Assembly: GCF_000013025.1 (NCBI RefSeq)
Contig: NC_008358.1
Span: 930,001 to 994,000 of the forward strand
Length of the DNA: 64,000 nt
From: Hyphomonas neptunium ATCC 15444
GTDB taxonomy: Bacteria; Pseudomonadota; Alphaproteobacteria; Caulobacterales; Hyphomonadaceae
Direction of reading: 5' to 3'
Shown here: in pieces, positions 1 to 64,000 of the stretch
How the letters are laid out: each line of letters starts with the position of its first letter
Position numbering within the stretch: position 1 is the stretch's first letter
Notes under the pieces: generated by a model
Database searches by the model: none
Told to the model about the DNA's origin: nothing
Seen by the model: only the letters and a program-made list of their open reading frames with translations
Program-made: the position numbers and the translations under genes

Positions 1-55
1 CTATGTCGAGCTGAAACTCGCCGACATCGAACGCCTCTTCGGCCGCCGGGGATGA
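1..55 (+). CDS. C-terminal end of an unidentified protein (partial)
   Basis: An open frame enters from the left edge and ends at TGA 53-55, giving the tail YVELKLADIERLFGRRG. The stop overlaps the ATG of the following serine hydrolase (ATGA at 52-55), so the two genes are probably translationally coupled. Seventeen residues are too few to name a family; the gene is real mainly by its coupling and its unbroken frame. Confidence 0.55.
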   Translation, partial: YVELKLADIERLFGRRG

Positions 56-1308
56 CCGGGATGCGGCTCAGCCGGCGCAGCCTGATGGCAGGGGTCGCAG
101 GCGCGGCCCTCACTGCCTGCGCTCACCGGGCAGACCCCATGCGTATCCCCGCCGCCGCCGCGCGCCGCCGCATCGAAGACCTCGTCTATTCCGCCATGGT
201 CCCCGCCGCCGGCCTGGTCGTGCGTCAGCGCGGCGAGGTCATCTTCGCGCAGGCGCAAGGCCTCGCCCAGGGCGCCGCGGGGGAAGCAGACCCCGCCCCC
301 TTCACGCCAGACGCGCCGATGCGCATCGCTTCGGTTTCAAAGATGGCCGTCGCAATGACCGCCCACCGCCTCGCGGCCAAAGGCGCTTTGGATATCGACG
401 CCGACATCCGCGCCGCCTTCAGCCCGCCCTTGATCAATCCCCATTTCCCCGACGCCCCGATCACCCTGCGCCAGCTCCTCAGCCACACCGCCGGCCTCGA
501 AGACCCGGAGGTCTATTGGCAGCCCCTCCCGGGCCGCACCGAAACCCTCTTTACCCAAACCATGTGGCGCACGCCGGACTGGGGCCCGCCCGGCGCGGGC
601 TTCCGCTATGCCAATTTCGGCTACGGCCTCGCCGGCGCTATCCTTGAGCAGGCAACCGGCGACCGTCTCGACCGCCTCACCGCCCGCGAAGTGCTCGCCC
701 CCTTGGGCCTCGACATAGGCTTCAACTGGTCCGGCGTCTCCAGCAGGAAGCGCCGCCACGGCGCCACACTCTACAGCCGCGAAGCAGAGGGTAGCTGGCA
801 GGTGCAGGCCGATGGCCCCACCAATCTCACCGGCTCAGATCCCGCCATCCTCACCGAAGACGGCGCCCGCCTCGCCGACTATGTTCCGGGCACGAACGGC
901 ACCCTCTTCAGCCCCCAGGGCGGCCTGCGCGCGAGCCTCCACGATATGGCCATCCTCGCCCGCGCCGCTGCGCAAGACCCCGCGATGACCCGCCCCGTCT
1001 GGCGCTTCGATCCCGCCGGCCCCAATGGCGACGACGAACAGCTCTATTTTGAAACCTTCACCCCCGGCGCCCAGATTCACGAAGCGAATGCCTCACCCAT
1101 CCCCGGCGTCAAACTGATCGGCCATCACGGCGAAGCGTACGGGCTCTATTCCGGCGCCTTCCACGCCCCGACGCTCGACGCCGAGATCGCCTTCGCCGTT
1201 ACCGGAACCTCCGTGCCCGGTATGGAGCGCTCGCCCCATCATCCGGTCATCGTCAAGGCAACCGAGCCCCTCTGGGCCGCGGCGGAAACCCTGCTCGCCG
1301 CGCTCTAG
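52..1308 (+). CDS. Serine hydrolase, class C beta-lactamase/DD-peptidase fold, probable Tat lipoprotein
   Basis: The 418-residue protein begins with a twin-arginine-like stretch (SRRSLMAG) followed by a lipobox ending in LTAC, which suggests Tat export and lipidation. The catalytic motifs of the beta-lactamase-related family (PF00144) are visible: Ser-x-x-Lys in ASVSK, Tyr-x-Asn in RYANFGYG, and a late HHGEAYG in the place of the Lys/His-x-Gly motif. Such proteins are periplasmic esterases, peptidases or carboxypeptidases; the substrate cannot be read from the sequence. The start at 52 overlaps the previous stop. An ATG at 61 is an equally possible start. Its TAG shares bases with the stop of the convergent gene. 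Confidence 0.85.
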   Translation: MTGMRLSRRSLMAGVAGAALTACAHRADPMRIPAAAARRRIEDLVYSAMVPAAGLVVRQRGEVIFAQAQGLAQGAAGEADPAPFTPDAPMRIASVSKMAVAMTAHRLAAKGALDIDADIRAAFSPPLINPHFPDAPITLRQLLSHTAGLEDPEVYWQPLPGRTETLFTQTMWRTPDWGPPGAGFRYANFGYGLAGAILEQATGDRLDRLTAREVLAPLGLDIGFNWSGVSSRKRRHGATLYSREAEGSWQVQADGPTNLTGSDPAILTEDGARLADYVPGTNGTLFSPQGGLRASLHDMAILARAAAQDPAMTRPVWRFDPAGPNGDDEQLYFETFTPGAQIHEANASPIPGVKLIGHHGEAYGLYSGAFHAPTLDAEIAFAVTGTSVPGMERSPHHPVIVKATEPLWAAAETLLAAL

Positions 1309-2672
1309 CCTTTTGTTTTCTTGGCCTTGCGCGGCTTTGCGGCCTTCTTGCCTGCCTCCTTCGCCTTGCGCATCCGGTCGCCGCCACCCATCGCCACCCA
1401 CCAGAATATCCGCCAGCCTTCAGCAAAGCTCATCTTCCGTGTCGGCGCCAGCGTGCCCTGCTTCTCGGGCGCGGCCACCTTCGGCGCCTTGCGCTTCTTC
1501 TTCAGAGGACGGACGGGCTCTGCCGGCTCCGGCGGGCTTTCCACCGGCGCTTCCTCTTCGGTAAACTCCACCTGCGCGGGCACATCGCCGCGCTCAAACT
1601 CGCCCTTCACATTGTGCAGCAGATGCGCATCGGAAAAGTCGATCGCCAGCTCCACCCACAGCGGCAAATGGTCAGACATCTGCCAGGTCAGCCAGCGTTT
1701 GGAATAGTATTCCTTGTCCTTTCCGGTATCGCGGGGCCGCCCATCAGGCTTCAGGTCGCGGTGTCGCGCGGGCAGCACAGGGGCGTAATGCTCGTAATGA
1801 TCGGCATGAAACACCGTCTGGCTCCAGTCGAACACACCGGAGGACAGGAATGTCAGCTCATCCTTCAGGGTGCGGAAGGCGATCTGATCGTAATAATGCG
1901 TCCCCAACAGGTTTGACGGATACTGCTCCGGCGGCAACTGAAACCCCGCCTTGGTCAGCGCGCTCATTGTCTCGTCGACGGGGTTCTTGATGTTGAAATC
2001 GCCCAGCAGAATGTAGTTCTCATTCTCCCGCTCGGCCCGGTCGGCCATCTCGCGCGCGATATAGTCGATCTCCGACACCCGCCGCGCATACCCGTCGCTT
2101 CCCTTCGAGGTCTCCCCGAAATAGATATGCACCGTACACAGCGAAAACTTGAACCACCCCGCCTGAAAGCTCACCATAAAGGGCGTGCGCGCAAACTGCT
2201 GCTCGCCTGGCAACAGGGCATGCTTGGGCAAAACAATCTCGCCCACAATATTCCGGAAGCGGACTTTCCGGCTGTCATACACAAAGCACATCCGCTCCCG
2301 GTTGCCACTCGCCCCGGTCGTCACATCCGTCGCAATAAAATCCCAGCCCGGCCCCATCAGGCGGATCACATCCTTGAGCGGCCCGAGGTCCTCGTTCACC
2401 TCCTGCAACGCGCAGACGTCAAACGCAGACAGCACCTCAGCAATATAATGCAGGCTCTCTCGGCGGCGCGGCCCATGGCGGAATTTGTTATTGTCGAAAT
2501 CCCGGATGTTCCAGGTGCCGATGATGATGCTGGAATCTTTCGTCCGGCGCGGCACGCCCTTGGGCGGGGGCGAGGCGAGCTGCGCGCGCAGCTCCAGCAG
2601 GCGGCGAGAGGTCCAGTCGGCCTCCGATTCAGAAAAAAACTTGCGGTTCCGAAGGTCGGTATACCAGACCAT
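1305..2672 (-). CDS. Endonuclease/exonuclease/phosphatase (EEP) family protein with basic C-terminal tail
   Basis: The N-terminal two thirds carry EEP-fold hallmarks (PF03372): IIGTWNIRDF with the metal-binding Asn, CALQEVNEDL with the metal-binding Glu, ILLGDFNIK, and a terminal SDHLPLWVEL with the catalytic His. It is therefore a metal-dependent phosphodiesterase such as a nuclease or lipid phosphatase. The last ~90 residues are low-complexity and Lys/Pro/Ala-rich (KKKRKAPK, KKAAKPRKAKK), a likely nucleic-acid or surface-binding tail. I chose ATG 2672 because GGGGGA lies just upstream; ATG 2690 has no ribosome site. No signal peptide is evident. A CtrA-like triple box lies 40-65 bases upstream of this start. 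Confidence 0.8.
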   Translation of the reverse strand: MVWYTDLRNRKFFSESEADWTSRRLLELRAQLASPPPKGVPRRTKDSSIIIGTWNIRDFDNNKFRHGPRRRESLHYIAEVLSAFDVCALQEVNEDLGPLKDVIRLMGPGWDFIATDVTTGASGNRERMCFVYDSRKVRFRNIVGEIVLPKHALLPGEQQFARTPFMVSFQAGWFKFSLCTVHIYFGETSKGSDGYARRVSEIDYIAREMADRAERENENYILLGDFNIKNPVDETMSALTKAGFQLPPEQYPSNLLGTHYYDQIAFRTLKDELTFLSSGVFDWSQTVFHADHYEHYAPVLPARHRDLKPDGRPRDTGKDKEYYSKRWLTWQMSDHLPLWVELAIDFSDAHLLHNVKGEFERGDVPAQVEFTEEEAPVESPPEPAEPVRPLKKKRKAPKVAAPEKQGTLAPTRKMSFAEGWRIFWWVAMGGGDRMRKAKEAGKKAAKPRKAKKTKG

Positions 2673-2711
2673 GGCTGTCCCCCATCGCATTCTGCGGCTG
2701 GTTAGGGTCTC

Positions 2712-2737
2712 TTAAAGTTTGGTTAGCGAGGGGTTAA
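2712..2737 (-). promoter_or_regulatory. Putative tandem CtrA-binding site upstream of the EEP gene
   Basis: The + strand reads TTAA (2712-2715), seven bases, TTAG (2723-2726), seven bases, TTAA (2734-2737). CtrA of Caulobacter binds TTAA-N7-TTAA, so three half-sites spaced by one helical turn give two overlapping boxes with a single mismatch. The site sits just upstream of the EEP gene start at 2672, where a promoter would be, and ctrA itself is in this window. Binding is inferred. Confidence 0.5.
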
Positions 2738-2771
2738 CAAACTGGAAACTTTTCCCAGCAGGGGAGGGGGC

Positions 2772-4184
2772 TCACACCGAAACAACGCGTCCGGGGTTCA
2801 TGATGCCCTGCGGGTCCAGCGCGCGTTTGATCGCCCGCATCGCCTGGGTCGCGGCGGGCGGACGCAGGCGCGCCAGCTCATCGCGTTTCAGCCGCCCCAC
2901 GCCATGTTCGGCAGAGATCGACCCGCCATGCGCCATCACCGTGTCATAGATCACCCGCGTGATTGCGCCCTCATGGTCCTTCAGCTGCGGCGCCGCCGCC
3001 CCCTGCGCTTCAACCACGGAATAGTGTAGATTCCCGTCTCCCACATGCCCGAAGATCACAAAATCCGCCGTAGGCAGAACAGTGCGAACGGCGGCATTGC
3101 AGGCTTCAATAAACACCGGAATCCGGCTCACCGGCACGGAAATATCCTGGTTCAGCGCCGCCCCATAGGCGCGCTTGGAAAGGGGGATCGTCTCGCGGAT
3201 ATGCCAGAAGGCCTTGGCCTGCGCCTCGCTCGTCGCAATCGCGGCGTCCTGCACCAGGCCTTCCTCCATCGCCGCCGCCAGCGCGCTTTCCAGCAGGGTA
3301 CGCGCATACGCCCCGTCCGTCTGCGACACTTCCATGAGCACCCGCCACGGCGCATTCGAGGGCATTGGGTCCCGCGCGGTGGGAATATCCGCCACCACCA
3401 TGTCCACGGCATTGGCCGGGATAATTTCGAAACTCGTCACCGAATCCCCAACCCGGCCGCGCACCAGGGAAAGCAGCTTCACCACATCATCCGCCGACGC
3501 ACAGATCACCCAGGCTGTCGCGCTCGACACCTGCGGGAAGAGTTTCAGCGTCGCCGCCGTAATCAGCCCCAGCGTCCCCTCCGCCCCGGCAAACAGATGC
3601 TTCAGGTCATATCCGGTATTGTTCTTGCGCAGCCCCGACAGCCCGTCCCACACTTCGCCAGACGGCAACACCACCTCCAGCCCCAGGATCAGGTCCCGCA
3701 TCATCCCATAGCGCAGCACCGCGACGCCCCCGGCATTGGTCGAGATAAGGCCCCCGATGGTCGCGGTCCCTTCCGAGCCGAGCGAGAGCGGAAAGAGCCG
3801 CCCCGCCGCCTCGGCCGCCTGCTGCGCCGCCACCAGCGTCGCGCCTGCCTCGATGGTCAGGGAGTTATTGAACGTGTCGGTCTCGCGCAGAGCGTTCATC
3901 CGCGTCATCGACACACACACTTCGCCATGCGGCGTGCCCCCGTCGATCAGCCCGGTATTGCCCCCCTGCGGCGTCATCGCCACGCCATACTGCCCGCACA
4001 GCTTCACCAGCGCCGCTGCCTCAGTGGTAGAGGCCGGCCGCACGATCAGCGGCGTGTTCCCCTGATACGTCCCCCGCCACGGCGTCGACGCGGCCAGCAA
4101 TGTCTCCGGCGCCTCACTCCAGCCCTTGGGCCCGAGCAGGTCTTTGACAGCGGCGAGAAAAGCGGAGGGAAGCATCTGGGTCAT
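2772..4184 (-). CDS. FAD-linked oxidase, GlcD/D-2-hydroxyglutarate dehydrogenase type
   Basis: A 470-residue flavoprotein of the GlcD/D2HGDH/D-lactate dehydrogenase family. The FAD-binding PCMH domain is seen in VRPASTTEAAALV and TPQGGNTGL near the N-terminus. The C-terminal FAD-oxidase domain has GHVGDGNLHYSV, with metal-binding His, and SAEHGVGRLK followed by DPQGIMNPGRVV. Members oxidise D-2-hydroxy acids and feed electrons to a quinone or ETF. The start at 4184 is supported by GAGAGGGG upstream; the frame stays open further upstream but with non-family sequence. It is on the same strand as the EEP gene with a gap of 99 bases. The exact 2-hydroxy acid is unknown. Confidence 0.87.
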   Translation of the reverse strand: MTQMLPSAFLAAVKDLLGPKGWSEAPETLLAASTPWRGTYQGNTPLIVRPASTTEAAALVKLCGQYGVAMTPQGGNTGLIDGGTPHGEVCVSMTRMNALRETDTFNNSLTIEAGATLVAAQQAAEAAGRLFPLSLGSEGTATIGGLISTNAGGVAVLRYGMMRDLILGLEVVLPSGEVWDGLSGLRKNNTGYDLKHLFAGAEGTLGLITAATLKLFPQVSSATAWVICASADDVVKLLSLVRGRVGDSVTSFEIIPANAVDMVVADIPTARDPMPSNAPWRVLMEVSQTDGAYARTLLESALAAAMEEGLVQDAAIATSEAQAKAFWHIRETIPLSKRAYGAALNQDISVPVSRIPVFIEACNAAVRTVLPTADFVIFGHVGDGNLHYSVVEAQGAAAPQLKDHEGAITRVIYDTVMAHGGSISAEHGVGRLKRDELARLRPPAATQAMRAIKRALDPQGIMNPGRVVSV

Positions 4185-4218
4185 GCCCCTCTCTAACCCG
4201 CCTCCAACCCCCGTGTCA

Positions 4219-4248
4219 TCCCGGATGCGGCAAAGCGGCGATCCGGGA
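4219..4248. repeat. Short palindromic repeat between genes
   Basis: TCCCGGAT at 4219-4226 is matched by its reverse complement ATCCGGGA at 4241-4248, within a context GTCATCCCGGAT...ATCCGGGACC. This wording is typical of dispersed intergenic palindromes in alphaproteobacteria. It lies upstream of the FAD oxidase start. The remaining bases from 4249 to 4451 are C-rich and show no gene I can support. Confidence 0.5.
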
Positions 4249-4451
4249 CCTTGCCGCCATTCGAGCATTTTGCGGAGAGCCACCCCAACCCTCCCCACAT
4301 CCATGGGGTGGGGGCGCTCTCAGTGGAAGCAAGCCCTATCCAACAAACCCCACCCCCGCCGCCCCAAAAATTCCCAATCCTCCCAACCCCTTGCAAAAAA
4401 CTTCCGCAAACCTTCCCCACGCCCTCCGCCCGCGGACATATACTCGCCCCC

Positions 4452-4849
4452 ATGCCGAGCTTCACGCGCCTCCGCAGACATCCAGACTTCGCCGGGTTCT
4501 TTGACCTGGTGCACCCCTCTTCTGGCCGGTGCTGTTCTGGCAACTCATCCGCGCGTCGAAATACATCGCCGCGCTCGGCTGCCGCGAGGCCCTTGTGGAT
4601 GTAAACGGGTGGGGCTTTGTCACCATCGCCTTCCTCGGCGACCGCGACCCCAGCCCCTCCGCCTACAGACCACTTGAGCCCACACGGGCGCACTGGAGCG
4701 ATCCTGTCTGGTCGTCATCCACGCCTGATGAATTCGCCAGCGATGCCACGCGCCTTATCTTCCCCTGTGCCAACGGGGGAAGTGGCAGGGCGCAAAGCGC
4801 CCTGACGACGGGGGCCTACGCCCTCACGGCCCACGCCGACACCTCCTAG
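4452..4849 (+). pseudogene. Frameshifted small hypothetical gene
   Basis: From ATG 4452 the frame reads MPSFTRLRRHPDFAGFFDLVH and then degenerates. From about 4517 a second frame reads convincing protein (FWPVLFWQLIRASKYIAAL, then GCREALVDVNGWGFVTIAFL) down to TAG 4847-4849. Joining the frames needs one extra base near 4515-4517, in GCACCCCTCTT. The joined product would be about 130 residues with a hydrophobic, aromatic-rich N-terminal half. I do not recognise the family. No Shine-Dalgarno is obvious. The last ~30 codons lie in a palindromic repeat, so the true tail may also be lost. A sequencing error is an alternative explanation. Confidence 0.45.
4759..4816. repeat. Double-hairpin dispersed repeat
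   Basis: Two adjacent perfect hairpins are present: CTTCCCC (4759-4765) with GGGGAAG (4776-4782), and AGGGCGC (4787-4793) with GCGCCCT (4797-4803), followed by GACGACGGGGG. The layout resembles the short palindromic elements scattered through Caulobacter and Hyphomonas genomes. It overlaps the 3' end of the frameshifted ORF, so it may have inserted into or recombined with that gene. Confidence 0.55.
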
Positions 4850-4937
4850 TTTTCAACGCACCCCGAATTCAGCCCCACACACCGGCCAGCCCCCGCTGCG
4901 TCCGGCTAAAACCGCTGCCTGAAATCCGAATACCCGC

Positions 4938-5561
4938 TTATCCCCGGTCCAGTCCCCGCATCGCGCCCGCAATCCCGGCCCCGCCGGGCAACGCGTCCAG
5001 CCCATCAATCACGCCCGCCCGCATCTCCGGCGTCTTGTTCTGCCCCAGCTTCGTGATCCCCTCAAACCGGCGCGGTCGCATCTCGAAAGCGCGGATGCCG
5101 CCCAGCATCGCTTCGAAGGCGGCCGGCTTCATCTTCGCCCGCGTCCAGGGCGGCTTGGGCAGGAGGGCGGTTTCGAACACGGCAGAGAGGTCATCGAGAA
5201 ACGCGGCGGCGCCCTCGCGGCCGGTCTCGGTGACCGTGCCCTCTGCCTCCACCGACAGGTAATTCCAGGTCGGCACCTGATCGGGCACCTCGCCATACCA
5301 GTCCGGAGAGATGTAAGCCTCCGGCCCCGTAAACACGAGGGTCGCCTCCGCCCCGGCCAGCAGCCGCGCCGTCACGCGATTGGCCGCCGACAGATGAAAC
5401 CGCAGCACGGCCCCATCCCCCTCGGCCCGCGCAATCACCGGCGTATGCACCGCCAGCGGCGCTGCCTCGCCATTCACCGCCACCAGCGCAAGCGGGTGCG
5501 CCGCCATCCGCGCCAGCAGGACAGTCAGATCCGTCTCGCGGAAGCGGGGGGCTGGATGCAT
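4938..5561 (-). CDS. FMN-binding negative transcriptional regulator, PaiB family
   Basis: The 207-residue protein matches the PaiB/FMN-bind_2 family (PF04299). It starts HPAPRF, then has LALVAVNGEAAPLAVHTPV, the diagnostic VPTWNYLSVEAEGTV and the late ALPGGAGIAGAMRGL. PaiB proteins have a split-barrel flavin fold and in Bacillus repress sporulation or protease genes; most members are uncharacterised and may be flavin oxidoreductases. The start at 5561 directly abuts a strong hairpin and no ribosome site is visible, so translation may be structure-controlled. It is downstream of, and on the same strand as, the Sel1 gene. Confidence 0.85.
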   Translation of the reverse strand: MHPAPRFRETDLTVLLARMAAHPLALVAVNGEAAPLAVHTPVIARAEGDGAVLRFHLSAANRVTARLLAGAEATLVFTGPEAYISPDWYGEVPDQVPTWNYLSVEAEGTVTETGREGAAAFLDDLSAVFETALLPKPPWTRAKMKPAAFEAMLGGIRAFEMRPRRFEGITKLGQNKTPEMRAGVIDGLDALPGGAGIAGAMRGLDRG

Positions 5562-5563
5562 GT

Positions 5564-5616
5564 CAGGGCCTGGGGATCGGATCAGGCGACTATCCTGAAC
5601 CGATCCCCGGCCCCTG
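5564..5616 (-). other. Long hairpin abutting the start codon of the PaiB gene
   Basis: Nested complementary blocks are visible: CAGGG (5564-5568) with CCCTG (5612-5616), GGGGATCGG (5572-5580) with CCGATCCCC (5600-5608), and CAGG (5583-5586) with CCTG (5594-5597). The hairpin fills almost the whole 64-base gap between the Sel1 stop and the PaiB ATG. No T-run follows, so it looks more like a leader structure or palindromic repeat than a classical terminator. Confidence 0.6.
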
Positions 5617-5625
5617 TCACGCCGC

Positions 5626-6954
5626 CTATTGGCAAACCTTGGCGCTGGTATTGCTGCCGCTCATGGTGCAGTGGGCCCAGCGATACCGGTCGCGTGTTGC
5701 GGCCTTGATGTCCGCCACGCTTTTCATCGGCGGCGCCGATGAGGCCGGCGAAGCCGAAGTATAGCTCGGTGGGCTGGAGCCATAGGCGGCCTGATAGCGC
5801 GCCGCTGCGGTGCCTGGTGTGTTCGTACCTTCGCCGAAGGTGCCTTCGAGGCCTGTGCCGCGTGAGGCCAGTTCCCGATCGGCCGCCGCGCCGGTGGCCT
5901 GCCCGGCGAACCAGTAGGAGACGACATAGAGATTGTTGGTGGAAAAGCCTGAAAGACTGCCCGCCTGACCGGTCACAAATTCGGCAAGTTCCGCAGAGCG
6001 ATAATCATTCAGCGCTGCGCTCAGGGCCGCGTCATGGCCGCTTGAGGCAATCAGCGCGTTGATCGCGGCCTTCTGCTCGGCCAGCCGGGCGAGGTAGGCT
6101 TCGTATTCGGCAACCTCGGTGCGCCATTGTTTCAGGATTTTCGAGCTTTCGCACGCCTCCGGATATTCCATGGTGCAGGCCTTGTCGAAATTCTCTGCAG
6201 CCAGATCATATTCTTCGATCTGGGTGTAGACGATCCCAAGATTGACGCAGCTTTCCTTGGAACCGTCCGCGCAATTGGCGAGGGCATATTCCAGGCCCGC
6301 CTTGGGCTCGAAGGTCGTATAGTCCGGCAGCATATAAGCTGCCTCCACCACGCGGCAGGAATCGGGCTGACCCAGCGCGCAGCCTTTCTTGCCATAGATC
6401 ACCGCTTGCTCGGCATTGATCGCTGTGCCCTGGTCCCCATCCAGATATTCCGTGGCCAGAGTGGCGCAGGCCAGCGCGTCTTCCAGGTCGCAGGCCTTGG
6501 CATAGACCGGCAGGGCCAGTTCCACATTCTTGGGCACGCCATCACCGGTGAACAGGCGCAGCGCGGCATCGCTGCACGGCGTCGTCAGGCCCTGGTCGCA
6601 GGCAACCGCGCCGACTGTCACCATCCGGGCGGTATCGCCGGCATAATCAGGATGCGCGCCGCTATAGAGTTCCCAGGCAATCTGGCAGTCATCGGGCGAG
6701 CCAAGCTGGCAGGCCTTCGAGGCAAACCGCGCCGCGCCTGGAAGGTCCACCGGCGTCTCGATGCCCTGCAGCAGGCGGATGCCCTGATTGATGCAGGCGT
6801 CAATGTCGCCCGCCTCACACGCTGCCGGCCAGTTTTCCGCGCCCGGCGGCAAACCGCCTTGCGCCTCTGCAGACTGGAAGGGGGCAAGCAAGGCTATGGC
6901 CAGGCCGGCCCCTGCCAGTGCCAAATGGCGAATTTGTTGAAAGCGGAAGGGCAT
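5626..6954 (-). CDS. Secreted Sel1-like repeat protein with seven C-x7-C motifs
   Basis: A 442-residue protein with a Sec signal peptide (residues 1-~31, ending FQSAEAQ). The middle is made of helical ~35-residue Sel1-like repeats. Seven of them hold a cysteine pair spaced C-x7-C, such as CEAGDIDAC, CQLGSPDDC, CDQGLTTPC, CALGQPDSC and CTMEYPEAC. This is the arrangement of Helicobacter cysteine-rich proteins, where each repeat is pinned by a disulfide. The C-terminal ~150 residues are Ala/Ser-rich with no domain I recognise. AAGGAGG precedes the start. The protein is probably periplasmic or outer-membrane associated and acts as a protein-interaction scaffold. Confidence 0.8.
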   Translation of the reverse strand: MPFRFQQIRHLALAGAGLAIALLAPFQSAEAQGGLPPGAENWPAACEAGDIDACINQGIRLLQGIETPVDLPGAARFASKACQLGSPDDCQIAWELYSGAHPDYAGDTARMVTVGAVACDQGLTTPCSDAALRLFTGDGVPKNVELALPVYAKACDLEDALACATLATEYLDGDQGTAINAEQAVIYGKKGCALGQPDSCRVVEAAYMLPDYTTFEPKAGLEYALANCADGSKESCVNLGIVYTQIEEYDLAAENFDKACTMEYPEACESSKILKQWRTEVAEYEAYLARLAEQKAAINALIASSGHDAALSAALNDYRSAELAEFVTGQAGSLSGFSTNNLYVVSYWFAGQATGAAADRELASRGTGLEGTFGEGTNTPGTAAARYQAAYGSSPPSYTSASPASSAPPMKSVADIKAATRDRYRWAHCTMSGSNTSAKVCQ

Positions 6955-7060
6955 CGGCGGCCTCCTTGTTGCTGAACCATGTCGGGAATCCGGTCGAAGC
7001 CGGATGCATCGATGATCCTAGGCAAGGAAAGCGGGTCCGTAATGCCCCCGAAGAGGGGTA

Positions 7061-8461
7061 TCAGAACAGGTTGCCCTGCTCCCCTTTCCGGCGGGGGGCG
7101 GGCTTGGGTTTGGGGGCCGGCGGGGGCGTTTCGCCTTCAAAGGGGGCGGCCGTAATATCGCCGTCAGCAAAGGTCACGCGCAGCGTGTCGAGGGTCTGCG
7201 CCTGCGCGGCGTTGCGCACCAATTGCCCGCCAGTGTCGCGCACGATCACATAGCCGCGTTTCAGCGTGGCCTGATAGGACAGGGTTTCGAGCAGTTTGCC
7301 TTCGGAGGTCAGCGCTGCCTTCTTCTGGTCGATCAGGCGCATCAGGGCCGGCCGCGCGCGCACGGCGGTGTCGCGCAGACGCTGGCGCTGGCCGCGGATT
7401 TCCGCCTTCAGCGTGGCCGGTGACAACTGCAGGCGGGAGAGTTTGAGGCGCGCCCGCTGGGTCAGCGCCAGGGCCGCGCGGGGCAGGCTGGCGGAGGCGA
7501 AGTCCAGCCGCTGGCGCTTTGATTGCAAAAGGCTTTCTGGCCGGGGCAGGCGCGCGGCGGCCAGCTTGTCGCGGGACCGGGAAAGGGCGCGGGTGAGGGC
7601 GCGTTTCAGGCGCTGGCCGGATTCCTCAATGCCGAGCATCAGCTCGGTGCGCACCGGCACGGCGATCTCGGCTGCGCCTGTGGGCGTCGGCGCCCGCCGG
7701 TCGGAAACGTAATCGATCAGCGTGGTATCGGTCTCGTGCCCAACCGCTGAAATCAAAGGGATTTCACTCTCGAAAGCGGCCCGCACGACCACCTCCTCAT
7801 TGAACGGCCAAAGGTCTTCAATCGACCCGCCGCCCCGCGCCACGATCAGCACATCGGGCCGATCCGCCCCCGTCATCGCGTTGAACCCCCGGATGCCGGC
7901 AGTCACTTGGCTTGCCGCCTGCTCGCCCTGAACCAGAGCCGGCCAGACGATGACGCGGACGGGAAACCGCTCGCGAATCCGGTGCAGAATGTCCCGGATC
8001 ACCGCGCCAGTGGGGGAAGTGATCACCCCGATGGTGCGCGGCATATAGGGGATCGGCTTCTTGTGGGCCTGATCGAACAGGCCCTCCGCCGCGAGCTTTT
8101 TCTTGCGCTCTTCTAGCAGCTGCATCAGCGCGCCCGCCCCGGCGGGCCGCATCGTGCTGGCGATCATCTGATAGGCGGAGCGGCCCTCATAGGTGGAGAG
8201 GCGCCCTGTGGCGACCACTTCCAGGCCTTCCTCAGGCCGGAAGGTCAGCCGGTCGACCTGCCCGCGCCACATGATGGTGTTGAGCACCGCCTTGTCGTCC
8301 TTTAGGTCGGCATACATGTGGCCGGATTTGGCAATCGTCACCCGGCCAAGTTCGCCGCGCACGGTCACCTGATCGTAATTGGTCTCAATCGTCCGCTTCA
8401 GGCTCGCGGCGAGTTCCGAAACGGTGAGCTCAGGGTGATTGGTCGTGGGCGAGTCAGGCAT
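7061..8461 (-). CDS. xseA: Exodeoxyribonuclease VII large subunit
   Basis: A 466-residue XseA, close to the usual ~450. The N-terminal OB-fold reads LTVSELAASLKRTIE, then VTVRGELGRV and GHMYADLKDD. The catalytic domain has IGVITSPTGAVIRDIL, the DVLIVARGGGSIEDLWPFNEE motif with invariant Arg-Gly-Gly-Gly-Ser, and SAVGHETDTTLID. It makes single-strand-specific cuts from both ends, in complex with the small XseB subunit, which is not in the window. I chose ATG 8461; ATG 8488 in the same frame is possible and neither has a good ribosome site. It diverges from the methyltransferase over ~250 bases. Confidence 0.95.
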   Translation of the reverse strand: MPDSPTTNHPELTVSELAASLKRTIETNYDQVTVRGELGRVTIAKSGHMYADLKDDKAVLNTIMWRGQVDRLTFRPEEGLEVVATGRLSTYEGRSAYQMIASTMRPAGAGALMQLLEERKKKLAAEGLFDQAHKKPIPYMPRTIGVITSPTGAVIRDILHRIRERFPVRVIVWPALVQGEQAASQVTAGIRGFNAMTGADRPDVLIVARGGGSIEDLWPFNEEVVVRAAFESEIPLISAVGHETDTTLIDYVSDRRAPTPTGAAEIAVPVRTELMLGIEESGQRLKRALTRALSRSRDKLAAARLPRPESLLQSKRQRLDFASASLPRAALALTQRARLKLSRLQLSPATLKAEIRGQRQRLRDTAVRARPALMRLIDQKKAALTSEGKLLETLSYQATLKRGYVIVRDTGGQLVRNAAQAQTLDTLRVTFADGDITAAPFEGETPPPAPKPKPAPRRKGEQGNLF

Positions 8462-8708
8462 GGGCTGGTTCTGGACCGGCTGGCCCATGAGGGCAAGATG
8501 GCGCCTCCGCCAAGGCCAGCCTTGCGCGTTGATCTGCCAAGGCGTACGCCTGTCAGCAGAACTGTTTTCAATACATATCGCACGCGGGCGGATCAGACCG
8601 TCATCGCCATTGCCCTGTTTTTTCGTCCATTTTTCCAGACGGTGTCTGGAGGTTGAGTAGGCCGGCGCGCATCCCGCGCGCCCGCAGGCAATGATGAAAG
8701 CATGGGCG

Positions 8709-9557
8709 ATGACCAATCAGACCGGCGGCGCGGCCGTTCCTCCCGCCAACCCGAACCAGGCCCTCTGGGAAAAGGGAGACTTCACCCGGATCGCCCAGAC
8801 CATGCGCGCCAGCGGCGAAGCGCTGGTCCAATCCCTCGGCATCCAGAAGGGCCATAAGGTGCTCGACCTTGGCTGCGGAGACGGCACTACGGCGCTCCCG
8901 GCGGCGCGCCTGGGCGCAGAGGTTCTGGGCGTTGATATTGCCAGCAACCTTGTGGCCGCGGGCAACCGCCGCGCGGCAGAGGAAGGCCTAAAGACGTGCC
9001 GCTTCCAGCAGGGTGATGCCAGCCATCTCAGCGGTATAGAAGATGCCACGTTTGACCAAGTCGTCAGCATCTTCGGCGCCATGTTCGCCCCCCGCCCTCA
9101 GGATGTTGCCAAGGAAATGGTGCGCGTCACCCGGCCCGGCGGGCAGATCGTGATGGGCAACTGGATACCGGGCGATCCCACGCTCGTGGCGCAGATTCTC
9201 AGGATCAGCGCGGCCTATTCGCCCCTGCCGCCGGAAGGCTCTGTCAGCCCGGTTCTCTGGGGCGTCGCCGCCGAGGCCACAAACCGCTTTGTTACGGCAG
9301 GCGCCCCGCCTGACCAGATAAGCTGTGAGCCTCAGACCTACACGTTTGATTTTGCAGGCACCCCGACCGAATTCGTCGGCGTCTTCCGCGACTTCTACGG
9401 CCCAACCATGAACGCGTTTGCGGCTGCGGCGGCTGCCGGAAAGGCCGATGGCCTCCAACAGGAGCTGGAGGCGCTTTTCCTTCAGCAGAACTCCAGCAAG
9501 GCGCCTGATCGGACGGTCATCCCGGCGACATTTCTTAAAGTTACGGTGAAGGTGTGA
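8709..9557 (+). CDS. Class I SAM-dependent methyltransferase
   Basis: The 282-residue protein has the class I methyltransferase Rossmann core: motif I VLDLGCGDGTTALPAA, the acidic end of strand 2 in LGVDIAS, motif II QGDASHL with DQVVSIFGAMFAP, and motif III ARVTRPGG-like RVTRPGGQIVMGNW. The layout is like methyltransferase-25/UbiE-type small-molecule methyltransferases; the substrate is not evident. ATG 8709 is chosen because the core begins soon after; an upstream ATG at 8691 adds six residues. It precedes purD by 68 bases on the same strand but need not be functionally linked to it. Confidence 0.85.
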   Translation: MTNQTGGAAVPPANPNQALWEKGDFTRIAQTMRASGEALVQSLGIQKGHKVLDLGCGDGTTALPAARLGAEVLGVDIASNLVAAGNRRAAEEGLKTCRFQQGDASHLSGIEDATFDQVVSIFGAMFAPRPQDVAKEMVRVTRPGGQIVMGNWIPGDPTLVAQILRISAAYSPLPPEGSVSPVLWGVAAEATNRFVTAGAPPDQISCEPQTYTFDFAGTPTEFVGVFRDFYGPTMNAFAAAAAAGKADGLQQELEALFLQQNSSKAPDRTVIPATFLKVTVKV

Positions 9558-9625
9558 GGCCATAACGGCGCAGATCGGCGAGTTGCTCTTGATCTTGGCG
9601 GCGCTCCCGCGCAACAAGCCGCCCC

Positions 9626-10918
9626 ATGAACATACTCCTGATCGGATCGGGCGGCCGTGAACACGCCCTGGCCTGGAAGATGGCGCAATCGCCGCTGGTA
9701 GACGTGGTGCATTGCGCGCCCGGCAATCCCGGCATGGACGAGATTGGCCCCTGTTTTGACGTGGCCGCCGATGATGTGGACGGCCTCGTAAAGCTCGCCC
9801 TCCAGATCGAGCCGGACCTGATCGTGATTGGCCCCGAGGCCCCCCTCGCGCTCGGCCTGTCAGACATCCTGCGCGCCCGTGGCTTTGACGTCTTCGGCCC
9901 CTCCAGAGAGGCCGCCCAGCTGGAAGCCTCTAAGGCCTTCTCCAAGGCGCGGATGACGAAATACGGCGTCCCAACAGCGGCCTATGATGAGTTTACCGCT
10001 GCCGCCCCCGCCAAGGCCTTCCTGCGCAAGATGCGCGCGCCTTATGTGCTGAAAGCCGATGGCCTCGCTGCCGGCAAAGGCGTGGTGATCGCGCAGACGC
10101 TGGAAGAGGCAGACGCCGAAATCGACGAGATGCTGTCGGGCAAGTTCGGCTCGGCCTCTGCCACTCTGGTGATCGAAGAGTTCATGGAGGGCGAGGAAGC
10201 CAGCGTGTTCGTCATCACCGATGGCGAAGGCGCGATCTATCTGCCCGCCGCGCAGGACCATAAGCGCGTCGGCGGTGGCGACACCGGCCCCAACACCGGC
10301 GGCATGGGCGCCTATGCCCCCGCCCCGGTCGTCAGTGAAGAGATCATGGCGCGCGTAAAGTGCGAGATTGCCGCGCCGATGCTGAAGGGCATGGCGAAAG
10401 ACGGCATGCCCTATCAGGGCGTGCTCTATATCGGCGTCATGGTCACGCCCGAAGGCCCCAAGGTTGTCGAGTTCAATGCGCGCTTCGGAGACCCTGAATG
10501 CCAGGTGCTGATGAAGGGCCTGACGGGCGACATTGTTCCGGCGATCCTCGTGGCGGCAACCGGCGGCCTGAAGGGCGCCGAAGAGGCGTTTGAAGCGCTG
10601 CTGGACCTGGACAACTTCCAGCCGGCCGCCACCGTCGTGCTCGCCGCTAACGGCTATCCGGGCAGCTATGAAAAAGGCAGCGTCATTGAGGGCGTCAAGG
10701 AGGCAAGCGCGCTCGAAGGCGTCACCGTTTTTCATGCGGGCACGGATGTTACCGAAGGCGGAAAGCTCGTCGCCAAAGGCGGGCGCGTGTTGAACGTCAC
10801 TGCCAGCGGGTCCACCTTGCGCGAAGCGATCGACCGTGCCTATGCGGGCGTGGACGCCATTGACTGGCCGGGCGGTTTCTGCCGCCGGGACATTGGCTGG
10901 CGGGCGCTGAAGCCTTAA
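9626..10918 (+). CDS. purD: Phosphoribosylamine--glycine ligase (GAR synthetase)
   Basis: A 430-residue PurD covering the full family. It has the N-domain start MNILLIGSGGREHALAWK, then APGNPGM and DLIVIGPEAPLA. The ATP-grasp part contains LKADGLAAGKGV, VIEEFMEGEEASVF, and the signature RFGDPECQ near residue 290. The C-terminal domain has GYPGSYEKG and the late LNVTASGSTL. It joins 5-phosphoribosylamine and glycine using ATP in purine synthesis. purD lying close to xseA, divergently, is a familiar alphaproteobacterial neighbourhood. Its TAA overlaps the stop of the convergent dehydrogenase in a shared TTAA. Confidence 0.97.
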   Translation: MNILLIGSGGREHALAWKMAQSPLVDVVHCAPGNPGMDEIGPCFDVAADDVDGLVKLALQIEPDLIVIGPEAPLALGLSDILRARGFDVFGPSREAAQLEASKAFSKARMTKYGVPTAAYDEFTAAAPAKAFLRKMRAPYVLKADGLAAGKGVVIAQTLEEADAEIDEMLSGKFGSASATLVIEEFMEGEEASVFVITDGEGAIYLPAAQDHKRVGGGDTGPNTGGMGAYAPAPVVSEEIMARVKCEIAAPMLKGMAKDGMPYQGVLYIGVMVTPEGPKVVEFNARFGDPECQVLMKGLTGDIVPAILVAATGGLKGAEEAFEALLDLDNFQPAATVVLAANGYPGSYEKGSVIEGVKEASALEGVTVFHAGTDVTEGGKLVAKGGRVLNVTASGSTLREAIDRAYAGVDAIDWPGGFCRRDIGWRALKP

Positions 10919-11976
10919 GCGTTCGGATCAATCAGTATCTTGATTTCGCTGGGGCTGCTGGCGAGGCTGTCGAAGGCGGCTTCGGTGTTCGCCAGCGGTT
11001 GACGGCTGGTGATGAGGCGGGCGGCTTTATCCGGGTGGGCCTCGATCATGGCGAGGGCGGCGGCGAACTCTTCAGGGCGGTAGGCAAAGCTGAATTCGAG
11101 CGTCAGTTCGCGCAGGATACCGTCGAGCGGGGTCAGCTTTTCCTCATGCGGGCAGACCCCGGCGACGATGATGTGGCTGTGCGGCGGGGCGCCTTTGATG
11201 ACCTGATCGATCAGGCCTTGCGCGCCCGTGCATTCGAAGATGTTCGCGCCCGGCGGCAGGCCGCGGAAATCCCGTTCCAGCAGGGGCGACATTGGAAATG
11301 GCTGGAGCCCGAGATCGCCCCAATGCGTGAAGGCGGAGTCTGCACGCGGATCTATGACAATATCCGCCCCCAGAAGACTTGCGGCGTGGCGGCGCTCAGC
11401 AGAAAAGTCCGCCGCCAGGATCGGCCCGCGCCCCTGCAGGCTGAGGGAGAGGATCACGGCAAGACCCACCGGCCCGCAGCCGATGACAACATTGGGCGCC
11501 CGGTTGCGGCTTGCCAGATTGGCAGCATGAAGGCCCACGGCGAGCGGCTCGGTGAGGGCGGCAAGGTCGTGGGGCACGCCGTCTGGAATACGGAAGCTGC
11601 GGGAAGCGTCGATACATGAGAGTTCCGCCAGGCCGCCGCCATGGGCGGGGGAAAGCCCGATGGTCTGGGGGCCTTCATGCGTGTGCGTGAAGGGAAGGCC
11701 TGTAATGATGTCCCCTGCCTTCAATCTGGTATCGGTTCCCGGCGCGATACCGATGATTTCGGCGGAAAATTCGTGGCCGGGAATGATGGCGGGCATCTGG
11801 CCTTGCGCCTCGGGCGGCAGGGTATCGGCCATCGCGGCCATCTGCTTGCGGGCGCTGAGGTCGCTGCCGCAGATGCCGGTGAAGATCGGGCGGACGAGGA
11901 GCTGTCCCGCCAGCGGTGACGGGTCCGGCATCTGGCGGATGCGGATGGAATTGCCCTGAAGCACAGCGGCGCGCAT
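10915..11976 (-). CDS. Zinc-dependent medium-chain alcohol dehydrogenase
   Basis: The 353-residue protein is an MDR-superfamily alcohol/threonine/sorbitol dehydrogenase-like enzyme. It shows GICGSDLSA with the catalytic zinc Cys, IIPGHEFSAEIIG with zinc His-Glu, ALTEPLAVGLHA with the third zinc ligand Glu, and the Rossmann stretch NVVIGCGPVGLAVILS. The four-cysteine structural-zinc lobe is not obvious. The start at 11976 is supported by AGGATTAGAGATC; the longer upstream frame lies inside the SDR gene. It is the last gene of a three-gene operon (cupin, SDR, ADH), implying two successive oxidations of one substrate. Confidence 0.87.
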   Translation of the reverse strand: MRAAVLQGNSIRIRQMPDPSPLAGQLLVRPIFTGICGSDLSARKQMAAMADTLPPEAQGQMPAIIPGHEFSAEIIGIAPGTDTRLKAGDIITGLPFTHTHEGPQTIGLSPAHGGGLAELSCIDASRSFRIPDGVPHDLAALTEPLAVGLHAANLASRNRAPNVVIGCGPVGLAVILSLSLQGRGPILAADFSAERRHAASLLGADIVIDPRADSAFTHWGDLGLQPFPMSPLLERDFRGLPPGANIFECTGAQGLIDQVIKGAPPHSHIIVAGVCPHEEKLTPLDGILRELTLEFSFAYRPEEFAAALAMIEAHPDKAARLITSRQPLANTEAAFDSLASSPSEIKILIDPNA

Positions 11977-12004
11977 GATCTCTAATCCTGATTTCCTGGA
12001 AGTT

Positions 12005-12793
12005 TCAGTTCTCGGGCGGCAGGGCGAACTGGGCGACTTCCGGCTGGCCGGTATGGGCGGTGCGTCCGCCATCGGCGACCATGATGGTGCCGGTGACATA
12101 GGAGGCATCATCCGAGGCGAGGAAGGCCACGACACTGGCCATCTCTTCAGGCTGAGCCGCCCGCTCCATGGGGATGCGTTTGAGCCAGTCTTCCCGAAGG
12201 CCGGGCATTTGCTGCACGCCCGCCGTGATCGGCGTTTCGACAAGGCCGGGGCAGAGCGCGTTGACACGGATACCGTCCCGGCCATGATCGACGGCGAGGG
12301 CGCGGGTGTAATTCACTACGGCGCCCTTGGCGGCGTTATAGGCGGCGAAGCGATAGTCTCCGCCCAGGCCGGAGATGGAGGCGGTGTTCACGATGGCGCT
12401 CCCGCGCGGCATGTGGGGAATGGCGAAGTGGCAGGCATAATAGACACTGTGCAGATCAATCGCGATGACGCGTTCCCATTCCGCGGGCTGAATTTCCACG
12501 CTGGTGCCAAAGCTGCCGATGCCGGCATTGTTGAAGAGGATGTCGATGCGCCCATGGCGCTCCACAGCCGCCTTGACGAGGGCTTCAACCTCGGCAGCGC
12601 TGGACACATCGCACTTGACCGCCATGGCCGTGGGGCCAAGGTCTGCGGCGATGGATTTGCCGCCATTGTCGTTTACGTCTGCGAGGACAACATGAGCGCC
12701 TTCGCGGGCTAGAAGGCGGGCGGTCGCCGCGCCGATGCCGGAGGCGGCGCCGGTGATGACGGCGACTTTGTTTTCAAATCTCTTGCGGGTCAT
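12005..12793 (-). CDS. Short-chain dehydrogenase/reductase
   Basis: A 262-residue classical SDR. The cofactor motif is TGAASGIGAATARLL, with ADVNDN suggesting NAD(H) preference from the Asp after strand 2. NNAG follows at the end of strand 4, then the catalytic Ser in TASISG and Tyr-x-x-x-Lys in YNAAKGA. The C-terminal region has CPGLVETPI and FLASDDASYVTGTIMVADGG. It belongs to the operon with the cupin gene upstream (13-base gap) and the ADH downstream (28-base gap), facing the TetR gene. Substrate unknown. Confidence 0.92.
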   Translation of the reverse strand: MTRKRFENKVAVITGAASGIGAATARLLAREGAHVVLADVNDNGGKSIAADLGPTAMAVKCDVSSAAEVEALVKAAVERHGRIDILFNNAGIGSFGTSVEIQPAEWERVIAIDLHSVYYACHFAIPHMPRGSAIVNTASISGLGGDYRFAAYNAAKGAVVNYTRALAVDHGRDGIRVNALCPGLVETPITAGVQQMPGLREDWLKRIPMERAAQPEEMASVVAFLASDDASYVTGTIMVADGGRTAHTGQPEVAQFALPPEN

Positions 12794-12806
12794 GGGAAAG
12801 CTCGCT

Positions 12807-13343
12807 TCAGCGCGCGGCGCTGGGCGGGGTTTCGGTGGCCCAGGCCGGGCGGCGTTCCTTGATCACATCGGTGATCTTGGCCCAGGCGGGCAGGGTTTTT
12901 GCCATGAATTTGATGTCGAAGGATTCCTCGCCGCGGAACTCCAGCACCTCGACGCCCTCGGGGCCGGGCGTGTAGCGATAGGCCTTGCCTGCGCCGATGA
13001 AGAAACCATCGCCTGCCCCGAGTGTTTCGGTGCCAAGCTGGAGCGTGCCGGCGACGATGTAGTAAAGGCAGTCCGCATTGTGCGTATGCAGAGGGAGCGG
13101 AAAGCCACTCTTGAACCAGGCATGGGTGAGGCTGAAACCGGGGCGGGAGAAGAGCGTCTTGACGGCATTGCCTTCGGCAAAGCCAGCCTCCAGCGCGCCG
13201 CTGATGCCGGCCTGCATATCCTCGTTGAGATCAGCGACTTCCATATGCCCGGTCTCGTCGAGCGTAGGCGAAGAGGCAAAACGGAAGATTTCCATGCCGG
13301 GGCCGGCGCTGGCGGACGGGTCTCTGGTGGCAGCGTTTGTCAT
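12807..13343 (-). CDS. Cupin-domain protein
   Basis: The 178-residue product contains a single conserved cupin barrel. The first motif is seen in PLPLHTHNADCLYYIVAGTLQLG, and the second in GDGFFIGAGKAYRYTPGPEGVEVLEF. Metal-binding His residues and the Gly spacing fit the fold. Such proteins act as dioxygenases, isomerases or small-ligand sensors. The start at 13343 is set by GGGAGGAAC upstream; the longer frame has Arg-rich non-family residues. It is the first gene of the operon whose promoter region carries the TetR-type palindrome. Confidence 0.8.
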   Translation of the reverse strand: MTNAATRDPSASAGPGMEIFRFASSPTLDETGHMEVADLNEDMQAGISGALEAGFAEGNAVKTLFSRPGFSLTHAWFKSGFPLPLHTHNADCLYYIVAGTLQLGTETLGAGDGFFIGAGKAYRYTPGPEGVEVLEFRGEESFDIKFMAKTLPAWAKITDVIKERRPAWATETPPSAAR

Positions 13344-13441
13344 GATCGGGTTCCTCCCAGCCGGTTTTCCTGTACTGGGGCGCTTTGCGCGCCTCCGGCG
13401 CTGCGCCCGGCGGAGCAGCGATTTGATCAAGGCGTACCATG

Positions 13442-13487
13442 CGTCAACGAATAGTCAATGTTGACTATTTGGCGAGTCCGGTTGACG
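13442..13487. promoter_or_regulatory. Nested palindromic operator between the cupin operon and the TetR gene
   Basis: A perfect inverted repeat AATAGTCAATGTTGACTATT lies at 13450-13469, with 9-base arms around TG. It is flanked by a second pair, CGTCAAC (13442-13448) and GTTGACG (13481-13487). All arms share the core GTCAA/TTGAC. The position between divergent genes makes this the likely operator of the neighbouring TetR protein, controlling both its own gene and the ADH-SDR-cupin operon. Confidence 0.8.
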
Positions 13488-13520
13488 TTCCGCTTTTGTA
13501 GGGGCCTTATTTTGTCTGTT

Positions 13521-14183
13521 ATGCAGAATCGAACAGAAACCATTGGCCGCGATGTCTCTGCGCGGCGCCGGACAACCCGGCGCGGCGAGGAAACGCGGCG
13601 GCAACTGATCCAGGCAGCGGTCGAGTGTCTGTGCGAGCGCGGCTATGCGGCAACCTCAATTGAGGCTGTGATGGAGCGCGCCGGTGTCAGTCGTGGCTCG
13701 GTGCTGCATCAGTTCCCGACCCGGACGGCGCTGATCGCTGGCGCGATCGAGGCGGCGATGGAAATCATGATGGCCCATACGCGCGAGCGCATGCGCGATC
13801 TGCCCGACGCGGAAGCCCGCTATCGCGCGATGTGTGATGTCTTTTGGGAAACGCAGAAAATTCCCGAAGGCGCCGCCGTGACGGAGGCCCTGTTGGCCTC
13901 GCGCTGGGACGAAGCGCTCGCCGAGGCCATGCGCCCGGTTGCCATGCGGGTTGAGGCGGAGATTGACGATGACATGCGCGCGACTGCGCTGGCGGCGGGC
14001 GTGAAGGATGTGGAGGCCTGCGCCGTGCATGCACGCGTGCTGATCCTGACGCTGCGGGGCATCACGCTGGAACTGATGTATGACAAGGGCCGGGCAATGA
14101 TCCACCGCGCGCTGGATCAGGTGCGCGCCCAGCATGTGGTGCATTGCGAAGAGATGCTGGGGCCGGCCAAAAACCCAAGCTGA
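13521..14183 (+). CDS. TetR/AcrR family transcriptional regulator
   Basis: A 220-residue regulator. The N-terminal helix-turn-helix is typical: TRRQLIQAAVECLCERGYAATSIEAVMERAGVSRGSVLHQFPTR, roughly residues 26-69. The C-terminal ligand-binding half is helical and not assignable to a ligand. Start ATG 13521 is preferred because the track of upstream codons would run through the palindromic operator at 13450-13469. The gene diverges from the cupin-SDR-ADH operon, so it probably represses that operon and itself, released by an inducer related to the operon's substrate. It ends three bases from the convergent DUF3297 gene. Confidence 0.9.
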   Translation: MQNRTETIGRDVSARRRTTRRGEETRRQLIQAAVECLCERGYAATSIEAVMERAGVSRGSVLHQFPTRTALIAGAIEAAMEIMMAHTRERMRDLPDAEARYRAMCDVFWETQKIPEGAAVTEALLASRWDEALAEAMRPVAMRVEAEIDDDMRATALAAGVKDVEACAVHARVLILTLRGITLELMYDKGRAMIHRALDQVRAQHVVHCEEMLGPAKNPS

Positions 14184-14186
14184 GGC

Positions 14187-14435
14187 TCAGGCCGCCGGGT
14201 CTTCCTTGTACCAGACCTCTACGGGGCCTTTCAGCGTGAGCTGAAGCGGGCGGCCTTTGCGGTCTACGGCCTTGCCGGCTGAGACCTTTATCCAGCCCTC
14301 GGAGATGCAATACTCCTCGACGGTCGTTTTCTCTTCGCCGCGAAAGCGCACGCCGATGCCGCGCGCGAGCACGTCATAGTCGTAGAACGGGCTATCGGGA
14401 TAGATGGACAGGCGGTCGGGCGGTGTATCGGTCAT
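14187..14435 (-). CDS. DUF3297 family protein
   Basis: A small 82-residue acidic-to-neutral protein. It matches the DUF3297 family from end to end: TPPDRLSIYPDSPFYD, GIGVRFRGEEKTTVEEYCISEGWI, then VSAGKAVDRKGRPLQLTLKGPVE. The family is widespread in proteobacteria and has no assigned function. There is no signal peptide or membrane segment. It follows the L,D-transpeptidase gene on the same strand after 52 bases that contain a perfect TTCCCGCGCGGGAA palindrome. Confidence 0.88.
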   Translation of the reverse strand: MTDTPPDRLSIYPDSPFYDYDVLARGIGVRFRGEEKTTVEEYCISEGWIKVSAGKAVDRKGRPLQLTLKGPVEVWYKEDPAA

Positions 14436-14487
14436 GGGCGGCGGTTTAGCCTTCCCGCGCGGGAATAATCAAGAGGAATAGGCGGCG

Positions 14488-15078
14488 TCATTTGCCAATG
14501 AACAGGAAGGTTCCTTCCGGGACATCCTCCAGAAACGTGGCCAGATCGGCCTCTGAAAAGACGATACAGCCATTGGAGCGCCCAAGCTTGCCATAGCGCG
14601 CGAGGTGGTCAGGCTCGGCATAGCTGGCCGCATGGATGACGATAGCCCGGCTGCGCGCGGTCTGGTTGGTGTCATCCAGCCCATCGAGGCGCACGGATCG
14701 GCCGTGCTTGCCGTGATATGCCTCGGCAATACGAAAGGCGCCCTGCGGGCTGGCCTGAGATTCCGGTACGCTGGAAAAACTGTCCAGATAGCCGTCATGA
14801 TCGGGGTCTGAGCCAAGGCCGTGGGCTGCGCGGTAAGCAGTCACGGTCCCGGTTTCGAGGTTGACCACATAGAGGCGTTCTTCCCTCGAATGGCGGGAAT
14901 AATCCACAATGACGACCCGGCCGGTCTCGCCCGCCTCCCCGCCCTCATCTTGAAGGGCATTCAACGCCTGGGTCAGCAATTCTGGCCGGATCACCTGTTC
15001 CGGATCGAGGACCACAGCGAGAGAGGCAGGCGCCCATGAGAGAAAGAGCAGAAGAAACAGGGTGAACGCGCGTTTCAC
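14488..15078 (-). CDS. Murein L,D-transpeptidase catalytic-domain family protein
   Basis: The 196-residue precursor has a clear signal peptide (MKRAFTLFLLLFLSWAPASLA). The mature part matches the PF13645 murein L,D-transpeptidase-like family. It has VVIVDYSRHSREERLYVVNL, SPQGAFRIAEAYHGKHGRSVRL, then AIVIHAASYAE with His149, and GRSNGCIVF with Cys171, the YkuD-type catalytic Cys. It should act in the periplasm on peptidoglycan peptides or lipoprotein attachment. It diverges from the phosphotransferase gene at 15193, with 114 bases of shared promoter region. Confidence 0.88.
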   Translation of the reverse strand: MKRAFTLFLLLFLSWAPASLAVVLDPEQVIRPELLTQALNALQDEGGEAGETGRVVIVDYSRHSREERLYVVNLETGTVTAYRAAHGLGSDPDHDGYLDSFSSVPESQASPQGAFRIAEAYHGKHGRSVRLDGLDDTNQTARSRAIVIHAASYAEPDHLARYGKLGRSNGCIVFSEADLATFLEDVPEGTFLFIGK

Positions 15079-15192
15079 AGTCGGCCTCTCTCAACAAGGC
15101 GCACGCCCCTGTACCTCGCGGCAGGTCTTGGCGCAGCGTCTTCAATCGGTATGGTAACAGCTAAAATCCGGCAGAATTGAGAGAGACCTAAA

Positions 15193-16281
15193 ATGGCAGA
15201 GGCGGCAAACGCACAGGATCTTTATTCGGGCACCAAGGAAGTGGCCGAATCCCATCAGTTCGATGAGACAAAGCTTGCCGCCTGGATGGAGGCGAATGTT
15301 GAGGGCTATGAGGGCCCGCTGGTCGTCCGCCAGTTCAAGGGCGGCCAATCCAACCCGACCTACCAGCTCGTCACGCCCAAGAAGAAATACGTGATGCGCC
15401 GCAAGCCGCCGGGCACCCTGCTGCCCAGCGCGCATGCGGTTGACCGTGAATTCCGCATCATCAATGCGCTTTACCCCCTCGGCTATCCGGTGGCGCGGCC
15501 TTACGGGCTCTGCATGGATGAAGAGGTCGTGGGCACTATATTCTACGTGATGGATATGGTGGAAGGCCGGATTCTCTGGGACGGCACGCTGCCCGATTCA
15601 ACACCTGCCGAACGCCGCGCGATCTACGAAGCGAAGGTCAAGACGTTTGCAGACCTGCACAATGTCGACTGGAAGAAAGCGGGCCTTGAGGGCTTCGGCA
15701 AGGAGGGCGATTATATCGCCCGCCAGATCCACCGCTGGACGAAGCAGTATAAAGCCTCCGAGACGATGCATATTCCGGAGATGGAGCAGCTGATCGAATG
15801 GCTGCCCAAGAATATCCCGCCAGGCGAGACCACGACCATTGTGCATGGCGACTATCGCCTCGACAATATGGTCCTGCATCCCACCGAGTCCAAAGTCATT
15901 GCGGTGCTGGACTGGGAACTCTCGACACTGGGTGATCCGATTGCGGACTTTTCCTACCACCTGATGAACTGGGTGATGCCGCCGGGCGATAGCGCGCGCG
16001 GATCGATCATGGCGATTGACGACCTGAAAGCCTGGGGCATTCCCACGATGGAAGAGTATGTGGCGATGTATTGCGCGCATACCGGCCGCAAGGGCCTTCC
16101 GGAACTGGACTACTACTTCGCGTACAACGCCTTCCGCCTCGCGGGTATTCTGCAGGGCATTATCGGCCGCGTGCGCGCCGGCACCGCCAACAGCGCGAAC
16201 GCCGAATCCAACGCCGCGCGCGTTGTGCCGCTGGCCAAATTCGCCGCTGAATACGCGCGCCGCGCCGGCATGCCGGGGTGA
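15193..16281 (+). CDS. Phosphotransferase, ACAD10/aminoglycoside-phosphotransferase-like
   Basis: A 362-residue APH-fold kinase of the ACAD10-like group. Visible motifs are the nucleotide loop KGGQSNPTYQLVTPKKKYVMRRKP, the Brenner motif VHGDYRLDNMVLHP with catalytic Asp and Asn, and the magnesium motif VLDWELSTLGDPIADFSYH. Relatives are found with acyl-CoA dehydrogenases and are thought to phosphorylate hydroxylated acyl-CoA or 4-hydroxy acids. GAGAGAGAC lies before the ATG. The stop overlaps the GTG of the MFS gene (GTGA), so the two are translationally coupled. Confidence 0.88.
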   Translation: MAEAANAQDLYSGTKEVAESHQFDETKLAAWMEANVEGYEGPLVVRQFKGGQSNPTYQLVTPKKKYVMRRKPPGTLLPSAHAVDREFRIINALYPLGYPVARPYGLCMDEEVVGTIFYVMDMVEGRILWDGTLPDSTPAERRAIYEAKVKTFADLHNVDWKKAGLEGFGKEGDYIARQIHRWTKQYKASETMHIPEMEQLIEWLPKNIPPGETTTIVHGDYRLDNMVLHPTESKVIAVLDWELSTLGDPIADFSYHLMNWVMPPGDSARGSIMAIDDLKAWGIPTMEEYVAMYCAHTGRKGLPELDYYFAYNAFRLAGILQGIIGRVRAGTANSANAESNAARVVPLAKFAAEYARRAGMPG

Positions 16282-17519
16282 GCGTTGCTCCCACCAGTCC
16301 GCCGGCGCCGGAGAGCGGCCGGCGGCTGTTGACGCGCCGGGACCTGTTGCTGCTGACGCTTGCGGGCGCGGTGGTTACGGCCAACGCATATTATATCCAT
16401 CCGATCATCGCCCTTGTGGCGAAGGATTTTGGCGTGTCGGCGTCTGCCATCGGCCTGGTGCCTGCGCTGAACCAGATTGCGCTGGCGCTCGGCATTTTCT
16501 TTCTTCTTCCGCTGGGTGACCGGTTCAGTAACCGGCAGCTTGCCATCGTGTTTGCCGCCGGCCAGTTCGTCGGCCTGCTGATGATGGCGTTCGGAGGCAG
16601 TTTCTGGCTGTTCGTTGCAGGCTCCACCTTCCTCGGCTTTTCAACGATCACGCCTTACCTTCTGCCTGCCTATGCCTCCAAAAGGGTGGCGCCGGGGGAT
16701 CTGGGCCGCGTCACGGCGACCCTGACGACGGGCGTGATTGCGGGCATCCTGCTGGCGCGCGTGGGTGCGGGATGGGTGGGCGAGCATCTTGGCTGGCGCA
16801 CGGTTTACTACATTGCGGCGGGCGTCATGCTCGTGATCACATTGCTCCTGCCCCGGATCATGGACGGGCGAGAAAAATCTGAAGACCAGGCGCCCGCGGG
16901 CAGCTATTTCGGCCTTGTGCTTTCGATGTTCCCGATTGTGCGGCGTCACCCCGAAGTGCTGATCTCCGGCACGATCCAGGGCATCGGCTTTGGGGTGTTT
17001 CTCTCGGTCTGGCTGACCCTTGGTCTGCATCTGACCAGCCCCGAGATGGGGTATGGCGCCGATACAGTTGGCTATCTCGCCGGGCTGGCTTTGTTAAACC
17101 TTCTGACGACGGCGCCGCTCGGGGCCTGGGCAGACCGGACGGGTCCGAGAAAGGCACGTCTTATCATTTCCATTGTCCAGTTTTCCGGCGTCTGCCTGCT
17201 GGGGGTGTTCGGCCACAGCCTATGGCTGTTGATGATCCCGCTGACGATGATGAATGTGGTTGGTCCGCTGATCGATGTGACAGGCCGGATGACCTTTCTC
17301 AGCCAGCCGCCCGGCGTGCGCACGCGCCTGATGACGGCTTATATCGTGCTGATGTTCATTGGCGGGGGTGTTGCCAGCTGGGCGGCAACCTTTGTGTATG
17401 AGCAGGGCGGCTGGGCAGCCACAACCAAGCTGACGCTTGTGCTCTCGGCCTTGCTGGTGATGCTGTCATTCCTGAGCCTTGTGATTTTCGGGAAGGATGC
17501 CGGGCGCAGCAAGACGTGA
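16278..17519 (+). CDS. MFS transporter
   Basis: A 413-residue polytopic membrane protein with about 12 hydrophobic segments and the MFS loop motif GDRFSNRQLAIV between helices 2 and 3; the equivalent in the second half is GAWADRTGPRKARL. A central cytosolic loop near residue 195 (DGREKSEDQAPA) separates the two six-helix halves. It begins with GTG overlapping the stop of the phosphotransferase gene. Direction and substrate are not evident; drug/sugar-type exporters are the nearest look-alikes. Coupling to the kinase suggests an organic-acid or metabolite substrate. Confidence 0.87.
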   Translation: MSVAPTSPPAPESGRRLLTRRDLLLLTLAGAVVTANAYYIHPIIALVAKDFGVSASAIGLVPALNQIALALGIFFLLPLGDRFSNRQLAIVFAAGQFVGLLMMAFGGSFWLFVAGSTFLGFSTITPYLLPAYASKRVAPGDLGRVTATLTTGVIAGILLARVGAGWVGEHLGWRTVYYIAAGVMLVITLLLPRIMDGREKSEDQAPAGSYFGLVLSMFPIVRRHPEVLISGTIQGIGFGVFLSVWLTLGLHLTSPEMGYGADTVGYLAGLALLNLLTTAPLGAWADRTGPRKARLIISIVQFSGVCLLGVFGHSLWLLMIPLTMMNVVGPLIDVTGRMTFLSQPPGVRTRLMTAYIVLMFIGGGVASWAATFVYEQGGWAATTKLTLVLSALLVMLSFLSLVIFGKDAGRSKT

Positions 17520-17563
17520 CGCGCCGTCCTGAACATGGCAGGATCATGTGAAACGGAGGAACC

Positions 17564-18472
17564 ATGACCGACATTCTCAAAGGCCCGCTGCGCAGCCCCG
17601 TCAACATGCTCACCGAGCAGAAATATGGTGGCCACAAATCCCTGCACGATGACGCTGAAGCCGCGCGCCTCGGCATCAAGGCCGGGCCAATCGAAGGGCC
17701 AACGCATTTCCAGCAATTCGTGCCGCTGCTGGCCGAGGTCTGGGGCAATGCGTGGTACGAGCGGGGCTGCTTCTCCTGCCATTTCCTGAACATGGTGTTT
17801 GATGGAGAGAAGGTTCACGCCGAAATCGACCGGCCAGCTCCCGGCGCTACCCACACGCTGTGCCGTGCCTTCAAGGAAGATGGCACACCTGTTCTCGAAG
17901 CCAGCGCAACGCTGGGGCCCGATCATGGCGAGACCCTGCTCGAAGCGCGTATGAAATCGCTGCGCCCGGCGAATGACCTGGTTATTCTGGCGGATTTGAA
18001 GGTCGGGATGCAGGGCGCTTCAGAGGAGCGCGTGCGCATGGGCGCGGACCAGAATATGGGCGATCTCTACCCATTCTCCTTGGAAGAAAAGCTCGGCAAG
18101 ATCACCGAGAACCATCCGATGTATTCCGATGCCTCGGCCTCGCCCTGGGGCCGGGCCGTGGTGCCGCTTGAGATGGTCAGTGTACTTGCAAACTATTCCA
18201 GCCATGGCGCGCGCTTCCCCGTGAAGCATCCCAGCATTGGCCTGTTTGCCGATCTTGAAATCCGGATGATCGAAGGCCCGCTTTTCGTCGGCGAGGAATA
18301 TGTGCTGCGCCGTGAAGTGGTGGCGCTGTCTGAATCCCGCCGGGCGGAGAACTACTGGATACGAACGCGCATCTTTGATGCCTCCGGCCAGAAGCAGGTC
18401 GCTGAAATGCTGCTCAATCACGGCGTGATGAAGGCCAGCTATCCGGCCTATCCGAAAGAAAAGCTGGCATGA
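17564..18472 (+). CDS. Hotdog-fold (MaoC-like) hypothetical protein
   Basis: The 302-residue protein appears to be a double-hotdog, MaoC-like protein. The N-terminal half has KSLHDDAEAARLGIKAGPIEGPTHFQQFVPLLAEVWG, a pattern resembling the hydratase/acyl-binding helix, and strands such as GEKVHAEIDRP and LEASATLG. The second half repeats the plan with SPWGRAVVPLEMVSVLANYS. MaoC proteins hydrate enoyl-CoA or bind acyl thioesters, but the classic Asp-His pair is not certain here. GGAGG precedes the ATG. Its TGA overlaps the next ATG. Function is inferred from fold only. Confidence 0.6.
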   Translation: MTDILKGPLRSPVNMLTEQKYGGHKSLHDDAEAARLGIKAGPIEGPTHFQQFVPLLAEVWGNAWYERGCFSCHFLNMVFDGEKVHAEIDRPAPGATHTLCRAFKEDGTPVLEASATLGPDHGETLLEARMKSLRPANDLVILADLKVGMQGASEERVRMGADQNMGDLYPFSLEEKLGKITENHPMYSDASASPWGRAVVPLEMVSVLANYSSHGARFPVKHPSIGLFADLEIRMIEGPLFVGEEYVLRREVVALSESRRAENYWIRTRIFDASGQKQVAEMLLNHGVMKASYPAYPKEKLA

Positions 18473-18828
18473 CGCCCGCCCGGCTGCGCAAGCATTGTCT
18501 GTCTCTTCCGGGGGCAGACTGCGTTGTGCAGTGGGGGGACGACCAGATCTACAAGATCGCTGGCAAGATGTTCGCCGCCACTGACAGCGCCTGCACCCGT
18601 GTTTCGTTCAAATGCAGCGATGAGGCGTTTCATGTGCTGGTGGAGTCGGGCGTTGGAGAGCCTGCCCCTTATCTGGCGCGGGCCAAATGGGTGCAGGTGA
18701 GCCCCGCGGCCATGCCCCCCGAGGAGCTGCAGATGCGCCTCACCCAGGCCTATGCCATCGTGCGTTCGAAACTTACGAAAAAGCTTCAATCTGCCCTGCC
18801 GCCATTTGATGGCGGTTCCTTGCTCTAA
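18469..18828 (+). CDS. MmcQ/YjbR family protein
   Basis: A 119-residue YjbR-like (MmcQ, PF04237) protein. Family features are LRKHCLSLPGA at the start, WGDDQIYKIAGKMFAAT, a middle RVSFKCSDEAFHVLV, and APYLARAKWVQV near the end. The fold is cyaY-like and thought to bind DNA, although no precise role is established. The ATG overlaps the previous stop (ATGA), so it is cotranslated with the hotdog protein. Basic residues cluster in the last helix. Confidence 0.87.
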   Translation: MTPARLRKHCLSLPGADCVVQWGDDQIYKIAGKMFAATDSACTRVSFKCSDEAFHVLVESGVGEPAPYLARAKWVQVSPAAMPPEELQMRLTQAYAIVRSKLTKKLQSALPPFDGGSLL

Positions 18829-18888
18829 ATTGTTGAACAGATGGCAGGAAACGCTACCGTACTGGCTTGTTCCGGGGAGGTTATACCT

Positions 18889-20166
18889 ATGAAAAAACTC
18901 ACTGCCGCTGCCATTTGCGCGATGCTGCTTTCCGCGCCCGCCATGGCTGAAGATGCAATCATCCATGCTGGCTATGTTCTGGCCAAGCCGGGCGAAGGCT
19001 ATCTCACCCGTCAGACAATCCTCGTGGAGGATGGCCGGGTTGTTTCAGTCACGTCTGGCTACTCAACGCCGAAAGACTATGCGGTGATCAATCTGCGTGA
19101 CGCATATGTTCTGCCCGGCCTGATCGACAGCCATGTGCACATTACCGGCGAGAATGGCCCGGAAGGCCGTATCAAGGAATTTGAGAACTCGGATGTCGAT
19201 ACAGCGTTTGATGGCGCTGCGTTTGCGTTGACCACGCTGGAGGCAGGCTTCACGACCGTTCAGGATGTCGGGGCGCCCAATGATTCCATCTTCGGGCTGC
19301 GGGATGCCATCGCGCGGGGGGCTGTGCCGGGCCCGCGTCTGCGCGCATCGGGCGGTAGTGTGGCCGTTACGGGCGGGCATGGTGATATAAACGGCTATTC
19401 GGCCCGCGTGATGGCAGAATTCACGGGCGCCAATATCTGCAACGGGGCGGACGATTGCCGCCGGGCTGTGCGTCAACAGATCAAGGAAGGCGCCGATCTG
19501 ATCAAGATCACGGCAACAGGCGGCGTACTTTCCAATACGTCCGCGGGCCTGGAACAACAGTTCACGGAAGAAGAACTCGAAGCTATCGTAGATGCCGCGC
19601 ACTCGATGGGCAGGAAGGTTACTGCCCACGCGCATGGCAAGAGCGGTGTGGACGCCGCCCTTCGCGCCGGTATCGACTCGATCGAGCACGGCACCTATCT
19701 CGACGGGGAGTCGATTGCCCTGTTCAAGGAAAATGGTGCAACGCTGGTGCCGACGGTTCTCGCCGGCGCGACTGTAACCGGATGGACCAATGAACCCTGG
19801 CTGCCGGCTGCCTCGCGAGCGAAGGCTGCGCAGGTTGGCCCGCTGATGCTTGAAATGCTTCGCCGGGCGCATGAGGGCGGGGTCACTGTAGCGTTCGGGA
19901 CCGACACCGGCGTCTCCCGCCATGGTGACAATGCCAAGGAATTTGCCTTGATGGTCGAGGCCGGATTCACGCCGGAAGAAGCAATCCGTTCGGCCACGGT
20001 GGTGGCGTCAGAACATCTGGAAATGTCGCAGGATATAGGCACTCTGGAGGCTGGCAAATATGCCGACCTTATCGCGGTGACGGCCGATCCTCTCAAGGAC
20101 ATCCGGGCGCTTGAGGCAGTCAGCTTTGTCATGAAGGGCGGAGAGGTCTACAAGTCCGGCAAGTAA
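18889..20166 (+). CDS. Secreted metal-dependent amidohydrolase (imidazolonepropionase/prolidase-like), paralogue 1
   Basis: A 425-residue exported amidohydrolase with signal peptide MKKLTAAAICAMLLSAPAMA. Metal-ligand motifs of the superfamily are visible: GLIDSHVHI (His-x-His), LIKITATGG in place of the carbamylated Lys region, VTAHAHGKSG, DSIEHGTYL, and AFGTDTGVSRHG with the catalytic Asp. Relatives are annotated as Xaa-Pro dipeptidases or imidazolonepropionase-like hydrolases; peptide or ester substrates are possible. GGGGAGG before 18889 fixes the start. The gene at 53770 is a close paralogue in length, motifs and signal peptide. Confidence 0.88.
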   Translation: MKKLTAAAICAMLLSAPAMAEDAIIHAGYVLAKPGEGYLTRQTILVEDGRVVSVTSGYSTPKDYAVINLRDAYVLPGLIDSHVHITGENGPEGRIKEFENSDVDTAFDGAAFALTTLEAGFTTVQDVGAPNDSIFGLRDAIARGAVPGPRLRASGGSVAVTGGHGDINGYSARVMAEFTGANICNGADDCRRAVRQQIKEGADLIKITATGGVLSNTSAGLEQQFTEEELEAIVDAAHSMGRKVTAHAHGKSGVDAALRAGIDSIEHGTYLDGESIALFKENGATLVPTVLAGATVTGWTNEPWLPAASRAKAAQVGPLMLEMLRRAHEGGVTVAFGTDTGVSRHGDNAKEFALMVEAGFTPEEAIRSATVVASEHLEMSQDIGTLEAGKYADLIAVTADPLKDIRALEAVSFVMKGGEVYKSGK

Positions 20167-20289
20167 TTTGCAGGGGCAGGGGAGGCGCGGCCTGTCGCTT
20201 TGACGGCGGAGGCTGCGCCGCTTATGCAATTCAAGTTGGTAAATCCCGCCCGCCGGGCCGCGCCACCGTGAGCCCCTATGAGGAAAGTC

Positions 20290-21138
20290 ATGGCTATCCG
20301 TTCCTGCCTGTCCCTATCTGTCGCCGTTCTGGCCCTTGCCGCCTGTGGCGGAGAGGCGCCGCCGGAGGTCCGGCCCTCCGTCCAGGCGCAGACCGTAAGC
20401 AGTGAAGAATGTGTGCCGATTGCGGACGGCATGTATGAAATGCGGGACGGCCGCCTGCTGGCGACATCCCTGCCGCCGGAACTTGCCGCCAGCAATCCCG
20501 CCCTCTGGGCACAAGAAATCAAGGCAGGCCTTCAGGGCGCCGGGATCGGCTGGCTGGGTGTGGTGATCCGGGATCAGGTAGCCGTCGTGACGGGAACCGC
20601 GCCGGACGCTGAGGCGAAAGCGCAGGGTTTCTCCACGGGCCGGGCCGCCATTGAAGGCCACCCGCGCGCGGGCGAGGCAAACCTGATCATCGTGGACGGG
20701 ATTTCGATTGAGGGCGGCGAAGAAGGTATCGGCGTTCCGCTTGCCAATCTGACCGGCCAATTGACCACGATCGAGAGCTGCCAGGCGGCGTTTGATGTCA
20801 CCTCGAAGGACCGTGTCATCCAGTTCGGCGCCGGCAATGCCAATATTTCACCGGTCAGCCTGCCGCTGATCGATGCGTTGGGCGGCATTGCAGCCCTCTG
20901 CCGCGCCTTTGAAATCGAGATCGGCGCGCACACCGACACGCGCGGCGCCGACGACTATAATCAACGCGTCTCCCAGGAACGCGCTGATGCGATCCGTGCC
21001 TATCTCCTCGGCAAAGAGCTTGCCGAGGAAACGCTGACGGCTGTGGGCTATGGCGAAACCCAGCCCATCGACACCGGGTCGACGGCTGAGGCGCATGCCC
21101 GCAACCGCCGCACCGTGTTCACGGTTAAGCAGCGCTGA
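20290..21138 (+). CDS. OmpA-family lipoprotein with BON-like segment
   Basis: The 282-residue protein has a lipoprotein signal ending LALAACGG, so it is lipidated. The middle carries a BON-like stretch (GWLGVVIRDQVAVVTGTAPDAEAK). The C-terminal ~110 residues are an OmpA-like peptidoglycan-binding domain: RVIQFGAGNANISP, IEIGAHTDTRGADDYNQRVSQERADAI, and LTAVGYGETQPI, with the Asp and Arg that hold diaminopimelate. ATG 20290 is favoured over 20278 since AGGAAA lies just before it. It anchors an outer-membrane or periplasmic assembly to the cell wall. It ends three bases from the convergent DUF2855 gene. Confidence 0.87.
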   Translation: MAIRSCLSLSVAVLALAACGGEAPPEVRPSVQAQTVSSEECVPIADGMYEMRDGRLLATSLPPELAASNPALWAQEIKAGLQGAGIGWLGVVIRDQVAVVTGTAPDAEAKAQGFSTGRAAIEGHPRAGEANLIIVDGISIEGGEEGIGVPLANLTGQLTTIESCQAAFDVTSKDRVIQFGAGNANISPVSLPLIDALGGIAALCRAFEIEIGAHTDTRGADDYNQRVSQERADAIRAYLLGKELAEETLTAVGYGETQPIDTGSTAEAHARNRRTVFTVKQR

Positions 21139-21141
21139 AGC

Positions 21142-22212
21142 TCAGAAGCTGAGGATCAGCCCTTTTGAGGGCGGGATCTTCGCGTCGAGCGTTTGTTGCC
21201 AGGCGGTCTTGATGGCGTCCTGACCGCTCTGTTTGAGGGGCGTGAGATATTTGGCTGAGGCCGAATAGAAGCCTGCCAGCGCCTTGCTGGTTCTGGCGTT
21301 CAGTTCATCCGCGCCCAGCGCTTTTGCGCGCTCGGCGGCATATGTCGGCACAAAGAAGAATTCCGGCTGTGGACCCGGCGCGTCAACCGGCGCGCGATTA
21401 CCTTCCCAATCCGTCACACCGATCACAAGGCTGCGGACCAGCCGGTCCTTCAGCGCATGATGGACATCGGCGGTGAGTGCCGGGCGCCCCACAAAGTCGA
21501 CATAGGCCGAAAGCCCCCGCGCGTGCAGCCGGTCCACATCGTCATAGGTTGTGGTGCGCGCATAGAGGCCGGAGGCTTCGACATAGTCCTTGTTGGCCGG
21601 TGAGGTGAGGCCGATGGCTTCCACGGCGCCGCGCTGTTTCAGGCAATGGGCGAGGGCGAGCGCGGTCTTGGACGAGGCCGACGAAATCACAACCGTTTCC
21701 GGGATCTCCGTGCCCGTCTCCATCAGGCAGTCATCAATCATCCAGCCGGTGGTGAACAGGGGGCGGAACAGCATCTGCTGGGCTTCGAAAGCCGGATCGT
21801 AAGACGGGTCTGCCGCGTTGAAGATGTAGGTGTTGTAAATGGGTGCGAGCCCCTGGCGATGGGCGGCGCCGTCCATAAAGCTCGCCGCGCTGACACGCAC
21901 GGGCTGGATGTCGAACTCATCCGAGATCGGCAGGTATCCATAGACGCGCGCACCGGGCGCAACGCCTTCAGCCTTGGACGCGGTAACGGTGGCAAAACCC
22001 CAGACAGGCACGCGGCCGAAGGCCGGATCAGCCGCCGGGAAGAAGTTCCAATAGCCCATCGCCTCGCCAAAGCTGGCATAGGTGACGTTGTTTGCCGTCA
22101 GCGCGAAGGCGTCCACCTTCAGCCGCGCCTGTCCATCTGCCAGTGGCGGCAGCGGCGTGTTTACCCAGGAAGTGTCGCGCAGATTGCTGCGCCGGATCAG
22201 AAAGTCAGCCAA
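21142..22212 (-). CDS. DUF2855 family protein
   Basis: A 356-residue cytosolic protein matching DUF2855 over its length. Visible family wording includes LRDTSWVNTPLPPLADGQARLKVDAFALTANNVTYA, then GEAMGYWNFFPA, VPVWGFATV and TVVISSASSKTALALAHCL, the last of which looks like a degenerate Rossmann motif of MDR-type reductases. It is thus likely a quinone-reductase-like enzyme without a classic Gly-rich loop. It is the last gene of a run with an enoyl-CoA hydratase homologue and two P450s and lies 21 bases after the hydratase. A role in modifying the P450 product is plausible but unproven. Confidence 0.8.
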   Translation of the reverse strand: MADFLIRRSNLRDTSWVNTPLPPLADGQARLKVDAFALTANNVTYASFGEAMGYWNFFPAADPAFGRVPVWGFATVTASKAEGVAPGARVYGYLPISDEFDIQPVRVSAASFMDGAAHRQGLAPIYNTYIFNAADPSYDPAFEAQQMLFRPLFTTGWMIDDCLMETGTEIPETVVISSASSKTALALAHCLKQRGAVEAIGLTSPANKDYVEASGLYARTTTYDDVDRLHARGLSAYVDFVGRPALTADVHHALKDRLVRSLVIGVTDWEGNRAPVDAPGPQPEFFFVPTYAAERAKALGADELNARTSKALAGFYSASAKYLTPLKQSGQDAIKTAWQQTLDAKIPPSKGLILSF

Positions 22213-22233
22213 GTTCAGTCCCCTTGTTCGGGC

Positions 22234-22977
22234 TCAGCTTCGGCCTTTCCCCATGAATGCGCCGATGCGAGCCTGCATGTCAGGGCCTACGCCCTCATTG
22301 TTAAGTATTTCCCATTGCAGGCCGCTGTCCATATCCCGCGCGTCAGTCGCTTCCAGCAGGCGCTTGTTGGCCGCGTGGCTGAACGGCGAATTGGCGAGGA
22401 TCTGGCCTGCCATTTTGTCGATGGCGGCGTCAAATTCCGCATCGGGAACAACGTGTTCTGCCAGGCCGATGCGCAGCGCCTCTGCTGCGCCGAACATTTC
22501 GGCGGTAAACATCAGGCGCTTGGCGGTGGCGATGCCCACGCGCCGGGGCAGGCGCTGGCTCATCCCCCAGATCGGGGTAAGCGCCCATTTGGCATGCGTG
22601 TCGCCAAACTTCGCGCTTTCGGCGGCAATGATGAAATCTGCCGCAAGCGCCACTTCCAGTGCGCCGGTATAGCAATGACCATGCACCGCCGCGATGACAG
22701 GCTTGGGCAGGCGCTCCAGCAGGCGCAGGGTTTCCGAATGCCAGCCGCGCGAGGGCACTTTCTCGCCCTCGGCAATGTCGGCCAGATCATGGCCGGCAGA
22801 GAAACATCGCCCCGCCCCGCGCAGGACAACGCAGCCGATGGACTCATCCTTGTAAAGATCGCTCACATGCCCGCGCAGTTCTTCGAACATGCCGACGGTC
22901 AGCGAGTTCAGCTTGTCCGGCCGGTTGAGCGTCAGGATGGCCAGGCCGTCCCGGTCTTCGCGCAGAACAACGCTCAT
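22234..22977 (-). CDS. Enoyl-CoA hydratase/isomerase family protein (DTHA variant)
   Basis: A 247-residue crotonase-fold protein. It has LTLNRPDKLNSL, GAGRCFSAGHDLADI for the oxyanion hole, and ALEVALAADFIIAAESAKFGDTHAKWAL. The Glu equivalent to rat Glu144 is present in ALEVALA, but the Glu164 position has His within GDTHA, so hydration by the two-Glu mechanism is doubtful. The ATG at 22977 overlaps the P450 stop (ATGA). Cotranscription with P450s suggests a role in side-chain or ring degradation. A similar variant lies at 41665. Confidence 0.88.
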   Translation of the reverse strand: MSVVLREDRDGLAILTLNRPDKLNSLTVGMFEELRGHVSDLYKDESIGCVVLRGAGRCFSAGHDLADIAEGEKVPSRGWHSETLRLLERLPKPVIAAVHGHCYTGALEVALAADFIIAAESAKFGDTHAKWALTPIWGMSQRLPRRVGIATAKRLMFTAEMFGAAEALRIGLAEHVVPDAEFDAAIDKMAGQILANSPFSHAANKRLLEATDARDMDSGLQWEILNNEGVGPDMQARIGAFMGKGRS

Positions 22978-24305
22978 TTGCCCAGATCCACCATCAGGGA
23001 CGAGATCGCGTGAACGAAGTTGTTGGGCGCAATCGTCTGCTCGCCGGTCCAGCGCACATTCGGGAAACGCGACAGGATTTGCCGGTAAGCAGACTCCAGC
23101 TGCATGTTGGCGACCCGCTGGCCGAGGCACACATGCGGCCCGTGACCAAAGGCGAGATGTTCCTTGGCGTTGGAGCGGTCGATATCGAAACGGTCCGGGT
23201 TCTCGAATTTCGACGGATCGCGGTTGGCGGCCGCGTAATACATGATCACCTTTTCGCCTTCGGCAATCTTCTGGTCGCCCAGCTCTGTGTCCTGAGTGGC
23301 CGTGCGGCGCATATAGGTCACCGGCGTCACCATGCGGATGGCTTCGTGCACGAAGTTAGGAAAGCGCTCGGGCTTTTCTTTCAACTGTTCGCGCAGCTCG
23401 GGATTTTCCGTCAGCAGGCGCATCGTCCCTGAGAGCGAGTTACGCGTCGTATCGTTGCCCGCGAAGACAATGAGCAGCCAAGAGCCATCAAGGAATTCCG
23501 GCGACAGCGGCTTGCCATCAACCTGCACATTGGCAATGGCCGAGAGAAGATCCGGCTGCGGATTTTTGCGGCGCTCCTCTAGCAGGTAGCGGCCATATTC
23601 AAACATGGCCTGAATCTCGTTCAGGAATGCCATGATCTGCTCTTGGGATACATTCCCGAGGCCTTCCTGCTGGGCCTGGTATTGCGAAGTCTCGAGGAAG
23701 TGCATCCAATGGACCAGCTTCGGGCGGTCAGCCGGTGGAACACCCAGGATTTCACACAATGTAAAGAGGGGTAGTTCCGCCGAGAACATTTCCACCATGT
23801 CTACAACGGGGCCTTGGGCCTCCATCGTGTCGAGCAGGCGGTTTACTTCCACATCCACCCGCTTTCTCAGTTCCGCAACAAAATCGGCGCGGAAATAAGC
23901 CATATGCTCCATGCGCAGGGGCGTGTGATAGGGCCGGTCGAGGTTGATCAGCGAGTTCAGCGACGAAGAATGCAGCAGCGGATGGCGTGGAACGCCCTCC
24001 ATGCCGTAATTCATCAGGATGCCGCCTTTTTGCGACGAGAACGTTTCCGGTGTCAGTTCGACCTTTTTGACGAGATCATATGAGGTAACGGCCCAGAAGC
24101 CCGCGCCATATTCTTCCGGGTGCCACATCACGGGCGCCTTCTCCCGCATCTTCGCGAAATCGGCGTACGTATAGCCGCCATGTTCGGAGAAAACGGTGGG
24201 CTGGGTAAGATCCAGTGGGGGTGTCAGGGCGTAAGCCTTGCCGAATTTTGGCTCCTTGGGAGGGCTCTCGACCTGATAGGTTTCAGTGACATTCATGAAG
24301 GTCAT
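22974..24305 (-). CDS. Cytochrome P450 (second of the pair)
   Basis: A 443-residue soluble bacterial P450. The I-helix motif is LIVFAGNDTTRNS, the ExxR motif is in the K-helix (VHEAIRMVTP), and the heme loop is AFGHGPHVCLGQRVA with Cys393 as the iron ligand. The N-terminus is long and Pro-rich. Bacterial class I P450s need a ferredoxin and reductase, none of which are adjacent. The gene overlaps the enoyl-CoA hydratase gene and follows the other P450 by 69 bases. Substrates in relatives are terpenes, steroids or fatty acids; this cannot be fixed here. ATG 24296 is a possible alternative start. Confidence 0.94.
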   Translation of the reverse strand: MTFMNVTETYQVESPPKEPKFGKAYALTPPLDLTQPTVFSEHGGYTYADFAKMREKAPVMWHPEEYGAGFWAVTSYDLVKKVELTPETFSSQKGGILMNYGMEGVPRHPLLHSSSLNSLINLDRPYHTPLRMEHMAYFRADFVAELRKRVDVEVNRLLDTMEAQGPVVDMVEMFSAELPLFTLCEILGVPPADRPKLVHWMHFLETSQYQAQQEGLGNVSQEQIMAFLNEIQAMFEYGRYLLEERRKNPQPDLLSAIANVQVDGKPLSPEFLDGSWLLIVFAGNDTTRNSLSGTMRLLTENPELREQLKEKPERFPNFVHEAIRMVTPVTYMRRTATQDTELGDQKIAEGEKVIMYYAAANRDPSKFENPDRFDIDRSNAKEHLAFGHGPHVCLGQRVANMQLESAYRQILSRFPNVRWTGEQTIAPNNFVHAISSLMVDLGK

Positions 24306-24374
24306 GGGCGTAGCTCACAATATCTGTTCGGGAGGGCAGGGGCAGGGTGGGGCGCCCGGAAGCGCCCCCAAGTA

Positions 24375-25712
24375 TCAGAACCTGTACCGTACCGGGATGG
24401 ATTTCGGGCCGCCCACGAAATTGGCCTTGATGAAGCTTGGCTCGCCGGCGAGTTCAATCGACTTCACGCGGCTGAAGAGTTCTTCATAGATCGCCTGCAT
24501 TTCAAGGCGTGCCAGGTGCATGCCCAGGCACATATGCCCGCCATAGCCAAACGAGATCAGCTTGTTGGGCGACCGGTCGGCCTTGAAGCTGTAAGGGTCG
24601 TCAAAGACTTCCTCATCGCGGTTGCCAGACGGATAGCAGAGCAGCAGGCTTTCGCCTTTCAGGATGTTCTTGCCACGGAGGGTGTAGTCATCCTGCGCCG
24701 TGCGCATGAAATGCTTCACCGGCGTGGTCCAGCGGATGGCTTCGTCCACGGCGGTGCGTGACATGCCCTTTGGATCATCCATCATTTTCTTGAGTTCAGA
24801 CGGGCTCTGCAGCATCGCCAGCACGCCACCGCCGGTTGAGGCGCTGGTTGTGTCGTGTCCGGCGGCTGCCGTGATGATGTAATAGCTCATCGCTTCGAGC
24901 TGACCGATAGGCTCACCGTCAATCATGCCATTGGCAATCACGGTGGACACGTCATCCTTCGGGTTGGCGCGGCGGTCGGCTGTGATGTTGGTGAAGTACA
25001 TGAAGAATTCGGCCAGCGTCGCCTGGATCGAGGCGAGGCCTTTTTCGACATCGCGCTCCTCAGCCAGGGATTTGTCGCGCATCAGGTCTTCATCCTGCGC
25101 GCCGAAGATTTCCTGCGTCAGCTTCAGCATCATCGGCTCGTCCGATTCCGGAACACCCAGGATCTGCATGATCACGCGCAGAGGATAATAGAGCGCGATA
25201 TCACGCTGGAAGTCGCATTCGCCGCCAAGGTCTTCCATCCGGTCGACATATTGCTTGGCAATGCTGCGGACGGCGTCATCCCGCTTTTTCACGTTCTGCG
25301 GCATGAACCATTCCTGGGTCAGGTGGCGCAGCTTGTAGTGGGACGGGTCGTCGAGCTGAACGAGGGTCTTGAGCAGGTGGGGCTGGCCAAACTTGGCGTA
25401 AACGCCTTTCTCCGCCTCATGATAGGACAGCATCTCGCGCTGGCCGTTCGTGAACAGCTGGTTCTGGCGCGACACGTCCATGATGTCGGCATGCTTGGTG
25501 ACGGCCCAGAAGGGACGGAAACCCTCCGGCTCACACCAGGCGAGCGGGTCTTCGGCGCGGAGGCGCTTGAAGGCGGCGTCCAGCGTGGGCGGGTCGGCAT
25601 AGACGGCCGGAGTTACGATCTGGTCGCAGGTTGCGGCGGCGGCCTCGCTCATACGGCGGGCAGGGTCTTTCTTTGTGTCCGGCGGAACCGCCAGCACAGC
25701 TGAATCGGACAT
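24375..25712 (-). CDS. Cytochrome P450 (first of the pair)
   Basis: A 445-residue P450. The I-helix is TAAAGHDTTSASTGGG, the ExxR motif is in DEAIRWTTPV, and the heme loop is SFGYGGHMCLGMHLARLEM with Cys395. GGAGGAA precedes ATG 25712. Both P450s are of standard bacterial size but differ clearly in sequence, so they are not a recent duplication. The gene follows rluB by 33 bases and starts the P450-P450-hydratase-DUF2855 run. Likely substrates are hydrophobic such as terpenoids or sterol side chains. Confidence 0.94.
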   Translation of the reverse strand: MSDSAVLAVPPDTKKDPARRMSEAAAATCDQIVTPAVYADPPTLDAAFKRLRAEDPLAWCEPEGFRPFWAVTKHADIMDVSRQNQLFTNGQREMLSYHEAEKGVYAKFGQPHLLKTLVQLDDPSHYKLRHLTQEWFMPQNVKKRDDAVRSIAKQYVDRMEDLGGECDFQRDIALYYPLRVIMQILGVPESDEPMMLKLTQEIFGAQDEDLMRDKSLAEERDVEKGLASIQATLAEFFMYFTNITADRRANPKDDVSTVIANGMIDGEPIGQLEAMSYYIITAAAGHDTTSASTGGGVLAMLQSPSELKKMMDDPKGMSRTAVDEAIRWTTPVKHFMRTAQDDYTLRGKNILKGESLLLCYPSGNRDEEVFDDPYSFKADRSPNKLISFGYGGHMCLGMHLARLEMQAIYEELFSRVKSIELAGEPSFIKANFVGGPKSIPVRYRF

Positions 25713-25745
25713 GGGAAATTCCTCCAGAGTAGGGGTTTGCGGCGT

Positions 25746-26663
25746 CTACGACCGCTTCCCCTTCACTCTAGCCGAAGGCCCCCGTCTGCCAAGGCGTGAC
25801 TTAGCGGCAGGCGCAGGCTTCTCGGGCGCCGTATCCACCTCATGTCCCAACAGGGCCAGCGCCGTTTCCAGCAGGTCAGGCGGCACTTCATCCACCTGTC
25901 CGGGCTTGAGGTCTGCCAGCAGGAACGGACCGTAACTTACCCGGATGAGGCGGTTCACGGTGAGGCCGACCGACTCCAGCGCTTTACGAACTTCGCGGTT
26001 CTTGCCCTCAGTCAGCGTCACGGTCAGCCAGGAGTTGGCGCCCATCTCCCGATCGAAGACGGCCTTGATAGGCTGATACTTCACGCCTTCAACGGTGATG
26101 CCGCTGGCCAGTTCGTCGATCTTCAGCTGGGTCACGGTGCCTTTGGCGCGGACCCGATAGGTGCGCTCCAGCGCCGATTTGGGCAGTTCCAGGAAGCGGG
26201 CCAGCTCGCCATCGTTCGTCAGCAGCAGCAGGCCCTCTGTCGTCAGGTCGAGCCGTCCGACCGTCACAGTGCGGGGGAGGGATTTTGGAAGCTCGTCAAA
26301 GATTGTCCGGCGCCCGGCGGGGTCGTTGGTGGTCGTGATCAGGCCGGAGGGCTTGTGATAGCGCCAGAGACGGCTGGCATCGGGCGCCTGGATGACCTTG
26401 CGGCCAACCTTTATCGCTTCCCGGCCGGTTACCTTGAAGGCGGGCGAGGTCAGCTTCTGGCCATTGACCGTTACTTCGCCCGCTTCGATCAGGCGCTCCA
26501 CCTCGCGGCGGGAGGCAACCCCGGCGCGGGCGAGGTATTTGGCAATCCGCTCGCCCTCGCTCCAGTCAGCCGGGGTGGCGGTCGATTTGCTTTTGGGGCC
26601 AGGTGCCCGTTTGGGGCTGGAAGGCTTTCGGGCTGGGCGGCCCGTCTCGCGACGCTCCGTCAT
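25746..26663 (-). CDS. rluB: 23S rRNA pseudouridine synthase, RluB/RsuA family
   Basis: A 305-residue pseudouridine synthase. An S4 RNA-binding domain is at residues ~35-85 (RIAKYLARAGVASRREVERLI). The catalytic core has the invariant GRLDLTTEGLLLLTNDGEL, with the nucleophilic Asp in GRLD, and EGKNREVRKALESVG. The N-terminal ~30 residues and C-terminal tail are basic and Pro-rich. Family members modify U2605 of 23S rRNA or U516 of 16S rRNA; RluB is the better fit by length. Downstream P450 genes share the strand but are probably transcribed separately. Confidence 0.9.
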   Translation of the reverse strand: MTERRETGRPARKPSSPKRAPGPKSKSTATPADWSEGERIAKYLARAGVASRREVERLIEAGEVTVNGQKLTSPAFKVTGREAIKVGRKVIQAPDASRLWRYHKPSGLITTTNDPAGRRTIFDELPKSLPRTVTVGRLDLTTEGLLLLTNDGELARFLELPKSALERTYRVRAKGTVTQLKIDELASGITVEGVKYQPIKAVFDREMGANSWLTVTLTEGKNREVRKALESVGLTVNRLIRVSYGPFLLADLKPGQVDEVPPDLLETALALLGHEVDTAPEKPAPAAKSRLGRRGPSARVKGKRS

Positions 26664-26687
26664 GGCAATGTCTTTCTGTGACTTGTT

Positions 26688-27089
26688 TCAGCCGAGGAAT
26701 TGCAGGACTGGCGCGCCAATAGCAAGGCCAAGGGCCACCTCAGTCGCCATCCAGATGGGAATTATCCGCGTGTCGCCGAGCTTGGCGCGGTCAAAAACGA
26801 GCGCAACCGCCCGCCCGATGGCAGCGCCAAACCAGCCCGCCGCGATGGGCAGCACAACCAGCGTTGAGCCCGCAGGCGGCGTTATTACGACGATCACCAG
26901 CGCGGCGCCGTGAACCATCAGCAGCAGGCCGCCATAAGTGGCACGGAATTCCGAATATCCCCCGCCTTTGGCAGGATCTGCCTTGAGGCGCACCACGCCC
27001 GAGGCCCATTCGGGCGCAATCAGCGCGCCCAGACCTAACGCGGCGCCGAAGCCGAGCCCTGTAATCGCAAGAATTTCTGTTAGCGGCAT
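26688..27089 (-). CDS. Small membrane protein resembling DUF4345
   Basis: A 133-residue protein with four hydrophobic segments (about residues 5-25, 50-70, 75-95 and 110-130). The sentence GYSEFRATYGGLLLMVHGAAL between segments 1 and 2 is like the DUF4345 family. No catalytic motifs are visible. It lies upstream of rluB by 24 bases. The function is unknown. The 227 bases between this start and the flhF-like start hold a divergent promoter region, in which TTAACC at 27220-27225 is a possible CtrA half-site. Confidence 0.7.
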   Translation of the reverse strand: MPLTEILAITGLGFGAALGLGALIAPEWASGVVRLKADPAKGGGYSEFRATYGGLLLMVHGAALVIVVITPPAGSTLVVLPIAAGWFGAAIGRAVALVFDRAKLGDTRIIPIWMATEVALGLAIGAPVLQFLG

Positions 27090-27316
27090 GGCGTTTCCGG
27101 GCTCCTCTGATCCATCAGGATAGGGCGCGGCGGGCGATTGCCCAGCCTGTTCCCGCCAACATTACAACTGCAGGGAATCTCTGAATTTCCTGTAAACCCT
27201 AACGCAGTTTCGGAAAAAATTAACCTTTGGGCGGCTTGATCAAATCGAGTTCAGCGGCGCCCCTGAGATTCACTCCACACTCTCGCCGCACAGCGTAACT
27301 TGAGGACAAGACGCCC

Positions 27317-28327
27317 ATGCGCATGAAGATGTTCGCCGCAGAATCGATGGAAGCTGCCAAGGCGATGATCTTTGCGGAGATGGGCGAGGATGCCGTCATC
27401 CTCTCCGAGCGCGAAGTTGATGGCGGCGTCGAAGTGCGCGCCGCAACCGACCGGGCAGGGGCCGCCGCAAAAGGTAACGAACCTTTCTTCCTGCGCGAGG
27501 CCCGCAATCTCGGCCATGGCCGCGGCGCCGACAATCCGGTCTTTGCCCGCGTGCGCGACGCGCTGCTCTGGCATGGCGCGCCGCAGCGCTTTGCCGAGCG
27601 TGTGGCCAATGAAGGCGCGGGCCGCCGTCCGGGTGAGTTTTCCACACCCGAAGAGGCGATGGCCGAGGGCTTGTCCCGCATGGTGACCTGCGATCCCATA
27701 CCGGCGCGTCTTGACCGTGACATTCTCCTGGTGGGTCCACCCGGCGCAGGCCGCACCTCCACCGCTGCCAAACTGACCCGCCGCGCCTCTGTCGCGCGCA
27801 CCGAGATCACCCCGCTGGCCGCCGATCTGGACGGTTCTGCCGGGGGCGAACAGCTCGCCGCCTATCTGGAGCGCGAACGTGCCCAGATCCGCGTGGCCGA
27901 AACGCCAGACGCCCTGTTCAGCGAACTGCGCGCCCTACGCAATGAAAGCCGCCGCTGTGTGATCGATCTGCCAGCGATCAACCCGTTCGAGGGCGATGAT
28001 CTGGCCAGCCTTGGCGATCTCGTCGCTGCGATCCGCGCCGAGCCGGTTCTGGTGCTCTCTGCCGAGGGGCACCCGGACGATCTGGCCGAGTCCGCCCGTG
28101 CTTTCCACAGGGCCGGCGTGCGCCGCGCCATCCTCACCAAACTCGATGTTGTGCGCCGCAGGGGCGGGGCCATCGCCGCCCTGACATCCTCCGGCATCGC
28201 CTTTTCGCACCTGGCAATCACCCCCTTCATTGGCGGCGGACTCGTTCCGGCTGCCCCTTCACGCCTCGCCGCGCTTCTGATGGAAGACGCCCGCGGTGAC
28301 GTGATTGCCCTCAGAGGAGCTGCATGA
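27317..28327 (+). CDS. flhF: FlhF-like SRP-type GTPase homologue with altered P-loop
   Basis: The 336-residue protein starts like FlhF (MRMKMFAAESMEAAKAMI, DAVILSER) and contains an NG-type domain. The P-loop reads GPPGAGRTS at residues 140-148, with Arg146 in place of the usual Lys. The DTAGR-type G3 motif is replaced by IDLPAINPF. The EQL of the SRP signature (GGEQLAAYL) and the TKLD guanine motif are kept. FlhF sets flagellar pole position and number. The neighbouring flhG and ctrA support the assignment. GAGGACAAG precedes the ATG. GTP hydrolysis or even binding may be lost. Confidence 0.75.
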   Translation: MRMKMFAAESMEAAKAMIFAEMGEDAVILSEREVDGGVEVRAATDRAGAAAKGNEPFFLREARNLGHGRGADNPVFARVRDALLWHGAPQRFAERVANEGAGRRPGEFSTPEEAMAEGLSRMVTCDPIPARLDRDILLVGPPGAGRTSTAAKLTRRASVARTEITPLAADLDGSAGGEQLAAYLERERAQIRVAETPDALFSELRALRNESRRCVIDLPAINPFEGDDLASLGDLVAAIRAEPVLVLSAEGHPDDLAESARAFHRAGVRRAILTKLDVVRRRGGAIAALTSSGIAFSHLAITPFIGGGLVPAAPSRLAALLMEDARGDVIALRGAA

Positions 28328-28331
28328 TCCC

Positions 28332-29168
28332 ATGAGCTTTGCCCTTCGCAGATCCCAGGACCGTCCCCCCGTTCGCCCGCCCCCGCGGGTCGCGCCGGCC
28401 TCCGTCATCACCGTTGCCAGTGGCAAGGGCGGCGTCGGAAAGACGTTTGTTTCAATCTCTCTGGCCTCCTCATTGGCCCAGGCCGGCCGCCGCGTTCTGC
28501 TGGTGGACGGCGATCTTGGCCTCGCCAACGTCGACGTTCAGCTCGGTATTGCCCCTGAGACGGATCTGGCCGCTGTTGTGGCCGGCTGGGTCGAGCTTGA
28601 AGATGCCGTGACGCCGGTTGATGGCGGCGCGGGTCATGGCGGATTTGATGTGCTGCCGGGCCGTTCGGGCTCTGGCGCTCTGGCTGAACTGCCTACGGAA
28701 GAAGTTGCGCGCCTGGCTGCCGGTCTTTCGGCGCTGGCGCTGCAATATGATCATGTCGTCATCGATCTCGGCGCCGGTATCGAGGCCAACTGCATGCGCC
28801 TGGCCCGTTCGGGCGACAAGGCGCTGATCGTGATTACGGATGATCCCTCCTCGATGACGGACGCTTACGCCTTCATCAAGGTGCTTCGTGGTTACGCGCC
28901 ATCGGTAGAACCGCTGATCTGCATAAACCAGGCCGATACCCGCGCTGCGGGCCAGCGCACCTATGAAGCCATCGCCCGCGCCTGCCAGACTTTCCTGGGT
29001 TTCCGCCCGCGCCTGGCTGGAACGGTGATGCGCGATCCCAAGGTGCGCGACGCAATCCGTTGTCAGAAAACACTTATGTCCATCGATCCACAGGCCCAGC
29101 CTGTTCAGGATGTCATAGCGGTGGCCCAGGTGATGATGGGGCAAGCCTCAGCGGAGCTTGGCAACTGA
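28332..29168 (+). CDS. flhG: MinD-like ATPase FlhG (FleN)
   Basis: A 278-residue P-loop ATPase of the MinD/ParA family. The deviant Walker A is VASGKGGVGKTFVSISLA, the switch region includes VDGDLGLANVDVQLG, and DHVVIDLGAGIE holds Walker B. The signature VDGDLGLANVD is typical of FlhG/YlxH. It limits flagellar number by acting on FlhF or MotAB/C-ring assembly. ATG 28332 is five bases after the flhF-like stop, with AGAGGAG upstream, so the two are one operon. The adjacent ctrA gene has its own promoter. Confidence 0.9.
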   Translation: MSFALRRSQDRPPVRPPPRVAPASVITVASGKGGVGKTFVSISLASSLAQAGRRVLLVDGDLGLANVDVQLGIAPETDLAAVVAGWVELEDAVTPVDGGAGHGGFDVLPGRSGSGALAELPTEEVARLAAGLSALALQYDHVVIDLGAGIEANCMRLARSGDKALIVITDDPSSMTDAYAFIKVLRGYAPSVEPLICINQADTRAAGQRTYEAIARACQTFLGFRPRLAGTVMRDPKVRDAIRCQKTLMSIDPQAQPVQDVIAVAQVMMGQASAELGN

Positions 29169-29301
29169 TCCGTTCAGAGAAAATGAATCATTTCGTCTGT
29201 GTTCCAACGCTTTTTTAATACCTGTTAATAAAGGTGCGTTAGGATTCACAATGTTAACCAAAGCCGCTACGACTAACTTAAGATGATTCGGGAGACGAGC
29301 G
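29169..29301 (+). promoter_or_regulatory. ctrA promoter region with three GANTC sites
   Basis: The 133-base gap before ctrA contains three GANTC motifs: GAATC at 29185-29189, GATTC at 29243-29247 and GATTC at 29285-29289. CcrM methylates GANTC in Caulobacter and controls ctrA P1. TTAA half-sites at 29215-29218, 29225-29228, 29254-29257 and 29278-29281 are candidate CtrA autoregulation sites, although the first pair has spacing N6 rather than the canonical N7. Confidence 0.65.
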
Positions 29302-30015
29302 ATGCGCGTCCTGCTAATTGAAGATGACCGGGCGCTGGCCCGCTCAATCGAGCTGATGCTCAAAGCCGCTGGCTTCAACGTCTACCTCACCGACCTCGGT
29401 GAAGACGGCGTTGATATCGGCAAAGTCTACGAGTTCGACATGATCCTCCTGGATCTGTCGCTGCCGGACATCACCGGTTTTGAGGTGCTCAAACAGCTCC
29501 GCATGAGCCGTGTGAACACGCCTGTCATGATCCTCTCGGGCAATCCGGACATCGAAGCGAAGGTGAAAACCCTTGGCTACGGCGCTGACGATTACCTCAC
29601 CAAGCCGTTCAACAAGGACGAGCTGATCGCCCGGATCACCGCCATTGTGCGCCGCTCCAAAGGCCATGCCGAGAGCGTGATCCGCACCGGCGACATCCTG
29701 GTGAACCTGGACGCAAAAACCGTCGAAGTCGACGGCGAGCGTGTCCACCTCACCGGCAAGGAATACGCCATGTTCGAGCTGCTTTCCCTGCGCAAGGGCA
29801 CGACGCTCACCAAGGAAATGTTCCTCAACCACCTCTATGGTGGCCTCGACGAACCCGAGCTGAAGATCATCGACGTCTTCATCTGTAAGCTGCGCAAAAA
29901 ACTGCAGCAGGCCACGGGCGGCAATCACTATATCGAAACCGTCTGGGGACGGGGCTATGTGCTGCGCGATCCGCGCCCATCCCAGAAATCCAGCGAGATC
30001 GAAGAAGCCGCCTGA
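29302..30015 (+). CDS. ctrA: Cell-cycle response regulator CtrA
   Basis: A 237-residue OmpR-type response regulator with extensive identity to Caulobacter CtrA as I remember it. The receiver domain has the acidic pair Glu7-Asp8/Asp9, phospho-acceptor Asp51 in ILLDLSLPD and TKPFNKDEL with the conserved Lys. The DNA-binding winged helix has [31 protein letters not shown]. The C-terminus is Glu-Glu-Ala-Ala, the kind of tail that ClpXP recognises. CtrA governs cell division, DNA replication and flagellar genes in Caulobacter. The preceding gap has three GANTC sites, and a strong terminator follows. Confidence 0.97.
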
Positions 30016-30056
30016 ATTATCTGAGAGTGAGCTTTCTGAGACCCGTCAAAAATTTA

Positions 30057-30088
30057 CGCCCGGAGAGCCAGACTCTCCGGGCGTTTTT
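30057..30088 (+). terminator. Bidirectional intrinsic terminator between ctrA and rnhA
   Basis: A perfect 11-base stem is formed by CGCCCGGAGAG (30057-30067) and CTCTCCGGGCG (30073-30083), with loop CCAGA, followed by TTTTT. On the minus strand the hairpin is followed by TAAATTTTTG, so it may also end the rnhA transcript. It lies 42 bases after the ctrA stop. Confidence 0.92.
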
Positions 30089-30109
30089 CATTGCGGATTT
30101 GAAGCGCGC

Positions 30110-30562
30110 CTATTTCCGCCCGCGGACTTCATCCGTGCCCTTGCGGGCGAGGCCGTCGGCCCGCTCGTTACCCTCATCGCCCGCATGGCCCTTCACCCAG
30201 ACCCAGGTGATCTCGTGCCGTTTGCAGGCTTCTTCCATCGCCATCCACAGCTCCTGGTTTTTCACAGGCTTCTTGTCGGCGGTTTTCCAGCCATTGCGCT
30301 TCCAGCCCTTGATCCATTTGGTCAGGCCGTCCTTCACATAGGTGGAATCCACGTTCAGCGTGATCTTTGAGGGGCGGTTGAGCGCGTTCAGCGCCTCGAT
30401 CACGGCGGTCATTTCCATCCGGTTGTTGGTGGTGGCCGGATCGCCGCCATAGAGTTCCTTTTCGTGGCCATTCCAGCGGATCAGCGCGCCCCAGCCGCCG
30501 GGGCCGGGATTTCCGCTACACGCGCCATCAGTCCAGATTTCAATCATGTCTTTGTCGGTCAT
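30110..30562 (-). CDS. rnhA: Ribonuclease HI
   Basis: A 150-residue RNase HI, near the E. coli length of 155. The four-residue catalytic set is visible in order: Asp in [15 protein letters not shown], Glu in [13 protein letters not shown], Asp in [11 protein letters not shown], and the final Asp in [11 protein letters not shown]. It removes RNA from RNA-DNA hybrids such as R-loops and primers. ATG 30562 is chosen because the longer frame lies within the upstream gene; ATG 30547 is also possible. It ends the MFS-MFS-thrB-membrane-rnhA same-strand run. Confidence 0.96.
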
Positions 30563-30605
30563 GATCAGCGGGGTGCGGGGCTTTGGCGCCCGCGTCAAGC
30601 GCCCT

Positions 30606-31196
30606 TCAGAAGACACTCACATCCATCTGTGTAAGCTGGCGGGCCGGCTGTACGATGGCGTGAAACAGGAAGCCGCAGAATGCGCCTGCGATGGCGCCGA
30701 TGCATCCGCCACACATCAACGCCCCCAGCGCAGAGGCCGCTCCGCCAAACCAGCCAAAGCCAAATGTCGTGCCACCCACCAGCACCGCGCCCCACACCGC
30801 GCCCCAGCGCACATAGGATGCCGGCGCCGTGATGCCCCGATAGGGAAACCGGCCGATCGACAGGCCGAGCGCCAGCGCGGCTGCCGGCACCGTGATGAAG
30901 AACAGGATGAAGTTCATCGCCGCCAACTGGGTGGCCAGCAGCGCGCCGCCCCGGAAATCTCCGGCGCCGACGGCCAGCCCCGGTGCCTGGCCCGCCAGAC
31001 CGATGACTGTGAAGCTGAGCGCCATCATCAGAAAGCCGACAATGGCAACCACGACACACGCCGCCATGGAGGAGAGGAAAAGGGCAAGCTTGACCCGCTT
31101 CACCCGGCGCGGGCGCGCGGCCATAGCATAGCCGGGCAGCGGGCTGTCGGGTGCGGAAGGAGGTACGTGTGGTTCAGGCCCTGCGTTGTCGCTCAT
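30606..31196 (-). CDS. Small polytopic membrane protein between thrB and rnhA
   Basis: A 196-residue protein with a Pro-rich cytosolic N-terminus (residues 1-38) and four or five hydrophobic segments, the first near residue 38 ([24 protein letters not shown]) and the last near residue 150-180 with a Gly/Cys-rich [20 protein letters not shown] do not recognise a family. Its ATG overlaps the thrB stop (ATGA), so it is translated with thrB. Its stop lies 43 bases before the rnhA ATG. Since thrB and rnhA are usually adjacent, this gene seems to be inserted between them. Confidence 0.7.
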
Positions 31197-32179
31197 GCCC
31201 CATAGCCTTCGGCGCTTTCGATCTTGCGATGGAAAGCCAGCCGAGCGGCGTATTCAAGAGGGTTTTTGGGCTTTACGAGGGCGCCCGCCGGCGTGGACGA
31301 CCAATCAGAGAGGCGCGTGAGGAAAAACCGCATCGCCGATCCGAGGCACAGCGCAGGCAGCGCCTCCCGCTCAGCCGCTTCAAGCGGTCGGACCGATTGG
31401 TAGCCCGCGATCAGTGCGGAGCCTTTGGAGAAATTGTATTCCAGCCGCGAAGCATCCGTCGCGTTGCCTTCTTCGAAGGCCCAGGAATTGAGACAGACAG
31501 CGAGATCGTAAGCCAGCGCGTCGGTGCAGGCGAAATAGAAGTCGATGGCGCCAGAGAACGCCTCGCCCAGGAAGAAGGCGTTGTCCGGGAAGAGATCGGC
31601 ATGGATGGTCCCGCGCGGAAGGTTCGCCGAAAAAGCTCGCGCCGCATTGATGCGCTCGAAGCAGGCGTTCACTTCGGCTTCCAGTCCCGGCTGGATCGCC
31701 TCGGCATCTGCCCCGCGCCCGTCCCACATGCGGCGCCAGGAAGATGGCCCGAGGGCGTTCTCGCGGTGGCCTTTGAAATCCGCCAGCGCCAGATGCATCC
31801 GCGCCAGACCTTCGCCCAGCGAGCGGCACTGCTTCGCCGTAGGGCGGCGCGGCGAGAGGCCATCGAGGAACGTCACGATGACGGCCGGGCGGTCTTCCAG
31901 CGTGCGCAGCGCCTGTCCGTCAAGCCCCATGACCGGCTCGGGGCAGGGATAGCCCTTTGACGAGAGATGCTGCTTCAGACCAATGAAATACGGGAGGTCT
32001 GCCGCGTTCACCCGCTTTTCAAACAGGGTGAGAATGTACCTGCCCTTGCGGGTCTCGAGATAGTAATTCGAGTTCTCAACGCCCTCGGCAATGCCCTTGA
32101 ACGCAAGCGCCTCGCCGAGATCATACCCGGCGAGGAACCCTGCGAGGGCTTCATCAGAAACTTGCGTATATACCGCCAT
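31193..32179 (-). CDS. thrB: Homoserine kinase, APH-fold type
   Basis: A 328-residue ThrB of the type found in alphaproteobacteria, with an aminoglycoside-kinase fold rather than GHMP. Motifs are GVENSNYYLETRKGRYILTLFEKR in the N-lobe, IHADLFPDNAFFLGE with the catalytic Asp, and GAIDFYFACTDALAYDLAVCLNSW with the magnesium Asp. The closing region has PKNPLEYAARLAFH. It phosphorylates homoserine using ATP in threonine synthesis. It overlaps the downstream membrane gene. rnhA follows it after one gene, a shortened form of the familiar ispH-thrB-rnhA order; ispH is not in the window. Confidence 0.95.
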   Translation of the reverse strand: MAVYTQVSDEALAGFLAGYDLGEALAFKGIAEGVENSNYYLETRKGRYILTLFEKRVNAADLPYFIGLKQHLSSKGYPCPEPVMGLDGQALRTLEDRPAVIVTFLDGLSPRRPTAKQCRSLGEGLARMHLALADFKGHRENALGPSSWRRMWDGRGADAEAIQPGLEAEVNACFERINAARAFSANLPRGTIHADLFPDNAFFLGEAFSGAIDFYFACTDALAYDLAVCLNSWAFEEGNATDASRLEYNFSKGSALIAGYQSVRPLEAAEREALPALCLGSAMRFFLTRLSDWSSTPAGALVKPKNPLEYAARLAFHRKIESAEGYGA

Positions 32180-32190
32180 AGGCGGCGCCC

Positions 32191-33690
32191 TTACGCAGTT
32201 TTGGAGAGCATGTCACGGCTAAGTGTCTTGCCGGCGAGCAGGTAGTGGATCGCCGCCCAGCCATAGAGCGAAGCAAAGATGATGATCGACCATTGCAGGC
32301 CGCGGGCATCGGCGTCGCGACAGGCAGCGGCCTGGTCAGCGGCGAGCACGGTGACGTCCTTACACATCTGCAGGGTGAGGCCGATCGTATTGCCATCCAA
32401 CATCATCGTCTTGAGGCCGGTGGAGAGGAAGCCGATCAGCGTGGGGCCAAGGCCGATGCCGATCAGGTTCACCGCAAACAGAGTGATCGCCACGGCCGTT
32501 GCGCGTGTGCGGCTGTCCACAACCCCTGCCGAGACCGCATACATTGGGCCGAGATAGAAGTAGTGCAGCGTGGCCGCCAGCATCAGCGGCGGAATCATCA
32601 ACGGCACGGTGGGGCTGAGATAGCCGAGCCAGTAAAGCGGCACGGAAAGCCCCATGCCCAGCGCCGGCATCCAGGACAGCGCTGTGGGATACCGCACGGA
32701 CAGCCTGTCCGCGAGGAAGCCCGAGAGGAACACGCCAATCGCCGCCATCACGCCCAGAACCAGCGAGAAGATCAACGCCGCTTCGGTCAGCGTCAGCCCG
32801 TGGGTGCGCAGCAGAAAGGAGGTGGAGAAAGCCGCAACGCCGTAACCGGCAAAGGAGGCGATCGCCGCGCCGGCCACAACATGCACATAGGTCGGCTTCT
32901 TCATCAGATCCTTCAGCACTGTGCCGAAGCCATCAGGTACCGCTTTGCGCGGCGCGCCCGGAGGATCAGAATATCCGCGGGGTGGCTCTTTCACGGTGAA
33001 GAATAGGATGAGGGCAAACAGAACGCCCGGCAGGCCAACGGCGATAAACGCGATGCGCCAGCCTTCCAGGCTATTCCAGTCCACCAGCCCCTGCGCCCAG
33101 GTCCAGCCCCATGAGCCGAAGAGATTGTAGACGTTCTCGCCGGTCACATAATCATTGATCGGGCCTGCGGCGAGACCGGCCAGCATCCCGCCCAGCGGAA
33201 CGCCGAGCGCATAGATTGAAGCGGCCGTCGCGCGGCTTGTCGGCTTGAAATAATCGGCGATCACAGACTGTGCCGGCGGCGTACACCCCGCCTCGCCTAC
33301 GCCTACGAGCAGGCGGAAAATGAACAGCGTCATGAAGCTCGTCGCAAAGCCGCAGAGCACCGTCATCAGGCTCCACAGGGTCAGCGAGATCACAATGATC
33401 ATCATCCGGCTGCGGCGTTCGGCAACGCGCGCAATCGGGATACCCAGCGTCGTGTAGAAAATCGCAAAGGCGAGGCCGCCGAGCAATCCCATATGCCAGT
33501 CTTCGAGCTGGAGGGAGAGTTTCATCGGCTCGGTCAGGATACCGAAAATCGAGCGGTCGATGAAATTGAAGATGTAAACAACAAGCAGCGAAGACAAAAC
33601 ATAGCCGCGGTAAAGCGGGGTTCCGAATCCGGTTTTGTAACCCGGAACGGCTTCGGTGGTTGTCTGGCTAGGGGTGGCGGCGTCGGTCAT
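32191..33690 (-). CDS. MFS transporter (spinster-like), tandem paralogue 1
   Basis: A 499-residue transporter with about 12 hydrophobic segments. It has IPIARVAERRSR after helix 2 in the place of the MFS A-motif, GEAGCTPPAQSVIADYF in helix 4, and an insert near residue 200 (GSWGWTWAQGLVDWNSLEGWR). The start at 33690 is supported by GGAGA; an in-frame start at 33702 is weaker. The upstream neighbour at 33728 shares the same motifs and layout, so the two are a tandem duplication. It precedes thrB by 11 bases. Substrate unknown. Confidence 0.88.
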   Translation of the reverse strand: MTDAATPSQTTTEAVPGYKTGFGTPLYRGYVLSSLLVVYIFNFIDRSIFGILTEPMKLSLQLEDWHMGLLGGLAFAIFYTTLGIPIARVAERRSRMMIIVISLTLWSLMTVLCGFATSFMTLFIFRLLVGVGEAGCTPPAQSVIADYFKPTSRATAASIYALGVPLGGMLAGLAAGPINDYVTGENVYNLFGSWGWTWAQGLVDWNSLEGWRIAFIAVGLPGVLFALILFFTVKEPPRGYSDPPGAPRKAVPDGFGTVLKDLMKKPTYVHVVAGAAIASFAGYGVAAFSTSFLLRTHGLTLTEAALIFSLVLGVMAAIGVFLSGFLADRLSVRYPTALSWMPALGMGLSVPLYWLGYLSPTVPLMIPPLMLAATLHYFYLGPMYAVSAGVVDSRTRATAVAITLFAVNLIGIGLGPTLIGFLSTGLKTMMLDGNTIGLTLQMCKDVTVLAADQAAACRDADARGLQWSIIIFASLYGWAAIHYLLAGKTLSRDMLSKTA

Positions 33691-33727
33691 GCGGGTCTCC
33701 ACGACAGTCAGGCAAGAATTGCGAAAT

Positions 33728-35227
33728 TCAATCCGCGGCGGGGCTCCAGCGATCCTTCAGGAAGGTGCGGGAGGCGAGGAAATAGAACGCGGCGGCAATA
33801 ACGAGGAAGACAACCGTGGCGACCATCGACTGGCGCAGGCCCTCGGCATAGGCCGAGCAGAGCGCCGGTCCCATTTCGCCGATTTCGGCCATCCGACCGG
33901 CGCAGAGGCCCGGATTGAAGGTCGCGAAGGCTTCCTCCAGCCCGTTCTTCCTGATGATGCCGCCCATGAAGGCGCTGCTCATCATGCCGGTGAACATCGG
34001 GCCGAGGCCGTTCCCGATCAGGCTGACGATCAGCAGCAGCACCGAAACCGTCGTGGCGCGCGAGCGCGGGCTGACGATGGCGGTCGACACGGTGTATTGC
34101 GCGCCGAGATAGGCGTAGTGCGCGATGGCGGCGATGACCCACATCCAGAACGCCATCGTCAGGGAAGGCGTCAGGAAGGCGGCAATATAGGCCGGAATGG
34201 CAATCAGCAGGCCCACACCGGGCAGCCAGGCAACGATCGCTGGAAAGCGCGGCGTGAATTTTTCTGACAGGAAACCGCCCAGAAAAGTGCCGAAGGCCGC
34301 GACCGCGGCCAGGGGCGCGCCATAACGGATCGCCGCTTCCGAAACGCTGACGCCATGTACGCGCATCAGGAACGGCGCCTGAAAGCTGATCAGCCCATAG
34401 CCGACAAAGGCGACGAACGCGGCGCCGAGAGAGAGTGACCAGAAGGTCGGCTTTGCGCCAAACTCCCGGAAGGCTTCGAAGAAGCCGGCTTTTTCAAGCG
34501 GTGTCTTTCCCTTCGGATCTGAATAGCCACGGGGCGGTTCGCGCGTCGTCAGCCAGAGTATCAGGGCGACGAGGATGCCCGGCGCGCCCACGATCACGAA
34601 GACCAGGCGCCAGCCTTCCACCTCTTCCCAATTGATGCCCGAAAACAGCCAGCCCAGGCCAATCGAGGACAGGAAGTTGCCAAAGTCGGCGCCCTGCAAG
34701 CCTGCCAGCGCGCCGCCGAACAGCTGCGCCATGACGCCGCCCACCGTAACACCCATGGAGTAGATGCCGATGGCGTTCGCCCGGCTCTTGGGCGGGTAAT
34801 AATCGGTGATGATCGAGTTGGCGGGCGGGGTGCAGCCTGCCTCGCCAATCGCCACGCCAACCCGGAACAGCAACAGCCAGATAAAGCTGGCCGCCAGGCC
34901 GCAGAACACCGTCATGATCGACCAGATGATGACGCACAGAGAGATGATGAAGACGCGGTTGCCCCGGTCCGCCCACATGGCGATCGGAATGCCCATGAGT
35001 GCGTAGAACAGCGCAAAGGGTGGGCCGGTCAGCAGACCCCATTGCGCATCGCTCAGTGAAAACGTGTTGATGATCGGCTGGGCGACAACCGTAATGACGG
35101 TGCGGTCGATAAAGTTCAGCGTGTAAATCAGCGTCAGGGCAAGCAGGACATAGGAGCGGTACGGCTTGGAGCCGAAACCGGTAATGTGCCCGTTGCCAGT
35201 TTCAGCCGCGTCTGCGGTTGCCGTCAT
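33728..35227 (-). CDS. MFS transporter (spinster-like), tandem paralogue 2
   Basis: A 499-residue MFS protein that matches its downstream neighbour along the length: LTLIYTLNFIDRTVITVVAQPI for helix 1, IPIAMWADRGNR for the A-motif, and GEAGCTPPANSIITDYYPPKSRANAIGIYSMGVTVGG. The insert near residue 190 (SSIGLGWLFSGINWEEVEGW) is also shared. GGGAGG upstream fixes the ATG at 35227; the longer frame lacks a family match. It lies 37 bases from paralogue 1. Spinster-like transporters move lipids, sugars or organic acids; neither partner can be assigned here. Confidence 0.88.
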   Translation of the reverse strand: MTATADAAETGNGHITGFGSKPYRSYVLLALTLIYTLNFIDRTVITVVAQPIINTFSLSDAQWGLLTGPPFALFYALMGIPIAMWADRGNRVFIISLCVIIWSIMTVFCGLAASFIWLLLFRVGVAIGEAGCTPPANSIITDYYPPKSRANAIGIYSMGVTVGGVMAQLFGGALAGLQGADFGNFLSSIGLGWLFSGINWEEVEGWRLVFVIVGAPGILVALILWLTTREPPRGYSDPKGKTPLEKAGFFEAFREFGAKPTFWSLSLGAAFVAFVGYGLISFQAPFLMRVHGVSVSEAAIRYGAPLAAVAAFGTFLGGFLSEKFTPRFPAIVAWLPGVGLLIAIPAYIAAFLTPSLTMAFWMWVIAAIAHYAYLGAQYTVSTAIVSPRSRATTVSVLLLIVSLIGNGLGPMFTGMMSSAFMGGIIRKNGLEEAFATFNPGLCAGRMAEIGEMGPALCSAYAEGLRQSMVATVVFLVIAAAFYFLASRTFLKDRWSPAAD

Positions 35228-35496
35228 GTCAGCTCGCCTCCCAGGAAAACGCGCTTCTGTCGGCGCTGTATCATGTCTCGACGGTAACGGTCCCGCCGCC
35301 GCCTGCAAGTCTTATCGTCAGGGAAGGGCGCAGAGCGGCGGTTTGTTTCGCTTGGGCGGCGAGTTGAATTTTTCGTGAGGCCAGCCTATTTCTCCAGCTG
35401 GCAGAAAATTATACCCGTAAGCATAAGGCGCCTTTGTCATGAACAATATCCGGAAAATGACCGCCCTCGGATCAGTTTACCAGATGAGTTCAAACC

Positions 35497-37080
35497 ATGC
35501 CTGCTGCCATTACCCTCTCCTCGCTGACATTTGCCCTGCCTGACGGCCGGGTTCTTTTTTCAGACCTTAACTTCAGTTTCAATCAGGAACGTATCGGCCT
35601 CATCGGGCGGAACGGCATCGGCAAGTCTAGCCTGCTGGCGTTGATCGCCGGCGCGCAGCGGCCCACGTCCGGAGCCATCCGGGTGAGCGGCACGCTCGGA
35701 ACCCTGCACCAGTCGTTCGCGCCGGAGCCGGGCGAAACCCTCGCCAGCCTGTTCGGCGTGGGCGCCGCGCTTGAGCGGCTGGCCCGCATAGAGGCAGGGG
35801 CGGGAACCGAAACTGATTTTGATGACGCGGACTGGACCCTGGAGGCGCGCCTGGCTGAAGCGTTGGCGCGGGCGGGGCTGGCGGATGTTTCCCTCAGCAC
35901 ATCGCTGGCCACGCTATCGGGCGGGCAGCGCACGCGGGCGAGCCTTGCAGCGCTGATCTTTGCCGAGCCGGATTTCCTGCTGCTGGATGAACCCACCAAC
36001 AATCTCGACCGGGAGGGGCGCGCCGCGGTCGCGCGGCTCCTGTCTACCTGGCGCGGCGGGGCGGTGGTTGTCAGCCACGACCGGGAACTGCTGGAAAACA
36101 TGGACGCGATTGTCGAGCTGACGTCATTGGGCGCGGCACGCTATGGCGGGGGCTGGAGCAGCTATGAGGCGCAAAAAGCGCTCGAGCTGGCGGCGGCCGA
36201 GCAGGATCTGGCGCAGGCCCAGCGCCGCGTTGAGGAGGCCGGCGAGAAGGCGCAGGCCGCCTCAGAGCGCAAGGCAAGGCGCGACGGCGCCGGCAGCCGG
36301 CAGGCGGCAAAGGGCGGCGCGCCGCGCATATTGCTCGGTACACTGAAGGGCCGGGCAGAAGAGTCTTCCGGCGCGCTGAACCGCCTGGCCGAAAAGCAGA
36401 AGGCCGAGGCCGAAGAGGCCGCCGCAACCGCCCGAACCAAGCTCGAAGTGCTTCAGCCCTTCATTGTCAGGATACCGCCATCCCGCCTTCCGGCAGGCAA
36501 GGCCGTGCTGACCGCCGCGCAGCTTTGCGCAGGATATGACCCCGAAGCGCCGCTCCTGCGCGACCTGTCTTTTGAGCTGCGCGGGCCAGAGCGTGTGGCG
36601 ATCGTAGGCCCCAACGGCTCTGGCAAATCCACGCTGCTGGCAACGCTCACCGGGGCGTTGCCGCCGCTGGCGGGAGAGGCGCAGATTCAGGTTCCCAGTG
36701 TGATGCTCGACCAAGAGGTCAGCATCCTGGAGGGCGCACACACAATCCTGGAAAACTTCCAGAGACTCAATCCGGAGGCGGATGAAAATGCGTGCCGTGC
36801 CGCGTTGGCGCGCTTCCGATTCCGGGCGGACGCTGCGTTACAGGTTGTGTCCACGCTCAGCGGCGGGGAGCGTCTGCGTGCGGGGCTCGCCTGCGTTTTG
36901 GGTGGGGGCACACCGCCTCAACTGCTCATTCTGGACGAGCCGACCAACCACCTGGACATTGCATCACTGGAAACGGTAGAGGCTGGCCTCAATGCCTATG
37001 ATGGCGCCCTGTTGATTGTCAGCCACGACGAAGCGTTCCTGGGGCGCATCGGCATCACACGCCGGATCAGCCTCAGATAA
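35497..37080 (+). CDS. ABC-F family ATPase
   Basis: A 527-residue soluble protein with two ABC ATPase domains and no membrane segments. Domain 1 has Walker A GRNGIGKSS, signature LSGGQRTRA and Walker B LLLDEPTNNLD. Domain 2 has GPNGSGKST, LSGGERLRAG and LILDEPTNHLD, with switch His in IVSHDEAFL. A long charged linker of Glu/Ala/Arg-rich helix (residues ~215-325) joins the domains, in the place of the ribosome-probing P-site tip. ABC-F proteins act in translation or give antibiotic resistance; Uup or EttA types are possible. Its stop overlaps the convergent radC. Confidence 0.92.
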   Translation: MPAAITLSSLTFALPDGRVLFSDLNFSFNQERIGLIGRNGIGKSSLLALIAGAQRPTSGAIRVSGTLGTLHQSFAPEPGETLASLFGVGAALERLARIEAGAGTETDFDDADWTLEARLAEALARAGLADVSLSTSLATLSGGQRTRASLAALIFAEPDFLLLDEPTNNLDREGRAAVARLLSTWRGGAVVVSHDRELLENMDAIVELTSLGAARYGGGWSSYEAQKALELAAAEQDLAQAQRRVEEAGEKAQAASERKARRDGAGSRQAAKGGAPRILLGTLKGRAEESSGALNRLAEKQKAEAEEAAATARTKLEVLQPFIVRIPPSRLPAGKAVLTAAQLCAGYDPEAPLLRDLSFELRGPERVAIVGPNGSGKSTLLATLTGALPPLAGEAQIQVPSVMLDQEVSILEGAHTILENFQRLNPEADENACRAALARFRFRADAALQVVSTLSGGERLRAGLACVLGGGTPPQLLILDEPTNHLDIASLETVEAGLNAYDGALLIVSHDEAFLGRIGITRRISLR

Positions 37081-37811
37081 GGCCCGAGGTGCGAAAGCTG
37101 ACAACGCCGGAGGTGCCGACCACCAGATGATCGTGTACGGTAATGTCAAATGGCCCAGGCACATCAATGATCTCGCGTGTGATCTCGATGTCGGCGCGAG
37201 AGGGCTTGGGGTCTCCCGAGGGGTGGTTGTGGACGAGGATCAGGCTGGACGCCTGTAGCTCCAGCGCGCGCCGGGCAATCTCGCGCGGATAGACCGGCGC
37301 ATGATCCACCGTGCCTCGCCCCATGATCTCGTCTGTGATCAACTGGTTCTTTCGGTCCAGGAACATGACGCGGAACTGCTCGCGCTTCTCATGCTGGAGT
37401 TCGCGGCGCACATAGGCCACCAGCGCGCTCCACGAAGAGATGACTTCCTTGGATTTGATCTCCTCGCGGCCAGCGCGGGAGTGAAGCTCAGCGATGGCTT
37501 TGAGATAGGCGGCAACCGTCTCGCCCACGCCCGGTACTTTCACAAGCTCCTCACCGGGCGCCGCGAGGATGGCCGAGAGGCTTCCAAACTTCGCCTGCAG
37601 CGCCTTGGCAATCGGCTTCACATTGGAATGAACGCCATCAGCAGCACTTCCAGGATCTCGTAATCATCGAGTGCCCCCGCGCCAGGCTTCAGGAGTTTGC
37701 TGCGCAGCCGGTCCGATGCCCCTGCCAGCGGGGCGCCTCCGAAGCCGCAGGCAACGTAAACTGATAGCCGGCTTCCTGGGCGCCGTGAGCGGATGTTTTT
37801 CCCGAACTCAT
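37073..37811 (-). pseudogene. radC: Frameshifted RadC (JAB-domain DNA-repair-associated protein)
   Basis: The RadC protein reads in three frames. From ATG 37811 it reads MSSGKTSAHGAQEAGYQFTL and so on to PRWQGHR. After one missing base at 37712/37713 it continues RLRSKLLKPGAGALDDYEIL to LLMAFIP. A deletion equal to 1 mod 3 near 37622-37623, where relatives have PRRD, leads into VKPIAKALQAKFGSL. The last frame is intact, with a helix-hairpin-helix (VPGVGETVAAYL) and JAB metal motif HNHPSGDPKPSRAD. If both indels are real, full RadC cannot be made; an internal GTG start at 37621 might still give the JAB part (182 residues). Confidence 0.8.
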
Positions 37812-37823
37812 GAGATCAGGTCA

Positions 37824-37960
37824 TCCCGGCGAAAGCCGCGGCCCATGAAGTGATTAGCAGGGAGGTAAACCGGCGCCGAAAGCATGCCGGAACATTCCAC
37901 GAACATTCGCGTTCGTCAAGCGGTTGCAAAGCAAAGTCTGGGTCCCGGCTTTCGCCGGGA
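37824..37960. repeat. Inverted copies of a CGGCTTTCGCCGGG palindrome around the radC leader
   Basis: TCCCGGCGAAAGCCG at 37824-37838 and its exact reverse complement CGGCTTTCGCCGGGA at 37946-37960 flank about 107 bases. The second copy is itself a hairpin (TCCCGGC with GCCGGGA). This wording is common as a dispersed intergenic palindrome in alphaproteobacteria. The enclosed segment holds the putative LexA box and no gene I can support. Confidence 0.6.
37890..37904. promoter_or_regulatory. Putative LexA (SOS) box upstream of radC
   Basis: GAAC (37890-37893), seven bases, GAAC (37901-37904) is a perfect match to the alphaproteobacterial LexA target GAAC-N7-GAAC (GTTC-N7-GTTC on the radC strand). 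It lies ~80 bases upstream of the radC ATG, in a plausible promoter position. The short motif may occur by chance in a window of this size, so position is the main support. Confidence 0.5.
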
Positions 37961-37970
37961 AGACAAGAGC

Positions 37971-38792
37971 TCAGAGCTTCACCTTGTAAGGCTCATGCCA
38001 GCCCTTGGGCGAGGCGGAGAAAATCTCCACGCCCGTCTCGGTCACGCCCACCGAATGCTCGAACTGCGCCGAGAGCTGGCGGTCCCGTGTCACGGCGGTC
38101 CAGCCATCTGGCAGGATCGCGGCGTCGCGGCGGCCGAGGTTCAGCATCGGTTCGATGGTGAAGAACATGCCGGGCTTCAGCTCCGGCCCGGTGCCTGCCT
38201 TGGCAGAGTGAACCACATTGGGCTCGTCATGGAAGAGGCGCCCGAGCCCGTGCCCGCAGAAATCATCAACCACCGAATAGCGGTTGAGGCGCGCAATCTC
38301 GCTGATCGCGCCGCCGATGTCGCCAAATCGTCCGCCCGGCTTCACCGCCGCTATGCCGGCCATCATGGCCTCATAGGTCACTTCCATCAGGCGTTCGGCT
38401 TTGCGCTTCACCTCGCCCACGCCATACATCCGGCTATGATCGCCATGCCAGCCGTCGATGATCAGCGTCACATCGATATTGGCGATGTCGCCTTCCTTGA
38501 GGGCCTTGCCACCCGGAATGCCGTGGCAGATCACGTGATTCACCGAGATACAGGATGCGTGGCGGTAGCCGCGATAGCCGATGGTGGCGGATACGGCGCC
38601 ATGATCCTGCACGAACTCGCGGACCAGATTGTCCAGATGCTCGGTTGTGACACCGGGTTTCACTTCCGGCACCAGCATGTCGAGACATTCGGCGACAAGG
38701 CGGCCAGCGCGGCGCATGCCTTCGAAGCCTTCGGCGTCGTGAATGCGGATTTCGCCGGTGCGCATGGGCAGGAGGAGGTTTGTGTCGTTCAT
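37971..38792 (-). CDS. map: Methionine aminopeptidase, type I
   Basis: A 273-residue type I methionine aminopeptidase. Catalytic His lies in HVICHGIPGG, and the five metal ligands follow: Asp in NIDVTLIIDGWHGD (both), His in CGHGLGRLFHDEP, Glu in FTIEPMLN, and Glu in AQFEHSVGVT. It removes the initiator Met from nascent proteins and is essential. GGGGAC lies before ATG 38792; the longer frame has no family match. Proximity of map and radC is a common alphaproteobacterial order. Confidence 0.96.
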   Translation of the reverse strand: MNDTNLLLPMRTGEIRIHDAEGFEGMRRAGRLVAECLDMLVPEVKPGVTTEHLDNLVREFVQDHGAVSATIGYRGYRHASCISVNHVICHGIPGGKALKEGDIANIDVTLIIDGWHGDHSRMYGVGEVKRKAERLMEVTYEAMMAGIAAVKPGGRFGDIGGAISEIARLNRYSVVDDFCGHGLGRLFHDEPNVVHSAKAGTGPELKPGMFFTIEPMLNLGRRDAAILPDGWTAVTRDRQLSAQFEHSVGVTETGVEIFSASPKGWHEPYKVKL

Positions 38793-38910
38793 GTCCCCCA
38801 ATATGGCAGGGGAAGGGCCGGTTTTCCACACCTAATCAACTGCTGCCTTGCCGAAGATCGCAGGCGCTGCCAGTTAAAGGCGCAGCACGGAAAACAGGAA
38901 GGGCAGGGTG

Positions 38911-40245
38911 ATGGCGCAGTTCAGGAAGTTTCTGTTTGGAGCCCTTGGGGTGTCGCTCACAGCGATTGTAAGTGCCTGCGGCAGCGCGCCCGACTCCGCC
39001 CGGTCAGAGGCGGCGCCCGCTGCCAATGTGGTTCCGGCGGACGCGCCAGAAGCCGGTTTCAGCGAGGCCGGTGTGCGCGCGCTGGAAGACCGGATGGCGC
39101 AATATGTGGCCGATGGCCAGGTGAAGGGCATCGCGACGCGTCTGGTAAAGGATGGGGAGATCGTCTCGGACATACAGGCCGGCATCCGCCGCGAGGCCGA
39201 TCAGGCGCCGGTCACCGAAGATACGATCTATCGCATCTATTCCATGTCGAAACCCGTCACGGGCGTCGCCCTGCTGATGCTGTGGGAAGAGGGAAAGTTC
39301 CAGCTGGATGATCCGGTAACCAAATACATCCCCGAACTTGAAGGGCTTCAGGTGTATAAGGGCATGGACGAGGCGGGCCAACCGATCCTTGCGCCGGTCA
39401 GCCGGTCGCCCACCATGCAGGAGCTGATGAGCCATACCGCCGGCTTCGGCTATGGCCTGCGCGGGGGCGACTATGTGAATGACACGTTCCGCGAGCTTCA
39501 GGTCTTCGCCGCGCCGGATATGGACGCCTTCATGGAGCGGGTGTCTTCCATTCCGCTGCTGCATGAGCCGGGCACGACCTGGGATTATTCCATCTCGGTC
39601 GACATCCAGGGCTATCTTGTGGAGAAGCTGTCCGGCCAGACGCTGGGAGACTTCTTCGCGTCCCGCATCTTTGCGCCGCTGGGCATGGACGACACCGCCT
39701 TCTTCGTCCCCGAAGACCAGTATGACCGCTTTGCCGATGTCTATGTCTCCGCGCCCGACGGGGCTGGTTTCGCCCCGGCCGATGCGGCCAGCTTCCTGTT
39801 TCGCCGGGAAACCATCGCCTTTGAGGGCGGTGGCCACGGCCTTGTCTCGACCATGGATGACTATGCCCGCTTTGCTGAAATGCTCGCCAATGAAGGTACG
39901 CTGGATGGCGTCCAGATCCTGAAGCCGGAAACAGTGCGTCTGATGGCGACAGATCATCTGCCCGAGGGCGTCTTCATCGGCCATGACGGCACATCGGCTG
40001 ACACGGCCACCGGGGTTGGCTTTGGCCTCAACGTTGCGGTGATACTGGAACCAGCGTCGGGCCGTGCTTACCCCAAGGGTGCCTATATGTGGGGCGGGGC
40101 CGCCGGAACGTGGTTCTGGGTAGACCCGGAAAACGATCTATACTTCATCGGCATGGTGCAGCATTTCGGCGGGGCAGGCCCCGGTTTTGATGCCCGCGCC
40201 GAGTCTGCCCGTCTCGTCTATGAAGCCCTTGAGGATCCTGAATGA
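38911..40245 (+). CDS. Serine hydrolase, class C beta-lactamase fold, lipoprotein
   Basis: A 444-residue lipoprotein: the signal has VSLTAIVSACGS. It has the PF00144 motifs Ser-x-x-Lys in IYSMSKPVTG and Tyr-Ser-Ile in WDYSISVDIQGYL, in place of the usual Tyr-x-Asn. The end has WGGAAGTWFWVDPENDLYF in the third-motif position. Members are esterases or peptidases of the periplasm. It differs from the first serine hydrolase in this window and is not a close copy. GGAAGGGCAGG precedes GTG 38908/ATG 38911; I chose the ATG. Its stop overlaps the next gene. Confidence 0.86.
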   Translation: MAQFRKFLFGALGVSLTAIVSACGSAPDSARSEAAPAANVVPADAPEAGFSEAGVRALEDRMAQYVADGQVKGIATRLVKDGEIVSDIQAGIRREADQAPVTEDTIYRIYSMSKPVTGVALLMLWEEGKFQLDDPVTKYIPELEGLQVYKGMDEAGQPILAPVSRSPTMQELMSHTAGFGYGLRGGDYVNDTFRELQVFAAPDMDAFMERVSSIPLLHEPGTTWDYSISVDIQGYLVEKLSGQTLGDFFASRIFAPLGMDDTAFFVPEDQYDRFADVYVSAPDGAGFAPADAASFLFRRETIAFEGGGHGLVSTMDDYARFAEMLANEGTLDGVQILKPETVRLMATDHLPEGVFIGHDGTSADTATGVGFGLNVAVILEPASGRAYPKGAYMWGGAAGTWFWVDPENDLYFIGMVQHFGGAGPGFDARAESARLVYEALEDPE

Positions 40246-41000
40246 CCCAGCCCACCGCCGCCGTCCTGCTGATCGGAGATGAACTCCTCTCAGGGCGCAC
40301 CCGCGACATCAATCTCCAGCAGATCGCCCAATATCTGGAGCCGATCGGCATTCCCGTGCGCGAGTGCCGGACGGTTTCGGATGTGCAGGAGGAAATCGTC
40401 GCGGCGGTGAACGCCCTGCGGGCAAAATACACCTACGTCTTCACCACCGGCGGCATCGGCCCGACGCATGACGACATCACGGCGGATGCGATTGCGGCGG
40501 CGTTCAACACCGGTATTTCCGAACATCCCGAGGTGATCGCCGACATGGCCAAACGCTATGAGGCCATGAACACCGAATTCACCCCCGCCCGCCGCCGCAT
40601 GGCGCGCATCCCGCATGGCGCAAAGATCGTGCAGAACCCCGTTTCGGGCGCGCCGGGCTTCCAGATGGAGAACGTGTTCACGCTGGCGGGCGTGCCCCAG
40701 ATCGCTCGCGCGATGCTGGAAGACATCGGCCCGCGCCTTGAAGGCGGGGAGCGGGTTCACAAGGTTCAGCTGCGCGGAACCGGTCTGCGCGAAGGCGACA
40801 TTGCCGAGCGGCTTGGCGCGATTGCCAAGACGTATCCCAGCGTCTCCATCGGCTCCTATCCCTGGTATCTGGGCATGGGCGACAATGGCGTCGCGCTGGT
40901 CGCCCGCGCCACCGATACCGGCCTCCTCGCCACCGTGCAGGGCGAGCTTGAAGCGCTGATGCGCAGCCTGGGTGTGGAGCCTGTGCTGGATCCCGCCTGA
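40242..41000 (+). CDS. Molybdopterin-binding/CinA-type domain protein
   Basis: The 252-residue protein is the MoCF/CinA N-terminal domain type. It shows LLIGDELLSGRTRDINLQQIAQYL, FTTGGIGPTHDDITADAIAAAF, and ENVFTLAGVPQIARAML near the middle. The C-terminal CinA amidase domain is absent. Such stand-alone proteins are annotated as competence/damage-inducible protein A; relatives have ADP-ribose or FAD pyrophosphatase activity. ATG 40242 overlaps the previous TGA (ATGA), implying translational coupling with the hydrolase. Function in this host is not known. Confidence 0.9.
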   Translation: MTQPTAAVLLIGDELLSGRTRDINLQQIAQYLEPIGIPVRECRTVSDVQEEIVAAVNALRAKYTYVFTTGGIGPTHDDITADAIAAAFNTGISEHPEVIADMAKRYEAMNTEFTPARRRMARIPHGAKIVQNPVSGAPGFQMENVFTLAGVPQIARAMLEDIGPRLEGGERVHKVQLRGTGLREGDIAERLGAIAKTYPSVSIGSYPWYLGMGDNGVALVARATDTGLLATVQGELEALMRSLGVEPVLDPA

Positions 41001-41098
41001 CGCAAAAAAGCGTGGATAAGGGGGTGAAAAAAACTCAAACCATTCCTCCAACCACGCGCTATAAAACTCCAACAAAACTCCTGGGGGGAGACAAACAC

Positions 41099-41584
41099 AT
41101 GCAGTTCCTGACACGCGCGCCCATCTTGTGGGCGCTCTTTCTGCTGATGATCCTTGCCGGCGCCGCGTTTCAGATATTCGCGCCGCAGGTCGGCGGTGCC
41201 TATCTCGATATGGTGGCCGACCCCGGCGAAGTCCGCGCCCTGTTTGAGGGGCTGAGCCCGGAGCAGAAGACCGCCCATTTCTGGGTGACGGTTCTGGTCG
41301 ACACGCTGTTCCCGCTTAGCTTCGGCCTGCTCTTTGCCGGAATGGCGCTGCGCTTCTTCGGCAGATGGGGGAAGCTCGCCGCGCTGCCGGGCTTTGCGGT
41401 CATCATCTTTGATCTCACCGAGAACACGGTGCAGGCCCTCGCGCTCTCGGGAACGGCCGACGCGCTGGACGCCAAGGCCTGGCTGACACCGCTGAAATTC
41501 GGCCTGTTCTGGCTCGCCGCCGCCATTGCCCTCATCGCCGCGCTGATCGGCATCTACCGGCTCGCCACCCGCCGCAAGGCGTAG
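41099..41584 (+). CDS. Four-segment integral membrane protein of unknown function
   Basis: A 161-residue protein with four hydrophobic segments: residues ~7-27, ~55-80, ~88-106 and ~127-150. Between segments 1 and 2 lies a soluble stretch (QVGGAYLDMVADPGEVRALFEGLSPEQKTAH). I do not recognise a family. The start is set by GGGGGGAG upstream; the longer frame (from 41012) has no ribosome site and is Lys/Thr-rich. The 98 bases between the CinA-type gene and this ATG may hold a promoter. Confidence 0.72.
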   Translation: MQFLTRAPILWALFLLMILAGAAFQIFAPQVGGAYLDMVADPGEVRALFEGLSPEQKTAHFWVTVLVDTLFPLSFGLLFAGMALRFFGRWGKLAALPGFAVIIFDLTENTVQALALSGTADALDAKAWLTPLKFGLFWLAAAIALIAALIGIYRLATRRKA

Positions 41585-41664
41585 GCAAGCGACGCGGCGT
41601 CAGGCTTGGCGGGCTCACGCGCGCGGCTTAACACCACTGCTGAACATTTCCGGAGGAACGCCCC

Positions 41665-42447
41665 ATGTCCGAACCCATTGTCCTGACCGAACGCCACGGC
41701 GCCGTCTGCCTGGTTACGCTGAACCGGCCTGACGCCCTCAACGCGCTCAACCGCGCCCTGCGCGCCGAGATCGTGCGCGTGTTCACCGAGCTGAAAGACG
41801 ACCCCGAAATCCGCGCTGTCGTGCTGACCGGCGCGGGCCGCGCCTTCAGCGCAGGGATCGACCTCAAGGAAGCGGGCCAGACCGGTTTTGCCCTCGGCGC
41901 CGACGAGGATTCCAAATCGATCAACATGCTCGCCGCCCTCGAAGCTTATCCCTGGCCCATCATCGGCGCGATCAATGGCTTTGCCATTACCGGCGGCTTT
42001 GAGCTGGCGCTGATGTGCGACGTGCTGCTCGCCTCCGAGCATACCCGCTTTGCCGATACTCATGCCCGCGTTGGCATCGTGCCGGGCTGGGGCCTCTCGC
42101 AGAAACTCTCCCGCCTCATCGGCATCAGCCGCGCCAAGGAACTCTCCTTCACCGGCAACTTCATCGACGCGGAAACCTCCGAGAAATGGGGCCTCGTCAA
42201 CCGCGTCTATCCGGCCGCCGATCTCGTGCCGGCCGCGCTGCAGATGGCCACCGAAATGACCTCCACCAATCCTGACCTCCTGCGCAAATACAAGGCGCTG
42301 ATCGACGATGGCTTCGGCATGAATTTCGCCGCCTCGATGAAGGAAGAGATCAAACGCTCGATCGACCATTCCAAATCGGTTTCGGCTTCGGCTGTGGAAG
42401 AAGCCCGCAAGCAGGTGACCGCGCGCGGGCGGGACCAGCAGGGATAA
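41665..42447 (+). CDS. Enoyl-CoA hydratase/isomerase family protein (DTHA variant)
   Basis: A 260-residue crotonase-family protein. LVTLNRPDALNALN and GAGRAFSAGIDLKEA form the acyl-CoA and oxyanion parts. GGFELALMCDVLLASEHTRFADTHARVGIVPGWGLSQKL has the first catalytic Glu in GGFELAL, but His at the place of the second Glu (ADTHA), as in the homologue at 22234. This subtype is common in actinobacteria and alphaproteobacteria and its true reaction is uncertain. GGAGGAACG precedes the ATG. The thiolase at 43446 may act in the same pathway. Confidence 0.9.
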   Translation: MSEPIVLTERHGAVCLVTLNRPDALNALNRALRAEIVRVFTELKDDPEIRAVVLTGAGRAFSAGIDLKEAGQTGFALGADEDSKSINMLAALEAYPWPIIGAINGFAITGGFELALMCDVLLASEHTRFADTHARVGIVPGWGLSQKLSRLIGISRAKELSFTGNFIDAETSEKWGLVNRVYPAADLVPAALQMATEMTSTNPDLLRKYKALIDDGFGMNFAASMKEEIKRSIDHSKSVSASAVEEARKQVTARGRDQQG

Positions 42448-42462
42448 GTCTTGCCCAGAACC

Positions 42463-42480
42463 CCTCTCTCTTGGGAGAGG
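42463..42480. repeat. Short hairpin between convergent genes
   Basis: CCTCTC (42463-42468) pairs with GAGAGG (42475-42480), in ACCCCTCTCTCTTGGGAGAGGAGGC. The wording resembles the CCTCTCC...GGAGAGG element at 55135-55157. It lies between the convergent enoyl-CoA hydratase and DODA dioxygenase genes, where it could act as a weak terminator. Confidence 0.45.
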
Positions 42481-42492
42481 AGGCTTTAGGGC

Positions 42493-43269
42493 CTACCCCG
42501 CAAACGCGAACGTATCCATCCTCAGCACGCTGAACGTAACCGATGTGTGCAGCCGCTCCATCTTTGCCCCGGCGCCTGCCGCGCCGAGCGCCACGAAGAG
42601 GGGCAGGAAATGCTCCTCGCTCGGATGGTTGCGGGCGGCGTTGGGGGCGAGGCGGCGATAGTTGACCAGATCGTCCACGCGCCCCTCCGCCAGCGCCGTG
42701 TTCACCCAGTCCCCGAAGGATTTCACCCAGTCAGGCTCCGCATTTGGCCCGCGCCAGCTGACGCTGCGCAGGTCATGGGTGAGGCTGCCACTGCCCAGGA
42801 TCAGCACACCCTCTTCGGCCAGCGGGCGCAAGGCCTCGCCCAGCTTCAGATGATGCGCCGGCCCCAGATGCGTTTGCAGCGAGAGCTGGAGCACCGGAAT
42901 ATCCGCCTCCGGCCAGGCGAGCTTCAGCGGCACCCAGGCGCCATGGTCAAGACCGCGGGCCGGGTCCAGCGTGGCGGAAATGCCCGCCCCATCCAGCAGA
43001 GCCTTGATGCGCGCGGCTAGCGCCGGGTCGCCCGGCGCGGGGTATTGCTGCTGGTACATCACCTCGGGAAAGCCGCCATAATCATGGATCGTCGGCGGGG
43101 CAGGCGACGCGGTGATGCGGGGCGCAATCGTTTCCCAATGCGCAGACGCTACCAGAATGGCCTTCGGGCGCGGCAATGTCTTGCCAAGCTGGGTGAGGAA
43201 GTCGCGAGCGGGCACGTCATCAAAAATGAGCGTGGGCGATCCATGGGACACGAAAATGGGCGGGGTCAT
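42493..43269 (-). CDS. DODA-type extradiol aromatic ring-opening dioxygenase (YgiD-like)
   Basis: A 258-residue LigB-fold protein of the DODA/YgiD type. Metal ligands are in PIFVSHGSPTL, SAHWETIAPRI, and the late GSGSLTHDLRSV, and HGAWVPLKLAWPEADIPVLQLSL is family-typical. YgiD in E. coli opens 4,5-DOPA; other members act on catechols. Convergent to the hydratase gene and divergent from thiolase. GGAGG lies upstream of ATG 43269. Confidence 0.9.
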   Translation of the reverse strand: MTPPIFVSHGSPTLIFDDVPARDFLTQLGKTLPRPKAILVASAHWETIAPRITASPAPPTIHDYGGFPEVMYQQQYPAPGDPALAARIKALLDGAGISATLDPARGLDHGAWVPLKLAWPEADIPVLQLSLQTHLGPAHHLKLGEALRPLAEEGVLILGSGSLTHDLRSVSWRGPNAEPDWVKSFGDWVNTALAEGRVDDLVNYRRLAPNAARNHPSEEHFLPLFVALGAAGAGAKMERLHTSVTFSVLRMDTFAFAG

Positions 43270-43445
43270 GCGGGGATGCCTCCTTCAGTATTGCTTCCCC
43301 CAAGGTAAGAGCGGTCACCTGCCAATGACAGGCCCGTGCCGGGCTGACAGTTATGCTGAGCTTGCATGAAAGGCCCCGGGTTGCGCTGAGCCGCAGGCCG
43401 GGCTTAACAGGGGCGAAGTTTTGAAGAGTTCCCGGGAGAAATTGA

Positions 43446-44657
43446 ATGCGCGACGTTGTGATTGTGGAGCCGGTGCGGACGGCGGTGGGTGGCTTTGGCG
43501 GCGCGTTCAAGGGCGTGCACGCGCATGAGCTGGGCGCGGCGGTGGTCGAAGGGCTGATGGCGCGCACGGGCCTGGCGAAAGACAAGGTCGATGATGTGAT
43601 CTTCGCCCAGTGCTACCCTTCGATGGACGCGCCCGCGCTGGGCCGGGTTGTGGCGCTCGATGCCGGGCTCCCGGTAGAAGTCACCGGCATGCAGATCGAC
43701 CGGCGCTGCGGCTCTGGCCTTCAGGCGATCATTAACGCCACGATGCAGGTGGCCACCGGCGCGATGGACTGCGTGATCGCCGGCGGCGCCGAGTCGATGA
43801 GCAATGCGCCGTTCTATTCCACCAACTGGCGCTGGGGTCTCGGTCAGGGCAACATGACGGTGCATGATGGCCTCGTGAATGGCCGTCTGACAGCGGGTGG
43901 CAAGAACTTCCCCGTACCCGGCGGCATGCTGGAGACGGCCGAAAACCTTCGCCGCGATTACCAGATCACCCGCCAGGCGCAGGACGAATTCGCCGCCGCT
44001 TCTCATGCCAAGGCGGTTGCCGCGCAGAACTCCGGCGTGTTCGATGAGGAAATCATTCCGTTCACGGTCAAGGGCCGCAAGGGCGATACCGTAGTGACGA
44101 AGGACGAACACCCCCGTCCGGACTCAACCCTTGAAGTGCTCTCCAAACTGAAACCCATCCGCCAGAAACAGGACGCTGAAGCCACCGTCACCGCCGGCAA
44201 TGCCAGCGGCCAGAATGATGGCGGCTCGGCTTGTCTCGTGATGACGCGCGAAATGGCAGAGGCCAATGGCCTCAAGCCGCTCGCCCGGCTGGTCTCCTGG
44301 TCGGTGGCCGGGGTTGGCCCGGCGGTGATGGGCATCGGCCCTGTTCCGTCCACGGAAAAGGCGCTGGCGCGCGCGGGCCTGACGCTGAAAGACATTGACC
44401 TGATCGAACTCAACGAAGCGTTTGCCGCGCAGGTGCTTGCCTGCACCAAGGCGATGGGCTTCGCCAAGGAAGACTATGCGCGCCTCAATGTGCACGGATC
44501 GGGCATTTCACTGGGCCATCCGGTCGGCGCGACCGGCGGGCGTATTCTGGCCACGCTGCTGCGTGAAATGGACCGCCGCGAGGCGCGGTACGGCGTTGAA
44601 ACCATGTGCATTGGCGGCGGGCAGGGCCTGGCTGCGGTGTTCGAGCGCGTTAACTGA
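43446..44657 (+). CDS. Acetyl-CoA C-acyltransferase (thiolase)
   Basis: A 403-residue thiolase. The nucleophilic Cys88 is in DRRCGSGLQA, the middle has ELNEAFAAQVLAC, and the last catalytic set is NVHGSGISLGHPVGATGGR with the His and CIGGGQGLA with the second Cys. It condenses or cleaves acyl-CoA with acetyl-CoA and is either degradative (FadA) or biosynthetic (PhaA/AtoB); substrate class is not clear. GGGAG precedes ATG 43446. A strong hairpin follows the stop. Nearby hydratase genes suggest a beta-oxidation role. Confidence 0.93.
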   Translation: MRDVVIVEPVRTAVGGFGGAFKGVHAHELGAAVVEGLMARTGLAKDKVDDVIFAQCYPSMDAPALGRVVALDAGLPVEVTGMQIDRRCGSGLQAIINATMQVATGAMDCVIAGGAESMSNAPFYSTNWRWGLGQGNMTVHDGLVNGRLTAGGKNFPVPGGMLETAENLRRDYQITRQAQDEFAAASHAKAVAAQNSGVFDEEIIPFTVKGRKGDTVVTKDEHPRPDSTLEVLSKLKPIRQKQDAEATVTAGNASGQNDGGSACLVMTREMAEANGLKPLARLVSWSVAGVGPAVMGIGPVPSTEKALARAGLTLKDIDLIELNEAFAAQVLACTKAMGFAKEDYARLNVHGSGISLGHPVGATGGRILATLLREMDRREARYGVETMCIGGGQGLAAVFERVN

Positions 44658-44664
44658 CATCTGC

Positions 44665-44691
44665 TCAGGCTCCGGCGATCCCGGAGCCTGA
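44665..44691 (+). terminator. Hairpin after the thiolase gene
   Basis: TCAGGCTCCGG (44665-44675) and CCGGAGCCTGA (44681-44691) form a perfect 11-base stem around CGATC. There is no T-run immediately after (CAGTAAATTAAAC), so termination may be Rho-assisted or the hairpin may protect the transcript end. Confidence 0.6.
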
Positions 44692-44868
44692 CAGTAAATT
44701 AAACTTGCATTCGGCCTGTGGATAGCGCATATGGCTCGCATCGACATTGGCCGGACGATCAGGCGCATGCGCTCACCAAAGTGAGTTGCGGTTTCAGAAA
44801 CTCTCCAAAATTCGATATGCAAGGGCTGACACATTGTCCGCCCACCAATGACTATGAGACTTATATAA

Positions 44869-45078
44869 ATGACAAATGGTATCGTGAAGTTCTTCAACAG
44901 CCAGAAGGGCTTCGGCTTCATTTCGCCCACCAATGGCGGCAATGACGTGTTCGTCCATATCTCGACGCTTGAGCGTTCGGGTATCGCCCACCTGAACGAA
45001 GGCCAAAAGGTTTCGTTCGACACTGCTATCGACAAGCGTTCGGGCAAGTCGGCAGTCAGCGCGATCGAACTGGCCTGA
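44869..45078 (+). CDS. Cold-shock protein, CspA family
   Basis: A 69-residue single cold-shock domain. RNA-binding motifs are KGFGFI (RNP1) and VFVHI (RNP2); the start is MTNGIVKFF. Such proteins melt RNA structure and are often induced by cold or growth arrest. The gap of 211 bases after the thiolase stop leaves room for a long 5' leader of the kind that makes csp mRNA cold-sensitive; I did not find a clear promoter or ribosome site. A hairpin terminator follows. Confidence 0.95.
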
Positions 45079-45133
45079 TCTCTCCTGCGGGCTGGTGCCT
45101 GAGGCACGCCCGCACAGATGACCAGAATTTTAG

Positions 45134-45163
45134 GCGCGCCTTCCTGACGGGGGGCGCGCTTTT
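45134..45163 (+). terminator. Intrinsic terminator after the cold-shock gene
   Basis: GCGCGCC (45134-45140) pairs with GGCGCGC (45153-45159), with a 12-base loop and TTTT at 45160-45163. On the minus strand the hairpin is followed by CTAAAATTC, so use by the convergent DUF2490 gene is possible but weaker. Confidence 0.75.
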
Positions 45164-45175
45164 CAATTCCGGGGA

Positions 45176-45841
45176 TCAGAAATCCTTGGAGACGCCAATC
45201 ATGATGTGATGGTTGGTCTCGTCCGGGCCATTCCGTTCGTATTCGAACTGGTTGAGATACCCGAAATCCCAGCTGACCGTTTCGCTGGCGTCCCATTCGA
45301 TCTTGGCTTCGGTGCGCGCCTCGGTGAAACCATCACTCTGGCCCCAGTCGGTATCGTTCAGCTCGAAATAGAGATCCGTGCTCAGCGACAGCTCGAAAGG
45401 TGTGCCTTCCAGCGGGCGCTTGACGCCGAATTCCTGGCGCAGGCGCAGGCCGGTATCGTCCCAGCCTTCACGGCGGCGTTGTTCCAGGCGGGTCCGCCCG
45501 TCAAATTCCAGGCTCCAGGCCTCGGTGAAATCATAGCTCACCTGTTGCCAGAGGCGGTGCTCGATCCGGTCTGGCCCCTGTTGGCGCGTGCTGCCCCACA
45601 GATAGCCGCCGCTCACCTTGAACCGGTCATTGATCCGGTAACCGATGCCGGGCTTGAACTCGATCGTGTCGAGGTCACCGTCGGGCTGGTAGCGAAGATC
45701 GGCATCCAGATCGAGGTCGATGGCCTTGTTGGCGAACGGCTCGACGCTGACGCCGGCCGCGGTCCAGATCTGGTTCTCGGCCGCAGCAGCCGGGACCAGG
45801 GCGCAGGCGAGCGCCATGAGGGAGAGAGATATACGTTGCAT
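45176..45841 (-). CDS. DUF2490 domain outer-membrane protein
   Basis: A 221-residue secreted beta-strand protein with signal peptide ISLSLMALACALVPAAAA. The DUF2490 features are the start ENQIWTAAGVSVEPF, the alternating-strand pattern (IDLDLDADLRYQ, FKVSGGYLWGSTRQQ), and the end NHHIMIGVSKDF with a C-terminal Phe as in outer-membrane barrels. The function of the family is unknown. ATG 45841 gives a normal signal peptide; the longer frame begins ten residues earlier. It is convergent to the cold-shock gene. Confidence 0.85.
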   Translation of the reverse strand: MQRISLSLMALACALVPAAAAENQIWTAAGVSVEPFANKAIDLDLDADLRYQPDGDLDTIEFKPGIGYRINDRFKVSGGYLWGSTRQQGPDRIEHRLWQQVSYDFTEAWSLEFDGRTRLEQRRREGWDDTGLRLRQEFGVKRPLEGTPFELSLSTDLYFELNDTDWGQSDGFTEARTEAKIEWDASETVSWDFGYLNQFEYERNGPDETNHHIMIGVSKDF

Positions 45842-45966
45842 GCGCGGCGTGTAACCCAACAAATCTGACACAATACTGACAGGAAGCGCGCGGCGTAGGC
45901 GGGGGATACCTACACGTCAATCTCAGTTTTATGACATTTATGTTTAGCCGCTTCGGCGCCGTCCCT

Positions 45967-47412
45967 TCAGAGGCCGAAATACAGCGTCACGATGATGACG
46001 CAGGCCACGTTCAGCCAGAAGCCGGACTTCATCATCCGCCCGATGGAGAATTGCCGCATCCCGAACACCACCGCATTCGGCCCCGTCGCAATCGGCAGCA
46101 TGAAGGCGCAGGACGCGGCCATGGCGCAGGGAATGATCAGGCTGCGTACATCCACACCCGTCGCCGTGGCGAGCGCGCCGAGGATGGGCAGGAATGTCGT
46201 CATTGCCGCCACATTCGACATGATTTCGGTCAGGAAGATGATGATGGTGACCACCATGAAGATCAGCACAATCGGCGGCACGGCGGCGAGTTCGGCCAGG
46301 GAATTGCCCAGATACCCGGCGAGCCCGGACGCCTGAACGGCAGCGGCCAGCGACAGCCCCCCGCCGAACAGCAGCACCACATCCCAGGGCACTGCCTTGG
46401 CGTCGTCCCAGTTGAGCAGCGCCCAGCCACCGGGCTGGTGTTCCGGTTCGCGGCTGCCATGGGGCACGAGGAACATGAGGATCGCGCCCAGGATGGCGAT
46501 GCCCATATCGGTGAGCCCGGCAAAGAGCGGGATCTGGACCAGCTGTTCGCGCGTGATCCAGGCGAGCGCGATGACGCCGAACACGATGGCGACGCGGCTT
46601 TCCGGAATGGTCATCCGCCCCAGCGCGTTGCGCTGGCCGCGTATCGTGGCTTCGGCGGCCTTGGCGGCTGCGGCGTCAGACTTCAGCCCCCAGGTCAGGA
46701 TCAGCCACGCCATCGGCAGCATGATCAGCACGACCGGCAGGCCAAAGCTCATCCATTCGCGGAAGCTGATCTCGATGTCGGTATTCTCGCGCAGCCAGCC
46801 CATGGCGATGAGGTTGGTGGGCGTGCCGACGGGGGTGGCGAGGCCGCCGATGGAGGCTGAGTAGGCAATGCCCAGCAGCAGGGCGCTGGCAAGGCGGGGC
46901 CCGCCGCCGGCGGCAACCGCCACCGAGAGGGCAATCGGCGCCATCATCAGGCTGGTGGCAGTGTTGGAGATCCACATCGAGAGCAGGGCGGTGGCGAGCA
47001 TGAACCCGCCCGCGAGCAGCTTCAGGCGCGCCCCGGAGAGCAGCAGCACATTCAGCGCAATACGCCGGTGGAGGTGCCATTTCTCGATGCCGATGGCCAT
47101 GATGAACCCGCCCAGCAGCAGCAGCACGACCGAGTCGGCATACGGCGCGGCGATGGCGCCGAGACTGGCAACGCCCGTCAGGGGCAGGAGGCCAAGGGGG
47201 AGAAGAGAGGTTGCCGCAATGGGGATCGCTTCGGTCGCCCACCAGACGGCCATCAGGACCAGGACTGCCGCGACCAGCATACCGCCGCGCTCAAGACCCT
47301 CAGGTGCCGGAAGGACTGCGATCAGGATGGCCAGCGCCGGGCCGATGACGAGACCGAGTCTGGCAGCCAAACCGGGTCGCGACACGGCAGTCTGCCGGTC
47401 TCCATTGGACAT
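45967..47412 (-). CDS. DASS/SLC13 family sodium-coupled anion symporter
   Basis: A 481-residue membrane protein with about 11-12 segments. The SLC13/DASS signature is seen as two related hairpins: WISNTATSLMMAPIAL (Ser-Asn-Thr) and TEIMSNVAAMTTFLPIL; between them is GGLATPVGTPTNLIAMGWL. These bind sodium and a dicarboxylate, sulfate or phosphate. No neighbour suggests the anion. The start is preceded by GGGG. tRNA-Leu follows upstream on the same strand with a ~60-base gap. Confidence 0.9.
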   Translation of the reverse strand: MSNGDRQTAVSRPGLAARLGLVIGPALAILIAVLPAPEGLERGGMLVAAVLVLMAVWWATEAIPIAATSLLPLGLLPLTGVASLGAIAAPYADSVVLLLLGGFIMAIGIEKWHLHRRIALNVLLLSGARLKLLAGGFMLATALLSMWISNTATSLMMAPIALSVAVAAGGGPRLASALLLGIAYSASIGGLATPVGTPTNLIAMGWLRENTDIEISFREWMSFGLPVVLIMLPMAWLILTWGLKSDAAAAKAAEATIRGQRNALGRMTIPESRVAIVFGVIALAWITREQLVQIPLFAGLTDMGIAILGAILMFLVPHGSREPEHQPGGWALLNWDDAKAVPWDVVLLFGGGLSLAAAVQASGLAGYLGNSLAELAAVPPIVLIFMVVTIIIFLTEIMSNVAAMTTFLPILGALATATGVDVRSLIIPCAMAASCAFMLPIATGPNAVVFGMRQFSIGRMMKSGFWLNVACVIIVTLYFGL

Positions 47413-47471
47413 ATCTTATACCCCGCAATTTTCTCTCCGGGGACGCTAACGATTTTTCGCGGGAGGGCAAT

Positions 47472-47557
47472 TGGTGCCGGCGGCCGGAATCGAACCGGCA
47501 CGGCCGTTGGGCCTAGGGATTTTAAGTCCCCTGTGTCTACCGTTTCACCACGCCGGC
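47472..47557 (-). tRNA. tRNA-Leu (anticodon TAA)
   Basis: On the minus strand the sequence folds as a class II tRNA. The 7-base acceptor is GCCGGCG with CGCCGGC, and the anticodon loop is CTTAAAA. A variable arm follows (CCTAGGCCCAACGGCC region), then the T-arm GCCGG-TTCGATT-CCGGC and an encoded CCA. The long variable arm and TAA anticodon make it tRNA-Leu reading UUA/UUG. Confidence 0.95.
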
Positions 47558-47671
47558 ACCCTGGCAGAGCCTCAGCACTTACGAAGCTTCTGGGAAATTG
47601 TCACCCCGTGACTCTCCGGCGCCAAACCTCTACCCAGCCAACACCCGGCAACGACCCAGCGGAGCAGATAG

Positions 47672-48865
47672 TTGAGCCACCCCCGAAGCCTCGGCCGCCT
47701 CCTGACCAACCTCACTCACTGGTTCGGTCCTGCCATGGCGCGTCCACGCACGCTGGAAGCCCTGCGCGCGGGGCTTGGCGCCGGGCTTGCGCTCGCCCTC
47801 TCCGGCCTCCTGCTGCTCGCCGTGCCGGATACCTCTGCCAGTCACGGCGTATCGGGCTTCCTGCTGATCGCCCCGCTTGGCGCGTCTGCATTCCTTCTGT
47901 TTGCCGTACCCAATTCGCCGCTCGCCCAGCCCTGGTCGGCGCTGGCGGGCAACACGGTCTCCGCCCTCGTTGCGGTCAGCGCCGTGCTCAGCGGGCTGCC
48001 GGAAATTCCCGCCATCGGCGTGGCCATCGGCGGCTCCGTCCTGGCGATGGCGCTGCTGCGGGCGATGCATCCGCCCGGCGCGGCAGTTGCCCTGGCCACC
48101 GTACTCGGCGCGCCAATGGTGCATGATCTCGGCTACCGCTTCGTGCTGACGCCGGTGCTGCTCGATACGGCCCTGCTTGTCGCTCTGGCCATTGCCTGGA
48201 ACCGCCTCACGGGCCGGAAGTATCCCTTCCGCCAGCCCAGCGATTCAAACCCCCACGGCACGCGGGACCGGCCCGCCAACCAGCGCCTCGGCCTGCCTGC
48301 CGAAGCGCTGGCCGATATTCTCCAGCGCTATCGGCTCTCCGCCAATATCGGCACCGAAGATTTCGGCCGTCTCCTGGCAGAGGCCGAGGCGGAAGCCGCC
48401 CGCCTGCGCTTTGACGGGCTCACCTGCGCCGACATCATGTCCCGCGATCTCGCCACCGTCCGGCCGGATACGGCCCTCAGCGAGGTGGCAGACCTGTTCC
48501 GCCGCCACCGCTTCAAAACCCTCCCGGTCACCGGCCCGGAAGGAGAGCTTCTTGGCATCATCACCCAGAACGACCTGATCCAGCGCGCCCAGGGCGAGGC
48601 GCTCGCGCATCACGCCCCGTTCGGCGCCGCGCTTGCCCAGCTTCTTGCGCGCCGCCGCGATACGCCGGCGCTGGCCCGCGATATTATGAGCCCGCCAGGC
48701 GAAACGGTCTTGCCAGAGCAGGGCATCGGTATCCTTGTCCGCCTCCTCGCCGATGGCGGCAAACAGGCTGCTCCCGTCCTCGACAACGGCAAGCTCACCG
48801 GCATCGTCACCCGCTCGGACCTCCTGGAAGCCCTCGCGCGAATTCCGCTCTGGTCTCCGGCCTGA
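47672..48865 (+). CDS. HPP family membrane protein with two C-terminal CBS domains
   Basis: A 397-residue protein in two halves. Residues ~20-190 are the HPP membrane domain, with five or six segments and the naming MHPPGAAVALATVLGAP motif. Residues ~255-390 hold a pair of CBS domains (TCADIMSRDLATVRPDTALSEVADLF and ALARDIMSPPGETVLPEQGIGILVRLL), which usually bind adenine nucleotides. Some HPP proteins transport nitrite or other small ions, so this may be a nucleotide-gated transporter. TTG 47672, with CGGAG upstream, is the start I prefer; ATG 47735 is the alternative. Confidence 0.87.
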   Translation: MSHPRSLGRLLTNLTHWFGPAMARPRTLEALRAGLGAGLALALSGLLLLAVPDTSASHGVSGFLLIAPLGASAFLLFAVPNSPLAQPWSALAGNTVSALVAVSAVLSGLPEIPAIGVAIGGSVLAMALLRAMHPPGAAVALATVLGAPMVHDLGYRFVLTPVLLDTALLVALAIAWNRLTGRKYPFRQPSDSNPHGTRDRPANQRLGLPAEALADILQRYRLSANIGTEDFGRLLAEAEAEAARLRFDGLTCADIMSRDLATVRPDTALSEVADLFRRHRFKTLPVTGPEGELLGIITQNDLIQRAQGEALAHHAPFGAALAQLLARRRDTPALARDIMSPPGETVLPEQGIGILVRLLADGGKQAAPVLDNGKLTGIVTRSDLLEALARIPLWSPA

Positions 48866-48878
48866 TTGGTGGAAATGC

Positions 48879-48921
48879 AAAACGCCCGCGCTCAAGCCTT
48901 TAGGAGGGCTGAGCGCGGGCG
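48879..48921 (-). terminator. Terminator of the azoreductase gene
   Basis: CGCCCGCGCTCA (48883-48894) and TGAGCGCGGGCG (48910-48921) form a perfect 12-base stem. On the minus strand it is followed by TTTT (48882-48879), so it ends the azoreductase transcript. No T-run follows on the plus strand. Confidence 0.85.
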
Positions 48922-48965
48922 CTGGATCGCTGCCACCGGCGGGGGGTGCGCCGGTCAGGGGGAGA

Positions 48966-49592
48966 TCAGGCAGCGACCGTGGAGAAGGTCTGGGCGACTT
49001 TGGCAATCTGGCCCTTCGCGCCGGTGATGGCGGCGGCGCGGGCCTCGGGGCCAAAGCCGATCTTTTCGGCGTGGATGAAGGTGACGTCCGTGATGCCGAC
49101 AAAGCCGAGCAGGTGGCGCAGGTAAGGCTCCTGGAAGTCAGCGGCGGCGGCAGGGCCTTCCGAATAGAGACCGCCGCGCGAGGTGAGCACGACGACCTTC
49201 TTGCCTTTCAGCAGACCTTCGGGGCCGGCCTCGGAGTATTTGAAGGTTTCACCGGCGCGCAGCACGAAGTCGAACCAGGACCGCAGGCTGGTAGGGACGG
49301 AGAAGTTGTACATCGGCGCGGCGATGATGACGGTGCCGGCAGCTTTCAGCTCGGCGATCAGCTCATCAGACAGCGCGCGGGCAGCGAGCTCCTCAGACGT
49401 GGACGGGGTGCCGCGCACGCCGGCAAGGTTTGCCGTGGTGAGGTGGGGGACAGGATTGGCGCCAAGGTCGCGGCGCACAACATCTGTGCCGGGCGCAGCT
49501 GTGAGGATCTGGTTTACCGCTTCGTCGATCAGGATGCGGGAAACAGATTCGCCGGTATTGGCGCTGGAATTGAGAACGAGAAGATTGGACAT
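48966..49592 (-). CDS. azoR: FMN-dependent NADH-azoreductase
   Basis: A 208-residue flavodoxin-fold AzoR. It has LLVLNSSANTGESVSRIL for phosphate binding, APMYNFSVPTSLRSWFDFVLRAGETFKY for FMN and quinone contact, and VVVLTSRGGLYSEG. It reduces quinones and azo compounds using NADH in the cytosol, in defence against electrophiles. GGAGGCATCCT lies before ATG 49592; the longer upstream frame is Pro-rich and unlike the family. A dedicated terminator follows. Confidence 0.94.
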   Translation of the reverse strand: MSNLLVLNSSANTGESVSRILIDEAVNQILTAAPGTDVVRRDLGANPVPHLTTANLAGVRGTPSTSEELAARALSDELIAELKAAGTVIIAAPMYNFSVPTSLRSWFDFVLRAGETFKYSEAGPEGLLKGKKVVVLTSRGGLYSEGPAAAADFQEPYLRHLLGFVGITDVTFIHAEKIGFGPEARAAAITGAKGQIAKVAQTFSTVAA

Positions 49593-49735
49593 AGGATGCC
49601 TCCATGGCGTGGTGTTCAACGCCGGAGATCTGGGGTGGCCGGGGGCGTTATTGATCCGGGGATCCGGCAATAACATTTATGCAAAGATGCAATGAAAGCG
49701 CCGCCATGGCGGGCAGTTATGCAGGGCCTGAGGGC

Positions 49736-51010
49736 TCAGCGCTTCAGGCTGGCCAGCAATTGCGGGGTGAGCGCCTTGTTGAAGCGGGAGATGTTGGCGA
49801 CCGATTCATGGGAGAAGATCGCGCCGGAATACCAGGACTGGCTCTGCCCCTGCATCGCCTGCATCCGGCCGATCAGGCCGTTTTCGAGGGCCTTGAGATT
49901 GAGGTGGGGGAAATAGCGCCAGTTCTTGACGTTCACCACGTTGACCAGCCGGGCGCCGAGATCGGCGAGATCGCGTTCCAGAAAGATGCGCAGTTCCGGC
50001 ACGGTATAGTCGCCGGGGATCTGGCCGGTGACATAGAGGTGGCCGCCAAAGTCCGGGCTGTGCCCCTCATAGCGCGCCGAGATCAGCTGGCCGGGATAGG
50101 AGCCCGGCAGGAACGCCTTGGAGAAGGAGCGGATGTCTTCTTCGGTAAACCAGTTCTCCACCACGATCAGCGAGGTGGCATAGCCTTTCCATGTGACGGC
50201 ATCGGCAACAGCGCGTTCATCCGTTGTCGGATCAGTGACGAGGCGTGACCAGTCATCCATCGGAATGGTGCAGGCCACCGCCTTTGCAGACAGGTGCTGA
50301 CCATCCTCGAAATGCAGAAGCGTTTCTTTCGGCGCGCGTTCGATCTTCGTGATCTGATGAGAGAGGCGGATATCGAAATCTTCCGCCAGAACTTCCCAGA
50401 AATTCGACCACCCCTGAGACGGCATGATCAGCTTGCCGGTGGCGCCGCTGATGATGGCGTGATGGTCCACCCAAAGCATCGCCTGATAGATCGACACTTC
50501 ATGCAGGTATCCATAGCCCAGCGCCGTGACCGCGCGGTACATCATCCGCATGATCTTCGGCAGCTTGTTCTCGCTCAGCCAGGCCTCGGCCGACATGGCG
50601 GCTTCGGCGAGGGCGCGCGGATCATCCGGGTTCTTCTTCAGACGGCCGAGCAGGGCCTGGCGCTTTGCCAGATACGTCATCACCTGCTGGGGCAGGGACG
50701 GGCCGGGCGCGGCGTTGACATAGTCGCGCATGCCGGCGCCATCGACCGTGGTGCGCCGGAGCATACGGAAGGGTTTGCGCTGGCGGCGCATCCATTTCAG
50801 CACGTCCTTGTAGGCGCCGGTTGCATAGCACGTTCCCATCTCGGCGATCAGGTCGCCAAGGTCCATGCTGTCTGATTTTCCGCCGATGCGCGCGGCCTGT
50901 TCGATCAGGGTGACCTGTGAATAGCCTGTGAGCTTGAGATACTGGGTGAGCGTCAGGCCCGCCGGGCCAGCGCCGACAATTGCCAGGGAAGTCCGGTTTG
51001 TCGGGCTCAT
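49736..51010 (-). CDS. FAD-dependent oxidoreductase (flavin amine-oxidase/monooxygenase-like)
   Basis: A 424-residue flavoprotein. The N-terminal dinucleotide site is LAIVGAGPAGLTLTQYLKLTGYSQVTLIEQAARIGGKSDS, and GGK is the FAD-contacting follow-up. Residues near 190-210 (KLIMPSQGWSNFWEVLAEDF) resemble amine-oxidase-like family members that rebuild FAD contacts. The C-terminal half includes HSPDFGGHLYVTGQIPGDY. The substrate is unknown. It diverges from the pseudo-histidine-kinase gene with only 88 bases between starts, so shared regulation is likely. Confidence 0.83.
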   Translation of the reverse strand: MSPTNRTSLAIVGAGPAGLTLTQYLKLTGYSQVTLIEQAARIGGKSDSMDLGDLIAEMGTCYATGAYKDVLKWMRRQRKPFRMLRRTTVDGAGMRDYVNAAPGPSLPQQVMTYLAKRQALLGRLKKNPDDPRALAEAAMSAEAWLSENKLPKIMRMMYRAVTALGYGYLHEVSIYQAMLWVDHHAIISGATGKLIMPSQGWSNFWEVLAEDFDIRLSHQITKIERAPKETLLHFEDGQHLSAKAVACTIPMDDWSRLVTDPTTDERAVADAVTWKGYATSLIVVENWFTEEDIRSFSKAFLPGSYPGQLISARYEGHSPDFGGHLYVTGQIPGDYTVPELRIFLERDLADLGARLVNVVNVKNWRYFPHLNLKALENGLIGRMQAMQGQSQSWYSGAIFSHESVANISRFNKALTPQLLASLKR

Positions 51011-51016
51011 AGAGAG

Positions 51017-51031
51017 TTATTCTTTGGTTAA
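51017..51031 (+). promoter_or_regulatory. Weak CtrA-like box between divergent flavoprotein and pseudo-kinase genes
   Basis: TTAT (51017-51020), seven bases, TTAA (51028-51031) matches TTAA-N7-TTAA at seven of eight positions. It lies in the 88-base gap between divergent starts at 51010 and 51099. A match of this quality may arise by chance in a window of this size, so this is only a lead. Confidence 0.3.
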
Positions 51032-51098
51032 CGCGACCGTGAAGGTCACACGGTTCGGTAAAAACCCATCTTCATCATGTCCTGTTAGTAACGGTCGC

Positions 51099-52763
51099 AT
51101 GAAGATGTCGATAGGCCTGTCAGACGTTGTACTTTTCCCGATCGTTGGGGTCGGGAGATTCAAGCGCCGTGAGACGCCTGACATCCCTGCCTATATGCAC
51201 CATCGTCTGGTGTCACTACTTACGGTGATGGGCTTCATCAACCTCGTCAATTCTGCCGCAGTTGTGTTCACTCTGTTTGGCACCACCAATACTGCGCTGC
51301 TGTTTGGATGGATGATCCCGATCTGGGTTTTTGCGATCTCGCAGATCGCCTGGAGCCGCAGCCGCTGGGACCGTTCGCCCACCCGTCCGGTCCGGGGACG
51401 CTTCCTGCGCAAGGCAGAAGTTGCCACCGGCGTTGTCGGCGCCTGGTGGGGTCTGTGCGTGATGCTCGCGCCGGTGGGCGATGTCGGCCTCAAGGTTTCG
51501 ATGTTTGCCATCGTGTTCGGCATGTGCGCCGGTGTGGTGGCGGTTGTCTCGCCGGTTGCCAACGTGGCGGCCCGCTTCCTGCTGGGCGCGGCGACCACGG
51601 CGACGATCGGATTTTTCCTCGCGCCGGTGGGCTTGCCCGCCACCATCGTCATGCTGGGCCTGGTGCTGACGCTTGCCTCGGCGTTTGCCAGCCTCAACGC
51701 TTATCGCAACCTGCTGATGGAGATGGAAGCCAAACGCCTGGCCGCTCAGAACCATGAACAGCTGCTCGATGCTGTGACCGCTATTCCCGAAGCCTTCGCT
51801 ATTTATGACGCGGCCGGGAATGTCATCATCCAGAACGCCGTTCACCAGCGCTGGTTCCCCAAGGGGATGGAGAAGACAGATTTCCGTCCCGGTACGGAGA
51901 TGCAGAAAGTTGCCGATGTTGGCGGCGTGATGCGCTCCTGTGTGCCGACGAGTTCGGGTGGGCGGGTTATTATCCATACGGACGTTTCCAAGATGGAAGA
52001 GCTGCGTCAGGAAGCTGACGAGTCCCGCCGCGACGCCGAAGAAGCGCGCCTGGCTGTGGAGCGTTTCGTCGGCTCGGTGACGCGCGAACTGCGCCTGCCG
52101 CTGCGCACCCTGCGCACGATTGCCTCGCGCTTTGAAACGCGCAGCCAGATCCCGTTCGACGATAATGAAGTGCGCCTCTCCAGCGACAAGATGGTCAGCT
52201 TTGCCGACCAGGCGCTCAGCCTCGTGGACGAAGTGCTCTCGATCACGCAGGGCGGCGACAGCATTGTCGACGGCGCCGATGTATCGTTGAAATCGACGCT
52301 GGCGCAGGTCATCACCCAGAAGCATTCGGCCATCACGACGCTTGGCGTCGACATTGATGAGCCCAGCGGCCAGGACGCGATGATCGACAGTGCCAAGGCG
52401 GCGCGTGTTCTCTCGCGCGTGTTCTCGGCGGTGCTGCTTGAGCTTGGCCAGGTGTGCCGGGGCGGCGGGTCCCTGCGTGTGCGCTGCGGTGTGCGCGGTG
52501 AACAGGGCTGGGTCTCGGTCGAGGCGGCAAAGCTCGCCAATGGCAAGATGCAGTCGGAGCTGACTGAGGACTATCTCGCCGAAAGCTCAGAGAACCGGCT
52601 TGTGTGGCGCGCGCTGATGCAGACCATCGGTGGACAGATCGAAATGCGCGAAGCGCGCAACGGGTCCATCGTCTACATCCTGAAGTTCAACACCAACGCC
52701 ACGTCGACCAAGTTGGGCGATGCCGAGGCGCTGGCGCGCCCGCATTCGGGACGCGCCGCTTAA
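51099..52763 (+). CDS. Six-segment membrane protein with PAS and degenerate histidine-kinase core
   Basis: The 554-residue protein has about six membrane segments (residues ~35-205), a PAS-like domain (LDAVTAIPEAFAIYDAAGNVIIQN) around 220-315, and then a coiled linker and a DHp-like helix. There the usual HELRTP motif reads SVTRELRLPLRTL, so the phospho-acceptor His is Arg329. The ATPase-like end has no N-box Asn and no clear DxGxG. It keeps IGGQIEMREARNGSIVYILKF. It is thus predicted not to autophosphorylate, and may act by binding a partner kinase or regulator. ATG 51099 is chosen as start; ribosome site weak. Confidence 0.75.
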   Translation: MKMSIGLSDVVLFPIVGVGRFKRRETPDIPAYMHHRLVSLLTVMGFINLVNSAAVVFTLFGTTNTALLFGWMIPIWVFAISQIAWSRSRWDRSPTRPVRGRFLRKAEVATGVVGAWWGLCVMLAPVGDVGLKVSMFAIVFGMCAGVVAVVSPVANVAARFLLGAATTATIGFFLAPVGLPATIVMLGLVLTLASAFASLNAYRNLLMEMEAKRLAAQNHEQLLDAVTAIPEAFAIYDAAGNVIIQNAVHQRWFPKGMEKTDFRPGTEMQKVADVGGVMRSCVPTSSGGRVIIHTDVSKMEELRQEADESRRDAEEARLAVERFVGSVTRELRLPLRTLRTIASRFETRSQIPFDDNEVRLSSDKMVSFADQALSLVDEVLSITQGGDSIVDGADVSLKSTLAQVITQKHSAITTLGVDIDEPSGQDAMIDSAKAARVLSRVFSAVLLELGQVCRGGGSLRVRCGVRGEQGWVSVEAAKLANGKMQSELTEDYLAESSENRLVWRALMQTIGGQIEMREARNGSIVYILKFNTNATSTKLGDAEALARPHSGRAA

Positions 52764-52783
52764 GCTGCCTTCAGCCTTCCGGT

Positions 52784-53650
52784 TCAGTTTTCCGGGAGGG
52801 GCGTGAATTCCTGATCGTCGCCATCGGGCAGTTTCATCCGGCCCTGTTTCCAGTCTTCCTTGGCCTGTTCAAGGCGGTCCTTTGACGAGGACACGAAATT
52901 CCAGAAGATGAAGCGTTCGCCGATGGGTTCGCCGCCCAGCACCATGACGGTTGAGGCTTCTTCGGCCACCACCAGAACATCGCCCTTGCCCAGTACGGCC
53001 ATCTGGCCCGCGCCGACTTTCTGACCGGCCACGTCTGCGGTGCCACGGGTCACATATACGGCGCGTTCGGAATGTTCATCGGGCACTTTGCGGCGGGCGC
53101 CTTTCTCCATTTCCCAATGCATATAGAACATCGGCGAGCGGACTTTCACGCCGGCGTCCATGCCTTCGGTCGCGCCGGCGATCAGGCGGCCTTTGAGGCC
53201 GGCTTCGGTCCAGGTCGGGAGGCTGTCTGCCGGATGGTGCCAGAAGCCGGGGTCGATTTCCTCGTCTTCATTGGGCAGGGCGACCCAGGCCTGGATGCCG
53301 TGCATATGCGCGCCGTTCATGCGGGCGTATTCGAGGCGTTCGGAATGGGTGATGCCTTTGCCTGCGGTCATCCAGTTGACGGCGCCCGGCTGGATTTCCT
53401 GTTTGAAGCCGAGGCTGTCGCGGTGGGTCATCGCGCCGGAATAGAGATAGGTGACGGTAGAGAGCCCGATATGCGGATGGGGGCGCACGTCGAGTTCCCG
53501 CGGAATGCCGGGGGCGAAATCCACAGGGCCCATCTGGTCGAAGAAGATGAAGGGGCCAACCATTCGCCGCTTGGCAAAAGGCAGGACGCGGCCGACTTCA
53601 AAGCCGCCGCCAAGATCGCGTGTGCGCTTGTCGATGATGAGTTCGATCAT
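52784..53650 (-). CDS. Pirin family protein
   Basis: A 288-residue bicupin. It matches pirin with FIFFDQMGPVDFAPGIP, RPHPHIGLSTVTYLYSGAMTHRDSLG (metal His residues), and GKGITHSERLEYARMNGAHMHGIQAW. Bacterial pirins have quercetinase-like activity or affect pyruvate dehydrogenase; role in this host is unassigned. GGAGAGA lies before the ATG. It is convergent with the pseudo-kinase gene, ending 20 bases away. Confidence 0.93.
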   Translation of the reverse strand: MIELIIDKRTRDLGGGFEVGRVLPFAKRRMVGPFIFFDQMGPVDFAPGIPRELDVRPHPHIGLSTVTYLYSGAMTHRDSLGFKQEIQPGAVNWMTAGKGITHSERLEYARMNGAHMHGIQAWVALPNEDEEIDPGFWHHPADSLPTWTEAGLKGRLIAGATEGMDAGVKVRSPMFYMHWEMEKGARRKVPDEHSERAVYVTRGTADVAGQKVGAGQMAVLGKGDVLVVAEEASTVMVLGGEPIGERFIFWNFVSSSKDRLEQAKEDWKQGRMKLPDGDDQEFTPLPEN

Positions 53651-53769
53651 GGGGGTCTCTCCTTGTCTGCGATCACTTTACGCCAGATGGGCGCGATGAT
53701 GAGGGTTTTCTCGCCGCCAGCCTTCTATAAGAGTTATGCCAAATCTGTTTATCCGGGAGGCTTCACCCA

Positions 53770-55080
53770 ATGTCTATTTCCAGGCGCGTTCTGCGCACCG
53801 CTGCGATGGCGGCGATTCTGATGGCTGGCGCGTTGCCGGCGGTTTCCGAAACCGTTCTGATCCATGCGGGTAAAGTGCTCGATGTGCCGGGCAATGCGCC
53901 GCGTGGGGCCACCACGATTACGGTGACCGATGGCAAGATCGTATCGCTTGAGAACGGGCACAAGAGGGCAAGCGGCAGTGACGTGCGGGTGATCGACCTG
54001 AAGGACAGCTTTGTGCTGCCGGGCCTGATCGACAGCCATGTGCACCTGACCTCGGATTCCGGCGGGATCGTCTGGCAGCTGGAAGAGATCACCCTGTCGC
54101 CGGCGGCGCAGGCGTTTGATGCCTGGGACAATGGCATGAAGACCCTGCGCGCGGGCTTTACCACCGTCCGCAATCTGGGCGATGGCGACGGCGCGGTGCT
54201 GGCGCTGCGCGACGCGGTCAATGACGGGCAGGTGCAGGGGCCGCGGATTCTGGACGCGGCAAACTCCATCTCTGTTTCCTCCGGCCATATGGACAGCTCG
54301 CTGGGATACCGCGATGAGCTGCGGCCCTATTTCAAGGCGGCGGGCAATACATGTGACGGCGCCGAAGACTGCCGCCGGGCCGTGCGCCTGCAAGTCTCGC
54401 GCGGGGCTGACCTGATCAAGCTGGCGACCACGGGCGGCGTCAACAGCCGGATCGGCGCGGGCCTGGGCAAGCAGATGTTCGAGGATGAAGCGGTTGCCAT
54501 TGTCGAAACGGCAAAGCTGTTCGGCAAAAAGGTGGCCGCCCATGCCCATGGCGGCGACGGTATCCGGCTGGCGCTGGAGGCGGGCGTTGATTCCATCGAG
54601 CATGGCACGATCCTCGACCCGGAAACCATCGAGGCGTTTGTGGCTTCGGGCGCCTATTACGTGCCGACGCTTTCGACCGTGAACGGATATATCGAGCGGA
54701 TGGAAGCCAATCCCGATGCCTATGAGCCGGATGTGCGCGCCAAGATCGAGTGGCGCATCGGCATCACGGGCAAGAGCCTTGAGATTCTCTATCCCAAAGG
54801 CGTTCCGATTGCCTTTGGCACCGATGCGGGCGTTTCCAAACATGGCCGCAATGCCGATGAGTTCGAGCTGATGGTGCGCTTTGGCATGTCGCCGATGGAG
54901 GCCATCAAGGCGGCGACGGTGAATGCGGCAGACCTGCTCGGCATCACCGATGTGGCCGGCACGCTGGAGCCGGGCAAGAGCGCCGACATCATCGCCGTGA
55001 AGGGCGACCCGATTGCCGATGTGAAGCTGCTGAAGTCGGTGAGCTTCGTGATGGCGCGCGGTGAGGTGGTGAAGGAGTAG
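53770..55080 (+). CDS. Secreted metal-dependent amidohydrolase, paralogue 2
   Basis: A 436-residue exported amidohydrolase with a signal peptide ending ALPAVSE. Motifs parallel the gene at 18889: GLIDSHVHLTSD (His-x-His), LIKLATTGG, VAAHAHGGDG, DSIEHGTIL, and AFGTDAGVSKHG. C-terminal matching text is GTLEPGKSADIIAVKGDPIADVKLL and SFVMARGEVVK in both proteins. They are true paralogues, so the substrate is probably related. GGAGG lies before the ATG. A palindromic repeat follows the stop. Confidence 0.9.
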   Translation: MSISRRVLRTAAMAAILMAGALPAVSETVLIHAGKVLDVPGNAPRGATTITVTDGKIVSLENGHKRASGSDVRVIDLKDSFVLPGLIDSHVHLTSDSGGIVWQLEEITLSPAAQAFDAWDNGMKTLRAGFTTVRNLGDGDGAVLALRDAVNDGQVQGPRILDAANSISVSSGHMDSSLGYRDELRPYFKAAGNTCDGAEDCRRAVRLQVSRGADLIKLATTGGVNSRIGAGLGKQMFEDEAVAIVETAKLFGKKVAAHAHGGDGIRLALEAGVDSIEHGTILDPETIEAFVASGAYYVPTLSTVNGYIERMEANPDAYEPDVRAKIEWRIGITGKSLEILYPKGVPIAFGTDAGVSKHGRNADEFELMVRFGMSPMEAIKAATVNAADLLGITDVAGTLEPGKSADIIAVKGDPIADVKLLKSVSFVMARGEVVKE

Positions 55081-55118
55081 GGGCTTTAGAGAAAGGGCGA
55101 GCGTCTTATCCGGCCTCG

Positions 55119-55160
55119 CCCCCTCACCCCTGGCCCTCTCCCCCGGAGGAGGAGAGGGGT
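55119..55160. repeat. Palindromic C-rich repeat
   Basis: CCTCTCC (55135-55141) pairs with GGAGAGG (55151-55157), within CCCCTCACCCCTGGCCCTCTCC and GGAGGAGGAGAGGGG. It separates the convergent amidohydrolase and alanine dehydrogenase genes and has the look of a dispersed intergenic element; a shorter relative is at 42463-42480. Confidence 0.5.
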
Positions 55161-55202
55161 TCAAGGGCAGCGGCGTGGGCCGCTATCCGCCAGCGGATTA
55201 TA

Positions 55203-56324
55203 TTACACGACCGTCAGCCAGTCCGGGCGCACATACTTTTCGCCCAGATCCCGCGCGACGAGTTTGTGGGCGATGGTGCCCTGGTCGGCCGTCAGGCCAT
55301 TGGCGAGATGCTTGTTGGCATTGATGGCGTTGCGGGCGCCGAGATTGGCGATCTGCATGACGAAGGGCAGGGTGGCGTTGTTCAGCGCGTAGGTGGAGGT
55401 GCGCGGTACGGCGCCGGGCATGTTGGCGACGCAATAGTGCAGGATACCATCCACCTCATAGATCGGATCATCATGCGTGGTCGGACGGCTTGTCTCGAAG
55501 CAGCCGCCCTGGTCGATGGCGATGTCAACGAGCACCGAGCCCGGTTGCATGGTCGAGAGCTGGGCGCGGCTGACGAGCTTGGGCGCTGAGGCGCCGGGGA
55601 TCAGCACGGCGCCGATCACGAGGTCAGCGTCCTTGATGGCTTCGGCGAGGGAATGGGCGGTCGAATACATCGTGTTGATGGTGCCGCGGAACTGTTCGTC
55701 GAGTTCGCCGAGGCGCTCATTGTTGCGGTCGAAGACCCAGACATCGGCGCGCATGCCGACCGCGATCTCGGCGGCATGGGTGCCGGAGACACCGCCGCCG
55801 ATGATGACGACCTTGGCGGGCGCAACGCCCGGCACGCCGCCGAGCAGGATGCCCCGGCCCCGGCCCTTGGTGCGCATCAGGGCGCCGGCGGCGACCTGCA
55901 TCGACATGCGCCCGGCGACCTGGCTCATCGGGCGCAGGAGGGGGAGGCCGCCATGGGCGTCGGTGACGGTTTCATAGGCGATGGCGAGGCAACCGGAGTT
56001 CATAAGGCCTTTGGCCTGCACAGGGTCTGGCGCGAGATGGAGATAGGTGAAGAGGGTGTGGTCTTTGGTGAGGCGCGCGGTTTCTTCCGGCTGGGGCTCC
56101 TTCACCTTCACGATCAGGTCGCTTTGGGCGAAGAGGGCCTCGGCGTCCGGCAGGATGGCGGCGCCAATGGCGGTGTAGGTTTCATCGGCAAAGCCGGACG
56201 CAATTCCCGCACCGGCCTGGATGTTCACCTGATGGCCGGCGCGTACCAGTTCGCCAGCGCTCTCAGGTGTCAGACCGACACGGGATTCCTGCTTTTTGAT
56301 TTCAGTTGGAACACCAATTCGCAT
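55203..56324 (-). CDS. ald: Alanine dehydrogenase
   Basis: A 373-residue Ald. It starts MRIGVPTEIKKQESRVGLTPESAGEL with the Lys and Arg of the pyruvate site, has FTYLHLAPD with the catalytic His, and then the NAD-binding VVIIGGGVSGTHAAEIAVGM followed by VWVFDRN with the Asp for ribose. NMPGAVPRTSTYALNNATLPF is family-specific. It interconverts alanine with pyruvate and ammonia using NAD. A 30-base gap with AGGAGA lies before the start. Its neighbours are unrelated, so the gene is likely a single unit. Confidence 0.95.
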   Translation of the reverse strand: MRIGVPTEIKKQESRVGLTPESAGELVRAGHQVNIQAGAGIASGFADETYTAIGAAILPDAEALFAQSDLIVKVKEPQPEETARLTKDHTLFTYLHLAPDPVQAKGLMNSGCLAIAYETVTDAHGGLPLLRPMSQVAGRMSMQVAAGALMRTKGRGRGILLGGVPGVAPAKVVIIGGGVSGTHAAEIAVGMRADVWVFDRNNERLGELDEQFRGTINTMYSTAHSLAEAIKDADLVIGAVLIPGASAPKLVSRAQLSTMQPGSVLVDIAIDQGGCFETSRPTTHDDPIYEVDGILHYCVANMPGAVPRTSTYALNNATLPFVMQIANLGARNAINANKHLANGLTADQGTIAHKLVARDLGEKYVRPDWLTVV

Positions 56325-56356
56325 GCGCCTCTCCTTAGGGAAAGATCATGCCTATA

Positions 56357-56376
56357 AACCGCCTTTTGAGGCGGTT
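56357..56376. other. Hairpin upstream of ald
   Basis: AACCGCC (56357-56363) and GGCGGTT (56370-56376) form a perfect 7-base stem around TTTTGA. It lies 33-52 bases upstream of the ald ATG. It could be a leader structure or a second weak terminator for the TorF transcript. Confidence 0.45.
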
Positions 56377-56389
56377 CCACCCCCGCCAC

Positions 56390-56445
56390 GAAAGCGGGAA
56401 AAAGAAAACCGCGTGCGGGAAACAGGATTGCCCCACACGCGGTTT
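56390..56445 (-). terminator. Terminator of the TorF-like gene
   Basis: AAACCGCGTG (56406-56415) pairs with CACGCGGTTT (56436-56445). On the minus strand the hairpin is followed by TTTTCTTTTT, and it lies 38 bases after the TorF stop, so it is a plausible intrinsic terminator. Confidence 0.75.
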
Positions 56446-56482
56446 GAGATTTCAGGCCCTGAAGCCAGGGCCTGCTGGCAGA

Positions 56483-57154
56483 TTACATGGACCGCGAAAT
56501 GGTGAACACGACGCGCTCGTCGGCCAGATCGGTGCCGTCGAGATCGGTATCCCAGTAGCGCACGTCAAAGCCGAAACCGAGGGCGGAGTAGGTGCCGCCA
56601 AGCGACCAGTTGGTGTAGTCGTCACCGGCATCGAACTGGTAGGAGCCGACGCTGCCGTCCACGCTGAAGGCGTCGGAGAGGGCGAAGCCCGCCGTTGCGT
56701 TCAGGTAGAGGTTTTCATTGTCGACATCGTAATAGGCTTCGCCGCCGATGGAGAGGCCGCTGTCGAAGCCATAGCCGAGGGCGCCTTTGAGCTCGACGAA
56801 GTCGAGGTCGGATTCTTCAGCGTCCGGGTAGGCGTAGTAGATGACGCCCACATCCCAGCTGATGCCGCTTTCGAGTTCACCGGCGAGACCGCCGTAGAAG
56901 TCGATTTCCATATTGGTGTCGGAATCGTCGCCGAAATCGACGTTCGATGCCCAGGTGCCGGCATAGAACAGGCCGTTCGCGTAGTCGAAACCACCCGAAA
57001 TGGCCGGGTCGCTGTCGGTCTGCGAAACGCCGCGCCAGACATAGTCGGACGACAGAGCGACGTTACCCGAGAACTCTCCCTGGGCGGTCGCCGTGCCGGC
57101 CGCTGCCAGCATGGCGGCAAGTGCGACACCTGCCTGATAAAACTTCATACGCAT
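56483..57154 (-). CDS. TorF family putative outer-membrane porin
   Basis: A 223-residue beta-barrel precursor with a signal peptide cut near ALAAMLAAAGTATAQ. The family-specific opening is GEFSGNVALSSDYVWRGVSQTDSDPAISGGFDYANGLFYAGTWASNVDFGD. The rest alternates short amphipathic strands with acidic turns. It is related to the TIGR02001 'conserved hypothetical' porins. ATG 57154 starts with GGGG upstream; ATG 57148 is possible too. The 197 bases upstream to the SDR stop contain small hairpins, for example AGGCAGA (57284-57290) with TCTGCCT (57301-57307), but no gene. Confidence 0.87.
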   Translation of the reverse strand: MRMKFYQAGVALAAMLAAAGTATAQGEFSGNVALSSDYVWRGVSQTDSDPAISGGFDYANGLFYAGTWASNVDFGDDSDTNMEIDFYGGLAGELESGISWDVGVIYYAYPDAEESDLDFVELKGALGYGFDSGLSIGGEAYYDVDNENLYLNATAGFALSDAFSVDGSVGSYQFDAGDDYTNWSLGGTYSALGFGFDVRYWDTDLDGTDLADERVVFTISRSM

Positions 57155-57351
57155 GCGTGTTAACCCCGTCTTGTGATCACGCTCCCGCTTGAGCGCCACG
57201 AACGAAAGTGCCGGTCTTTCCCGGCCTTGCCGATGCTGCCGTCACGCGAACTGCCGGGAGACCGGTGCGAACGCACCTGTTTTAGGCAGATGGGCGGGCC
57301 TCTGCCTCTCAATTGTGCGCCGCAGCGTCCAGAAAACAGGCAGAGGCCGAG

Positions 57352-58164
57352 TCAGCGTGCCTTCAGCGGGGCATAGCCAAGGTGCATGCCGGCATCCACG
57401 AGCAGGGTTTCGCCAGTTATATGACGGGACGCGTCACTGAGCAGGAACAGCGCCGAATCCGCGATGTCGTCAGGCCCCGAGGCGACGTTCAGGGGTACGG
57501 AGGCGGCGACCCCGGCCTCCATCTTCATGTATTGCTCCTCGCTCATCGTGTCCTTGAACCAGCGGGTGCCGATGAAGCCGGGGCAGATGGCGTTGACGCG
57601 GATGGCCGGGGCGAGGGCGCGGGCGAGGCTGATCGTCATGGTGTTGAAGGCGCCCTTGGAGGCGGCATAGGCCACTGAGGAGCCGACGCCGGCAACTCCG
57701 GCAATCGAGGAGACGTTGAGGACCGTCGAGGCCCGGCCGGTCTGTTTATGTGCCTCCACCAGCAGGGATCTGGTTTTCTGCATCATGATGAAGGGGCCGG
57801 CGACGTTGACCGAATAGAGGTTGAGGAAATCGTCGCGGCTGAGCGCGTCGAGATCGGAATGGTCGCGGGCATGTTTGGTGATGCCGGCATTGTTGACGAG
57901 AATATCGAGGCGGCCAGCCTGGGCGGCGGCTTCGGCCAGCTTTGAACAGCCCTCATCGGTGGAGACATCGGCGACGACGAGACGGGCCTGAGCGCCAGCC
58001 TTCTGGCAGTCTGCAACGGTGGCTTCGCCATCGGCGATGGATTTTGTGCAGTTGATAATCACGCTGGCGCCGCGTTCTGCGAGTTTCAGGGCGATCGAGC
58101 GGCCAAGGCCGTTGGCGGAGCCGGTTACGAGGGCGGTGCGGCCTTCAAGGTCACGAGGGGTCAT
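57352..58164 (-). CDS. Short-chain dehydrogenase/reductase
   Basis: A 270-residue classical SDR: ALVTGSANGLGRSIALKL, then NNAGITKHARDHSDLD, catalytic Ser in VLNVSSIAGVAG, Tyr-x-x-x-Lys in YAASKGAFN and CPGFIGTRWFKD. Similar enzymes are FabG-like 3-oxoacyl reductases or sugar/steroid dehydrogenases. ATG 58164 is chosen because GGGAGA precedes it; the longer frame continues far into the region antisense to the BLUF gene. It diverges from that gene with 138 bases between starts. Confidence 0.91.
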   Translation of the reverse strand: MTPRDLEGRTALVTGSANGLGRSIALKLAERGASVIINCTKSIADGEATVADCQKAGAQARLVVADVSTDEGCSKLAEAAAQAGRLDILVNNAGITKHARDHSDLDALSRDDFLNLYSVNVAGPFIMMQKTRSLLVEAHKQTGRASTVLNVSSIAGVAGVGSSVAYAASKGAFNTMTISLARALAPAIRVNAICPGFIGTRWFKDTMSEEQYMKMEAGVAASVPLNVASGPDDIADSALFLLSDASRHITGETLLVDAGMHLGYAPLKAR

Positions 58165-58302
58165 CCGGGGTCTCCCTTTTCTGGATTTTTTACCTGCGGC
58201 TTCAATGGTCTGGGGGCGGGAAGGTAAGTCAAGCCATGGCGCCGCCCGTGACGCGCGAGCGGGTGGAGGACTTGTCTGCAACCGGGCGGAGAAGCTTGAT
58301 AA

Positions 58303-58761
58303 ATGGGAACCCACCTGCTGCCCATTCGTTCTACCTGCATGAGCAACGACCTGTTCCGCCTGATCTATGTAAGCACAGCCCGCCCCGGCCTGTCGGAGGA
58401 GGATATGTTGAGCATTCTCAACACGTCCCAGTCCAATAACGATGAGCGCCGGATCACCGGCTATCTGGTGCACAATGGCGACAACTTCATGCAGCTTCTT
58501 GAAGGGCCGCGCCCAGAAGTTGCCACAATCTTTGGCCGCATCCTTGAGGATGACCGCCATGGCGGCGTGGTGCGCATTCTGGCCGAGCAGGCCGACCGCC
58601 GGGTTTTTCCCGACTGGTCGATGAATTATTTCCGCGTCGACCAGGGCGGGGGCAATGGCTGGATGCTGGTGCGCCGGGACGACCCGATCGACAGCCTGAT
58701 GCCGGCGCATGTGCCGCGGGACCTGATCTACGCTTTCTCGAAATTCATCCGGCAGACCTGA
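58303..58761 (+). CDS. Stand-alone BLUF blue-light photoreceptor
   Basis: A 152-residue BLUF protein. All key residues are in register with AppA by an offset of one: Tyr22 in LIYVS, Asn46 in NNDERR, Gln64 in FMQLLEG, Trp105 and Met107 in DWSMNYF. It should bind FAD and change its Tyr-Gln hydrogen bonds in blue light. About 40 residues follow the domain, too short for an effector domain, so it likely acts by binding a partner. The start at 58303 has GGAGAAGC upstream; ATG 58339 is an alternative with no ribosome site. Confidence 0.94.
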   Translation: MGTHLLPIRSTCMSNDLFRLIYVSTARPGLSEEDMLSILNTSQSNNDERRITGYLVHNGDNFMQLLEGPRPEVATIFGRILEDDRHGGVVRILAEQADRRVFPDWSMNYFRVDQGGGNGWMLVRRDDPIDSLMPAHVPRDLIYAFSKFIRQT

Positions 58762-58840
58762 CGGCGCGTTCGCTGACTGGGTTGGTGCTTGCCGCAGCCA
58801 CGCGCAAACGCTGTGGGGAGAGGGCGCGGTGAGCCTGAGC

Positions 58841-60838
58841 CTAGATGTCGAGCTCTTCGACGAAGGCGGCGTTTTCCTGGATGAAGCGGAAGCGGAGTTC
58901 GGCTTTTTTGCCCATCAGGGTGTTGATGAGGTCGGCGGGATTGATTTCGAGATCATCCATTGCCGCCGGGAGCGTGACGCGCGCCAGCGTGCGGCTGGAC
59001 GGGTTCATGGTGGTTTCTTTGAGCTGGGCGGGGTTCATTTCGCCCAGACCCTTGAAGCGCGTCATCTCGACCTTCTGGTTGCCCTTGAAGTGTTCCTTCA
59101 TGATCCGGGCCCGGTCGGCGTCATCCATGGCGTAATGGATGTTGCCCTTGTTCGAGAGTTTGAACAGGGGCGGCAGGGCGAGATAGAGCCGCCCGCTTTC
59201 GATCAGGCCGGGGGTGAGCCGGTAGAAGAAGGTGATGAGCAGGGCGGCGATGTGGGCCCCGTCGACGTCCGCATCGGTCATGATGATGATGCGCTCATAG
59301 CGCAGATCGTCGATGTTGAACTTGCGACCGAGTTCTGTGCCGAGGGCGAGGGAGAGGTCGGCCAGTTCCTGGTTGCCCATCAGCTTGTCGTCTGAAGCGC
59401 TTTCGACGTTGAGGATCTTGCCGCGCAGGGGGAGGATCGCCTGCGTCTCGCGGTTGCGGGCCTGTTTGGCGGAGCCGCCGGCCGAGTCGCCTTCGACGAG
59501 GAAGAGTTCGGTGCCTTCCGGGCCTTTAGCCGAGCAATCGGCGAGTTTGCCGGGGAGGCGGAGTTTCTTGGTGGCAGACTTTCGGCTGATTTCCTTGGCC
59601 TTGCGGCGCTTGGCGCGTTCATCGGCGCGGTCGATGGCCCAGCCGAGCAGCTTGTTTGCTTCCTTGGGGGAGCCGGCGAGCCAATGGTCGAAGTGGTCCC
59701 GTACCGCGTTTTCCACCAAGCGGAAGGCGTGGGTGGAGGAGAGCTTGTCCTTGGTCTGGCCGACGAATTCAGGGCCACGGATGAAGACCGAGAGGAGGAG
59801 GCCGGAATGGCCCATGACATCCTCGGCGGTGACTTCGGCGGCTTTCTTGTTGCCGGTCAGGTCTCCGAAATTGCGGATGCCCTTGGTGATGGCCGAGCGG
59901 AAGCCGGCTTCGTGGGTGCCGCCTTCGGGCGTCGGGATGGTGTTACAATAGGAGCGGGCGAAGCCGTCTGCCTCGCCAAAGCCGGCCTGGGTCCAGGCGA
60001 TGGCCCATTCGACCTTACCCTCGGCGCCCATGTCAACGAGGCCGGTGAAGGGGGTCTCGGTGATGGTGGACTTGTCGCCGAAGACTTCGGTGAGCTGGTC
60101 GGCCAGGCCATTGGGATAGGAGAGGACGGCTTCGGCGGGGACTTTGGAGTCCTCGGGAAGAAGCTCGGGATCGCAGGACCAGCGCACTTCGACGCCGCGG
60201 AAGAGGTAAGCCTTCGAGCGCGCCATCTGGAAGAGGCGCTGGGGGCGCCAGCGGAGCTTGTCGCCGAAGATCTGGAAGTCGGGCTTGAAGCGCACGGAGG
60301 TGCCGCGCCGGTTGGGCGCAGCGCCGACCTTCTGGAGCTTGCCGAGCGGCAGGCCGCGCGAGAAATCCTGGCGGTAGAGCGTGCGGTCGCGGGCGACTTC
60401 GACTTCGACGAGTTCAGACAGGGCGTTGACGACCGAGATGCCGACGCCGTGGAGGCCTCCGGCGGTGGAGTAGGCTTTGTCGGAGAATTTGCCGCCCGAA
60501 TGGAGCGTCGTCATGATGACTTCGAGCGCTGATTTCTTGGGGAATTTCGGGTGCGGGTCGATCGGGATGCCGCGGCCATTGTCGACCACGGTGAGGAAGC
60601 CGTCAGCGTCGAGCTTGATGTCGATGCGGTTGGCATAGCCGGCAACGGCTTCGTCCATGGCGTTGTCGAGGACTTCAGCGAAGAGGTGGTGCCAGGCGCG
60701 CTCATCGGTGCCGCCGATATACATGCCGGGGCGCTTGCGGACGGGCTCAAGGCCTTCGAGGACCTCGATGTCCTTGGCGGAATAGCCCGCTGTGCCCGCC
60801 AGCAGGTCGTCTTGCTTCATCTGCCGCGCTGAGGACAT
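58841..60838 (-). CDS. parE: DNA topoisomerase IV subunit B
   Basis: A 665-residue ParE. The GHKL ATPase has EVLDNAMDEAVAGYA and VVDNGRGIPIDPHP; TAGGLHGVGISVVNALS is the glycine-rich lid. The transducer and TOPRIM follow, with LFLVEGDSAGGSAKQARNR and MTDADVDGAHIAALL as metal-binding parts. The end has MKGLGEMNPAQL-like FKGLGEMNPAQLKETTM. It decatenates sister chromosomes with ParC. GGAG at a spacing of nine bases supports ATG 60838 over GTG 60856. A perfect CtrA-type box lies 73 bases upstream of this start. Confidence 0.96.
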   Translation of the reverse strand: MSSARQMKQDDLLAGTAGYSAKDIEVLEGLEPVRKRPGMYIGGTDERAWHHLFAEVLDNAMDEAVAGYANRIDIKLDADGFLTVVDNGRGIPIDPHPKFPKKSALEVIMTTLHSGGKFSDKAYSTAGGLHGVGISVVNALSELVEVEVARDRTLYRQDFSRGLPLGKLQKVGAAPNRRGTSVRFKPDFQIFGDKLRWRPQRLFQMARSKAYLFRGVEVRWSCDPELLPEDSKVPAEAVLSYPNGLADQLTEVFGDKSTITETPFTGLVDMGAEGKVEWAIAWTQAGFGEADGFARSYCNTIPTPEGGTHEAGFRSAITKGIRNFGDLTGNKKAAEVTAEDVMGHSGLLLSVFIRGPEFVGQTKDKLSSTHAFRLVENAVRDHFDHWLAGSPKEANKLLGWAIDRADERAKRRKAKEISRKSATKKLRLPGKLADCSAKGPEGTELFLVEGDSAGGSAKQARNRETQAILPLRGKILNVESASDDKLMGNQELADLSLALGTELGRKFNIDDLRYERIIIMTDADVDGAHIAALLITFFYRLTPGLIESGRLYLALPPLFKLSNKGNIHYAMDDADRARIMKEHFKGNQKVEMTRFKGLGEMNPAQLKETTMNPSSRTLARVTLPAAMDDLEINPADLINTLMGKKAELRFRFIQENAAFVEELDI

Positions 60839-60910
60839 GGACTGCTTCTCCGTCACTGAAAGCCGCCGATGACCCGGCGGAACTGTCGTGGCAGATAGGA
60901 GGTTAAAGCC

Positions 60911-60925
60911 TTAACGGCGCATTAA
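60911..60925 (-). promoter_or_regulatory. Perfect CtrA-type box upstream of parE
   Basis: TTAA (60911-60914), seven bases, TTAA (60922-60925), followed by CC, is an exact match to the Caulobacter CtrA consensus TTAA-N7-TTAA(C). It lies in the gap between the divergent parE and lon genes, 73 bases from the parE ATG and 228 bases from lon. A further TTAA is at 60903-60906. The rest of the 315-base gap has no gene I can support. Confidence 0.6.
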
Positions 60926-61033
60926 CCTTCGGCTTTCTGCCAGATAGCAGGACATCTGGCGGGGTTTGCCGGGTGGGGCAAGGGGGCCACGGTTGCGTAA
61001 GCGCAATTCACAGGATTGTTGAGCAGCGTTCAG

Positions 61034-61062
61034 CTTGAAGGGTTAAGCTGGGGTTTCCACAT
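61034..61062 (+). promoter_or_regulatory. Candidate heat-shock (sigma-32-like) promoter of lon
   Basis: CTTGAA at 61034-61039 followed after 17 bases by CCACAT (61057-61062) resembles a sigma-32 promoter. lon is a heat-shock gene in many bacteria. Distance to the ATG at 61154 is ~90 bases. The -10 match is partial, so this is tentative. Confidence 0.35.
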
Positions 61063-61153
61063 TCCCACTGTCGCCCAATTAATGTCCTAGTGTGGCATGA
61101 CAGGGTATAAGGGTTGCTGCTCAGCGGGACCCGAATCAAAGGAGGCACTTCAG

Positions 61154-63574
61154 ATGCCAAAGACAAAAACAGTGCCGGTGTTGCCGCTTCGGGACATCGT
61201 TGTTTTTCCTGACATGGTCGCCCCCCTCTTTGTGGGCCGCGACAAGTCCGTCCGGGCGCTCGAGATGATCGACGAGTCCGACAATGAGATCATGCTGGTG
61301 GCCCAGAAGGATGCGGCCGTCGACAACCCTGTGACCAGTGACCTGCATGCGACGGGCACGCTGGCGACCATCCTGCAACTCTTGAAGCTGCCCGATGGCA
61401 CCGTGAAGGTGCTGGTCGAGGGCCGCTCGCGCGCGCGCCTGGTGGCGCTGCATGACCGGGCCGAGTATTTCGAGGCTGAGGTTGAGGCCATTCCGGAAGC
61501 CGATGCGTCGGGCGCTGATGTGCAGGCGCTGATGCGCGCCGTGCAGGAGCAGTTCGAGAACTATGTGAAGCTTAACCGCAAGATCCCGCCTGAGGCGGTG
61601 ACCACGATCAGCCAGCTGACTGATCCGGGCCGGCTTGCCGATCAGGTGGCGTCAAACCTCTCTGTGAAGCTTTCCGACAAGCAGGAATTGCTGGAGATGC
61701 CGGAGGTTAAAGACCGGCTGGAGAAGGTCTTCTCGCTGATGGAAGGCGAGATGGGCATGCTGCAGATGGAGCGGAAGATCAAAAACCGCGTCAAGCGGCA
61801 GATGGAGAAGACCCAGCGCGAATATTATCTCAACGAGCAGATGAAGGCGATCCAGCGCGAGCTGGGCGATTCTGGCGGCGAGGGCGGCGAGCGCGATGAG
61901 CTGGCCGAGCTTGACCAGAAGATTGCCGACACGCCGCTGAGCCAGGAAGCGCGCACCAAGGCCGAAGCCGAGATGAAGAAGCTGCGTCAGATGTCGCCGA
62001 TGTCGGCGGAATCGACGGTTGTGCGGAACTATCTCGACTGGATTCTGTCGCTGCCCTGGGGCAAGCGGAAGGACATCGAAACTGACCTTCTCAAAGCCGA
62101 GAAGCAGCTCGATGACGACCATTACGGCCTCGACAAGGTGAAAGAGCGTATTCTCGAATACCTCGCCGTGCAGAAGCGGACCGGGCGCCTCAAAGGCCCG
62201 ATCCTCTGTCTCGTCGGGCCTCCGGGCGTGGGTAAGACCTCGCTGGGCCGCTCGATTGCCGAAGCCACGGGACGCGACTTTGTGCGTGTGTCGCTGGGCG
62301 GCGTGCGCGATGAGAGCGAGATCCGCGGTCACCGCCGGACCTATATCGGCTCGATGCCGGGCCGGGTGATCCAGAGCCTGAAGAAGACCAAGAGCGGCAA
62401 CCCGCTGTTCCTGCTCGACGAGATCGACAAGATGGGCATGGACCATCGCGGCGATCCGGCTTCGGCGCTGCTCGAAGTGCTCGACCCTGAGCAGAACTCG
62501 ACGTTCAACGACCATTATCTGGAGGTCGACTATGACCTCTCCGACGTGATGTTCGTGACGACGGCGAACTCGCTCAACATGCCTCAGCCGCTGCTGGACC
62601 GGATGGAGATCATCCGTATCGCGGGCTACACCGAAGAAGAGAAGCTGGAGATCACCAAGCGCCACCTCATTCCGCAGGTGCGCGAGGATCATGGTCTCAG
62701 GGATGACGAATGGATCGTGACCGACGAGGCCATCCGCGACCTGATCCGCTACTATTCGCGTGAAGCGGGCGTGCGGAGCCTGAAGCGTGAAGTTTCGCGC
62801 CTTGCCCGCAAGGCTGTGCGTGAGATTGCAACGGGCGAGCATACGAGCCTGACCATCGATTCGGACAATCTCGCCAAATATGCGGGCGTCCGGAAGCATC
62901 GCTACGGCCTTGCCGACGAAACCGATCAGGTGGGCGCTGTCACCGGCCTTGCCTGGACGGAAGTGGGCGGCGACCTGCTGACCATCGAGGCGGTGAAAAT
63001 GCCCGGCCGGGGCGCGATGAAGGTGACGGGTAACCTGCGCGATGTGATGAAGGAGTCGATTTCGGCGGCCAGCTCGCTCGTGCGGGCCCGCTCTGTGGAC
63101 CTCGGCATCAAGCCGACCGTGTTCAACACGACCGACATCCACGTGCACGTGCCAGATGGCGCAACGCCCAAGGATGGCCCGTCTGCGGGCGCGGCCATGA
63201 CCACGGCCATCGTTTCGCTGCTGACCGGCATTCCGGTGAACCGCGAAGTGGCGATGACAGGCGAGATATCCTTGCGTGGACGGGTGCTGCCGATTGGCGG
63301 CCTCAAGGAGAAACTGCTCGCGGCCCTGCGCGGCGGCATCAAGACGGTGCTGATCCCGAAGGAAAACGAGAAGGACCTCGATGAGATCCCCGATAACGTC
63401 AAAACCGGCATGAAGATCATTCCGGTGTCGGACATCCAGGAAGTGCTGAAACTGGCGCTGACCGGGCCTCTGACGGCGATCGAATGGTCTGAAGCCGATG
63501 AGGCGCGCCTGCAGGCGAGCCTGGGCGGCGGACCGGCCCCGGCAACGGACGGCGATGCGGTGCGCACGCACTGA
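61154..63574 (+). CDS. lon: ATP-dependent protease Lon
   Basis: An 806-residue Lon protease. The N-terminal substrate domain starts [23 protein letters not shown]. The AAA part has Walker [10 protein letters not shown] at residues 355-363 and Walker [12 protein letters not shown]. The protease domain has catalytic Ser677 in [10 protein letters not shown] and Lys720 in [14 protein letters not shown], 43 residues apart as in E. coli. Lon degrades misfolded and regulatory proteins; in Caulobacter it destroys CcrM, which links it to the GANTC sites near ctrA. GGAGG at 61141 fixes the start. A clear terminator follows. Confidence 0.97.
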
Positions 63575-63602
63575 TCTGCCAGCGACGCTGAAACTTTTGG
63601 AA

Positions 63603-63629
63603 AAGCCCCCTCGATGAGGGGGCTTTTTT
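63603..63629 (+). terminator. Intrinsic terminator of lon
   Basis: AAGCCCCCTC (63603-63612) and GAGGGGGCTT (63616-63625) form a perfect stem around GAT and are followed by a T-run to 63629, 28 bases after the lon stop. Confidence 0.95.
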
Positions 63630-63698
63630 GTTTGGGGGGTGACAGCAGCAAACCACACTTGCCTTCCTGCCACTCGCCCGGTTAAGAGGGCGGCGGTG

Positions 63699-63774
63699 GG
63701 GCGATTAGCTCAGTTGGTAGAGCGCCTGCTTTACACGCAGGATGTCGGCGGTTCGAGCCCGTCATCGCCCACCA
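63699..63774 (+). tRNA. tRNA-Val (anticodon TAC)
   Basis: A 76-base cloverleaf: acceptor GGGCGAT with ATCGCCC, D-arm TAGCTCAGTTGGTAGAGC, anticodon loop TTTACAC within CCTGC...GCAGG, T-loop GTTCGAGCC, and encoded ACCA. The TAC anticodon reads valine codons. It follows lon, a common alphaproteobacterial neighbourhood. Confidence 0.97.
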
Positions 63775-63821
63775 TTTTCCTTCCCTGGTTGACGTGTTTT
63801 TGCCTTGGTTTTGTACCATGC

Positions 63822-63854
63822 TTGACGCACGCGCCGCGTAGGGCACGCTATAAT
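63822..63854 (+). promoter_or_regulatory. Candidate promoter of the terminal lipoprotein gene
   Basis: A consensus -10 TATAAT lies at 63849-63854, 47 bases before the ATG at 63902. The best -35, TTGACG at 63822-63827, is 21 bases upstream, longer than the ideal 17. So the -10 is convincing and the -35 uncertain. Confidence 0.45.
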
Positions 63855-63901
63855 TGCGCACGCGGCATGCGGGATCGGCCCGCCCACTGGAGGAACACGC
63901 C

Positions 63902-64000
63902 ATGAAACTTTCCCGTCTTCTGATGGTGGCGGCGGCGCCGCTGGTCATGGCTGCCTGTGGCGCGCCGGCGCCGGAACCGGCCGGGGACGCGAGCGCGTCG
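63902..64000 (+). CDS. Lipoprotein (N-terminal part, runs off the window)
   Basis: The open frame from ATG 63902 reaches the right edge and gives 33 residues. MKLSRLLMVAAAPLVMAACG is a lipoprotein signal with lipobox VMAAC, followed by a Pro/Ala-rich linker (GAPAPEPAGDASAS). GGAGGA precedes the start, and a TATAAT -10 lies upstream. The mature protein lies outside the window and cannot be assigned. Confidence 0.75.
   Translation, partial: MKLSRLLMVAAAPLVMAACGAPAPEPAGDASAS

Follow-up and report, generated by a model that had tools for sequence, protein, structure and literature searches.

Hyphomonas neptunium encodes a membrane protein that is a pseudo-histidine kinase: it has dimerization (DHp) helices of the HisKA type, the residue at its phospho-acceptor site has been lost in the orthologues and the gene is under purifying selection. 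The neighboring gene encodes an FAD-dependent enzyme, and we consider it rather probable, on balance, that this flavoenzyme and the protein work together, the latter as a membrane receptor that does without phosphotransfer. The window referred to throughout is the whole stretch of 64,000 nucleotides of H. neptunium ATCC 15444 that was analyzed (contig NC_008358.1, positions 930,001 to 994,000). The features discussed are listed in Table 1.

Table 1 Features of the receptor-flavoenzyme locus, with positions in the window.
Feature	Position	Strand	Basis
FAD-dependent enzyme of 424 aa, obligate partner, related over its full length to the P. acnes polyunsaturated fatty acid isomerase	49736..51010	-	PDB 2b9w match
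Divergent promoter gap, 88 bp	51011..51098	.	Well conserved among six close copies
Pseudo-histidine-kinase gene	51099..52763	+	554 aa plus stop; translated open frame
Membrane domain, residues 31-205, about six hydrophobic segments	51189..51713	+	Hydropathy; AF2 helices (low confidence); homology to GGDEF-EAL sensor domain
PAS-like domain, residues 206-295	51714..51983	+	NCBIfam NahK match 192-253; sub-threshold PAS_7 in L085; AF2 strands
Degenerate DHp (HisKA) dimerization helices, residues 296-384	51984..52250	+	HisKA match; AF2 model
Arg329 codon CGC, replacing the phospho-acceptor His	52083..52085	+	SVTRELR begins at residue 326
Degenerate ATPase (CA) region, residues 389-545, without N, D and G motifs	52263..52733	+	Alignment; no HATPase_c; omega 0.044 (six copies)

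Domain layout of the receptor

The ATG at 51099 is the likely start of the receptor gene, since a longer frame that begins with a GTG at 50928 overlaps the divergent flavoenzyme gene. Hydropathy shows about six peaks ahead of residue 205, in agreement with the six membrane segments proposed in the initial annotation. GGDEF-EAL proteins in related genomes, about 800 residues long (L215, L216 and L217), have a homologous membrane domain at their N-terminus; it is thus a shared sensor module, one without a Pfam name in the scans done. The AF2 model, which was built on three sequences and is of low confidence (mean pLDDT 52), consists of helices in the membrane part, a PAS-like block of strands at residues 232-295 and two DHp helices. 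Pfam recognizes the PAS domain of the initial annotation in relatives only, and there below the cut-off (PAS_7 in L085 and L126).

Loss of catalytic residues in the window protein

The segment SVTRELRLPLR places Arg329 at the position of the phospho-acceptor His, exactly as first annotated. Pfam matches HisKA to residues 321-383 with an E-value of 0.013 and 16 bits, below the gathering score of 26.9 bits, and the same kind of scan found no HATPase_c domain in the protein. When aligned to the intact, His-bearing relative L085, the N-box Asn and the DxG and GxGxG residues are absent or replaced; the missing N-box Asn had been noticed before, and the loss is wider than was claimed, as the D and G motifs are gone too. 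With Arg329, missing N, D and G motifs and a HisKA score under the cut-off, the protein lacks three marks of an active HisKA histidine kinase. Among the 23 HisKA matches in the H. neptunium genome, only the window protein (Arg) and DivL (Tyr) have no His at the site and, because the 21 others keep it, Arg329 is not a matter of chance.

Site residue and ATPase state among the relatives

Receptors were searched for in the genomes of the family and in ten named genomes outside it. An orthologue was found in 35 of the 37 Hyphomonas genomes searched first, and a clear copy in 74 of the 105 family genomes. In two more genomes (G119 and G125), frames some 800-840 aa long match the receptor profile weakly, at about 1e-6; these two are not included among the receptor-bearing genomes, and three other long frames of similar kind are, as judged from sequence, GGDEF-EAL proteins.

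The site holds His in 22 of 76 copies and another residue in the remaining 54. Within the genus, none of the 39 readable, full copies has His (Arg in 13, Thr in 10, Ser in eight, Ala in seven and Met in one). Ser is also found in a fortieth copy, a fragment at a contig end of G011; the G011 fragments are excluded from the count of 76. The possibility raised at the outset, that orthologues keep His and only the window copy is mutated, thus fails within the genus, while in more distant genera the 22 His-bearing copies do keep it, 19 of them in g15, two in g14 and one in g18. Arg is found in nine further g15 copies and Gln in all three g21 copies; g35, which belongs to another family, has Ala in one copy and Val in two. 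In the Met copy (L122, genome G026), the residue immediately downstream of the site is a His (MGMHLRAP), which might be a shifted acceptor.

The ATPase motifs are retained in the His-bearing and Gln copies and, within the genus, in the Ala copies and one Arg group. The Thr group retains part of them and the window group and the g15 Arg group none; N, D and G motifs are visible in the three copies from g35. The eight Ser copies of the genus stop at about 416-418 residues, with the whole ATPase domain gone. Arg, Ser and Thr together make up most of the His-less copies, so that one of these residues could be thought to be phosphorylated in place of His, but Ala, Val, Met and Gln are found as well and the window and Ser types are without usable ATPase motifs; we regard such phosphorylation as very improbable.

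HisKA phosphatases use Thr (or Asn) at position H+4. This Thr is present in 19 of the 22 His copies as against two of the 54 His-less copies, the window copy having Leu333, which is neither Thr nor Asn; a phosphatase-only HisKA protein is therefore given lower weight. The His-bearing relatives, which mostly have this Thr along with their ATPase motifs, may be true kinases. Ala at H-13, Phe at H-6 and Pro at H+5, on the other hand, are kept in all 76 copies. To judge from these residues, the helix architecture is retained while kinase and phosphatase chemistry have apparently both been given up.

The kept DHp helices, with their invariant Phe, Ala and Pro, would also suit a regulator that inhibits or stimulates an active histidine kinase by dimerizing with it, for which the laboratory-evolved ChrS acting with HrrS, as described in PMC9491836, is a precedent. 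Such a heterodimer would leave the link to the flavoenzyme unexplained, however, and the genome has no close kinase paralogue to pair with, the best matches of the window protein being 21-26% over about 90 residues; we hold it to be decidedly unlikely.

Selection and the number of His losses

Omega lies between 0.02 and 0.07 across all domains of the window type. For the six close copies considered, it is 0.054 over the whole gene and 0.022 in the H-box (for the pseudo-ATPase region, see Table 1); L118 was excluded, as a one-codon insertion gave an artefactual 0.43 for the pseudo-ATPase region. The Thr type gave 0.032 and 0.062 for five copies, without L141, which has a different background from the true Thr type, and the Ser type 0.185 ahead of the lost ATPase domain. 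No internal stops were found in the receptor matches. A former kinase that has lost all its catalytic motifs, and in eight copies its whole ATPase domain, could be taken for a decaying pseudogene, but the low omega of the window and Thr types and the stop-free frames show that the gene is not decaying; this reading is refuted by selection and is hardly credible. The suggestion that the protein acts without His phosphotransfer is supported, as a conserved protein is unable to use that route.

A tree of the pair was computed for 52 representatives from the receptor and flavoenzyme columns, with the site and three neighbors on either side removed. It needs four changes between His and non-His, and a single clade of all 33 His-less rows is rejected (p-AU 0.0033). 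The tree of the flavoenzyme only, to which the G740 sequence (see below) was added as outgroup, needs three changes and also rejects one His-less clade (p 1e-9). In both trees the window, Thr and g15 Arg types group together, and the other types of the genus stand beside the His-bearing g14 pair. His has thus been lost independently several times, and a single origin is rejected. If His was never regained, at least four losses are needed on either tree, or three to four under unordered parsimony; the precise number is uncertain, as long branches join in places and the tree program warns of long-branch joining.

Pairing of the receptor with a flavoenzyme gene

Both genes are present in 74 of the 105 family genomes and neither in 31, where absence is for some genomes taken from the search tallies; no genome has one alone. 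A Fisher value for this pattern disregards shared ancestry and is not relied on. When neighboring genes were clustered at 61 loci, the flavoenzyme family stood beside the receptor in 59, while other neighbors vary by lineage; at the two loci where it was missed (L087 and L089) the gene calling was at fault, the flavoenzyme being adjacent by coordinates in both. The pair lies on one contig in 73 of the 74 genomes, with 53 divergent, 10 same-strand and 10 convergent arrangements; in G011 it is split across contig ends, and in G102 a gap of about 2 kb separates the flavoenzyme from the receptor match. An order-wide search found the flavoenzyme in 71 of 398 genomes, and outside the family only in G201, G213 and G261, each with the pair. 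A scan of genome contigs was swamped by a generic FAD motif; of its 25 loci, use was made of the two that carry the pair, L190 (Henriciella) and L191 (Hyphomonadaceae). A search of 385 genomes of the class added one strong flavoenzyme match and two weak ones. The strong one lies in G740, an alphaproteobacterium of another family (L182, 5101-6450, E 1e-159 to the profile), and no receptor was found within 12 kb of it; the flavoenzyme can thus work alone, a point against the model with the receptor as its partner.

The surroundings of the pair differ between types. It is near lon and a topoisomerase gene in the window and Ser types (L127, L136 and window 58841-63574) and near mreB in the Ala and Thr types (L125, L126 and L134), a grouping of the genus loci that cuts across the tree. 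In the g15 Arg type (L109-L114 and L143), the two genes converge, with an overlap of about 28 bases, and a gene that from its sequence resembles a fatty-acid CoA ligase is found near the pair (L109).

Co-occurrence fits a direct and an indirect link alike, and a divergent pair could reflect ordinary transcriptional control via another regulator. The flavoenzyme gene might, for example, be regulated by way of an unlinked kinase or regulator on which the receptor acts, with adjacency resulting from a shared promoter or joint transfer, as the 53 divergent pairs with their common promoter gap would allow. Yet the 20 non-divergent pairs of the 73 are still adjacent or near, and no regulator gene adjoins the pair in the window, where the nearest response regulator of the genome, ctrA, is about 21 kb away. 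An indirect link is therefore unlikely in our judgment. Scans for promoters and terminators gave no match at the promoter gap.

The flavoenzyme and its probable substrate

The flavoenzyme belongs to Pfam Amino_oxidase, and all 20 aligned sequences share its FAD-binding motif and much of its core. Its closest solved relative is PDB 2b9w, matched over the full length (E 7.5e-21, 77.6 bits), whose entry group is presumably the six-structure set of the paper on the Propionibacterium acnes polyunsaturated fatty acid isomerase. To our knowledge, no receptor gene is known beside the P. acnes isomerase. The set of six structures of that enzyme is described in PMC2885616. The two enzymes are of the same size and FAD fold family, but at 77.6 bits the alignment does not establish a common substrate.

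A 4HBT_2 thioesterase gene is near the pair in 26 of the 61 loci (four members were scanned with Pfam) and adjoins or overlaps the flavoenzyme gene in several loci inspected. Together with the relation to the isomerase, this neighbor points to acyl or lipid chemistry, as a hint rather than a proof. The flavoenzyme probably acts on lipids or another hydrophobic substrate; that the substrate is a lipid is suggested by the distant relative and by the neighboring genes.

Proposed mechanism

We propose that the receptor responds through its membrane and PAS domains to a cue, perhaps a redox signal or the condition of the membrane lipids, that the DHp coiled coil still dimerizes and bends at the conserved Pro, and that the signal would then be passed on by protein contact, without phosphotransfer. 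Most likely the receptor would control the activity or membrane location of the flavoenzyme, or respond to its product. Physical contact, cue, substrate and direction of control are all what we infer. The constant pairing with the flavoenzyme and the lost phosphate residue suggest signaling by touching a partner, and contact is supported as the dimer helix is kept, every enzymatic route is lost and the partner has been kept through three gene orders. The fuller proposal, in which the receptor either controls or monitors a lipid-active flavoenzyme through direct contact, phosphotransfer has been abandoned at least three to four times and may be dispensable even in the His-bearing members, is offered tentatively, as a possibility that falls somewhat short of probable.

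Relation to DivL and the CtrA pathway

The initial annotation compared the protein to DivL of Caulobacter and suggested that it may tune CckA and hence CtrA. According to PMC4211667, DivL retains every ATPase motif (N, G1, F and G2), contains several PAS domains and binds DivK~P; it shows that a pseudo-kinase core can serve as a binding module. The likeness lies in a HisKA-type core in which the phospho-His is replaced, PAS input, Pro at +5 and a function for which phosphotransfer is not needed. DivL differs, however, in having Tyr at the site (Ala in one genus), intact ATPase motifs and several PAS domains, whereas the window protein has one PAS domain, about six membrane segments, Arg, no ATPase motifs and a flavoenzyme partner. 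Moreover, the DivL of this genome is a separate gene, L037, with YQLRSP at the site and at the position expected for HNE_0399 according to PMC7200025. Along the single chromosome of 3,705,021 bases, the candidates for DivL, CckA, DivJ, PleC, CtrA, CpdR, DivK and PleD are arranged as the HNE locus tags of that paper predict. The window protein was therefore rejected as a DivL orthologue.

A reader similar to DivL, with a DHp domain that binds DivK or a similar regulator and so tunes DivL, CckA and thus CtrA, has two points in its favor. Of the kinases in this genome, a hybrid kinase and PleC come closest to the kinase core found in His-bearing relatives, so that the family may have had ancestral links with the DivK branch. 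In addition, PMC7200025 shows that H. neptunium can do without DivK and predicts that DivL and CckA receive further, unidentified inputs. Nonetheless, the separate DivL carries the Tyr, the site in the receptor family holds Arg, Thr, Ser, Ala, Met, Gln or Val, eight copies are without an ATPase domain and the conserved partner is an enzyme, not a cell-cycle gene, with genomes such as G035 having neither gene of the pair. Nor were CtrA or CcrM patterns found in the 88-bp promoter gap. Tuning of CckA and hence CtrA is thus unsupported, and we weight this explanation lower than the model with the flavoenzyme as partner, as an unlikely one though worth keeping in mind. The ctrA gene itself (29302-30015) was rejected as part of the neighborhood, being too far away. 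It adjoins other genes within window 27317-30015, which we take to be flhF and a MinD/FlhG-type ATPase.

Comparison with other systems and significance

Subfamily II ethylene receptors of plants sit in a membrane, have eroded kinase cores and signal through contact with other proteins; their sensor and partner are unrelated to those of the receptor described here. DesK of B. subtilis, as far as its published description goes, is likewise a membrane histidine-kinase sensor linked to a lipid-modifying enzyme, a desaturase, but it is an active kinase with a response regulator, and no regulator gene lies beside the pair here. ChrS of Corynebacterium glutamicum, as presented in PMC9491836, also functions without its own ATPase domain; unlike the present natural family, which has no close paralogue, it arose by a laboratory-evolved frameshift and acts via a paralogous kinase.

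Apart from DivL, only a small number of natural bacterial pseudo-histidine kinases are understood. A description of the receptor-flavoenzyme pair was not found in literature searches and, as far as these searches go, pseudo-histidine kinases as such are already known, while their repeated origin in one family by loss of His, tied to one enzyme gene, is new. Beside a single enzyme gene, the family offers a natural series: His with an intact ATPase domain, Gln with an intact one, Arg or Ala with an intact one, Thr or Arg with an eroded one and Ser with the domain deleted. H. neptunium is genetically tractable, as described in PMC7200025. The series makes the role of a kinase fold without phosphotransfer testable, and it names the partner for that test.

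Follow-up and report, generated by a model that had tools for sequence, protein, structure and literature searches.

The parE promoter of Hyphomonas neptunium carries an exact CtrA box which, judging from its conservation in related genomes, is likely to be a genuine CtrA binding site, which would activate parE when the level of phosphorylated CtrA (CtrA~P) is high. In the window, i.e., the whole stretch of 64,000 nucleotides that was analyzed, the box reads TTAACGGCGCATTAACC (60911-60927, plus strand; GGTTAATGCGCCGTTAA on the parE strand) and matches TTAA-N7-TTAACC without deviation. The motif derived by ChIP-seq for CtrA of this organism is TTAA-N7-TTAAC (PMC7200025). The most likely target, parE, encodes subunit B of DNA topoisomerase IV (58841-60838, minus strand; TIGR01055, 767 bits at a cut-off of 723). 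Both the exact match and its distance of 73 bases to the parE ATG, from position 60838 to the start of the box at 60911, had been given in the initial annotation and were confirmed; the range of 60911-60925 named there spans TTAA-N7-TTAA, but leaves out the final CC at 60926-60927. Divergently to parE lies lon (61154-63574, plus strand; PRK10787/TIGR00763 Lon), which had not been mentioned there and is a possible secondary target. The two genes are separated by an intergenic region of 315 bases containing the box, with the start of lon 228 bases away from it. The presumed regulator is encoded in the same window at a distance of 31 kb by ctrA (29302-29976, plus strand; NF045991 CtrA, 405.8 bits at a cut-off of 350), located at ~0.96 Mb of the genome, the place where HNE_0944 is listed in the literature. 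Directly downstream of parE, a gene for a BLUF blue-light sensor protein (PF04940) was found at 58303-58761. A literature search yielded no paper naming parE as a CtrA target, and the main text of the study on CtrA of H. neptunium mentions neither parE nor lon nor a topoisomerase (PMC7200025).

Searches of the 64-kb window for TTAA-N7-TTAA and TTAA-N7-TTAACC returned one match each, both at this site, compared to 0.02 and 0.01 matches, respectively, expected from dinucleotide shuffling. The rarity initially ascribed to the box thus holds for the window, but it is weaker across the whole genome, for which pattern searches were set against reversed-pattern controls. In the 3,705,021 bases of the single contig, TTAA-N7-TTAA occurs 16 times vs. 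13 times for the control, and TTAA-N7-TTAACC five times vs. once in these 3.7 Mb. Summed over 21 genomes of the genus, 119 matches to TTAA-N7-TTAACC stand against 62 in the control; individual Hyphomonas genomes of this set of 21 contain only 4-11 of them, the parE box being one of these in most. One perfect match within a single genome is only mildly unusual. Since the excess in a single genome is that mild, rarity cannot carry a functional claim, whereas conservation can.

Conservation was assessed by scanning the regions upstream of 140 parE genes of the family and the order for exact TTAA-N7-TTAA, and 80 named loci were considered besides; the genera g1 and g3 were judged from the named loci to be Hyphomonas and Henriciella. 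The initial annotation had regarded its proposal as refuted if the box were not conserved in relatives; the scan revealed that it is kept within its clade, being present in its exact form before parE in 34 of 39 other Hyphomonas. The same applies to 15 of 25 Henriciella and to the sister genera g2 (2/2), g6 (1/1), and g9 (3/3), with a distance between box and start of the parE match of 63 to 143 bases. An exact box was found before parE neither in the 22 genomes of five other Hyphomonadaceae genera nor in the 48 genomes representing four further families of the order, and none of the 20 genomes of family f2, taken as Caulobacteraceae on account of named Phenylobacterium and Caulobacter loci, possesses it. 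The five Hyphomonas lacking the exact form comprise four with one changed base and one with a six-base spacer. When the regions of the genus were aligned on the box, the TTAA letters were conserved at 91-100% and the preceding GG at 100% (distinct rows), with most of the seven spacer columns at 41-62%. In a tree of 65 ParE sequences, all bearers of the box fall into one clade, located beside the box-less genus g7, and the state of the box changes seven times over these 65 genes. These seven changes fit one gain followed by about six later losses, with the direction taken from the outgroups and not from the parsimony count. As far as the scanned genomes indicate, the box is confined to a single clade of Hyphomonadaceae, and the pattern of conserved and drifting columns indicates that it is under selection as DNA. 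It is dispensable nevertheless, as 10 of the 25 Henriciella and 5 of the 39 Hyphomonas do without the exact form. Several Henriciella appear to have lost it (L045, L046, L052, L056, L078, L277, and L278), and most of these loci have retained a GANTC 47 to 75 bases ahead of the parE match.

The genes found upstream of a box-bearing parE are of five kinds, encoding Lon, an FMN oxidoreductase, a uracil-DNA glycosylase, a GGDEF-EAL protein, and a GNAT acetyltransferase. The divergent lon is restricted to the H. neptunium group, in which the oxidoreductase gene is gone and the box is kept. Instead of lon, a divergent gene for an FMN-dependent oxidoreductase belonging to the old-yellow-enzyme family (PF00724) is present in the other Hyphomonas, in part of Henriciella, in g2, and in g6. 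Other Henriciella have the glycosylase gene and one Hyphomonas has the GGDEF-EAL gene, both directed towards parE, and in g9 the acetyltransferase gene is situated upstream. Since the glycosylase and GGDEF-EAL genes are co-directional with parE, the only promoter there is that of parE. Conversely, genus g7 possesses the divergent oxidoreductase gene and lacks the box. The comparison of these arrangements indicates that the box belongs to parE and not to whichever gene adjoins.

In the genomes bearing the oxidoreductase gene, the box is placed within its first codons, which read ATT AAY NNN NNN TTA ACC (Ile-Asn-x-x-Leu-Thr). This position inside the start of the divergent old-yellow-enzyme gene is illustrated by L039 (upstream of position 1501) and by comparable loci of many Hyphomonas and Henriciella. 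In 37 of 38 loci, the leucine of the box is encoded by TTA, although this codon is used for 3 of 1307 leucines in the parE genes of the same species and for 15 of 881 in the remainder of the oxidoreductase fragment. Similarly, the isoleucine codon is ATT in 37 of the 38 loci, compared to roughly one quarter to one third elsewhere. All 38 loci are kin and the counts are accordingly not independent; still, the oxidoreductases encoded in g2, g3, and g6 are only 61-66% identical to the Hyphomonas query, which implies enough time for synonymous drift. Protein-coding constraint was considered as the cause of the conservation and was ruled out by this codon test.

Two further promoters of the genus served as controls. 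Upstream of mreB, reported to be regulated directly by CtrA in H. neptunium (PMC7200025), an exact box with a drifting spacer was found in 20 of 20 Hyphomonas genomes (immediately upstream of the gene in L013, at 1501-1515), while the upstream regions of gyrB, used as negative control, contained a box in 0 of 19 genomes. Conservation in place, the drifting spacer, the changes of neighbor, the codon constraint, and these control promoters together lend strong comparative support to the proposal that parE has a functional CtrA box. In the fetched region of parC, no CtrA box was found, neither exact nor with one mismatch. Another perfect TTAA-N7-TTAACC of the H. neptunium genome is situated between panC and a mipZ-like gene of the ParA/MinD family, and mipZ is also among the Caulobacter promoters with CtrA motifs (PMC4287350). 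In addition, the window contains a single TTAA-N6-TTAA (TTAATACCTGTTAA, 29215-29228), 74-87 bases before the start of ctrA, which probably represents the site of CtrA autoregulation that has been reported for H. neptunium.

A tentative -10 element of parE, TATCTG (60892-60897, minus strand), was read from the sequence and is partly kept in the H. neptunium group; a sigma-70 consensus scan upstream of parE found no promoter. If TATCTG is the -10 element, transcription would start near 60886, and the 5′ base of the box would be located at about -39, as it is in ctrA P2 of Caulobacter. In Caulobacter, full CtrA boxes with their 5′ base near -35/-39 mediate activation at the predivisional stage, and half boxes over the -10 element mediate repression (PMC4287350). 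The geometry therefore suggests, with moderate confidence, activation of parE by CtrA~P. A 'TATC' before parE was also considered as a shared -10 element of the oxidoreductase-bearing species and was dropped, because part of this stretch comprises the ribosome-binding site and the start of the divergent gene. In the proposed mechanism, CtrA~P would bind both TTAA half-sites as a dimer and, with the box covering the -35 region of the promoter that has TATCTG as its -10 element, would activate transcription of parE. In that case, the supply of ParE, and hence of topoisomerase IV, would depend on the CckA-ChpT-CtrA pathway. As the level of CtrA is constant over the H. neptunium cycle (PMC7200025), any timing would come from its phosphorylation.

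Other explanations of the box differ considerably in their probability. A chance match to a short AT-rich motif, to which the near-equality of TTAA-N7-TTAA and its reversed control in the genome could point, has a negligible probability: base composition predicts only 0.0016 matches in the parE-lon intergenic region, and neither conservation with a drifting spacer nor the bias in synonymous codons is expected from chance. For the clade, this explanation was rejected on the conservation results. It is also improbable that the box is a real CtrA site of the divergent gene only, i.e., of lon in H. neptunium and of the FMN oxidoreductase elsewhere, with parE being a bystander. The TTAACC end is directed to these genes and the box lies within the first oxidoreductase codons in many species, but it is retained beside all five kinds of neighbor, two of which are co-directional with parE and thus have no promoter there, and it is missing in g7 despite the divergent oxidoreductase.

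Joint control of parE and lon in the H. neptunium group, parE being the ancestral target and lon a target gained by rearrangement, deserves somewhat more credit, though it is still unlikely. The intergenic region is common to both genes, and one full CtrA box can be shared by two promoters, as is the case for P2 and P3 of ctrA in Caulobacter (PMC4287350). The distance from the box to the start of lon speaks against it, as does CTTGAA-N17-CCACAT (61034-61062), a sequence resembling a sigma-32 heat-shock promoter which was seen in only a few close relatives and which, being nearer to lon, would provide this gene with a promoter of its own. Slightly less probable again is a site that is bound yet transcriptionally silent, with constant parE expression and the box acting as a reservoir for CtrA or having a small effect. 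The 222 sites bound by CtrA in H. neptunium compared to a direct regulon of only 94 genes (PMC7200025) would be in line with such a site, and so would the viability of several Henriciella without the box. However, the exact letters have long been kept at a constant place, even by means of rare codons, which implies an effect on fitness. Taken together, these considerations make it very probable that the box is a true CtrA site which acts on parE and was gained once in this clade.

As such, it resembles known promoters with full CtrA sites, such as ctrA P2 of Caulobacter and mreB of H. neptunium, in its TTAA-N7-TTAAC motif, in a predicted position compatible with the -35 region, and in the presence of ctrA in the same genome. 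With mreB it also shares the conservation footprint; in contrast to mreB, the TTAACC end of the parE box is directed away from the gene. It further differs from full-site promoters in that its target is a topoisomerase IV subunit and that, in many relatives, it forms part of the codons of a gene in divergent orientation. The CcrM and GcrA regulons of Brevundimonas include parE (PMC7987155), so that a master cell-cycle regulator would act on parE transcription in both cases, as predicted here for CtrA. Yet control by GcrA/CcrM uses GANTC methylation, whereas no GANTC occurs within 298 bases upstream of the H. neptunium parE ATG, the nearest one being located at 299 and adjoining the start of lon; gyrB of H. 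neptunium has GANTC at -63 and -164. Family f2, the presumed Caulobacteraceae, is devoid of the parE box throughout the genomes scanned. In keeping with this box-less Caulobacter family, a cckA mutation raising CtrA~P leaves the activity of the Caulobacter parE promoter unchanged (PMC6169604). The CckA-ChpT-CtrA route might be used instead of, or in addition to, the methylation route of Brevundimonas parE. NstA of Caulobacter ties topoisomerase IV activity to the cell cycle as well, a connection that is predicted here, but does so as a protein inhibitor of ParC and not via transcription of parE (PMC4470285).

It is conceivable, if rather doubtful, that one clade of Hyphomonadaceae moved parE from GcrA/CcrM to CtrA control by means of a box inside the first codons of a neighboring gene. 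If true, such a clade-wide move would make the supply of topoisomerase IV depend on the CckA-CtrA state of the mother cell and the bud, and it might be connected with the reported decatenation of H. neptunium chromosomes in the mother cell and not at the division site (PMC6650430). The embedded box also illustrates that a regulatory site can arise and stay in the coding start of a neighbor through synonymous codon choice. Control of decatenation by the cell cycle via the parE box, as put forward in the initial annotation, appears to be a sound hypothesis. Topoisomerase IV is essential for the separation of finished sister chromosomes. CtrA-controlled parE would place this step under the regulator of replication start, division, and motility, and a box gained once and kept in a clade with stalked budding bacteria would represent an example of rewiring in the core cell-cycle network.
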